Source of the DNA: Planctomycetaceae bacterium | GTDB taxonomy: Bacteria > Planctomycetota > Planctomycetia > Pirellulales > Pirellulaceae | Direction of reading: 5' to 3' | Length of the DNA stretch: 35,735 nt | NCBI GenBank assembly: GCA_018658605.1 | Contig: JABHUV010000262.1 | Location: 1 to 35,735 of the forward strand | Part shown: in pieces, positions 1 through 35,735 of the stretch | How the letters are laid out: the number at the start of each line of letters is the position of its first letter | How positions within the stretch are numbered: position 1 is the stretch's first letter | The notes under the pieces: model-generated | The model's database searches: none | What the model was told of the DNA's origin: nothing | The model's input: only the letters and a program-made list of their open reading frames with translations | Translations under genes and position numbers: made by a program

Positions 1-1
1 A

Positions 2-565
2 AGTGGTCGCCGCGCGGGACTCGAAGTCCCTGAGGAAACATTCGAAGGCATTCAGAATTGGTTAGATACTTCGCAAGATAAAGATCAGCCGTTTATGTAC
101 TCTTACAATCCTTATGCACCAGTTAACACTCGCCAGGCGCAAGGTCGTAACGCTACGAAGACAATGACCAGCGTCGGATTATTGATGCGGCTATATTTAG
201 GTTGGGACAAAGATGATGATAATTCGATTGCGGGTGCTAGGTATTTACAAGAAAACTTACCTTCGATTCGAAAAACTCGTAATGCATCTTTGCATGACCC
301 ATCTTTGCGAGATACATACTACTGGTACTATGCAACGCAGTTTATGTATCACATGGGTGGAGAACATTGGAAAAAATGGAATGACCGCTTACATCCGTTG
401 CTAGTAAATGGGCAGGAACAAGAAGGAGAGTTAGCTGGCAGTTGGGACCCGCGCAAACCAGTTCCCGATCGTTGGGGACCGCATGCCGGAAGGTTGTACG
501 TCACCGCGATGAATCTGTTATCGCTTGAAGTGCATTACCGACATTTGCCGTTGTATAACGAGTAA
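2..565 (+). CDS. C-terminal part of a planctomycete toroid-fold (prenyltransferase/squalene-cyclase-like) protein, 5' truncated by the window
   Basis: The reading frame is open from base 2 and ends at TAA 563-565, giving 187 residues; the start lies outside the window. An internal ATG at 95 is unlikely to be the start, because the residues before it (AGLEVPEETF, GIQNWLDT) continue the same conserved family pattern. The rest carries motifs I recognise from a widespread planctomycete family annotated as terpenoid-cyclase or protein-prenyltransferase alpha/alpha toroid repeats: KTMTSVGLLMRLYLGW, RDTYYWYYATQFMYHMGGEHW, GSWDPRKPVPDRWGPHAGRLY and TAMNLLSLEVHYRHLPLY near the end. The usual full-length members are several hundred residues longer. 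No catalytic DXDD-type motif is visible in this part, so I do not call it a true squalene cyclase; substrate and role are unknown. Confidence 0.85.
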   Translation, partial: SGRRAGLEVPEETFEGIQNWLDTSQDKDQPFMYSYNPYAPVNTRQAQGRNATKTMTSVGLLMRLYLGWDKDDDNSIAGARYLQENLPSIRKTRNASLHDPSLRDTYYWYYATQFMYHMGGEHWKKWNDRLHPLLVNGQEQEGELAGSWDPRKPVPDRWGPHAGRLYVTAMNLLSLEVHYRHLPLYNE

Positions 566-736
566 TATGGACCAGCAATTAATCACGTTGGTTTGTAACT
601 TTTACAATGTAATGCTTACCAATGGGTTGCAACAATTACATTAATGAGAATTTCGTGTACAAGCCAATTTTTTAGAATCCTATTAAAACCCTGTATTACG
701 TGACATTTGAGGTTTTTTTGGGAATGTTCCAATGTT
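566..736. other. Intergenic stretch upstream of the sigma-54 element
   Basis: No convincing ORF is present. The stretch is AT-rich and holds an 11-bp near-perfect palindrome TTACAATGTAA at 602-612 (5-bp arms, 1-nt centre) and a shorter inverted repeat GGAATGTTCC at 721-730 (4-bp arms). If the downstream -24/-12 element is real, the palindrome lies about 130 bp upstream of it, a distance typical for an enhancer-binding-protein site; that link is inference and the palindrome may be chance. Confidence 0.25.
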
Positions 737-751
737 TGGCACGGTAGTTGC
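737..751 (+). promoter_or_regulatory. Sigma-54 (RpoN) -24/-12 promoter
   Basis: The bases read TGGCACG, then four bases (GTAG), then TTGC, which is an exact match to the core consensus TGGCACG-N4-TTGC with correct GG-to-GC spacing. It sits in a non-coding region and points right. No ORF with a good ribosome site lies between it and the terminator at 942-980, so the likely product is an untranslated RNA starting near 763 (about 12 nt after the -12 GC). The match was found by eye; whether RpoN is encoded in this genome is not visible here. Confidence 0.6.
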
Positions 752-840
752 GTTAATACTATTTCAATAAAACAACGATCTGCTTTGTTAGCTTTGCCGA
801 GTTAGCCCGCAGCATCACCATCAGCTAACCTGGTGGAAAA

Positions 841-864
841 ATGTTTGAGTTACTGTGGACCTAA
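841..864 (+). other. Possible 7-codon leader ORF inside the candidate RNA
   Basis: ATG at 841 opens a 7-residue frame (MFELLWT) ending in TAA at 862-864. GGTGG at 832-836 lies four bases before the ATG, which is a fair Shine-Dalgarno match at a short spacing. The SD and start codon lie within the left arm of the 11-bp stem 833-843/921-931, so the fold would hide them. It could be a regulatory leader peptide, but ORFs this short arise by chance and no downstream gene on this strand would be controlled. Confidence 0.15.
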
Positions 865-941
865 GAAAAATTGCTGTCAGTGTGCGATAGCCGAAAAAAC
901 ATCCCTCATGGGGATAGATTCATTTTTCCACAGTACACAAG

Positions 942-980
942 AAGGCCTGATTGGATTCCCGCATCCAACCGGGCCTTTTT
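942..980 (+). terminator. Intrinsic terminator of the candidate small RNA
   Basis: Bases 942-956 pair with 963-977 (AAGGCC with GGCCTT at the base, then a G-U, a G-C, one A/C mismatch, and TTGGAT with ATCCAA), leaving a 6-base loop at 957-962. The right arm runs into TTTTT at 976-980. The U-tract is on the plus-strand side, so it ends rightward transcription. It lies 30 nt beyond the 3' end of the minus-strand gene at 1011, which it does not obviously serve because the opposite side lacks a T-tract. Confidence 0.8.
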
Positions 981-1010
981 AATGCGCTGAATCATGATAT
1001 ACGACTAACA

Positions 1011-1445
1011 CTAGGCGTTATTTAAGAGGCTTGTCGCTAACGCTCCAAAAATGATTTCATTTTCATCGTATTCACGACTTTCTGCTTGGACAACGAACAA
1101 GTAAGTGGCATCGTTCTTGAATATCGTTACGGCCGTCATACAAAGAATGAAGTCGAGATAATTAAAGAACATACGAATACCAACGAGTTTTTCATCGCCG
1201 ACGTTGATTTGATAACTAGCCGTTTCTTCGTGTTCTTCGTATTCGGCATGGATAGCTCGTACCGCTTGCCCAATCAATTCTTCGGTGTCCATCTGGCCGT
1301 CATATCGATAGACAGACCACTGAATCGTCCCTTCGTTTTGTAACGCGACACTTTGGCAGATCGACGAGTCGGTTTGTTGTTCAATGATCTTCCAGTTTTC
1401 AGGATAAAGGAATTTAAGTTCAGCTTGGTCAAACGTTTGCGGCAT
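1011..1445 (-). CDS. Small protein resembling the DcrB/PsbP (DUF1795-like) fold
   Basis: The product is 144 residues with no signal peptide or membrane helix. It opens MPQTFDQAELKFLYPENWKI, and the 'F.YPENW' opening followed by mixed beta segments and a C-terminal amphipathic helix resembles DUF1795/DcrB and PsbP-like small proteins that are common as hypotheticals in planctomycetes. ATG at 1445 is preferred; a TTG two codons upstream (1451) has a GGAG only 5 nt before it and is a real alternative. It is transcribed away from the TPR gene at 1654, sharing the 1452-1653 spacer with it. The function is unknown, and the family assignment rests on pattern alone. Confidence 0.6.
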   Translation of the reverse strand: MPQTFDQAELKFLYPENWKIIEQQTDSSICQSVALQNEGTIQWSVYRYDGQMDTEELIGQAVRAIHAEYEEHEETASYQINVGDEKLVGIRMFFNYLDFILCMTAVTIFKNDATYLFVVQAESREYDENEIIFGALATSLLNNA

Positions 1446-1653
1446 TTTCAAACGGGCTCCGTGTAATAATACGCTTTAGGGATATTGGGAGAATTGGATA
1501 AATCAATGAATAGTTGATCTTGAGGTCATAATTTGAATTTGCTACGTTCCATTGTTCTCCTCTTCCATCTTCTACACTTTTTGGGATGTTGGCAATTGAC
1601 CGTATCCTAAAAATATCTCATTTGCAAAAACCTACATCCTTATCCAGCGTCTA

Positions 1654-2580
1654 ATGCCTAAACTACACCACAAACAATTACCTGTATTTGTTACGCTAGT
1701 CGTGATTGTTCTATCTAGCCTGCCTGGTTGCAGATTGTTTTCACCGAGGATCACTCTTGAAACCCTGACAACAGCGGCTGAAATTGAGCGCAGAGGAGAT
1801 CAGTTATACAAGAGTGGGCAATACAATGCGGCTGCCAATCGGTTCGAAGAAGCGGCAGCGATGGTTACGTCGGATCAACTTGTTCGCCGGAAACTTGCGG
1901 ATACTTATTGGGCAGAGAATCGTTACAACGCGGCCATTGCGGTAATGCGGACAGCTATAAAATTAGCGAACCCAGTTTTTGATCGCGAGCTACGTCAAGA
2001 ATGGTTTGTACGCCTTGCGGAGATGTATTTAGATGTTGGCGATGTTGACCGGGCGCTACATTGGGTAGATCGAGCCATCGAAGAGAATCCGCAGATGTTG
2101 CCAGCACGGATTGTTCGTGGTAGCGTCTTTGCGCGAGTACAATCTTACAAAGCAGCCTTGGAAGACTATCACTATGCATTGAGTTTGATGGTTGATGAGC
2201 CAAGTGCTGAGCGAGTGCGAGTCGAAATTGAAGTTGCTAGAGTCTATTCGCAGCAGCAACGACCACATCGCGTGCTAGCAATGACGAGTGCCATCGACAC
2301 GCGAACGCTTCAACCGCCTCAAGCCATCGATGTTCATTTAATACGCGCTATGGCGTTACGTGATCGCCAACGGTTTGCTGACGCCGTTCGTGAATTGCAA
2401 CAAGCATTGGTTCTAGACGCAAATCATGCCCAGGCTCATTTCGTGTTGGCAAGTACCTATTGGCAGCAAGGCGATATTGTTCGTGCTCAGAGTTCACTCG
2501 CTAAGGTTTTTAGATTAAACCCAAATCATCCGGCTGCCCTGCGATTGCAACAACAAATGATACCTCACCGCGGTGGATAG
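1654..2580 (+). CDS. TPR-repeat lipoprotein
   Basis: This 308-residue protein has a hydrophobic N-terminus ending in the lipobox LPGC (residues 23-26), so the mature protein is probably lipid-anchored on the periplasmic side. Tetratricopeptide-like pairs of helices follow. Typical signatures are seen at about 46-66 (GDQLYKSGQYNAAANRFEEA), 80-100 (LADTYWAENRYNAAIAVMRTA), 119-142 (MYLDVGDVDRALHWVDRAI), 227-250 (AMALRDRQRFADAVRELQQAL) and 262-290 (ASTYWQQGDIVRAQSSLAKV). TPR arrays bind partner proteins; the partner here is unknown. No clear Shine-Dalgarno precedes the ATG. It converges with the DUF21 gene, 52 bp away, without a visible terminator between them. Confidence 0.8.
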   Translation: MPKLHHKQLPVFVTLVVIVLSSLPGCRLFSPRITLETLTTAAEIERRGDQLYKSGQYNAAANRFEEAAAMVTSDQLVRRKLADTYWAENRYNAAIAVMRTAIKLANPVFDRELRQEWFVRLAEMYLDVGDVDRALHWVDRAIEENPQMLPARIVRGSVFARVQSYKAALEDYHYALSLMVDEPSAERVRVEIEVARVYSQQQRPHRVLAMTSAIDTRTLQPPQAIDVHLIRAMALRDRQRFADAVRELQQALVLDANHAQAHFVLASTYWQQGDIVRAQSSLAKVFRLNPNHPAALRLQQQMIPHRGG

Positions 2581-2632
2581 TTGTTGTTGCAAAAATTCCG
2601 ATCACCAAGGTGGACTTCGTAGCTATCTTGTT

Positions 2633-3583
2633 TTAGGTCAATTTCCCAATGAGGTCTTGGCGATAAACGATACCGTTAACGATCGAGCGGTTGTTTTTGA
2701 CGGCGGCGACATCAATATTGTTTTCTTGCATAAACACTAAAGCGGATGTGACTTGCACCGTACTTTCAAAGAAATGCAGATCTTCGCACCTGTCGATGTG
2801 GTCTAGCTCTTGTATTTTCATATCCAACACCGAAACGACACCAATCGGGTTTTGGCGGCTTTCTTGACAGACAACGAGTGTGGTGACGCCGAGCATCTTG
2901 GCTGTTTTTTCAATTTCTGCATAACTGGCGTCATGATTGATCATGGCGGATTTGGTTAACCCCCGCGATACTTCGCTGACCTTCATCGAACTACAAGCAA
3001 ACAGCTTCTGGGTAAGTGACCGTTGGTTTTCTGTCAGCAACCCTACTAACTCACCTTGTTGAAACACGTTCAACAAGGAATGTCGCAACATTGTGAATTG
3101 TACACGTAGCGGAGTTTCCCCGACGAGTTTTTGTAGGATACGAGCGAAAGCCCACAACGCCAAGGCGACGGGGGAAAATATAATGGCGAAGACTAAAAAT
3201 AACGGTCCAGCTTTGCGAATTAAAGTGTTAGGCGAGTCTTTGAACGCTGCCTTTGGAATTAACTCGCCATACAAAAAGACGACGGGTACAAACAACGCTG
3301 AAAACAAAATTTCCACTCCAGCTTCAGGAAACATCACTTGGCTTGCCAGTACAATTGCAAAGGAAGTGAGATAATTGGCAAGATTGTTTCCTATGAGTGT
3401 CGTAGCAACAAAAATAGAGGGGTTATTAGTGAACCACAATAACAAGCGTGATATCCAATCACCGTCGCGGCCGTCTAGTACAAGCCGTACACGTGTCACT
3501 CGGTAGAATCCAGTTTCAATTCCGCTAAAAAAGGCACTCAAAAAAATGCCGATGCACAATAATGCCAAAGGTTCCCAGGTCAT
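2633..3583 (-). CDS. DUF21/CBS membrane protein, short form without CorC_HlyC domain
   Basis: The protein is 316 residues. The first ~180 are a DUF21 (CNNM-type) membrane domain with the SAFFSGIETGFYR signature near residues 16-28 and GELIPKAAF near 106-114. Residues ~195-316 look like a pair of CBS modules (for example GVTTLVVCQESRQNPIGVVSVLD). CNNM/CorC-family proteins are magnesium-transport related. The C-terminal CorC_HlyC domain found in the neighbour is absent. The ATG overlaps the upstream gene's stop by 4 nt (ATGA) and has GGAGG seven bases before it, so the two are translationally coupled. The coupling suggests a heteromeric pair, which is inference. Confidence 0.82.
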   Translation of the reverse strand: MTWEPLALLCIGIFLSAFFSGIETGFYRVTRVRLVLDGRDGDWISRLLLWFTNNPSIFVATTLIGNNLANYLTSFAIVLASQVMFPEAGVEILFSALFVPVVFLYGELIPKAAFKDSPNTLIRKAGPLFLVFAIIFSPVALALWAFARILQKLVGETPLRVQFTMLRHSLLNVFQQGELVGLLTENQRSLTQKLFACSSMKVSEVSRGLTKSAMINHDASYAEIEKTAKMLGVTTLVVCQESRQNPIGVVSVLDMKIQELDHIDRCEDLHFFESTVQVTSALVFMQENNIDVAAVKNNRSIVNGIVYRQDLIGKLT

Positions 3584-4836
3584 GACCTACCTCCGTCTGA
3601 AAGTAGCGACACTTCGATAGTGCAATCTCCACGTTTGGCCACGTCTGTCACTTCAAGTTGCAGAGGTCCCCAGGTGCAGCGGTCTCCCTGCTTTGGCAAT
3701 CGTTGTAGCACTTCATGCAACACGCCCAAAAGGGTGGCACTGCGAGTGTGGGGAAAGGGGATTTGTAAATGTTTTTCTAGACCTCTGAGAGTCGCCAGCC
3801 CTTTGACTTGCCAAAGTTTTTCACCTAAGTCAAGAATTGCCGCTTCGTTTCGAAGACGCTGAGTTCGACTAGGAGCCACAACAAATAGCGCATCAGCGAT
3901 ATCATCGTTGGTAATAATCCCAATCATATCGCCAAATTCATTAACAACGATCGCAACATCGGAACTCTGATTGGTCAGTCTTTGGTGAACGTCTGCTACG
4001 GTTGCGCACCATGGCACGGAGACGACAGGCGTTCCCATTCGTGATGCCGAATCATCCATCGCAATAACATCTTGGGCATCGATCGAATAGAGAATCTCGG
4101 TTGAATTATGTTTTGTAACGAGAATATAACCACTTGGTGGAAATTCTTCCTTAAGGCTTTTCGTGGTAACAGGTGCTTGATACGTTACGAATTGTCGCCG
4201 AGGCCGCATCCATTCGTCCGCTCGGACTTGCGAGAGCTCCAAAATATTCCGTAACATTTGATATTCGTGTGGGTCGAATTTAGCGTCAAGTGTGGAAAGT
4301 TCAACTGCTCGGGAAAGGTCAGAAATATTAAGGTCAGATTCAGTAGTCAATCTTGGCAGGATAAGTCGCATGGTAAGAAGATGAAAGACGCGAAGCAGCG
4401 GCACTAGTGGTTGGATTAACTTAGTTGCTAGCAATAACGGAAACGAAACCAAACTGGCGAACCGGCGACTGCGCAGTACCGCGAAACTCTTGGGGAGCAT
4501 TTCACTTAACAAAATGATAACGAGTACACTGGCAACTCCGAACAATACGCCGAGGTGTTCAGTATCGGGGTTTTGTTGTAACTGCAATCCCACTCGAGCA
4601 GAGATGGAAAAGTAGATCATGTTGATGAGTAGGTTCCAGAAGAGGACCGCTGATAACAGGTAATCGGGCTGGTCCATCAGGCGAGCAGCAGTTCGCTGTG
4701 CGGAGTTTCCATGAGCGAGAATTCTCAAGTCATGGCGTTGTAAGTAAAAATAGGCCGCTTCGCTTGCTGAGAACAAGCCAGAGAGAATTATCAAGATCAC
4801 CATGGTAAAAAGCCACGGTGTTAGCTCAATCCACAC
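3580..4836 (-). CDS. DUF21/CBS/CorC_HlyC membrane protein (CNNM/CorC-like)
   Basis: This 418-residue protein has the full three-part CNNM/CorC architecture. A DUF21 membrane domain (about 1-185) carries LSGLFSASEAAYF near 18-30 and SEMLPKSFAV near 110-119. A CBS pair follows at about 200-320, with VAIVVNEFGDMIGIITNDDI typical of the second CBS. A CorC_HlyC domain fills about 335-410 (LATLRGLEKHLQIPFPHT, TLLGVLHEVLQRLP). Known members act in magnesium/cobalt efflux or resistance. Such proteins are often annotated hemolysin C-like without being toxins. It is the first gene of the coupled pair and lies 101 bp downstream of an ABC-2 permease on the same strand, so the three could share a transcript. 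Confidence 0.85.
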   Translation of the reverse strand: MWIELTPWLFTMVILIILSGLFSASEAAYFYLQRHDLRILAHGNSAQRTAARLMDQPDYLLSAVLFWNLLINMIYFSISARVGLQLQQNPDTEHLGVLFGVASVLVIILLSEMLPKSFAVLRSRRFASLVSFPLLLATKLIQPLVPLLRVFHLLTMRLILPRLTTESDLNISDLSRAVELSTLDAKFDPHEYQMLRNILELSQVRADEWMRPRRQFVTYQAPVTTKSLKEEFPPSGYILVTKHNSTEILYSIDAQDVIAMDDSASRMGTPVVSVPWCATVADVHQRLTNQSSDVAIVVNEFGDMIGIITNDDIADALFVVAPSRTQRLRNEAAILDLGEKLWQVKGLATLRGLEKHLQIPFPHTRSATLLGVLHEVLQRLPKQGDRCTWGPLQLEVTDVAKRGDCTIEVSLLSDGGRS

Positions 4837-4937
4837 GTTTGTTAGTCACCTACGCAACGGACACGACAAGGAAAAATATAGTAGATATAGTGTATCACAG
4901 AACCACAAATTATCACGAATTAACAAAGATGTTTAAT

Positions 4938-6782
4938 TTACTCATCATCGCTTTTAGTGCGTCCCATGGCGACGTCGAACTCGCCGATGGCGGGCATGAG
5001 CATTGCCAGTGTGGTAAAGCCGTAGATGATTGTGATGACGGTAACACTGGTTAAATGGTGTTCGATAAAGAAACTAGTAATTGCATGGAAGGTTGCAAAC
5101 GGTAATAGCAACGTTGACCAAAAAATGGCGGGCGAGGGATTGCGGAACCCCAGTGCCACATAGAGGCCGATGCTGCCGCCAAGAATGAACGCTAGAAACG
5201 GCGCTAATTGTTGTTCGAATGACCCGCTAAACGAAATCATGATCATGATACAAGTTACGACACCGAGGAATAAGAAAAATACGCTGCCCATACTGACACT
5301 GATTGCCGCACGACTGTTGGCAAAGTTCAGCCCGCAGTGGATTCCAAGTGTGGTCACAAAGAAGAGCAGGGCGAAGAATCCGACAATAAGAAATGAAAAT
5401 CCTTCAAAATCGATCCCACCGCGGACCGTCAAATACAATCCGATGAGAATGGGTATGATGACCATTTCTTTGGTGACATACAAAACGCCCCAGAGTTTGC
5501 CAAAAATAAATTCACGTGGAGAGAGATCCGTAACCAACAGCAGATCAAGTGCTTGCCCATCTCGTTCATTGGTTATGGAATTCACAGCGAGGGCATTGAT
5601 GATGACCAAACTGACAAGAAATAGTGGCGCGATTGACGACGCGACTGGCGGAATAATCGTTTCTAGGCCGATGAGTGTTGCACCGGTTTCGATGTCGGCA
5701 AGGTTTTTGTTTAAACTGAAAAGTGCTAACAGCGACATGCTGATATAGGCGATACGAATGATAAGAATTTTGCGTCCATAGGCCCACGTGCATATTTCTC
5801 GCCATAGTACCGGATTATCCCACACCCGCCGTGTTGCCTGTACCTCTGGCGTGTCCGTGGCCGCTCGACCAATCGAATCGACATGGCCACCGCGCGACGC
5901 TTCCGCAATTTCTTCAATTTCAGCAGCGGATAATTTCTTGTCCCAAATCGCCGACATGTCGTCTTGATCCTGAACAACGCTACGTACTTCACGAGTGGGA
6001 TTCCAAATGCGAACTTTTATGATCGCTAGTAAATTAAGAAATAATGCTGCCATCCCGGCAAAAAGAGAAAAGCAAATAGCTGGGTCGGAAAGTGACCAAG
6101 AGGATTGGTCGCCAATGCGAGGAACTGTGACCGCAGCGATTCCTCGAATAGGATTCGCCCAATCAGCGACGGTTGCTAGCAGTGGACTTGATGCTCCGAC
6201 TGCAACGATCCCTTCCCACAGACCAATCCACAAGACGATGGTTAATGTTGTTAGTGATAGAGTTTGAAAAGTTTTTTCACGCCACAACGCGAATGTGCTT
6301 CCAAGTGTGCCGGCGACAAGAGTGGCTGCGAATGTGATTAGGAGGATTCTCGTAACTTGATCGTTCGAAACACCGCCAAATAATTGGACCGCTAGCAGCA
6401 CGGGAATGGATGCTAGGACCATGATGAGAGGCGTCAGCAGAGACGCGAATAGTTTACCGAGTACGAGTTGTGGATTGGTGAGTTGGGTGAGCAGTAATAG
6501 GATGAAAGTTCGTTTATCTTTTTCTTGTGCGACGGCACTGGCAGCTCCAAATGCCGACAGGAAAACGAGCAGTGCTAATTGCAGTGGTGCGAGAATTTGG
6601 AAAAACGTTGCGCCGAATCGAGCGAGGTCTCCGGGGCTCTGGATAACTTGCGTGCCTGCTAAAATCATCCATGACGTACTCATCAGAATTAGCAGTGCGG
6701 TGACATAAATTGCGCGCAGGGCGTAATGACGTGACCGTCGCGGCAACGTCATAGCTTCTCGAGTGAAAACTGGACCGAACAA
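4938..6782 (-). CDS. Double-length ABC-2 type permease, orphan of its ATPase
   Basis: This 614-residue polytopic protein is built from two tandem ABC-2 permease-like halves. Each half has the cytoplasmic coupling motif seen in this family: EKDKRTFILLLLTQLTNPQL followed by GK at about 87-110, and ERDGQALDLLLVTDLSPREF followed by GK at about 408-432. Around these lie about 12 hydrophobic segments, and a hydrophilic linker of roughly 60 residues (about 265-325) joins the halves. No ATP-binding subunit is adjacent. The same tandem layout recurs in the permease at 18322-20091, which does have an ATPase. The substrate is unknown. The start ATG at 6782 gives MFGPVFTREAMTLPRRSRHY, a cytoplasmic N-terminus typical of these permeases. 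Confidence 0.82.
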   Translation of the reverse strand: MFGPVFTREAMTLPRRSRHYALRAIYVTALLILMSTSWMILAGTQVIQSPGDLARFGATFFQILAPLQLALLVFLSAFGAASAVAQEKDKRTFILLLLTQLTNPQLVLGKLFASLLTPLIMVLASIPVLLAVQLFGGVSNDQVTRILLITFAATLVAGTLGSTFALWREKTFQTLSLTTLTIVLWIGLWEGIVAVGASSPLLATVADWANPIRGIAAVTVPRIGDQSSWSLSDPAICFSLFAGMAALFLNLLAIIKVRIWNPTREVRSVVQDQDDMSAIWDKKLSAAEIEEIAEASRGGHVDSIGRAATDTPEVQATRRVWDNPVLWREICTWAYGRKILIIRIAYISMSLLALFSLNKNLADIETGATLIGLETIIPPVASSIAPLFLVSLVIINALAVNSITNERDGQALDLLLVTDLSPREFIFGKLWGVLYVTKEMVIIPILIGLYLTVRGGIDFEGFSFLIVGFFALLFFVTTLGIHCGLNFANSRAAISVSMGSVFFLFLGVVTCIMIMISFSGSFEQQLAPFLAFILGGSIGLYVALGFRNPSPAIFWSTLLLPFATFHAITSFFIEHHLTSVTVITIIYGFTTLAMLMPAIGEFDVAMGRTKSDDE

Positions 6783-7133
6783 GCTTGTACCTATGTGGTG
6801 TTTATTGTGAGTGACAGTCGATTCAACGAATGCGATTATTTGCTTTGAACCTACACTACTTGTCGGCTTTTAGGGGGTTTTAACTGTAGCACACTCATTG
6901 ATGGTTTAAACAGTCGCCGTTTGGGCCCAAGTATCTATATGTGCGGGGTTGTAACGGTTTCTTTGCAGTGGAATATTTGGAAAATGCACGATATAATGTC
7001 TAAATTGCTTGTATTAGGATTGTCCGTAATATTTGTTGTTTGAAGAGAACTATTGCATTACGTCGATAGATTAATAGTGGTTCAAAAGGTATTCCGTAGG
7101 TTTACGGAGCTTTTATTTCAAAGAAGGTTGTTT
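6783..7133. other. Divergent intergenic region between the ABC-2 permease and the first DUF1549 gene
   Basis: About 350 bp without a credible gene. An in-frame extension of the downstream ORF to 7053 exists, but it lacks a ribosome site and would bury the signal peptide. A sigma-70-like promoter candidate is listed separately at 7005-7032. A second good -10 hexamer (TATAAT, 6992-6997) has no -35 at proper spacing. No repeats or strong hairpins were seen. Confidence 0.5.
7005..7032 (+). promoter_or_regulatory. Candidate sigma-70 promoter for the first DUF1549-DUF1501 pair
   Basis: TTGCTT (7005-7010) and TAATAT (7027-7032) are separated by 16 bp. This predicts a start near 7039 and a leader of about 95 nt before the ATG at 7134. 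Planctomycete sigma-70 consensus is not well established to me, and AT-rich DNA gives such matches by chance. Confidence 0.3.
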
Positions 7134-9863
7134 ATGAAAAGTCGCTTATCGATTTTTATTGGTTTGTTGGTGGGGTTGAGTCTGTTAGCAGTCTCGGCAG
7201 AAGCGGTGGATACCATTCTACCCTTGCCAAGCCGATTTTCTGATACCGACATTGATGAAGTACCAGATTTTCAAAAGCATGTGGTACCGCTTTTGAGTCG
7301 TTTAGGGTGTAATGGCCGCGCGTGCCATGGTTCCTTTCAGGGTCGAGGTGATTTTCGTTTGTCGTTGTTTGGTTACGACTTTGCAACGGACTTCAAGGAG
7401 TTAAATAATCCTGATAGCCCTCGTATTGATACAGTGGATTCTGAGGCGAGCTTAATTCTAACGATGCCGACCGATGCGGATGTTCATGGCGGCGGTAAGC
7501 GATTTGATCCCGCTGGTTGGGAATATCGCGTTTTACACAATTGGATTCAGGGTGGTGCTGCCTTTGATGGAGATAAGGTAGCCAAGCTAAATCGTTTGGA
7601 AATTAGCCCGACGGAAATCCAGTTTTCAGCTACAGGCGAAGTGGAACAGTTGACCGTGATTGCTGTGTGGCAAGATGGGTCGCGAGAAGATGTCACTCCA
7701 TTAGTGCGGTTTACTACTAATGATAAAGTGATAGCAGCGGTTGATGAAAACGGTTTACTTACCGCCGGCAGTGGCACGGGTGATACGCATGTGGTGATCG
7801 CTTATGACAAAGCTGTGGTACCGATTCCGGTATTGCGGCCCGTGAGCAAACTTACCGGTCGACGATATCCAAATGTTGAAACACCGACCCGCGTGGACGA
7901 ATTAGTTGTTGAAAAACTTCGCAAATTAGGCATTGTGCCAGCGGCCTTGTCTACGGATGCGGAATTCCTTCGCCGTTTGTCACTCGATCTTACAGGTACC
8001 TTACCAACAGCCGCAGCCGTCGAGGAATTCTTGGAAGATACGTCTGCGAAGAAACGATCCAAAAAAATTGATGAGTTATTAGAAACTCCGGCCTATGCGG
8101 CTTGGTGGGCTACCAAATTATGTGACTTTACAGGCAACAACGATCAACAATTAGTCAATACGTCTCCCGTACGCAATGCACCCGGTGAAATTTGGTATCG
8201 GTGGGTCGAGCAACGGATTGCTAAGAACATGCCCTATGATGAACTAGCTGCGGGCATCATTTTAGCGACATCGAGAAAACCAAATCAATCCTACGTTGAC
8301 TATTGTAAAGACATGACCGAATTGCATGGTGTTGACCGCGATCAAAAAATTTCCCAAATGGAAACGATGCCATATTATTGGGCTCGACGTGAGTTTCGTA
8401 ACCCACCTGAACGGGCGATAAGCTTTGCCTATGCGTTTATGGGGATCCGCATTCAATGTGCGCAATGCCACAAACATCCATTTGATGTGTGGTCCAAGCA
8501 GGATTTCGCAGAATTCTCAACCTTCTTCTCGGGTGTTGTTTTCGGTAATACGCCGGTGGGAGAGGATCGCAAGGTCTATCAAAATATGCTGAAGGATTTA
8601 GGCTTGAACACATTGCGCGGAGGGGAATTAAGGCGTGAGCTTACTAATAAAATACGAGCGGGCGAGACGGTACCGTTTCCCACGTTGTACACACGTGGTC
8701 CTCGCAAAGTAGATGAGAATGGACGGTCTAGTGGTTCCGTATTGACGGAAGCTTCTATTCTGGGGGGTGATGTTATCCAGTTCCAGCGAGATCAGGATGT
8801 ACGTGAACCGCTGATGCAATGGTTGCGTTCCAAAGAGAATCCCTATTTTGCAAAAGCGTTTGTTAATCGAGTGTGGGCCAATTATTTTAACGTCGGCATT
8901 GTCGATCCCCCAGACGATCTTAGTTTGGCAAATCCACCTAGCAACGCAGCGCTGCTTGAATACCTGACACAAGGATTTTTGGATCATGATTTTGATATTA
9001 AATGGTTGCAGCGGGAAATAATTAACAGTCGTACGTATCAATTGAGTTGGCAAACTAATGAAACCAATCAAGATGATAATCGTCACTATAGTCATCAAGT
9101 TCCACGCCGCTTGCCGGCCGAAGTCACGGTTGATGCAATTGCCATGGCAACAGCTTCTGATCAAGAAGCTCAGCGGTTACAGGCAGAAATGAAGGGCCGA
9201 GCGATTTCAATCGCTTCATCCAGCGAACGGTTTTTGCAAGGTAATAATTCAAGTACATTTGGTTTGATGGTGTTTGGACGCTCGACTCGTGAAAGTAGTT
9301 GCGAATGTGACCGCAGCGAGGACCCTACTTTATTGCAGACGGTCTATTTGCAGAACGACCAAGATGTCTATCGTTTATTGGATCGCCGCAATACAGGGTG
9401 GTTGTACCAAGTTTCGCAGGAAAACAAGTGGGCTATGACCGGAGTTGGTCGCGCAAATAATAGCTTAAATTCAACATCCAAAAAGCCGCCAGCAAACTAT
9501 GCACAATTGATGCAGAGTCTAGAGAAACGGATCGCTTATTCTCGAAAACAGGGCAACGCCGCCTTGGTTAAATCATTACAAGAACGACGTAGAGTGTACG
9601 TGCAGCGATTTGGACTACCAAATTCAGCTGACCAACAAGAGCCTGCTGAAGATAACTCAAACGATGAAAACATCGTGCGGCAGGTGCTTGGTGCGGATGA
9701 AATCGTCAAGCAGGCGTATTTGCGAACACTTAGCCGCTATCCGAATGAACAGGAATTGGCGAAGTGCGTTAAGTATATTAATGAATCGGAAGATACGATA
9801 AATGGTGTCCGCGGAGTGTTGTGGGCATTACTAAATACAAAAGAATTTGTTGTTAACCATTAG
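7134..9863 (+). CDS. Exported PSCyt2/PSD1 (DUF1549-DUF1553) protein with Ig-like domain and two c-haem-type motifs
   Basis: I chose ATG 7134 because AAGAAGG lies six bases upstream and a signal peptide follows at once (residues 1-24, ending SAEA); this gives 909 residues. Residues 50-85 hold CNGRACH (C59, C64, H65), a CX4CH motif in place of the usual CXXCH, followed by the family pattern FRLSLFGYD. A bacterial Ig-like (Big_2-type) domain spans about 150-240. DUF1549/PSCyt2 covers about 254-460 and includes CAQCH (C442, C445, H446). DUF1553/PSD1 covers about 556-890 (FVNRVWANYF). These families are abundant in planctomycetes and were first described in Rhodopirellula; the reaction is unknown, although c-type haem binding is expected from the motifs. 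It is followed after 8 nt by its DUF1501 partner. Confidence 0.9.
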   Translation: MKSRLSIFIGLLVGLSLLAVSAEAVDTILPLPSRFSDTDIDEVPDFQKHVVPLLSRLGCNGRACHGSFQGRGDFRLSLFGYDFATDFKELNNPDSPRIDTVDSEASLILTMPTDADVHGGGKRFDPAGWEYRVLHNWIQGGAAFDGDKVAKLNRLEISPTEIQFSATGEVEQLTVIAVWQDGSREDVTPLVRFTTNDKVIAAVDENGLLTAGSGTGDTHVVIAYDKAVVPIPVLRPVSKLTGRRYPNVETPTRVDELVVEKLRKLGIVPAALSTDAEFLRRLSLDLTGTLPTAAAVEEFLEDTSAKKRSKKIDELLETPAYAAWWATKLCDFTGNNDQQLVNTSPVRNAPGEIWYRWVEQRIAKNMPYDELAAGIILATSRKPNQSYVDYCKDMTELHGVDRDQKISQMETMPYYWARREFRNPPERAISFAYAFMGIRIQCAQCHKHPFDVWSKQDFAEFSTFFSGVVFGNTPVGEDRKVYQNMLKDLGLNTLRGGELRRELTNKIRAGETVPFPTLYTRGPRKVDENGRSSGSVLTEASILGGDVIQFQRDQDVREPLMQWLRSKENPYFAKAFVNRVWANYFNVGIVDPPDDLSLANPPSNAALLEYLTQGFLDHDFDIKWLQREIINSRTYQLSWQTNETNQDDNRHYSHQVPRRLPAEVTVDAIAMATASDQEAQRLQAEMKGRAISIASSSERFLQGNNSSTFGLMVFGRSTRESSCECDRSEDPTLLQTVYLQNDQDVYRLLDRRNTGWLYQVSQENKWAMTGVGRANNSLNSTSKKPPANYAQLMQSLEKRIAYSRKQGNAALVKSLQERRRVYVQRFGLPNSADQQEPAEDNSNDENIVRQVLGADEIVKQAYLRTLSRYPNEQELAKCVKYINESEDTINGVRGVLWALLNTKEFVVNH

Positions 9864-9871
9864 GGAAAAAC

Positions 9872-11185
9872 ATGACTATTCACAAGACATGTGACGGTGT
9901 ACGCCGGCGCGATTTTTTACAGATTGGTGCAACCGGAATTGCCGGCGTGAATTTGGCCGGCTATTTAAGCATGGCTCAGGCCGATGAAATTGCGGCGTCC
10001 CAAGGAAAAAATGCGATCTTTGTGAACTTGCCAGGTGGCCCTTCCCATATGGACACCTTTGATTTGAAGCCCGATGCACCGGATGAATTTCGTGGGACTT
10101 TTAATCCAATAAAAACCAATGTGGCCGGAATTGAGATTAGTGAGCATCTTCCCAATTTAGCGCAATGTGCGGATAAGTTTGTCGTCTTACGCGGTGTTAG
10201 TCACACGTTGGCCGCTCACCGCTTGGGCAGTGAATATGTGAATACGGGAAACCGGCCAATCGCATCACTCGAATATCCAGGCTATGGCGCCGTCGTAACC
10301 AAGGAACTAACACAATCCTCCGAAACCGAAGATGTGCCACCGTTTGTAGCGATTCCTCGTAGCAATCAACAAGCAGGGTTCTTGGGTGTTCAATATGCAC
10401 CACTCAATACAGGCGCGACACCGCGACCGGGACAACCGTTTTCGGTTCGAGGAGTGACGCTGGGTAGTGGGTTGACGGTGAATGAAGTCACGAAGCGACA
10501 AAACCTGTTGTCCGATTTGGATACGGTGTTTAAGAAAGCCGAGCAGAACAATCAGCTACTCAAAGGCATGAACGAGTTTGACAAACAGGCGCGTGCGATG
10601 ATTACTTCTAAGGCGGCGCGGGAAGCATTTGATATTAATCGCGAACCTGAATCGTATGCCAAAAAGTTTGGCACGACGCCGTTTGGTATGAGTTGTTTGC
10701 TAGCAACACGTTTGGTGGGAGCGGGTGTGAAATTTGTGACGGTCTCCTACGGTGGTTGGGATACACATCGTGATAATTTTACATCGTTGAAAACTCGCCA
10801 GTTACCACCATTTGATCAAGGCCTAGCAGCATTGTTTACAGGCTTAGAAGAAAAGGGCTTGCTAGATTCGACGGTTGTGTATGTGACGGGTGAGTTTGGT
10901 CGAACGCCCAAAATAAATACTAGAACCGCTGAAGGTGGCCGCGATCACTATCCACGCTGTATGTTCATGTTACTCGCGGGAGGCGGAATTCAAGGCGGTC
11001 AAGTAATCGGCAAGAGTGATGCGAAAGCGACCGCACCGGCCGATGCAGGCATTTCTCCCGACGATGTCGCTGCTACCTTTTACCAAGCAATGGGAATTGA
11101 CCATACCAAGGAATATGAAAGTGGCACGGGTCGGCCGATCACTATTGTCCGTAACGGTACACCCATTAAACAAGCTTTTGCTTAA
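9872..11185 (+). CDS. DUF1501 protein (alkaline phosphatase/sulfatase-like fold), Tat-exported
   Basis: The product is 437 residues. The N-terminus RRRDFLQIG at residues 11-19 is a twin-arginine signal, followed by a hydrophobic stretch ending at SMAQA, so it should be exported folded. DUF1501 family landmarks follow: NLPGGPSHMDTFDLKP, LRGVSHTLAAHRLGSEY, GGWDTHRDNF, TGEFGRTPKI and GGRDHYPRCMFMLLAGGG. The family is distantly related to the alkaline phosphatase superfamily, and the conserved Asp, His and Glu residues in these motifs are the likely metal ligands. The substrate is unknown. AGGG lies seven bases before ATG. The gene follows the DUF1549 gene by 8 nt and ends before a strong terminator, so the pair forms a two-gene operon. 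Confidence 0.9.
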   Translation: MTIHKTCDGVRRRDFLQIGATGIAGVNLAGYLSMAQADEIAASQGKNAIFVNLPGGPSHMDTFDLKPDAPDEFRGTFNPIKTNVAGIEISEHLPNLAQCADKFVVLRGVSHTLAAHRLGSEYVNTGNRPIASLEYPGYGAVVTKELTQSSETEDVPPFVAIPRSNQQAGFLGVQYAPLNTGATPRPGQPFSVRGVTLGSGLTVNEVTKRQNLLSDLDTVFKKAEQNNQLLKGMNEFDKQARAMITSKAAREAFDINREPESYAKKFGTTPFGMSCLLATRLVGAGVKFVTVSYGGWDTHRDNFTSLKTRQLPPFDQGLAALFTGLEEKGLLDSTVVYVTGEFGRTPKINTRTAEGGRDHYPRCMFMLLAGGGIQGGQVIGKSDAKATAPADAGISPDDVAATFYQAMGIDHTKEYESGTGRPITIVRNGTPIKQAFA

Positions 11186-11223
11186 CACCCGCGAAAAATC
11201 GATGTCACAGCCGTGACGCTATT

Positions 11224-11263
11224 GAACCAAATGTCAGCAGTGATGACATTTGGTTCTTTTTTT
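11224..11263 (+). terminator. Intrinsic terminator after the first DUF1549-DUF1501 pair
   Basis: A perfect 13-bp stem, GAACCAAATGTCA (11224-11236) with TGACATTTGGTTC (11244-11256), has a 7-base loop and is followed by TTTTTTT (11257-11263). It lies 39 bp after the DUF1501 stop codon. Confidence 0.93.
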
Positions 11264-11347
11264 GATTTCACGCCGGATAACTTCACCTTTCATTCTCTTA
11301 AGTGATAGAGGTATCTTTTTTACTCTTAAGAAAGCGAGTGATTGGTT

Positions 11348-11788
11348 ATGCGTGTTTTCCAAAATAAAAATTGGTGGTTTGACTGTGGGTGGAGTGGCGT
11401 GATATTGTTCGCAGTGGTTGCGGCAATTGGCGCGACAGGGATTACTTGCGGACAGCGACCATCGATTCCAGAGACGAAAAGCCAAGTTACTCAACAGTAT
11501 TCGATTGATTTAGGCAATAAACGTCAAGCAGTGGAGGAAGTCGTACAGTCAGCCCCCGCTGTTCAAACGCCAGCACCGAAAAAATTTTCGGGTCGGTTGC
11601 CGACGTATTACTCTAAAATCGTCAATGATCAACAACGACAATATATTTATTTGCTGCAATGGCGATATGAACAGGAAATTCGCAAATACGAAGCGCATCT
11701 GAAGAAGTTAGTTTTGCACCGCGACAAAATGATCTACAACGTGTTGTCACCTCAACAAAAAGAACAACTCAAAAAATTACAACAGTAG
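11348..11788 (+). CDS. Small membrane-anchored or secreted protein with C-terminal helical (coiled-coil) domain
   Basis: ATG 11348 gives 146 residues; an upstream in-frame TTG at 11342 adds only two. One hydrophobic segment (about residues 18-36, WSGVILFAVVAAIGATGIT) is a signal anchor or signal peptide; the following cysteine lacks a good lipobox. A low-complexity linker leads to a charged helical region (about 85-146) with LPTYYSKIVNDQQRQYIYLL, a heptad-like middle part and SPQQKEQLKKL near the end. Planctomycete hypotheticals with an LP.YY...D.QR start and an L.P.Q...L.. end share this look, as do Spy/CpxP-type periplasmic helical proteins in a general way. The function is unknown. It converges with the membrane gene at 11857. 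Confidence 0.65.
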   Translation: MRVFQNKNWWFDCGWSGVILFAVVAAIGATGITCGQRPSIPETKSQVTQQYSIDLGNKRQAVEEVVQSAPAVQTPAPKKFSGRLPTYYSKIVNDQQRQYIYLLQWRYEQEIRKYEAHLKKLVLHRDKMIYNVLSPQQKEQLKKLQQ

Positions 11789-11856
11789 TCGTTGCCAAGC
11801 CAGATTGCCCTTGGGTTCCTAATTGTGCGTGGGCCGCGGCTGCGATCCAAACTCAC

Positions 11857-12714
11857 CTACGAATTTAGTCGCTGGTCGATCCAAGCTTGGTTAACGAATT
11901 TGCGCATCAAGTTCCAGAAGTTGAGATGGAGGATGCGTTGGGTATCCGCAGGTAACGTATCCGGCAGGGGTGTGCCGTCTGCAGCGGTAAATCCACGCCA
12001 CTCTAGTCGCAGGTCCCAATCGTTCATTTTCGCGGTGACGTTGATACGTTCTCGTATTCGCAATGCCCACATGCCACCAAACATGTCGCGATAATCGAGC
12101 CAAACCCGATTTTCCGCTCGCATCTTACTTCGATCTGGTTTGCGTAAAGCCAATATGGTAATGAGTGCTGCAATTGCGAAACCCAAACCCCACGGTACCA
12201 TTTCCGTGGATTGGAACTGTAACCAACTTGGTAAGTGCGCGTTAACCAAGGAAAATTGAGCACAAGCGATGAGGATTCCACAGATCCAAAACCGACCTAG
12301 AATAATATTCATGCTCGACACGAATATGAGAATTATCATAAACCAGGCTCGGATTCCCTGTGTATCATAATTTTGGCCGGGCCTAACAATAACTGCTTCC
12401 AGTGCAGGCAAAACTAGAATGAGCCAAAGGGTGATTACAACCATTTCCCACATTCGGTTTTGTGGGCGTCGAGCGCCCAATAAGGACATAAAAGGGCAGA
12501 AGATCAAGGAGTGTGCACTGTATTGAATAGCCTTATGCCAATGACGATCCGTTGCGGATAGTCCTTCATTTGGGATTAGATGAACCACAACAATTGCCCA
12601 AATTGCAGTTACTAGCCAGCACCAAGGTGATATAAGTGTTGTCCCTCGGAGTCGCGGCAACGCCGCGACTAATAACGCGGTGGCAATCAAAGCTAAGACG
12701 ATCCCGATATTCAT
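11857..12714 (-). CDS. Hypothetical polytopic membrane protein with cytoplasmic C-terminal tail
   Basis: This 285-residue protein has about seven hydrophobic segments in the first ~195 residues (for example IGIVLALIATALLVAALP, CWLVTAIWAIVVVHLIP, VVITLWLILVLPALEAVIV, WGLGFAIAALITILAL). A hydrophilic C-terminus of about 90 residues follows (RMRERI-type basic/acidic mix, LEWRGFTAADGTPLPDTLP). I do not recognise a named family; planctomycete genomes carry similar conserved membrane hypotheticals. No clear Shine-Dalgarno precedes the ATG. It is divergent from the LRR gene at 12941 and convergent with the small gene at 11348, so context gives no role. Confidence 0.65.
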   Translation of the reverse strand: MNIGIVLALIATALLVAALPRLRGTTLISPWCWLVTAIWAIVVVHLIPNEGLSATDRHWHKAIQYSAHSLIFCPFMSLLGARRPQNRMWEMVVITLWLILVLPALEAVIVRPGQNYDTQGIRAWFMIILIFVSSMNIILGRFWICGILIACAQFSLVNAHLPSWLQFQSTEMVPWGLGFAIAALITILALRKPDRSKMRAENRVWLDYRDMFGGMWALRIRERINVTAKMNDWDLRLEWRGFTAADGTPLPDTLPADTQRILHLNFWNLMRKFVNQAWIDQRLNS

Positions 12715-12828
12715 TGTTAATTACTTGTCTCCACCTGTCCCGGAGGGATCAATGCTCCTGTCAACCGTTGTAACCCGTAGAGCTTTAAGACGCATTCGTA
12801 TATATAGGTTTCATGTATATTCTTCTCA

Positions 12829-12857
12829 TTGAATCTACCATTGTTCGTGATTATGAT
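12829..12857 (+). promoter_or_regulatory. Candidate sigma-70 promoter for the LRR lipoprotein gene
   Basis: TTGAAT (12829-12834) and TATGAT (12852-12857) are spaced by exactly 17 bp, predicting a start near 12864 and a leader of about 77 nt to the ATG at 12941. The surrounding DNA is AT-rich, so chance is possible. Confidence 0.38.
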
Positions 12858-12940
12858 AAACTCTTGCGACTCGCATATCGTACTAACCCTATTGATTCAA
12901 TTACCTAATCTCTCATTTATCACGAAACGAAGAAATTATA

Positions 12941-14296
12941 ATGGTTCGAATGTTTTCACAATCAACACTGGCATTTAAGCATCCATCATGTTTCCGGTTG
13001 ATGATTTTATCAATGTTATTGGTTTGCGGGTGTACCGACGTTTCAACTGAAACCTCTAATGTGGCAACAGGTGATACGCCAATCGTGAATCAACCTGTTC
13101 CCGCTGAACCACGCCCGGCAGACAATACCGCAGCGATCACGAAAATAGAAGACATGTATGGCGAAGTTTTCAAAGCGGACGATGGCATTGTTAACTTTGT
13201 AGATTTTGGAGGCGCGTTTGGTGAAAGTGTCGATTTGAGTGTGTTGTCCGGAGTTCCTTACGTAGAGCGATTAGTACTCAACGGTGCTAGTGTCTCGGAT
13301 GATGATCTAGTACACCTCAAGGAATTAAAACATCTCAAAATCCTCGATTTAGGTGAAACGCGAGTTTCTGATGTAGGCATGTTGACTCTCAAGTTTGTGA
13401 AGTCATTAGAAGAAATAAATCTCCAACGTACCGATATCACCGACGTAGGTTTTGGCCATTTGTTAGAGCTCCCAAAATTGCGACGATTCAAGATGGTTCG
13501 TTGTAAGATATCCGATACAGGTTTGGCACTCGTCAAAAATCGCACGGATATTATTGTACTAGATCTCAAAGAATGTATTAACGTTTCTGATGTAGGACTT
13601 GCCCATCTAGCAGGTGTTAAAGACTTGAAGTTCTTACGCGTTTGGGGTTCGCAAATTACTGACCAAGGTATGGCTCATCTTGTTGGTCTTACCAAACTAG
13701 TGCATTTGGGCTTAGATGACACTAAAGTCGGTGATGCAGGCATGGTATCGATTGGTAAACTCAGAAACTTACAAAATCTAGAGTTGTATCAAACCGGCAT
13801 CACGAGCGCCGGAATACAGCATATTGCTGGGCTACATAAATTACAATACCTCAAGGTGCGTGGAACGCTCGTCGGTTCACCAGCCATGTCTGCCTTGGCG
13901 AATATGACTGCATTGAAACGCCTTGACCTGAGTGAAACTCAAGTCGGTGATGCGGGACTGGCGGATCTATGCAAGCTAATCAGTATTGAAGACTTAAATC
14001 TGTGGGCGACTCAAGTCACCGACGCAGGTTTAAATCATTTGACGAGTTTAACAAACCTCACAACACTAAATTTAGACCAAACCGAAGTCGGTGATGGGGG
14101 ATTGGAACTGGTTGGCAAGCTGTTAACGCTTAAAACTCTCATCCTCCGCTCAACGCAAATCACGGATGACGGCATCGAACATTTGTTAACTCTGACAAAC
14201 CTAGAAGATCTTAATGTCGAGTTTTGCACGAGTCTCGGAGATACAGGCAAAATGTTGATCCAAGAAAAACTACCCAACGTGGTCCTCACGCAATAA
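12941..14296 (+). CDS. Leucine-rich-repeat lipoprotein
   Basis: This 451-residue protein has a hydrophobic N-terminus ending VCGC (C31), a likely lipoprotein signal. A Ser/Thr/Pro-rich spacer to about residue 65 follows. The remainder is an array of about 14 LRRs of roughly 24 residues with the pattern L..L.L..T.I.D.GL..L (for example LDLGETRVSDVGMLTL, LNLWATQVTDAGLNHL, LNLDQTEVGDGGLELV, LILRSTQITDDGIEHL). The repeat type is the ribonuclease-inhibitor/AMN1-like one common in planctomycete surface proteins. It ends with a cap, DTGKMLIQEKLPNVVLTQ. LRR arrays bind proteins; the ligand is unknown. ATG 12941 was chosen, with AG-rich GAAGAAAT upstream; a second ATG at 12950 is possible. A candidate promoter lies at 12829-12857. 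Confidence 0.85.
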   Translation: MVRMFSQSTLAFKHPSCFRLMILSMLLVCGCTDVSTETSNVATGDTPIVNQPVPAEPRPADNTAAITKIEDMYGEVFKADDGIVNFVDFGGAFGESVDLSVLSGVPYVERLVLNGASVSDDDLVHLKELKHLKILDLGETRVSDVGMLTLKFVKSLEEINLQRTDITDVGFGHLLELPKLRRFKMVRCKISDTGLALVKNRTDIIVLDLKECINVSDVGLAHLAGVKDLKFLRVWGSQITDQGMAHLVGLTKLVHLGLDDTKVGDAGMVSIGKLRNLQNLELYQTGITSAGIQHIAGLHKLQYLKVRGTLVGSPAMSALANMTALKRLDLSETQVGDAGLADLCKLISIEDLNLWATQVTDAGLNHLTSLTNLTTLNLDQTEVGDGGLELVGKLLTLKTLILRSTQITDDGIEHLLTLTNLEDLNVEFCTSLGDTGKMLIQEKLPNVVLTQ

Positions 14297-14371
14297 GCCC
14301 TCAACTATCCAACGCTTGTAGAACTCAATACATGCTTTTCCACCCATTTTTTGAACCGAACTGAAGAATCC

Positions 14372-17146
14372 ATGAATTTACGATCCTTCCAACTATCAAG
14401 GCGATGGTTAACCGTGTGGGCATGTAGTTTTTGCTTAGCCAGCAATGTTTCCATCGCGCAGGCCATCGTGCAAGAAGGTCAAGTCGCACCAGCGGAGCAG
14501 GCGGCAACTGAAACAACGGTCCGGAAAAAAAATCCCTCTCGTAAGCCACTCACCGAGCCTGTTGTTCAACGTATTGGTGTGACGTCAGGGTTCGGTTCGT
14601 TTGTTCCTAGTCGATGGGGTATTTTGTCGGCTGAGGTTTGGAACCCTACGGATCGTGAACAAAAGATGTCGATTAAGGCGAATTGGGAAACTGACAACCC
14701 TGCAGACAATGCCGTGCAGTTTACACGGACGTTCATCGTACCCTCGATGACTCGTCGTATTGTGTGGTACCCAATTCGAGTACCGGATCATAAACCGGAA
14801 AATGAACGCTTGCAATTTGGCCGCTTGATGTTGCGTAGCATTATTTCTCTCCAGGAGGGTGATGCTGAGGTGATGGTTGTAAGTCCATTGCAGAAAGTGC
14901 ATGCTGCCGCTCAGATTAATACCGAGTTCAATAAACCAGCTTTAGGTTTCATTCCAGAGGATGAATCCGCAACGGTGGAAAGGCGAGATTATCTTGCAAA
15001 GCGAGGTGTTGATGTCGAGGACATAAGTAGCATTACGTTGCGAATGCTCACGTCTATTAGGCAGGCTAAAAAGCTTGGCACGGTTATGTTTAAGCCTAAA
15101 ATATCGGGTATCGCTCCCAGTTCATTGTCGTTAGATAGTCTGGATCAACTCGTTATTGCTGATGGTCGGTATTCCGAAGATGTTTCACTAACTAATTCGA
15201 TTCGTAGTTGGATCATGGGCGGCGGGCGCGCTTGGATTATGCTTGACCGAACCGGCACAGCGTTCGCTCGTCGTTTGCTCGGTGATTCGTTGAATTTAGT
15301 TGAACTAGAAACTCGTGAGCTTAATACTGTCGTAGTCACTTCGATTGCAAGCGGTCAACGATTGGTTGGATCTCAAAATAATTATGATACTCCCGTTCGC
15401 ATGATCAACGTAATGGTTGATGGAGTTGAGATTACACATGAAGTTGGTGATATCCCGGCAGCCTTTTGGATGAAGTATGGTAACGGAGAAATTCTATTCA
15501 CCACACTGAGCAGTGAAGCTTGGGTACGTAATCGCACGCATCCAGCGATTTCCAGAGACCTCCAGGCGCTGGAACCACTGGAAGACTTAATGAACCGTTT
15601 CTACACTCCGTCGGAAAAAGCCTTAACAGATTTTGCGGTAACCGCTACCGAAAAGGATTCTATGGTGGTGAAAAAAATTGATGGCCTTCAAACCAGAGCA
15701 GAGAAAAATAAACGCTTAGCTCAATACACAGCGACCTCGAAAGTAAAAGATATTGATTCTTTTCTGAAGCAGAAAATTGGTTTTCAAATTGTCTCGCGTG
15801 GACACATCAGTGCAGTGTTCGCAGTCTTTTGCGGTGCTATTATTAGCATGGGTTTCTTTTTGCATCGCAAAGGCCGCTTGGAGCTGATTCTTGCCGGTGC
15901 CCCAGTAATTGTGATTGTGCTTTCGAGTTATCTATATATTGTTGGTGAAGTCAAACACAGTAGCCTAGAAAATCTCGTCGGCTCGGTGCAGTTTATCAAC
16001 GCAGAACATGGATCACGAGATGTTGTGGTTCGGGGGATTGGAGCTGTCTATACCAAGGAATCGATAGTTGATGATATCGAAGTGACTGGCGGCGGAGTCT
16101 TCTGGCCTGATATGGCAGATTTGCTTGGTACTAATATTCGCATGGTTTGGACTGATATGGACCAATGGCATTGGGAAGGATTACCGCTGCTGGGAGCAAC
16201 GGTCCGTAGTTATCCGTTTGAAAAGCCTTTTCGATTGGAAGATTCCATGGTAGCGACGGCAACGTTGACCGCTGCGGGACTGGTTGGAAGTTATCATTTA
16301 CCGGGGCTCAATGATATTGATCATGCAATGTTGGTAAGTCCTCAAGGTGAGCGGAGTAGCGTCGAACTTGTCGATGGCAAACTCAAAGTATCCAGTACGC
16401 AACTATCTAACAGCGAACTTGATGCTTCAACGACGGTCATGGATGGTGAAGCAATTCGACGATTAGCGTTTGTTAATTCTCTGTTGAGTCGAAATGAAAA
16501 CCAAACGGTCACATTCCCGTCACGATATACATTACTTGTCTGGAGTTCACCGCTCGATCTTGGTTTCGCGTTTCCTGGTGATTCAAACAAAATTGGATCA
16601 GCTTTGACAGCCATTCCGTTACATGTCGAAAACACAAAACCAGAAACGCAGTTCGTCGTACCATCGATCTACCAGCAATACGATGTGGTTAGTGCCAATG
16701 GGATTGGTGCGTCCTTTGCGTACGATAATGTGAAAAGCAAGTGGGTGCGTGAACCGCACAATTCACAACACCATTTCTGGATTCGCACGAAAGTTCCCGT
16801 CTCCGTGTTGCCGGCGAAGATTACCAAGGCGACCGTATTGATGGACATTTCAGCTGGGGGACGACCAGTCGATTCCGTGGGAGGGGCGTTTGATGCCGAA
16901 GGTCGGATCATTCCGGAAATTATTGCTACGATACAATCGCCCAATGCAGCAATTGAGTTTGTATTTGATGATGTAGCCCACTTGAACGTCGACCAGCACG
17001 GCTACTTGTACTTAGGCTTTAATGTCGGCCTTGATCCGATTGAAGGTGAAACACGTGAGGCAATGCGAGCGAGAGACACAAATTATTCGTGGTTCATCCG
17101 TGATGTGGATATTTCTCTTGAAGGCGAGACTCTAGCACGACCCTAA
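14372..17146 (+). CDS. Large exported protein with a central double-TM anchor, encoded beside an ABC exporter
   Basis: ATG 14372 is preferred over the upstream TTG (14351) because GAAGAAT lies just before it and a signal peptide begins at once (about residues 1-31, ending SIAQA); this gives 924 residues. Residues ~70-180 look like an all-beta domain. Residues ~220-330 hold alternating hydrophobic strands with LDSLDQLVIADGRY and WIMGGGRAWIMLDRTG, which recall the Rossmann/glutamine-amidotransferase-like domain of GldG-type ABC accessory proteins. Two adjacent TM segments lie at about 477-526, and about 400 further extracytoplasmic residues follow. I know no named family for the whole. The ABC ATPase starts 84 bp downstream and the permease follows, so it is probably their partner; that is inference from gene order. 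Confidence 0.7.
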   Translation: MNLRSFQLSRRWLTVWACSFCLASNVSIAQAIVQEGQVAPAEQAATETTVRKKNPSRKPLTEPVVQRIGVTSGFGSFVPSRWGILSAEVWNPTDREQKMSIKANWETDNPADNAVQFTRTFIVPSMTRRIVWYPIRVPDHKPENERLQFGRLMLRSIISLQEGDAEVMVVSPLQKVHAAAQINTEFNKPALGFIPEDESATVERRDYLAKRGVDVEDISSITLRMLTSIRQAKKLGTVMFKPKISGIAPSSLSLDSLDQLVIADGRYSEDVSLTNSIRSWIMGGGRAWIMLDRTGTAFARRLLGDSLNLVELETRELNTVVVTSIASGQRLVGSQNNYDTPVRMINVMVDGVEITHEVGDIPAAFWMKYGNGEILFTTLSSEAWVRNRTHPAISRDLQALEPLEDLMNRFYTPSEKALTDFAVTATEKDSMVVKKIDGLQTRAEKNKRLAQYTATSKVKDIDSFLKQKIGFQIVSRGHISAVFAVFCGAIISMGFFLHRKGRLELILAGAPVIVIVLSSYLYIVGEVKHSSLENLVGSVQFINAEHGSRDVVVRGIGAVYTKESIVDDIEVTGGGVFWPDMADLLGTNIRMVWTDMDQWHWEGLPLLGATVRSYPFEKPFRLEDSMVATATLTAAGLVGSYHLPGLNDIDHAMLVSPQGERSSVELVDGKLKVSSTQLSNSELDASTTVMDGEAIRRLAFVNSLLSRNENQTVTFPSRYTLLVWSSPLDLGFAFPGDSNKIGSALTAIPLHVENTKPETQFVVPSIYQQYDVVSANGIGASFAYDNVKSKWVREPHNSQHHFWIRTKVPVSVLPAKITKATVLMDISAGGRPVDSVGGAFDAEGRIIPEIIATIQSPNAAIEFVFDDVAHLNVDQHGYLYLGFNVGLDPIEGETREAMRARDTNYSWFIRDVDISLEGETLARP

Positions 17147-17230
17147 TTCGGATCAATCAGCAGCAATGACAGATTGAACATTTATAGAACAATTATTAAT
17201 TAAATTTCTTAAGTGGAGTGAGGCATAACG

Positions 17231-18250
17231 ATGGCTGAGCAAGCTGATCAAGTTAACCAAGACGATCAAGCTGAAAATGGAACGACTGCGTCACGAGACA
17301 AGGTTGTTGTCATTGAGAACTTGACCAAAAAATTTGGTGAGTTTACCGCCGTTGACAATTTGTCGATGACGGTTGAGCGTGGGCGCATATTGGGTTTTAT
17401 CGGACCCAATGGTGCTGGAAAAACGACGACCATTAAGATCTTAGTCGGTCTCGCCAAGCCAACGGAAGGACGAGCGATTATCGCAGGTGTGGATTGTCTT
17501 GCTGAAGCACATCGCATCAAAAAACTCGTAGGTTATATGCCTGACCGATTTGGTGGCTACAGTAATATGCGAGTTCGCGAGTACCTCGATTTTTTTGGCG
17601 CCGCATTTAAGATTCCCCGCAAGGAACGTAGAGCTCGCATCCAAGAAGTTTTGGAAATCACACGTGCGGTGTATATGCAAGATCGCTATGTCGAGGCACT
17701 AAGCCACGGTATGCAACAGAGGGTTGGTATTGCTCGAACCTTGCTGCATGATCCGGAAGTGTTAATTTTTGACGAACCAGCAAATGGTTTGGACCCGGAA
17801 GCACGAATTGAAATGCGTGATTTAATATTGCGACTTGCTGATCTGGGGAAAACATTGATTGTCACAAGTCATATTCTGCCAGAGCTGGCGAGAATTTGTG
17901 ATCAAATTGGGATCATTAGTGCGGGTAAACTTCGCGCATTTGGAACAATGAGTGAAATAAATAAACAATTAGGCCAAATGCGGATGGTTGAAATTCAACT
18001 CAATGGAAGTGCTGATTTAGACCGCGCCCAGGAAATTGTAAAACGCGAATTGACTCTTGCGGAAATCGCTGGAAGTCGTACTGAACAACTAATACGCTTT
18101 CGTGCGAACGTTACTGAAGAATCAATGCAGGCTCTACTGACCACGCTCATCAACGAAAAAATTGCAATCTCCCAGTTCCGTGAAGTACAAACTGACTTAG
18201 AAGATGCATTCTTGACTGTCACCAAAGAAGATAGAGCCAAAATGGTGTGA
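17231..18250 (+). CDS. ABC transporter ATP-binding protein
   Basis: This 339-residue protein is a standard single-domain ABC ATPase of the CcmA/NatA-like ABC-2 type. It has Walker A GPNGAGKTTT, a signature LSHGMQQR (H replaces the second G of LSGGQ, common in this subfamily), Walker B VLIFDEPANGLDP and the switch histidine in VTSHI. A hydrophilic C-terminal extension of about 95 residues resembles the DUF4162-type tail of ABC-2 exporter ATPases. A ~25-residue N-terminal extension rich in Q, D and A precedes the domain. A strong GGAGTGAGG lies before the ATG. The double-length permease starts 71 bp downstream and is the obvious partner; it has two permease halves, so an ATPase homodimer would complete the transporter. 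Confidence 0.93.
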   Translation: MAEQADQVNQDDQAENGTTASRDKVVVIENLTKKFGEFTAVDNLSMTVERGRILGFIGPNGAGKTTTIKILVGLAKPTEGRAIIAGVDCLAEAHRIKKLVGYMPDRFGGYSNMRVREYLDFFGAAFKIPRKERRARIQEVLEITRAVYMQDRYVEALSHGMQQRVGIARTLLHDPEVLIFDEPANGLDPEARIEMRDLILRLADLGKTLIVTSHILPELARICDQIGIISAGKLRAFGTMSEINKQLGQMRMVEIQLNGSADLDRAQEIVKRELTLAEIAGSRTEQLIRFRANVTEESMQALLTTLINEKIAISQFREVQTDLEDAFLTVTKEDRAKMV

Positions 18251-18321
18251 GTTTTAACTTCAGCACCTGCTGATTTTAATCTCAACAAGCCGAACTCCTA
18301 AACAACCATAAGAAGAATCGA

Positions 18322-20091
18322 ATGTTCAATAACCCAATTATTCATCGCGAATTAATCGGAATGATGCGGACAAAAAAAGCCGTAGCCATTCAGGTGATGT
18401 TGGTGATGATGTTCGCTTTACTGCTGATACTGCGGTGGCCAGCTGAAACTTATTCCGATCTTAGTGGCGTTAAATCCATGCAGGTCTTTAAATTGTTTTC
18501 CTATGGGATTCTCACGGCCATGATCTTTTTGGTTCCCGTGTTCCCAGCCACTTCCATTATTCGTGAACGTATCCAAGGTACGTTGGCACTATTATTGAAT
18601 TCGCCGATGCGGCCCCTTGATATTTATCTCGGCAAACTTGCTGGGGTAATGATCTTTGTTTTTCAATTATTGGTTCTTAGTATCCCCTCATTGATTGCTT
18701 GCTTCGTAATGGGTGGAATTGATATGAAAGATCAAGTCCTCCCGCTGTATGGAGTTCTAATTCTCGCAGCACTACAGTATTCCACGATGGGTTTGATGAT
18801 TAGCTGTATTGCTAATTCAGTTGACGGCGCCCTCAAACTGACATATGGCATTGTATTGCTGTTGTCAGTGATTGTGCTTGGTCCACACTTGTTTTTGCAA
18901 GCCGAGCCTGGTGTGTTAGCAGATTTAGCAAGTTGGATACGGTGCATATCGCCAATCCCAGCGGTGATGGATGTGTTGGGGCATGGTGATATTGGATCGC
19001 AAGGACTCGATAGTAACGTTGATTCGATTAGTCGCTATGTTATTTTGTCACTTTCATCGATGGTTGTGTTTGTGGCGATTCCACTGATCCGGCTAAATCA
19101 ACGAATCTTGGATCGCTCGCGAAGTCAGGGAGTCTTGACACATCAAATGAGTGGTCTGTTACAAACTCTCCGGATGGTGTTCTTTCTTGGGATGGATCCG
19201 AAAAAACGCGCTCCGAATATTCCGGCCTATATTAATCCAGTACTAATGAAAGAGTTCCGTAGTCGTCGATTTGGTCGAGCACATTGGATTGTTCGGATGA
19301 TGGTTGCCTGTTTGCTGATGTCATTAGCATTGGTCTACGTCACAACGCAGTACACTCACCAGTGGGGCGTTGAAACGATTGGTGGCATCATGGTTGTGAT
19401 GCAGGTTAGTCTCGTCGTGTTAATCACACCTAGCCTCGCTTCAGGATTGATCAGTTCTGAATTGGAATTTGATAGTTGGCGATTATTGCAGATGACACCA
19501 CTCACATCTTTCCGAATTATTACGGGAAAAATTCTGAGCGTAGCAGTTACGATTGGCTTAATTGTGTTGGCATCATTACCGGGCTACGTCGTACTGGCAT
19601 TAATTGATAACACGTTGACGACTCAAATATGGCAAGTATGTGTTTGTTTGTTGATGACTTGTATCCTCGTTTTATCGGTCAGCGCATTGATCAGTAGTCT
19701 GTTTCGCGTGACGGCGACCGCAACGGTTGTTTCATTTTCGGTGATCACGATGATCTTTGCCGGTACGTTTTTGTTTTGGATGGGTAAAGGGGCACCGTTT
19801 AGTGTAGACGTTGTCGAAACAGCTTTACTTGTTAACCCGTTGGCAACCGCGCTTACCATCATGAATATGCCGGGTTTCGACCCTGCTGAATTTGCGCGAC
19901 TTGCTCCGAGTGAAGTTTGGAGTAGTTCAACTGAGGATCTGTGGTCTGGATTCCGTATCCCCCTAGAAGCTATTGGATTCACACGAATCTCATTGAGCTT
20001 ATCATTTAATTGGATTATGACCGGTGCCATTTCAATGTCTTGTTTGATTTTGCTCTTTTTCCGAGTTCGCTTGCTTACTAAACCACAGTAG
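18322..20091 (+). CDS. Double-length ABC-2 type permease
   Basis: This 589-residue polytopic protein has the same tandem layout as the one at 4938-6782. The two coupling motifs are RERIQGTLALLLNSPMRPLD followed by GK (about 80-105) and SELEFDSWRLLQMTPLTSFR followed by GK (about 378-402), each within a run of six or so hydrophobic segments; a hydrophilic linker of about 50 residues separates the halves. AAGAAG precedes the ATG. It lies 71 bp after its ATPase. Direction of transport is probably export, as for most ABC-2 systems; the substrate is unknown. The stop codon lies inside a hairpin (20080-20109). Confidence 0.9.
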   Translation: MFNNPIIHRELIGMMRTKKAVAIQVMLVMMFALLLILRWPAETYSDLSGVKSMQVFKLFSYGILTAMIFLVPVFPATSIIRERIQGTLALLLNSPMRPLDIYLGKLAGVMIFVFQLLVLSIPSLIACFVMGGIDMKDQVLPLYGVLILAALQYSTMGLMISCIANSVDGALKLTYGIVLLLSVIVLGPHLFLQAEPGVLADLASWIRCISPIPAVMDVLGHGDIGSQGLDSNVDSISRYVILSLSSMVVFVAIPLIRLNQRILDRSRSQGVLTHQMSGLLQTLRMVFFLGMDPKKRAPNIPAYINPVLMKEFRSRRFGRAHWIVRMMVACLLMSLALVYVTTQYTHQWGVETIGGIMVVMQVSLVVLITPSLASGLISSELEFDSWRLLQMTPLTSFRIITGKILSVAVTIGLIVLASLPGYVVLALIDNTLTTQIWQVCVCLLMTCILVLSVSALISSLFRVTATATVVSFSVITMIFAGTFLFWMGKGAPFSVDVVETALLVNPLATALTIMNMPGFDPAEFARLAPSEVWSSSTEDLWSGFRIPLEAIGFTRISLSLSFNWIMTGAISMSCLILLFFRVRLLTKPQ

Positions 20092-20110
20092 CCTTGTTTG
20101 CTGTGGTTTT
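20080..20110 (+). terminator. Weak hairpin terminator overlapping the permease stop codon
   Basis: AAACCACAG (20080-20088) pairs perfectly with CTGTGGTTT (20101-20109) around a 12-base loop that contains the TAG stop. The T-run is short and part of the stem, so it may only attenuate; the HEAT-repeat gene starts 35 bp further on and could still be read from the same transcript. Confidence 0.35.
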
Positions 20111-20144
20111 CACTTAAAACCTAATACTGTTAAAGTAATATAGA

Positions 20145-21962
20145 ATGTTCCGTACTTTAAAATCACCATTGAGCTTTGTTGCGATTGGCATATTGTTTGT
20201 TTGCCAAACAACAGTCGCTCAAAAAGACATTATTACCGACGATTGGCCAATGTTCTCCAATCCTCCGTTAGTTGAGGAGCAACTGGTGCAAGAGATATCT
20301 TTGCAGTTGATTCCGACTTGGGTCAAAGCTATGGAAGCGGACGAACAGGAACTCAAGTTAATGGCAGCGAAGACGATTGGCAAAGCGTCGGAGTTGGGAT
20401 TAGCAGGTCTCGAGGTAACGATTACACCGTTAATCGCATTGGTCACTGATGCAAATAATCGTGCTCTAGTGCGGCATACAGCAGCCATGTCGCTAGTCCA
20501 GTTGAATGCAAAACAAGCCGGTGAGGTTTTGCTGGAGTTGGTTAAAGCAGGTGATTTTGAATTGTCGGCAATCGTAGAGCCTGCTTTTGCTGAGTGGGGT
20601 ACGGCAGGTGCTGTTGAAGTTTGGCGAACGAGGATTGTTGAATTCCAAAGTAAGAAACAAAAGTCAGCGTCATTAGTCCGCTTAGCTATTACTGGGCTAG
20701 GAAAAATTGGTAACGACGCAGATCGTCAGTCGTTGGTAGCCATTGCCAAAGATACTGAGCAAAATGCTGTGTTGCGAATTGCGGCTGCTCATAGTGTCGC
20801 TGGAACACTTGCACACCCAGAATTGGAAATTGCTGAACAACTAACTGCGTCAAACAGAGTGGCTGATCATTTCATTGCTGCTTTGCTCGCATCTCCGACA
20901 CCAAATGCTGAGCACCGCGAACGCTGCTTAGCCGTGATTACGAAATTAGTGAATAGCAAACATGCAACGGTTCAGGCGATCGCATTTGAAGCTTTGGCAA
21001 AATGGAATCCGGCAGCGGTTCTTAGTTTTGGCCAGCAGGCAACGAATCATTTCCATTTCCAAGTTCGTGGCGCCTATGTAAATTCGTTAAACCAATTAAT
21101 TACTGCGGATAATGTTGTTGAATTAGCAACGTTTTTAAATGACCCTCATCCCCAGATACGCGTGCGGGTTCGAGAGTGGTTGTTGACTGCTAGTGAAACT
21201 GAGGAACTGTTGCCAAGTGTTATCAGTGCGATGCAATCTGCGATTGTTAGTGACCACTGGAGAATGCAAGAACAGGCGATGCATATCGCGGTTGCGTTAG
21301 ATCAGAAACAGGTTGCCGTTGATATCGTCAAGTTACTTAGAAGTCGGCGGAACGAAGTCATCGCTACGTCAGGTTGGGCTCTGCGGCGACTGGCGGTAAC
21401 GGAGGAATTGGCTCCGATTTTGGAATATTGCACAAGTTTGAAAGTCGCTTTTGAAAGTGAAAAACTTAACTACGACACGATGTTTGCCATCAATGAACAG
21501 TTTGCGCATTTGTTCCAGATGTTTGGACAAATGAAATATGCGGATTCAATGCCGTTGATGTACCGTTTTATTCGTAAAAACGGGGTAATCCGATATCGTG
21601 TTCGCGCGTCCGCAGTATGGGCTGCTGGGCTTATCTATGAAGGTGATCTCCATGGTGACCCGAAGCTTGAGAAAGCTCTATTGGAGCGACTTAACGACGA
21701 CGCGCCGATGCCGCCTGAGGATAACCTCGTGAAACGCATGGCGTGCGTTAGCTTGGCTCGCATGGGATCTAATGGTGAGGAGACCATTAATTCGTTGTGG
21801 AAATATCATGGTCGCACAAAACCCTTTGGAACATTGCGGGATGGAACCGAGTACGCTTTGGAGCAATTGATTGATGAAAAGTTCCCGCCGCCCGACGCCC
21901 GAACCTACTCGGGTGGTCCTTGGTTACTAGAGCCCTACGAGTTTAAGCCAGACAGCGAATGA
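20145..21962 (+). CDS. Exported HEAT-repeat protein
   Basis: This 605-residue protein has a signal peptide (about 1-25, ending TTVAQ) and then an almost wholly alpha-helical sequence of HEAT/armadillo-like repeats. Examples are ELKLMAAKTIGKASELGLAG, ALVRHTAAMSLVQLNAKQAG, AVLRIAAAHSVAGTLAHPEL, PQIRVRVREWLLTASE and MACVSLARMGSNGEETIN. Such repeats form protein-binding solenoids. The end (LLEPYEFKPDSE) is non-repetitive. It follows the ABC genes by 53 bp on the same strand, suggesting a role with them in the periplasm, but the intervening hairpin makes the operon link uncertain. No enzymatic motif is seen. Confidence 0.82.
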   Translation: MFRTLKSPLSFVAIGILFVCQTTVAQKDIITDDWPMFSNPPLVEEQLVQEISLQLIPTWVKAMEADEQELKLMAAKTIGKASELGLAGLEVTITPLIALVTDANNRALVRHTAAMSLVQLNAKQAGEVLLELVKAGDFELSAIVEPAFAEWGTAGAVEVWRTRIVEFQSKKQKSASLVRLAITGLGKIGNDADRQSLVAIAKDTEQNAVLRIAAAHSVAGTLAHPELEIAEQLTASNRVADHFIAALLASPTPNAEHRERCLAVITKLVNSKHATVQAIAFEALAKWNPAAVLSFGQQATNHFHFQVRGAYVNSLNQLITADNVVELATFLNDPHPQIRVRVREWLLTASETEELLPSVISAMQSAIVSDHWRMQEQAMHIAVALDQKQVAVDIVKLLRSRRNEVIATSGWALRRLAVTEELAPILEYCTSLKVAFESEKLNYDTMFAINEQFAHLFQMFGQMKYADSMPLMYRFIRKNGVIRYRVRASAVWAAGLIYEGDLHGDPKLEKALLERLNDDAPMPPEDNLVKRMACVSLARMGSNGEETINSLWKYHGRTKPFGTLRDGTEYALEQLIDEKFPPPDARTYSGGPWLLEPYEFKPDSE

Positions 21963-22106
21963 TACAATAGGCTGGTAAGAATAGTGGAGTAAACGCCAAG
22001 ATTGTTCGTTTATATAATAACGTGATCTCAGGGACCGCTTCTTATTTCAGTTTTTTTTTAAACCATGGAATTCCTCCCCAGAATTTAATTTGCTGTTGGG
22101 TAGCAG

Positions 22107-25100
22107 ATGTTTTACCATAGGGTCTTACAAGGACAACAATTAAATCTCTTAAAGACGTTTGGGCGACATACGCGTATGTATCGTGTTTTGACAATGATTG
22201 GTTTACTCTGCTTGGTAAATGTTACTCAAGCAACGGAATCGGATGTAATCGATTTCTCGCGTGATATTCGGCCGATACTGGCCGACACGTGTTATCAATG
22301 TCACGGTCCAGATGAGCAAACGCGGGAATCTGATTTTCGTTTGGACTTACAGCAGGATGTGTTAAAAGATCATGGTAGCGGGCAATTGATCATTCCTGGT
22401 AAACCAAGTGAAAGTGTTTTGCTGCAGCGACTTCTAACGACCGATGTTGAACAACGGATGCCACCTGCGGACGCAGATAGGCAATTGTCGCCTGACCAAA
22501 TCGAATTAATTCGCAAATGGATCGAACAAGGTGCCCACTGGAAGCAACATTGGGCATTCGCTCCGATAAAAAAAACGCCGCTACCCATCGCTAATTCGTG
22601 GATTGAAAATGCTATCGATTCGTTTACCCTTTCCGCAATGCATGAGCATGGTTTGGCACCTTCCGCTCGCGCAACTAAAGAACGGTTGATCCGTCGCGCG
22701 ACGCTGGATCTCACCGGCCTACCACCGACTCAGCCTCAGATTGACGAGTTCATAGCGGACACAGCGCCCGATGCATACACAAAACTTATCGACCGTTTGC
22801 TGCATGACTTGCGCTACGGCGAGCGCCAAGCGATGCATTGGCTTGATGTGGCACGCTATGCGGATACCAATGGCTATCAAACCGATGGCGAGCGTCATAT
22901 GTGGCGGTGGCGAGATTGGGTGATCGATTCGTTTAACAGCGACCAGTCGTTTTATGATTTCACCGTCGAGCAATTGGCTGGCGATTTGATTCCTGATGGT
23001 ACCACAGAACAAAAATTGGCGACTGGGTTTAATCGTAATCACCGTTCCAATTCCGAAGGTGGAATTGTGTTTGAGGAATACCTTGTCGAATACGCTGTTG
23101 ATCGAGTTGATACCACGGCGACGGTGTGGCTGGGATTAACAATGGGTTGCGCCCGTTGTCATGAGCATAAGTACGATCCAATTACGCAAAAAGAATTCTA
23201 TCAAGTAATGGCGTTCTTCAATAACATTCCTGAGCGGGGGCGGGTTATCAAATATGGGAATTCATTTCCGATGCTCAAAGTACCGACGCAATCGATGCAG
23301 TCGGAAATGGATCAACATGAATCTAACGTCGATAAACTTTCTGACGAGTTGGAAAATAAACTTGTTGAAATCATAAAACGTATGCGGCAAATTGATGCGG
23401 GGCCCCACAGTCCTGCTGGACGTCTACCGATCATCAATCAGGATCTGTTGATTCAATTTGATTGGGACAAAAAAATCACTCCGCAACAATTCCAAGTGGA
23501 AGGGCGTGCGGTAGACTATGACGTGATCAATACGGCTGAAGTTGATAAAGAATTATTACAAATCAAGATGATTGTTGGTGACAAACCACAATTTAAATCC
23601 GGCGTGTTTGGCGATGCGCTTGATTTAAATGAGACTTTTCAACTGGGAGGTGGTGCACTGATTCAGTTTCCAGGGCATCAAAAGCTTACGTTGTCGACTT
23701 GGATCAAAGTTTCCGGCGTCCAGTCCGGCGCGATCATGAGCATGCTTAATCCTGATGATCAACGTCCCCAAGGTTTCAGTTGGAAATTGGTAGACAATCG
23801 CGTCGAGGTGAACTTCGGCCCCCGCTGGCTAGACGACTCAGTTCGTATGAAAACCAAATCAGCGCTACAAGGAGATAAATGGCATCATATTGCGTTTACT
23901 TCCGACGGTACGCAAATGGCCCGCGGAATGGCGATCTATATCGATGGTGTCAAACAAAAAGTGGAAGTGATGCTAGATATATTTACAGGTACCTATAAAA
24001 CAAAGCCAACTTTGGTATTTGGTGGTGAAGCAACGGATAACTTACTGCAGGCACAAATCGATAACACCGCCTTTTACGTGCGGGATTTGAGTGACATGGA
24101 AATTGAAATTTTGTCGGTTCGTGAGACGCCGGAGCAGTTGGCAACGCTGGCGCAGCTTACGCCGTGGCAACAAGCTAAATTGTTGCATTATTATCTTGAT
24201 CAAGTTGATGCGGGAGAAAACGGCCAATTGTATCGCGACTTGCAACTTGCTAGACATCGACAACGACTACATCTAGCGACCGTTCCGACGTCGATGGTGA
24301 TGCAAGAAAATATGCAACGACGAAAAACGTATTTGCTTAAACGAGGTCAATACGATGCTCCAGGAGAAGAAGTCTCGATGGGAATTCCTTTAGCGGTGGC
24401 CGCAGGACAAAAACTCGATATGCAATCACGGCTTGATTTGGCTAAGTGGATTGTTAGTGATAACAACCCGTTAACGGCACGAGTGATTGTTAATCGATTT
24501 TGGGCGCAGTTCTTTGGTCGAGGTATTGTTGCTTCACTGGAGAACCTAGGAGTCCAGGGTGATGCTCCGACACATCCAGAGTTGTTAGATTGGTTAGCCG
24601 CAGATTTTCGTGAAAACGAATGGAACGTTAAACGTTTGTTGCGTTTGATTTTGACCAGTGCAACGTATCAACAGGATTCAGTGGTGTCTCGCAAACATCT
24701 GAATGTAGACGTGGATAATGTTTGGCTGAGTCGGGCGCCGCGTCTACGTTTGCAGGCAGAGATGATTAGAGATCAAGCGCTGCAGGCCAGTGGATTGTTG
24801 GTGCAACGGATAGGTGGAACGAGTGCTCGTCCCTATCAACCTGCTGGACTATGGAAAGAAATTGCCAGTCAAGCTTATGTACAAGGTAGTGGCGTGGAAT
24901 TGTATCGACGTAGCATGTATACGTTTTGGAAACGCACGGTGCCGCCGCCGACTATGGTGACTTTTGATGCGGCGTCACGAGAATATTGTGTGTTGCAGCG
25001 GTCACGGACGAATACTCCACTGCAAGCCCTCGCGCTGTTGAACGAAGTGGCGTTTGTAGAAGCCGCCAGAAATTTGGCTCAACAGATGTTGAAATATAAG

Positions 25101-25361
25101 GCAGTCGATGATGCGGAACGATTACGGTGGGGTTGGCGGCAATTGACGGCGCGATATCCAAACAAATATGAATTGACGGTCTTGCAGAAAATGCTTGCAG
25201 CTAGTCGAAAACAATATGAAACCGATATTGAAAGTGCCCAAAAGCTAATAGCTTTTGGTGAAAGTGAGGCAGCCACTGAATTCTCTAGCGAAGAATTGGC
25301 TGCGTTTACGATTGTGGCAAACTTGATTTTGAATTTAGATGAAGTCATTAATCGAGAGTAG
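22107..25361 (+). CDS. Exported PSCyt1-PSCyt2-LamG-PSD1 (DUF1549/DUF1553) protein
   Basis: The 1084-residue reading starts at ATG 22107; ATG 22176 (residue 24) is also possible and would place the signal peptide (RVLTMIGLLCLVNVTQA) right at the N-terminus. Neither has a strong ribosome site. PSCyt1 (about 46-135) carries the c-type haem motif CYQCH (C62, C65, H66). DUF1549/PSCyt2 spans about 163-375 with CARCH (C348, C351, H352). A concanavalin-like LamG domain is inserted at about 497-670 (LTLSTWIKVSG, GDKWHHIAFTSDG, IYIDGVK). DUF1553/PSD1 spans about 770-1040 (RVIVNRFWAQFFGRGIV). A LamG domain suggests carbohydrate contact. The DUF1501 partner starts 8 nt downstream. Confidence 0.92.
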   Translation: MFYHRVLQGQQLNLLKTFGRHTRMYRVLTMIGLLCLVNVTQATESDVIDFSRDIRPILADTCYQCHGPDEQTRESDFRLDLQQDVLKDHGSGQLIIPGKPSESVLLQRLLTTDVEQRMPPADADRQLSPDQIELIRKWIEQGAHWKQHWAFAPIKKTPLPIANSWIENAIDSFTLSAMHEHGLAPSARATKERLIRRATLDLTGLPPTQPQIDEFIADTAPDAYTKLIDRLLHDLRYGERQAMHWLDVARYADTNGYQTDGERHMWRWRDWVIDSFNSDQSFYDFTVEQLAGDLIPDGTTEQKLATGFNRNHRSNSEGGIVFEEYLVEYAVDRVDTTATVWLGLTMGCARCHEHKYDPITQKEFYQVMAFFNNIPERGRVIKYGNSFPMLKVPTQSMQSEMDQHESNVDKLSDELENKLVEIIKRMRQIDAGPHSPAGRLPIINQDLLIQFDWDKKITPQQFQVEGRAVDYDVINTAEVDKELLQIKMIVGDKPQFKSGVFGDALDLNETFQLGGGALIQFPGHQKLTLSTWIKVSGVQSGAIMSMLNPDDQRPQGFSWKLVDNRVEVNFGPRWLDDSVRMKTKSALQGDKWHHIAFTSDGTQMARGMAIYIDGVKQKVEVMLDIFTGTYKTKPTLVFGGEATDNLLQAQIDNTAFYVRDLSDMEIEILSVRETPEQLATLAQLTPWQQAKLLHYYLDQVDAGENGQLYRDLQLARHRQRLHLATVPTSMVMQENMQRRKTYLLKRGQYDAPGEEVSMGIPLAVAAGQKLDMQSRLDLAKWIVSDNNPLTARVIVNRFWAQFFGRGIVASLENLGVQGDAPTHPELLDWLAADFRENEWNVKRLLRLILTSATYQQDSVVSRKHLNVDVDNVWLSRAPRLRLQAEMIRDQALQASGLLVQRIGGTSARPYQPAGLWKEIASQAYVQGSGVELYRRSMYTFWKRTVPPPTMVTFDAASREYCVLQRSRTNTPLQALALLNEVAFVEAARNLAQQMLKYKAVDDAERLRWGWRQLTARYPNKYELTVLQKMLAASRKQYETDIESAQKLIAFGESEAATEFSSEELAAFTIVANLILNLDEVINRE

Positions 25362-25369
25362 AATAACGC

Positions 25370-26872
25370 ATGACTATAAGCAAATTCTTATTACAACAAG
25401 CGTCTCAGCGGCTTGATCCACAGGTTGGGAAGTCGGCGTGGCTTCATAATCGGCGTCATTTTTTGCAGGGTAGTGGGATTTCAATTGCTACGGTTGCATT
25501 GAGTGCATTGTTGAGCCAAGACTCCACTGCGGCAAAGCGGGGGACTATGGCAGATCAGCGAATCGGTGGATTGCCAGATGTTCCCCATTTTCCACCCACT
25601 GCCAAACGCGTTATTTATTTGTGTCAGTCGGGAGCCCCGTCGCAAATTGATTTGTATGACTACAAGCCTAAATTACAACAATGGGCAACACAAGATTTGC
25701 CGAATAGTGTGCGCGATGGGCAACGCTTGACAGGTATGACGGCCGCTCAAGAACATTTCCCCATTGCACCTTCGGTGTTTGATTTCAAACAATATGGTGA
25801 ATCGGGTGCTTGGATCAGTGAGTTGTTGCCGCATACGGCAAGCATCGCAAATGATGTAACGTTTGTGCGTTCCATGTTTACAGAGGCAATCAATCACGAC
25901 CCAGCAATCACGTTGATGCAAACGGGGACTCAATTAGCTGGTCGACCAAGTTTCGGAGCGTGGTTGTCCTATGGATTAGGAAGCGTTAGTGAGGATTTGC
26001 CCGCGTTTGTAGCGTTAACAAGTGGTGACACTGGGCAGCCACTATATGATCGATTGTGGGGAGCTGGATTCTTACCGTCGCGTCACCAAGGTGTTAAGTT
26101 TCGTCGTACTGGAGATCCAGTATTGTATTTATCTAATCCGCCAGGCGTCACGCGTGGCGACCGCCGCAAACTGCTCGACTATTTAGCAATGCTGAATCAC
26201 GTTCGAGCCAATGAACTGGGCGATCCTGAAATAGTGACTCGTATAGCGCAATATGAAATGGCATTTCGGATGCAAGCCTCAGTGCCGGAGTTGACAGATT
26301 TTTCGGATGAGCCAGAGCACGTGCTCAAACAGTATGGAGATACAGTTACGACGCCTGGATCCTATGCGTCTAATTGCTTGTTAGCTAGAAGATTGGCTGA
26401 ACGAGGGGTTCGGTTTGTGCAGTTGTACCATCGAGGATGGGATCATCATACTTTGTTGCCTAAGAGCATTCGCGAGCAGGCTACAGCGACTGATCAACCT
26501 TCAGCTGCATTGATTAAAGACCTAAAGCAACGTGGGATGCTAAAAGATACAATCGTGATCTGGGCAGGTGAATTTGGCCGTACTGTCTATAGCCAAGGGA
26601 GATTGACTAAAGAAGACTACGGTCGGGATCACCACCCACGCTGTTTTTCGATTTGGATGGCGGGTGGAGGATTGTCCGCTGGCAAAGTGGTTGGTCAGAC
26701 CGATGATTATAGCTATAACATCGAAGAAGACCCCATTCATATTCACGATTTCAATGCGACCCTGTTGCATTGTCTTGGAATCAATCACACGCGATTGACG
26801 TTTAAATACCAAGGAAGACATCATCGTCTGACGGATATTGCGGGTAATGTTGTGCAACAATTACTTGGCTAG
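25370..26872 (+). CDS. DUF1501 protein, long form, Tat-exported
   Basis: This 500-residue member has a twin-arginine signal (RRHFLQGSG, residues 28-36) placed behind a ~27-residue leader, a frequent feature of this subgroup. Landmarks are LCQSGAPSQIDLYDYKP, FVRSMFTEAINHDPAITLMQTG, RPSFGAWLSYGLG, YHRGWDHH, WAGEFGRTVYSQG and DYGRDHHPRCFSIWMAGGG. The fold is alkaline-phosphatase-like with predicted metal ligands in these motifs; the reaction is unknown. It differs clearly from the 437-residue paralogue at 9872, so the two pairs are old duplicates or separate acquisitions. The ATG is 8 nt after the DUF1549 stop, with GAGAG upstream. Confidence 0.9.
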   Translation: MTISKFLLQQASQRLDPQVGKSAWLHNRRHFLQGSGISIATVALSALLSQDSTAAKRGTMADQRIGGLPDVPHFPPTAKRVIYLCQSGAPSQIDLYDYKPKLQQWATQDLPNSVRDGQRLTGMTAAQEHFPIAPSVFDFKQYGESGAWISELLPHTASIANDVTFVRSMFTEAINHDPAITLMQTGTQLAGRPSFGAWLSYGLGSVSEDLPAFVALTSGDTGQPLYDRLWGAGFLPSRHQGVKFRRTGDPVLYLSNPPGVTRGDRRKLLDYLAMLNHVRANELGDPEIVTRIAQYEMAFRMQASVPELTDFSDEPEHVLKQYGDTVTTPGSYASNCLLARRLAERGVRFVQLYHRGWDHHTLLPKSIREQATATDQPSAALIKDLKQRGMLKDTIVIWAGEFGRTVYSQGRLTKEDYGRDHHPRCFSIWMAGGGLSAGKVVGQTDDYSYNIEEDPIHIHDFNATLLHCLGINHTRLTFKYQGRHHRLTDIAGNVVQQLLG

Positions 26873-26949
26873 ATCTGTTTTTGATGTGATGACGATGATA
26901 TTGGCTTGACGGTTTACCTTTTATAATCAGTACTTGAGGAATTGTTAGT

Positions 26950-27918
26950 TTGAATACGTATACGACAGAGATATTATTTCAACCGGATGACACGCGCCTT
27001 TTATTTTTGCCTGAGGGTCCAATGGCACTGGCAGTTGACCGGTTCAGTTGGGTTGCTATTCAACACGCTGTGGACAGCGTGCTTGGGTCACTCAATGTGT
27101 TTGATTGCGCGACCCGAACGAACAACAACTATCCGCTGCGGGGACGCCCCGGATTTGCTTTCCCGACAGATGATCCACAGAAATTTATCGTTGGAGTGGA
27201 CAAGCATATTGAATTGGTGGATATCACCAGCGGTGAGGCAATGGTGCTCAGTGATGACATCGATGTTGGAGTGGAGAATACACTGATTAATGATGCGATC
27301 GCATTTGATGAGGGGATAGTTTTTGGCTCCAAGGATCTCGAATTTGCGACCAATAAGGCGGGGCTCTATTTTTGGAAATTTTCGGATAGGCAACTGTGTC
27401 AATTACGTGACGACCAATTGTGCTCAAATGGTAAAGTGATAACTCGCAGTGGCGAGAATTGGAGCTTGTTGGATATTGATACGCCGACGCAGCAAGTTGT
27501 TCGATATGAACTGGATACCAACCAAGGGACGTTGAGTGAAGCTGAGGTTGTTTTAGATTTCACTGATGGAGAGATTTTTCCCGATGGTATGGTCGCTACG
27601 CCTGATGGCAAAAGTTTGATTGTTGCATTTTATAATCCAGCAGCGGCTCAATACGGTGTTGCCCGGCAGTTTTCGATTGAAACTGGTGAGGTTCAAGCTG
27701 AATGGCAAACCGTAAAAGCGCCACGTGTCACTTGTCCTTTGTTGTTAGAAACAGCGAGAGGCGTGAAATTAGTACTGACAACGGCGGTCGAGGATATGCC
27801 GGATGAAATGTTCGCTCAGCATCCTAATTCCGGAGCGCTGTTTGTTGGCGAAACAATGTTCGAAAACATCTCGAGCTTGGCCAATATCCGACTAGAACAA
27901 CTAGGTGTTGGGCTATAA
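26950..27918 (+). CDS. SMP-30/gluconolactonase/LRE-family protein
   Basis: The product is 322 residues with no signal peptide, so cytosolic. It starts at TTG 26950, supported by GAGGA nine bases upstream; no in-frame ATG lies near. The four residues that bind metal and substrate in SMP-30 (regucalcin) are all placed as expected: E22 in PEGP, N114 in NDAIAF, N160 in SNGKV and D212 in PDGMV. The motifs RPGFAF and VTCPLLLE also fit this six-bladed propeller family. Members hydrolyse sugar lactones such as gluconolactone or xylonolactone; the true substrate is not evident. It follows the DUF1501 gene by 77 bp and could be co-transcribed, which would tie the pair to sugar breakdown; that is inference. 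Confidence 0.85.
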   Translation: MNTYTTEILFQPDDTRLLFLPEGPMALAVDRFSWVAIQHAVDSVLGSLNVFDCATRTNNNYPLRGRPGFAFPTDDPQKFIVGVDKHIELVDITSGEAMVLSDDIDVGVENTLINDAIAFDEGIVFGSKDLEFATNKAGLYFWKFSDRQLCQLRDDQLCSNGKVITRSGENWSLLDIDTPTQQVVRYELDTNQGTLSEAEVVLDFTDGEIFPDGMVATPDGKSLIVAFYNPAAAQYGVARQFSIETGEVQAEWQTVKAPRVTCPLLLETARGVKLVLTTAVEDMPDEMFAQHPNSGALFVGETMFENISSLANIRLEQLGVGL

Positions 27919-28085
27919 TGTCCAATACAGAATAAAAAAAACACGAGAGAGCTTTTTCCGGTGGTGACGAGCGACGGTGTCTATGTTACCTTGGGATGTG
28001 CACGATAACCTCTGTTACATGCAACTCTAATAAAACGTGCAAGCCCCTAAATAAAGTAAAAGCGTTACACAGCTTGGAGCGATTA

Positions 28086-28901
28086 ATGGTTCAGTTACCT
28101 GAAGATGACGATTCATTTGTAGATGAACGATGGGAAGAAGTTGACGATGACGATCAAGAATCGGATGTCGAAGACGACCATGATGATAACGATTTGGATT
28201 CCGACGACTACGAAGATGTTGACGATTCGGATACTTCAGATGACGATAATGCTTCAGACGATAATGCTTCAGACGATGAAGATGTCGACGATTCAGATGC
28301 TACAGACGATGATGATGAATATGAATACGAATACGTTGAAGTTGATGAAGATGAAGAACTCGATGACGATGTGGAGTACGAGTACATTGAAGTCGAAGTC
28401 GATGATGACGATGATGACGATGACGAATCACACGACGGTGACACGGATATAGACGACGATGATGACGACGATGATCGTTCCAGCAACAAGGGTCGACGCC
28501 GGTCTCGTGGGCGAGGACGTCGCCATGACGATTCTCGAGGACGAGATTCGGATTCAGACGACGGTCGATCAAGAGATGCCGATGAGGGTGCTGAAGAATC
28601 AGCCGATGAAGAAAAGCCAGAAGAGCCGGAAGAGCCGGAAGAAGAACCGGAAGTCGATATGGGACCGGATCATCCTGATGCAGTTGCTGCTTTGCAGGAT
28701 ATTGGCGCGAGATTGATGATGAATCAATTTGATCGGGTCTTTCGGATTATCTTTTATGAACAACATAAAGATGATGTTTTGGATCAGATTCGGAATTTAC
28801 CGAGTTTGAAAGAGGTCTGGATTATGCATACTAAGATTAAGGAAGATGCTGCAAAAGCGTTAGAAGAACGCCTCGAAGGCGTAAAGGTTTATCATAGCTA
28901 A
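28086..28901 (+). CDS. Highly acidic low-complexity protein with an LRR-like C-terminal cap
   Basis: ATG 28086 is chosen because GGAG lies six bases upstream; the frame is open further up but without a good start. The 271-residue product has no signal peptide. Residues ~6-130 are mostly Asp, Glu and Ser, with a repeated Tyr-rich module (EYEYEYVEV and VEYEYIEVEV). A short basic patch follows at about 132-155 (GRRRSRGRGRR), then more acidic sequence with PEEPEEPEEEPE. The last ~75 residues are ordinary folded sequence, ending NLPSLKEVWIMHTKIKEDAA and LEERLEGVKVYHS, which matches the final repeat and cap of planctomycete LRR proteins (compare the end of the LRR protein at 12941). The function is unknown; the acidic part could bind cations or basic proteins. 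Confidence 0.75.
   Translation: MVQLPEDDDSFVDERWEEVDDDDQESDVEDDHDDNDLDSDDYEDVDDSDTSDDDNASDDNASDDEDVDDSDATDDDDEYEYEYVEVDEDEELDDDVEYEYIEVEVDDDDDDDDESHDGDTDIDDDDDDDDRSSNKGRRRSRGRGRRHDDSRGRDSDSDDGRSRDADEGAEESADEEKPEEPEEPEEEPEVDMGPDHPDAVAALQDIGARLMMNQFDRVFRIIFYEQHKDDVLDQIRNLPSLKEVWIMHTKIKEDAAKALEERLEGVKVYHS
28242..28271 (+). repeat. Tandem 15-bp repeat inside the acidic gene (two exact copies)
   Basis: GACGATAATGCTTCA occurs at 28242-28256 and again at 28257-28271, coding DDNAS twice, with the first six bases repeated once more at 28272. It indicates growth of the acidic region by slippage. Confidence 0.8.
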
Positions 28902-28929
28902 GCTGATTGTTCTCTTAAACTAAAGCTTC

Positions 28930-28969
28930 AAAATCCCACAGATCCCTGTGTTAAAACAGCTGGATTTTT
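28930..28969 (+). terminator. Possible bidirectional terminator between convergent genes
   Basis: AAAATCC (28930-28936) pairs with GGATTTT (28962-28968), enclosing a small hairpin CACAG/CTGTG (28937-28941 with 28946-28950, loop ATCC). T-runs appear on both strands. It lies between the stops of the acidic gene (28901) and the NPYLAP membrane gene (29012), the right place for a shared terminator, but the 11-base unpaired stretch 28951-28961 weakens it. Confidence 0.4.
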
Positions 28970-29011
28970 AGTCGACTGATCCCCAGATTCTTTCTTAGAG
29001 TTCCTTTCCAA

Positions 29012-29497
29012 CTACGAAATCGAATTCCCGATATTCTCTTGTTGTTGAATGCGAATATCATTCATGTTGGCACCGAATAGTCCAACACGCACGTTGTAGT
29101 TTCTTAATCGCTTAGTAATGAGAGCATTGATAACTAGCATTAAGATTAGATTTACACCAGGAATTAACATGCCCGCAAAAGCCCCTGTACCAATCGCTAA
29201 ATTCCAACATTTAGTACACAGCACCGTTATACAAATGGTAACCAACAGCAGGCTAACGCCCGCAGCAATGATGATCCCCCAAAACCAATAGCCGTCCGTT
29301 TCAATGGGAAGCTTTAACAAGGTGCCGATGATTTGTACGTAAAACACTACGAACAAGATAATTGCGAACAACATGAATTGAACAATCATCAGGCATTTTT
29401 GATAGATCGCGATTTGCCAGAGATTTTTGAGATCCCATGACCAGCGATCACCGGTATCAAGGTTTGCTGTAGGAGCTAGATAGGGATTCGTTTGCAT
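29012..29497 (-). CDS. Small NPYLAP-type membrane protein
   Basis: This 161-residue protein begins MQTNPYLAP; the short NPY.(A/S)P opening is a hallmark of many planctomycete membrane proteins. Four hydrophobic segments follow, at about 37-55 (CLMIVQFMLFAIILFVVFY), 72-92, 99-112 and 110-130 (GMLIPGVNLILMLVINALI). The tail is polar. No enzymatic motif or named family was recognised. The ATG lacks a visible Shine-Dalgarno. The 3' end of the gene faces the acidic-protein gene. On the minus strand it comes 56 bp after the stop of the beta-lactamase/NamZ fusion, so read-through from the MurNAc cluster is possible. Confidence 0.7.
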   Translation of the reverse strand: MQTNPYLAPTANLDTGDRWSWDLKNLWQIAIYQKCLMIVQFMLFAIILFVVFYVQIIGTLLKLPIETDGYWFWGIIIAAGVSLLLVTICITVLCTKCWNLAIGTGAFAGMLIPGVNLILMLVINALITKRLRNYNVRVGLFGANMNDIRIQQQENIGNSIS

Positions 29498-29553
29498 TGC
29501 AGCTTTGCTTAACTGGATTGAGTGAATTGAGTGGACGGTCGTTGCTATGGTCC

Positions 29554-31908
29554 TTAATACAATAGAAATGCCTTACGTCTTTGTTGAAAATCTTGTAGTT
29601 CATTATTATACGCTGACCGAATGTCTTGTACGGATGCACCAGCTTTAATGGACTCGTACGTTTGTTGATGACTCAACAGACGATTTAATGATTTTGTTTC
29701 CCAGTGTTCTCCATAAAGTATCCGTAATGCTAAAGCTAATTCCAAGCCGGTCGCTAATGGGTCGAAGGCATCGCGTTCAGTGATCACTAAATTTAAGCCA
29801 CCACAAACCTGACCGCTGAATTTACTGGACTCAGGCGTAAAGTGAATTGGAACAAAGCGAATCCCATTGAGTTTACGAGCATTCATCGCGTTGGCCAGCT
29901 CTCGACCTTGAATATATGGGGCTCCAATTTGTTCAAACGGAGCGTCCGTACCGCGTCCGACGGATAGGTTGGTAGTCTCCAGCAACCCAACACCAGGATA
30001 TAGCAATGCTTGATTTAGGTTACGCATGTTCGGCGACGGATTTACCCACGGCAGGCCCGTGGCATCAAAGAAACTATTGCGCTGCCACCGTGCTAGTTTG
30101 ACAATTTGTAGGTCAAGTTTAAGATCTAACTCGACGTTAAACATATTTGCGAGTTCCCCAGCGGTCATGCCATGGCGGACTGCAACGGGATGGAAACCGA
30201 CAAACGACTCGCTACCTTTATCAAGCACAGGTCCTTGTACAAGCGACCCATTGATTGGGTTGGGGCGATCCAAAACCATGAAATCGATATTGTGATCGGC
30301 AGCCGCTTGCATTGCATTACCCATCGTCGAAATGTATGTGTAAAACCGAGTCCCAATATCTTGGATGTCAAACACGAGTAAATCGATATCAGCGAGCATT
30401 TCAGCAGTAGGTTTGCGTGTTTTGCCGTATAAGCTGTAAATCGGCAAGCCAGATTTAGTGTCTCGTGCATCTTTGATTTGAGCGATATCCAGCTTCCCTT
30501 CAAATCCATGCTCTGGACTAAACAGTGCGACTAAGTCGACATTGGCCGCTGTGTTGAAAAGCTCGACAATACTCACTCCGTCACGGTTGATCCCTGTATG
30601 ATTAGTGATCAAGCCAATACGTTTCCCTTGGAGTTGTTGATACTGGTCACGTTGTAATACATCCAGTCCATTCAGAGTATCACCGACTTGCGCTGTTGCT
30701 CCTTTGTCGTTATCTGTCGAGATTGAAGCTGTTGCAATTGTTGCAATTCGACCAGCCAGTCGGTTTACGGATCCCGATCCATCGGGGTGGACGCGGTTGC
30801 TGAGGAATATAACAAACAGATCTTGGCCTGGGTCTACCCAAAACGTCGTTCCAGTAAATCCCCCATGTCCAAAAGCTTGATCGGTTAGCAAGTCTCCACG
30901 GTTATATGAATAACCAGTACGGATATCCCAACCAAGACCACGTAATCCGCTTGACACTTTATTAGGTTTTGTCATCAAGGCTACCGTTTCTTCTGCGAGT
31001 ACTTGTTTATCTTGATAAGTGCCTTGGCCGAGGAGCATTTGCGCAAAGCGAGCGAGGTCGCTGCTGGTAGAAAACAAACCAGCGTGTCCGGCGATTCCAC
31101 CCAATCGATACGCTCGAGGGTCATGAACTTCGCCTCGCATCCAACGTCCTTCGCGTTGCTGGGTTGTTGCGGCCCGTTTTCGCAGAGCTTCAGAAGGTTT
31201 ATAACCCGTTTCCTGCATTCCTAATGGTTTAAACAAAAACTCTTGCGAGAATTGATGTACGTTTTTTCCCGAAACTCGCTCGACCAATTTCGCTAGCACA
31301 ATAAACCCCACGTCGGTGTACATAAATGTCGTTCCGGGCTCGACGCGCGTCCCTAATGCGTAGATTCGTTCAACGGCTTTGGCCACGCCGTCGTTATAGT
31401 CGCTTAACGCATTATCGGGTAACAATCCACCTTGATGAATCAACAGTTGCCGTACGGTAATTTTGTCTTTCCCATTGACCGCAAACTCAGGGATGTAATG
31501 GGCGACAGTCTGGTCGATATCGATTTTTCCAAGCTCGACTAATTTCATTACGCTTGTTGCCGTAGCAATTGGCTTGGTAATGGACGCCATGTCAAAGACG
31601 GTGTCCGTTGTCATCCCAATCGTTTCTGGTTGTATTTGCTTATCCCCATATGCTTTGTGAAATACAATCTTGCCTTGATAGCCGACCATGACAACGCAAC
31701 CGGGCATCCATTCGCGGCGCAAGCCTTCTGCAACGGCAAGGTCGATTTTGGACAATCGTGTCGCACTCATTCCCACCTCAGCAGGCGCTGCAGCGGGAAC
31801 AGCAGGGACTGCAGCTAACAGCGTTGCCGTGACAAATAGGTTCAGTATTGCTGATAGTGTAACTAAGACAGGCAGTGCATGACGACTTGCAGAATAGTGA
31901 AAGTTCAT
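29554..31908 (-). CDS. Exported fusion of a beta-lactamase-fold (AmiE-like) hydrolase and a NamZ/DUF1343 exo-beta-N-acetylmuramidase
   Basis: The product is 784 residues with a signal peptide (about 1-42). Residues ~45-395 are a serine beta-lactamase-family domain with SITK (S109, K112), YTD (197-199, in the Y-x-N position) and HGG (348-350). Residues ~412-784 are DUF1343, the NamZ (GH171) family: NHTGI 436-440, SPEHG 464-468, DIQDIGTRFYTY 514-525, LDRPNPING 546-554. In Bacillus subtilis, AmiE (YbbE) removes peptides from MurNAc-peptides and NamZ (YbbC) releases terminal MurNAc; they are separate proteins encoded together with murQ. Here both activities would sit in one periplasmic polypeptide, an inference from domains. 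The ATG overlaps the symporter's stop by 4 nt (ATGA). E466 is the candidate catalytic acid by conservation. Beta-lactamase-fold domains can also be esterases or DD-peptidases. Confidence 0.88.
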   Translation of the reverse strand: MNFHYSASRHALPVLVTLSAILNLFVTATLLAAVPAVPAAAPAEVGMSATRLSKIDLAVAEGLRREWMPGCVVMVGYQGKIVFHKAYGDKQIQPETIGMTTDTVFDMASITKPIATATSVMKLVELGKIDIDQTVAHYIPEFAVNGKDKITVRQLLIHQGGLLPDNALSDYNDGVAKAVERIYALGTRVEPGTTFMYTDVGFIVLAKLVERVSGKNVHQFSQEFLFKPLGMQETGYKPSEALRKRAATTQQREGRWMRGEVHDPRAYRLGGIAGHAGLFSTSSDLARFAQMLLGQGTYQDKQVLAEETVALMTKPNKVSSGLRGLGWDIRTGYSYNRGDLLTDQAFGHGGFTGTTFWVDPGQDLFVIFLSNRVHPDGSGSVNRLAGRIATIATASISTDNDKGATAQVGDTLNGLDVLQRDQYQQLQGKRIGLITNHTGINRDGVSIVELFNTAANVDLVALFSPEHGFEGKLDIAQIKDARDTKSGLPIYSLYGKTRKPTAEMLADIDLLVFDIQDIGTRFYTYISTMGNAMQAAADHNIDFMVLDRPNPINGSLVQGPVLDKGSESFVGFHPVAVRHGMTAGELANMFNVELDLKLDLQIVKLARWQRNSFFDATGLPWVNPSPNMRNLNQALLYPGVGLLETTNLSVGRGTDAPFEQIGAPYIQGRELANAMNARKLNGIRFVPIHFTPESSKFSGQVCGGLNLVITERDAFDPLATGLELALALRILYGEHWETKSLNRLLSHQQTYESIKAGASVQDIRSAYNNELQDFQQRRKAFLLY

Positions 31909-33395
31909 AGTTTGGAATCCGGTTGACTGGAATTTGGTTTTGATGAGTTTGTTGATTTAATGAGATAGCTTGCGAGTAGACCTGTTGTGAAGGTGATAAT
32001 TGCACCGATAATCGCAAACCAAGGCCAAGCGATATTGGTTGCAAACTTTACGGTGGTCAAACATACTACACCCGATAGCAAGCCAATGAGAGCGTGGGTT
32101 TGAGTGACTCGCTTCGTATAAACGCCAAGCCCAAAAATACCCAAGAGAATTCCCGCCGCAAATCCAGCGATGGCTAGAGCATCTCCCACGACACTGCGTG
32201 AGACATAGCTAGCGGCAATGCCGAGACAAATCTGCAGTAAGCCAAACGCGACCGTTGTCCAGCGGCTAACTTTTAGAAGTTGCCTATCAGTCGGTTTAGT
32301 GTTTTGAGCAGGTAAGTATAAATCATTGACGACTGCCGAAGCGGACGCGCTGAGTGAACTCGACAGTGTCGACATAGCGGCTGAGAATACGGCGGCGAGT
32401 GTGATGCCGATTAACCCAATGGGCATTTGCTGAATAATGAACGTTGCAAATACCTCATCGGGTCGTTCGAAGGACTGTGCAGGAGTGAGTTGTGAATAGA
32501 ACGCAGCCAAGCCAATGCCGAGAAACAGAAACAGTGCGAACTGAGCGAAAATAACAAAGCCGCTGGCAATCACGGCGCGCTGTGCATCACAAATCCCGCG
32601 ACCGCTTAAATACCGCTGTACCATCATCTGGTCGGTTCCGTGTGTTCCTAGCGATAGCACTGTTCCACCAATCACACCAGCCCAAAAGGTAAAAGTTTCG
32701 GTGACGTCCCAACTAAAATCAAACATCTGTAACTTGTTGTTCGTCTGAGAAAAAGCTGTCATTTCACTCCAGCCGCCAGGTAACAATTGCACCATTATGA
32801 TCCCAGCGGCAATGCCGCCGCCAATATAAACGACAAACTGGATGCAATCATTCCATACGACCGCTTTCATTCCACCAAAGAAGGTGTAAATAATAGTCGC
32901 GATACCAATAATGGTGATCGAAGTGGCTAGATCGAAACCGCAGACTTTCTCTAGTACAATTCCGGTTAAGAATAAACGTAGTCCATCGCCGAGGTTGCGT
33001 GTCAGTAAGAATACTACTGATGCAGTTATCTTTGTTACCCCCCCAAATCGCTTGTCGAGTATTTCATAAGCGCTGAATATTTGGCCTTTGAAAAACTGTG
33101 GAATCAAGATGTAAGCAACTAGGAAGCGACCACATAGAAAGCCAATGACAAGCTGTAGAAATCGCAAATCTCCACCGACCGCAAATGCAATTCCAGGGAC
33201 ACTGAGGAATGTGGCAGTGCTGGTTTCGGTGGCAACGATCGAACCTAAAATGGCCCACCACGGTAGGTTGCGGTCACCAAGTAAGTAACTGGATACGTCC
33301 TTTTGGTCTCGTCCAATCCACAGCCCAAATAACACCACAGCGATGGTGTACGCTGCGATGATGCCTAGATCGATATTTCCAATGGCGAGGTTCAA
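31905..33395 (-). CDS. Sodium:solute symporter (SSS family), likely amino-sugar/MurNAc importer
   Basis: This 496-residue protein has about 13 hydrophobic segments and SSS-family landmarks: SSYLLGDRNLPWWAILGS and VATETSTATFLSVPG near the N-terminus, FGGMKAVVWNDCIQFVVYIGGG near 173-194, and LGTHGTDQMMVQRYLSG near 246-262. The start is TTG at 33395, with no nearby in-frame ATG and only a weak ribosome site, so initiation may be inefficient. Gene order suggests MurNAc (or MurNAc-peptide/GlcNAc) as substrate: it is coupled by a 4-nt overlap to the NamZ fusion and is divergent from murQ. Tannerella forsythia MurT is a precedent for a non-PTS MurNAc importer. SSS proteins also carry sialic acid, glucose or solutes, so specificity is not proven. 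Confidence 0.85.
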   Translation of the reverse strand: MNLAIGNIDLGIIAAYTIAVVLFGLWIGRDQKDVSSYLLGDRNLPWWAILGSIVATETSTATFLSVPGIAFAVGGDLRFLQLVIGFLCGRFLVAYILIPQFFKGQIFSAYEILDKRFGGVTKITASVVFLLTRNLGDGLRLFLTGIVLEKVCGFDLATSITIIGIATIIYTFFGGMKAVVWNDCIQFVVYIGGGIAAGIIMVQLLPGGWSEMTAFSQTNNKLQMFDFSWDVTETFTFWAGVIGGTVLSLGTHGTDQMMVQRYLSGRGICDAQRAVIASGFVIFAQFALFLFLGIGLAAFYSQLTPAQSFERPDEVFATFIIQQMPIGLIGITLAAVFSAAMSTLSSSLSASASAVVNDLYLPAQNTKPTDRQLLKVSRWTTVAFGLLQICLGIAASYVSRSVVGDALAIAGFAAGILLGIFGLGVYTKRVTQTHALIGLLSGVVCLTTVKFATNIAWPWFAIIGAIITFTTGLLASYLIKSTNSSKPNSSQPDSKL

Positions 33396-33516
33396 ATTTG
33401 TTTATTACCGAAAACGTGAGAATGGAGCAGTGCTGTTTTACGTTTGTAATCCTACTATACTTGTATATACGACGTTTACAGTAAGACGATGATATGTTTG
33501 CCATTTTGGATGGTTC
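33396..33516. promoter_or_regulatory. Shared divergent promoter region of the MurNAc cluster
   Basis: These 121 bp separate the symporter (minus strand) and murQ (plus strand), so both promoters must lie here or overlap. At 33456-33467 there is an inverted repeat, TATAC-TT-GTATA. Its left half gives a -10-like TATACT on the plus strand, and neighbouring bases give TATATA on the minus strand. No good -35 was found for either direction. No MurR/RpiR-type regulator gene is in the window. An operator here is inference only. Confidence 0.35.
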
Positions 33517-34443
33517 ATGACCGCACAACAAGACCCCTCAAAAAACCAGATTCGACAACTGACGACCGAATCACGTAATGCGGCGTCCATGGGCATTGAC
33601 GAATTGTCGCCACTGGAAATTGTTCATTTAATGGTGGATGAAGATCGCACTATTGCGGATGCTGTGGAATTAGAAGCGACATCAATTGCTGCTGCGATTG
33701 ATGTGATTGCGAGGCAATTAAAAATCGGAGGGCGTTTGATATATATGGGTGCAGGTACATCTGGACGATTAGGTGTACTCGATGCAAGTGAATGTCCACC
33801 GACGTTTAGCACACCACCAGAATGGGTTGTTGGTTTGGTTGCCGGTGGGTATGACGCGTTAACACGTGCCATCGAAGGCGCCGAAGATTATCCAGAGCAG
33901 GGAGTACAGGCTTTACGCGAAATTGAATTGACGGATCAGGACGTTGTCGTGGGAATTGCAACGAGCGGGAGGACTCCGTACGTCATTGGTGGGCTAGAAT
34001 TTGCGCAATCGCTCGGAGCATTTACAATTGGCTTTTGCTGTAATCAAGATTCGCCGTTGGCGGAGATCGCAGATTTGATGATCGTACCAGTCGTTGGTCC
34101 CGAAGTCGTAAGTGGCTCGACGCGACTCAAGGCGGGAACCGCAACGAAGATGGTGTTGAATATGTTAACGACTGGCGCGATGGTCCGTCTGGGAAAAACA
34201 TATGGCAACTTAATGGTGGATTTAAGTGCTACCAATGAAAAACTCGCTATTCGATCATGTAATATTGTCATGGAGTTGAGCGGGTTGCAGCGTCAGGAAG
34301 CACAGGTAGTTCTGGATCGTTGTGCAGGTGAGTTGAAAACCGCCATTGTTACGGCGAAATGTGATGTGTCCCCAGACGTTGCTCGACAGCGATTAAGTCG
34401 TGCGGATAATCACCTCCGAGCGGCTCTGGAGACAGACGAGTGA
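33517..34443 (+). CDS. murQ: N-acetylmuramic acid 6-phosphate etherase
   Basis: This 308-residue cytosolic SIS-domain enzyme removes the D-lactyl ether from MurNAc-6-phosphate, giving GlcNAc-6-phosphate and D-lactate (EC 4.2.1.126). The sequence matches the family throughout: GAGTSGRLGVLDASECPPTF (78-97), EGAED (120-124), IATSGRTPYVIGGL and SGSTRLKAGTATKMVLNML. E92 and E123 correspond by position to the catalytic Glu83 and Glu114 described for the Escherichia coli enzyme. Length is normal (about 300). The kinase gene overlaps its stop by 4 nt. The substrate MurNAc-6-phosphate normally comes from a PTS (MurP), from AnmK, or from a MurK-type kinase; only the last is nearby here. Confidence 0.96.
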   Translation: MTAQQDPSKNQIRQLTTESRNAASMGIDELSPLEIVHLMVDEDRTIADAVELEATSIAAAIDVIARQLKIGGRLIYMGAGTSGRLGVLDASECPPTFSTPPEWVVGLVAGGYDALTRAIEGAEDYPEQGVQALREIELTDQDVVVGIATSGRTPYVIGGLEFAQSLGAFTIGFCCNQDSPLAEIADLMIVPVVGPEVVSGSTRLKAGTATKMVLNMLTTGAMVRLGKTYGNLMVDLSATNEKLAIRSCNIVMELSGLQRQEAQVVLDRCAGELKTAIVTAKCDVSPDVARQRLSRADNHLRAALETDE

Positions 34444-35333
34444 CGGAGAATCAACAGCGGGTAATTTTGGGTGTCGATGGAGGGGGAACTAAGACTCGTG
34501 CTTGGATAGCACTCGTGACGACGCCCGATACTTTTAAAGTAATTGGCAAGGGCCTTGCGGGGCCATCCAATGTGCAAACGGACGATTCGATTGAGGCACT
34601 TGCGAATATACAGCACGCGGTAGATGCTGCAAAAGCAGATGCCGGTCTCGTTGTCGAGCAATGTGAAATTGTTGCTGGTTGCTTGGCGCTAGCTGGATCT
34701 GGCACTGAAACATCTCAAGCATTGATCAATGGTTGGGCAGCGCATGTCCAATTGGCTAAAAAAGTGATAGTGACACATGATGCCATGGCGGTATTATATG
34801 CAGCGAACTATAAAGGAGTAGGAGTCGCATTGATTGCTGGTACTGGCTCGATTGCGTTCGGACGCAACAGAAATGAACAAACTGCACGTTGTGGCGGATT
34901 GGGGCCTAACAACAGTGATGCTGGCAGTGGCTATGCGATTACAATGGCTGCGCTAAAAGCTGGACTAGAATCCGCTGGTGTTGCAATTCCCAACTCTCAA
35001 CAGATCGCAGATATGCAGCGATGTGAGATCGCTGCTTTGGCGCCGCTGGTTTTTCAAGCGAGTGATGCTGGGGATGAGCAAGCAACTGCTGTTGTTTCCG
35101 CTGCGGCACATGATTTAGCAAATTTGGTCATCAATGTTGCCGAGGAATTAGAGTTGGCCGGCAGGTTGTTTACGCTGGGCCTAGCCGGAGGTGTGTTGAT
35201 TCATCGTGGCGATGTGCGAGCTCAAATCATGAGCGAATTATCAACCCACGGTCTAACGCCTTCAGCTGTTGCAATCGCAGATCCTGTTATGGGAGCATTG
35301 CAATTAGCGCTGCGGTCGCTGAATCACGTATGA
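34440..35333 (+). CDS. BadF/NagK-family sugar kinase, probable MurNAc/GlcNAc kinase (MurK-like)
   Basis: This 297-residue protein belongs to the BadF/BadG/BcrA/BcrD ASKHA family that includes N-acetylglucosamine kinases and Clostridium MurK. It has phosphate-1 loop DGGGTK (13-18), likely catalytic Asp in THDA (D114), AGTGS (133-137) and a late SD.GSGYAI segment (159-167). The usual GDEGSG is here SDAGSG, a change worth noting. The start is GTG 34440, sharing GTGA with the murQ stop; GGAG lies eight bases upstream. Phosphorylating imported MurNAc (and perhaps GlcNAc) to the 6-phosphate would feed MurQ directly, and coupling supports this; sugar specificity cannot be read from sequence. Confidence 0.85.
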   Translation: MTENQQRVILGVDGGGTKTRAWIALVTTPDTFKVIGKGLAGPSNVQTDDSIEALANIQHAVDAAKADAGLVVEQCEIVAGCLALAGSGTETSQALINGWAAHVQLAKKVIVTHDAMAVLYAANYKGVGVALIAGTGSIAFGRNRNEQTARCGGLGPNNSDAGSGYAITMAALKAGLESAGVAIPNSQQIADMQRCEIAALAPLVFQASDAGDEQATAVVSAAAHDLANLVINVAEELELAGRLFTLGLAGGVLIHRGDVRAQIMSELSTHGLTPSAVAIADPVMGALQLALRSLNHV

Positions 35334-35381
35334 ACACCGGTTCCGGAAGTTAGTAATAGAGAAAACAAAGTACCAGCTGAT

Positions 35382-35735
35382 TCACTGAGCGGCAGCTTCG
35401 TTGTTTGATATCTTTCGCAAGCTCAACAGATATGCAATGACATCGGCTAGTTCACTTTCTGTCAGTGCTTTGTCGAGTCCATTAGGCATAATAGAAATTG
35501 TCCCGGCGACCATCTCATCGATGTTTTTGCGCAGCAGGGTAATGGGCTCCCCCGTTTGTTGCTGAATGGTAACACTGTCGGTAGTCTGTCGAACAATCAA
35601 GCCAGCGAGGACTCGCCCATCGTTGGTAATTATATTGTAAGGTTCGAAGTCACGGACGATGGTGGACGAAGGGAGCACGATTGATTCGAGCAGATCATGG
35701 CCGGCCCGATTGGCTCCGATGGTTGTTAGGTCCGG
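35382..35735 (-). CDS. C-terminal part of a PVC-type haem-binding protein (TIGR02603-like), 5' truncated by the window
   Basis: The frame is open to the window edge, giving 117 residues, so the internal GTG at 35678 is unlikely to be the start. The sequence PDLTTIGANRAGHDLLESIV, then DGRVLAGLIVRQTTDSVTI, IDEMVAGTISIMPNGLDKAL and ELADVIAYLLSLR, is the typical tail of the planctomycete and verrucomicrobial 'putative haem-binding domain'. The CXXCH motif normally lies a few dozen residues earlier, outside the window. Full proteins are often over 900 residues with NHL/glucose-dehydrogenase-like propellers. It converges with the kinase gene over a 48-bp spacer. Confidence 0.87.
   Translation of the reverse strand, partial: PDLTTIGANRAGHDLLESIVLPSSTIVRDFEPYNIITNDGRVLAGLIVRQTTDSVTIQQQTGEPITLLRKNIDEMVAGTISIMPNGLDKALTESELADVIAYLLSLRKISNNEAAAQ

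Follow-up and report, generated by a model that had tools for sequence, protein, structure and literature searches.

A divergent planctomycete gene cluster predicted to salvage MurNAc without a PTS

Could a planctomycete take up and use MurNAc without a PTS? The question is raised by four adjoining genes in a 35,735-nucleotide stretch of DNA from a Planctomycetaceae bacterium (contig JABHUV010000262.1; hereafter the window), which a sequence-only reading had described as a full MurNAc salvage route. Planctomycete peptidoglycan (e.g. that of Rhodopirellula baltica) was demonstrated in 2015, with C. acetobutylicum MurK as a reagent, according to the available portion of PMC4432640. No description of a planctomycete cluster for recycling or consumption of MurNAc or peptidoglycan was found in the literature searched, which covered few subscription papers; in the portions available, one article refers to plasmid-borne clusters with MurNAc-6-P etherase in MAGs from the sea (PMC11123730), and another, a community survey, lists both the etherase and Planctomycetota but draws no connection between them (PMC11298437).

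Gene content of the locus

The four genes claimed were all found as open reading frames, with family scores far above the cut-offs, and were arranged as follows:

29554-31908, minus strand: predicted exported two-enzyme fusion (S12/NamZ), 784 aa (ORF list and Pfam)
31905-31908, minus strand: ATGA stop/start overlap of 4 nt, symporter to fusion (sequence reading)
31905-33395, minus strand: SSS-family sodium symporter, 496 aa, TTG start
33396-33516, no strand: divergent intergenic gap of 121 bp, presumed to hold both promoters
33517-34443, plus strand: MurQ, MurNAc-6-phosphate etherase, 308 aa (TIGR00274 and match to a solved MurQ)
34440-34443, plus strand: GTGA stop/start overlap of 4 nt, murQ to kinase (sequence reading)
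34440-35333, plus strand: BadF-type sugar kinase, predicted MurNAc/GlcNAc 6-kinase of the C. acetobutylicum MurK type, 297 aa, GTG start

The 4-nt overlaps claimed for both strands were thus confirmed (ATGA for the symporter-fusion pair, GTGA for the murQ-kinase pair). The four families of the claimed full route are present, whereas the route itself stops at GlcNAc-6-P. Pfam scans of 23 window ORFs gave no NagA, NagB, NagZ or regulator domain, and tblastn gave no match to AnmK or NagB-PIG-L within the window.

Proteins with PSCyt1, PSCyt2, PSD1 and DUF1501 domains (Pfam) are also encoded in the window and, together with the 92% match of the fusion to a Pirellulaceae protein noted below, support its planctomycete origin. 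A further protein, of 301 aa (27996-28901), matched no Pfam family and contains a very long low-complexity run rich in Asp and Glu. Beside the kinase lies an ORF truncated at the window end (35382-35735, minus strand), which had no Pfam match, is not AnmK by tblastn and by eye resembles the C-terminal end of a haem-binding protein of planctomycetes; in many relatives this slot is held by AnmK.

The fusion has a hydrophobic N-terminal leader (judged by eye), a domain of the S12/class-C beta-lactamase fold (approximately residues 58-385; PF00144, 244.6 bits) and the NamZ_N and NamZ_C domains at residues 431-784 (PF07075, 284.5 bits, and PF20732, 163 bits, above cut-off). S12 amidases carry the motif set SxxK, YxN-like and HxG; the N-terminal domain contains S109-x-x-K112 (S109ITK), Y197-T-D and H348-G-G and has the fold and motifs of an AmiE-type enzyme. 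Its top NCBIfam match was PBP4B (PRK03642), with a score of 187.8 against a cut-off of 385. All three domains were annotated in each of the 120 relatives listed (7861 matches were found), with identities of up to 93% among the matches listed, and a partial fusion protein from a source named Pirellulaceae bacterium (P0255) was 92% identical. The fusion is predicted to be exported and to have both amidase and exo-beta-N-acetylmuramidase activities. A 1041-aa protein of eukaryote source (P0317), in which PF00474 is joined with the S12-NamZ domains, probably stems from contaminating bacterial DNA and the merging of gene models; at one related locus (L143; G147:C561) a second NamZ gene adjoins the fusion.

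MurQ was assigned by the equivalog model TIGR00274 (385.1 against a cut-off of 302, residues 15-305) and by its match to the solved MurQ 4s12 (E 7.1e-93).

Predicted specificity of the kinase

The kinase belongs to the BcrAD/BadFG family (PF01869, 100 bits). The nearest fold was that of C. acetobutylicum MurK (8zo3; 29% identity over 284 aligned residues), followed by NagK, and the sole NCBIfam match was to the GlcNAc kinase NagK_SO3507, at 85.6 against a cut-off of 370. The BadF fold, the catalytic Asp and the sugar-binding Asp expected of a MurK are all present. Among 54 kinases from the 58 related MurQ loci described below (those scoring at least 150 bits), catalytic Asp114 was kept in 53 and Asp160 in all 54. 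The predicted lactyl pocket of the window kinase (G152-G153-L154) is small. His113 occupies the position of Thr94 in T. forsythia MurK, where the residue varies across the 54 relatives. According to the paper on that enzyme, MurNAc could no longer bind if Thr94 were replaced by Asn or His, yet C. acetobutylicum MurK, whose activity on MurNAc is proven, carries Asn here (alignment as read). An E-to-A change in the GDEGS motif, together with a short loop, was considered as an oddity and dismissed, since position 161 is variable (E in 37 of 54).

The kinase is predicted, from fold and residues, to be a MurNAc/GlcNAc 6-kinase of the MurK type. In an alternative reading, symporter and kinase primarily serve GlcNAc, or both peptidoglycan sugars, and MurQ receives MurNAc-6-P that is a side-product or made by AnmK. 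Such a role would fit the nearness to NagK in fold and in the sub-cut-off NCBIfam match, as well as the activity of C. acetobutylicum MurK on both MurNAc and GlcNAc, as given in the available parts of PMC4432640 and PMC10465942; the distribution of the genes in relatives, described below, argues against it.

Sodium and substrate sites of the symporter

The symporter scored 151.6 bits with PF00474 and 228.9 with TIGR00813 (cut-off 184), which places it in the SSS superfamily, and its closest solved relative was the sialic acid symporter SiaT of Proteus mirabilis (5nv9). Ligand- and sodium-site residues of SiaT, taken from the available part of PMC5931594, were mapped onto it. The residues of the Na2 site (A55, A339, S342, T343) and of the Na3 site (D183, S345, S346) were kept, each in 40 to 46 of 46 related symporters (those from the 58 loci scoring at least 450 bits), as were the equivalents of SiaT Arg260, Ser60 and Thr63 in the window symporter. 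Sodium coupling is likely, given that both sodium sites and Arg260 are conserved.

Three substrate positions differ from SiaT (T58 to E57, Q82 to V83 and the carboxylate-binding R135 to G136), and SiaT-like carboxylate recognition was rejected because Arg135 is not retained. Invariant in all 46 symporters were E57, S59, T62, R133, D137, R140, H252 and D255. Helix arithmetic would place R133 and R140 on the same face of TM3 as SiaT Arg135, where they might contact the ligand; this would suit an acidic sugar without proving one. That the symporter is a chance neighbour with sialic acid or another unrelated anion as its substrate, as its best solved sequence relative might suggest, appears highly improbable in view of the loss of Arg135 and Gln82 and of the co-occurrence of symporter and MurQ across genomes (55 with both, 88 with neither). 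We infer that it is a MurNAc importer, which perhaps accepts anhydroMurNAc too.

Conservation of the arrangement in relatives

A 23-row kinase alignment was used to scan species genomes, and the best 80 of 502 loci were analysed by tblastn. The symporter was divergent from MurQ-kinase in, among others, Adhaeretor mobilis (L003), with S12 and NamZ present, in a Gimesia MAG (L005), with S12-NamZ not alongside, and in Botrimarina hoheduenensis (L069), with S12 but without NamZ; in an Acidobacteria MAG (L065) all five domains lay within one locus. Six Acidobacteria and Gemmatimonadota genomes (L042, L044, L063, L070, L054, L067) had a symporter-kinase pair with no adjoining MurQ and approximately 40% symporter identity. 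Such pairs favour a GlcNAc-first role, but all six genomes have MurQ elsewhere. A related kinase was also present in G165 (locus L001), where MurQ was not found.

As a kinase-anchored scan is biased, MurQ was used as the anchor in a second sample of 147 genomes from the order of A. mobilis (G002), which we take to be Pirellulales. MurQ scored over the cut-off in 58 of the 147, and up to approximately 20 kb around each locus was examined, several stretches ending at contig edges. The kinase lay 3' of MurQ on the same strand at 51 of the 58 loci and in the same frame at five, and was absent from two. One of the five (L136) is truncated by a contig end and gave a kinase match of only 23 bits; in another (L159) the coordinates place MurQ before the kinase, and a protein from a source named Pirellulales bacterium (P0054) likewise has both in one frame. 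The symporter was divergent at 45 loci, co-directional at one and missing from the examined stretch at 12. S12 and NamZ shared a frame at 34 loci, with NamZ only at three, S12 only at six and neither at 15. The complete arrangement of the window was seen at 31 of the 58 loci. The main refuting condition set by the sequence-only reading, clustering conserved in no relative, was contradicted by synteny (kinase adjacent or in frame at 56 of 58, divergent symporter at 45 of 58), and the recurrence of the cluster in many relatives is beyond chance.

Loci without a divergent symporter showed no consistent replacement transporter in the ORF list and a simple hydropathy count. Upstream ORFs of approximately 1340-1380 aa with 15 predicted TM segments (L146, L148, L161), presumably SecDF-like, were discounted as unrelated. 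At two loci (L120, L124) MurQ stood without kinase and symporter, with AnmK beside it, and the kinase and symporter lay head to head approximately 20-25 kb away.

Genome-wide co-occurrence

Each component was then counted across the 147 genomes, using thresholds of our choice for the kinase type (E 1e-30) and symporter type (E 1e-80), with weaker paralogues left out. The kinase type was found in 58 genomes, the symporter type in 56, NamZ in 62, AnmK in 58 and PTS_EIIC in seven. MurQ and kinase occurred together in 57 genomes and were both missing from 88, with one discordance each way, both at contig ends (G041, G070). For the symporter, MurQ alone was found in three genomes and the symporter alone in one, which, as for the kinase, comes near to a one-to-one association with MurQ; for NamZ, 55 genomes had both, 82 neither, three MurQ only and seven NamZ only. 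Fisher values for these associations ignore shared ancestry. MurQ, kinase, symporter and NamZ were found together in 51 of the 147 genomes.

PTS independence also held in the relatives, as 56 of the 58 MurQ genomes lacked PTS_EIIC, the two occurring together in only two genomes. In 17 of the 58, no match was found to AnmK or to PTS EIIC, leaving the kinase as the sole predicted source of the MurQ substrate there. This argues against a GlcNAc-first role, as does the near absence of the symporter and kinase types from MurQ-less genomes (one of 89 for each, namely G070, where both lie near contig starts), and we consider that role rather unlikely.

Six genomes (G086, G073, G144, G113, G133, G137) had sub-cut-off MurQ matches, in which frames of approximately 600-660 aa matched weakly in two pieces; five of these MurQ-less genomes (all except G086) also had NamZ and AnmK matches. 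At a guess, the frames encode a double-SIS glucokinase-regulator-like protein, which may be an alternative etherase.

AnmK and the fate of GlcNAc-6-P

MurQ and AnmK occurred together in 40 genomes, with neither in 71 and 18 discordant each way. Strong AnmK matches (E 2e-79 or better) were found in 31 genomes, all of which have MurQ, and AnmK lay within 29 of the 58 MurQ loci, on the opposite strand in 27 and at most 4 kb downstream in 26. This linkage might suggest that the symporter takes anhydroMurNAc or a disaccharide instead of free MurNAc, the module then serving lytic-transglycosylase products. Such a reading appears unlikely, since an AnmK match is absent from 18 of the 58 MurQ genomes and from the window, AnmK is a less constant partner than the BadF kinase, and the exported NamZ would yield free MurNAc.

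NagB was above the cut-off in 134 of the 147 genomes. A NagA presence test (TIGR00221) was discarded, as some match was found in 142 of 147 genomes and a match above the cut-off in four. A NagB-PIG-L fusion (PRK02122, 1031 bits; PF01182 and PF02585) lay between symporter and MurQ in L154 (10781-12745), the only such case in the 58 loci, and directly 5' of the symporter-kinase pair in two Gemmatimonadota MAGs (L054, 233-2062; L067, 1-714). Its position hints at further processing of GlcNAc-6-P, in which this deaminase-deacetylase may stand in for NagA.

Proposed pathway

The cluster is very probably a PTS-independent MurNAc salvage module. The AmiE/PBP4B-like domain of the exported fusion would remove stem peptides from MurNAc, and the NamZ domain would free non-reducing-end MurNAc from glycan fragments. 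Free MurNAc would be moved across the inner membrane by the sodium symporter, converted to MurNAc-6-P by the MurK-type kinase and cleaved by MurQ to D-lactate and GlcNAc-6-P, which would enter glycolysis or the pool of amino sugars; AnmK, next door in approximately half of the related loci, would supply anhydroMurNAc to the same MurQ step. Counting against this model are the three of 58 MurQ genomes without a symporter at the threshold, the 12 of 58 loci without one, the seven genomes with NamZ and no MurQ, a symporter pocket that differs from that of SiaT, His113, and the acceptance of GlcNAc by MurK-type kinases.

Presence in 58 of the 147 genomes shows an accessory function, leaning to nutrient use, and the AnmK linkage, seen at every second locus, tips the balance toward the handling of turnover products; self-recycling and feeding on foreign walls are both plausible purposes. 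A broader scheme, speculative and in our estimation doubtful, would give planctomycetes a self-contained PTS-free and possibly NagA-free pathway consisting of the exported amidase-muramidase fusion, one sodium symporter for MurNAc and anhydroMurNAc, a MurK-type kinase with AnmK, MurQ (sometimes kinase-fused) and a deacetylating and deaminating NagB-PIG-L, with patchy presence reflecting a diet mainly of other bacteria's walls.

As a conserved module, with its four parts in 51 of 147 genomes, the cluster makes planctomycete recycling or feeding testable in cultured species, Adhaeretor mobilis among them. It also provides an SSS subfamily with a candidate substrate and many natural MurNAc kinases for comparison with MurK.

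Comparison with known systems

For the comparison, we take B. subtilis ybbC to be NamZ and AmiE to have the S12 fold. The two precedents named by the sequence-only reading proved apt, as far as the available parts of the sources describe them. T. forsythia murT-murK-murQ, part of a nine-gene non-PTS peptidoglycan recycling unit (PMC5790795, PMC7670621), shares with the window a sodium-symporter-superfamily transporter, a BadF-family kinase, MurQ and the lack of a PTS. The B. subtilis murQ-murR-murP-amiE-nagZ-ybbC cluster, with PTS uptake (PMC5061867), likewise pairs MurQ with two extracytoplasmic enzymes, an AmiE-type amidase and NamZ. It differs in having the PTS protein MurP, MurR, NagZ and separate enzymes, whereas the window has a symporter and a kinase, joins the AmiE-like domain to NamZ in a single protein and, across the 23 ORFs scanned, showed neither a MurR-like nor a NagZ domain.

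In E. coli, murQ-murP-yfeW (PBP4B) with a divergent murR and PTS uptake (PMC5061867) resembles the window in that MurQ is near PBP4B, the best, sub-cut-off match of the window's S12 domain; the operon as described there has PTS uptake, no kinase and no NamZ, unlike the window. C. acetobutylicum MurK is nearest to the window kinase in both fold and sequence, yet at 29% identity over 284 residues, and P. mirabilis SiaT (5nv9) shares the SSS family, Na2/Na3 and Ser60/Thr63, while its Neu5Ac-binding Arg135 and Gln82 are missing from the window. Judged by its sequence, the window would work like a T. forsythia-like set joined to fused extracellular enzymes of the B. subtilis type and a kinase of the C. 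acetobutylicum type; a sodium symporter and a BadF kinase may here have been recruited for MurNAc a second time.
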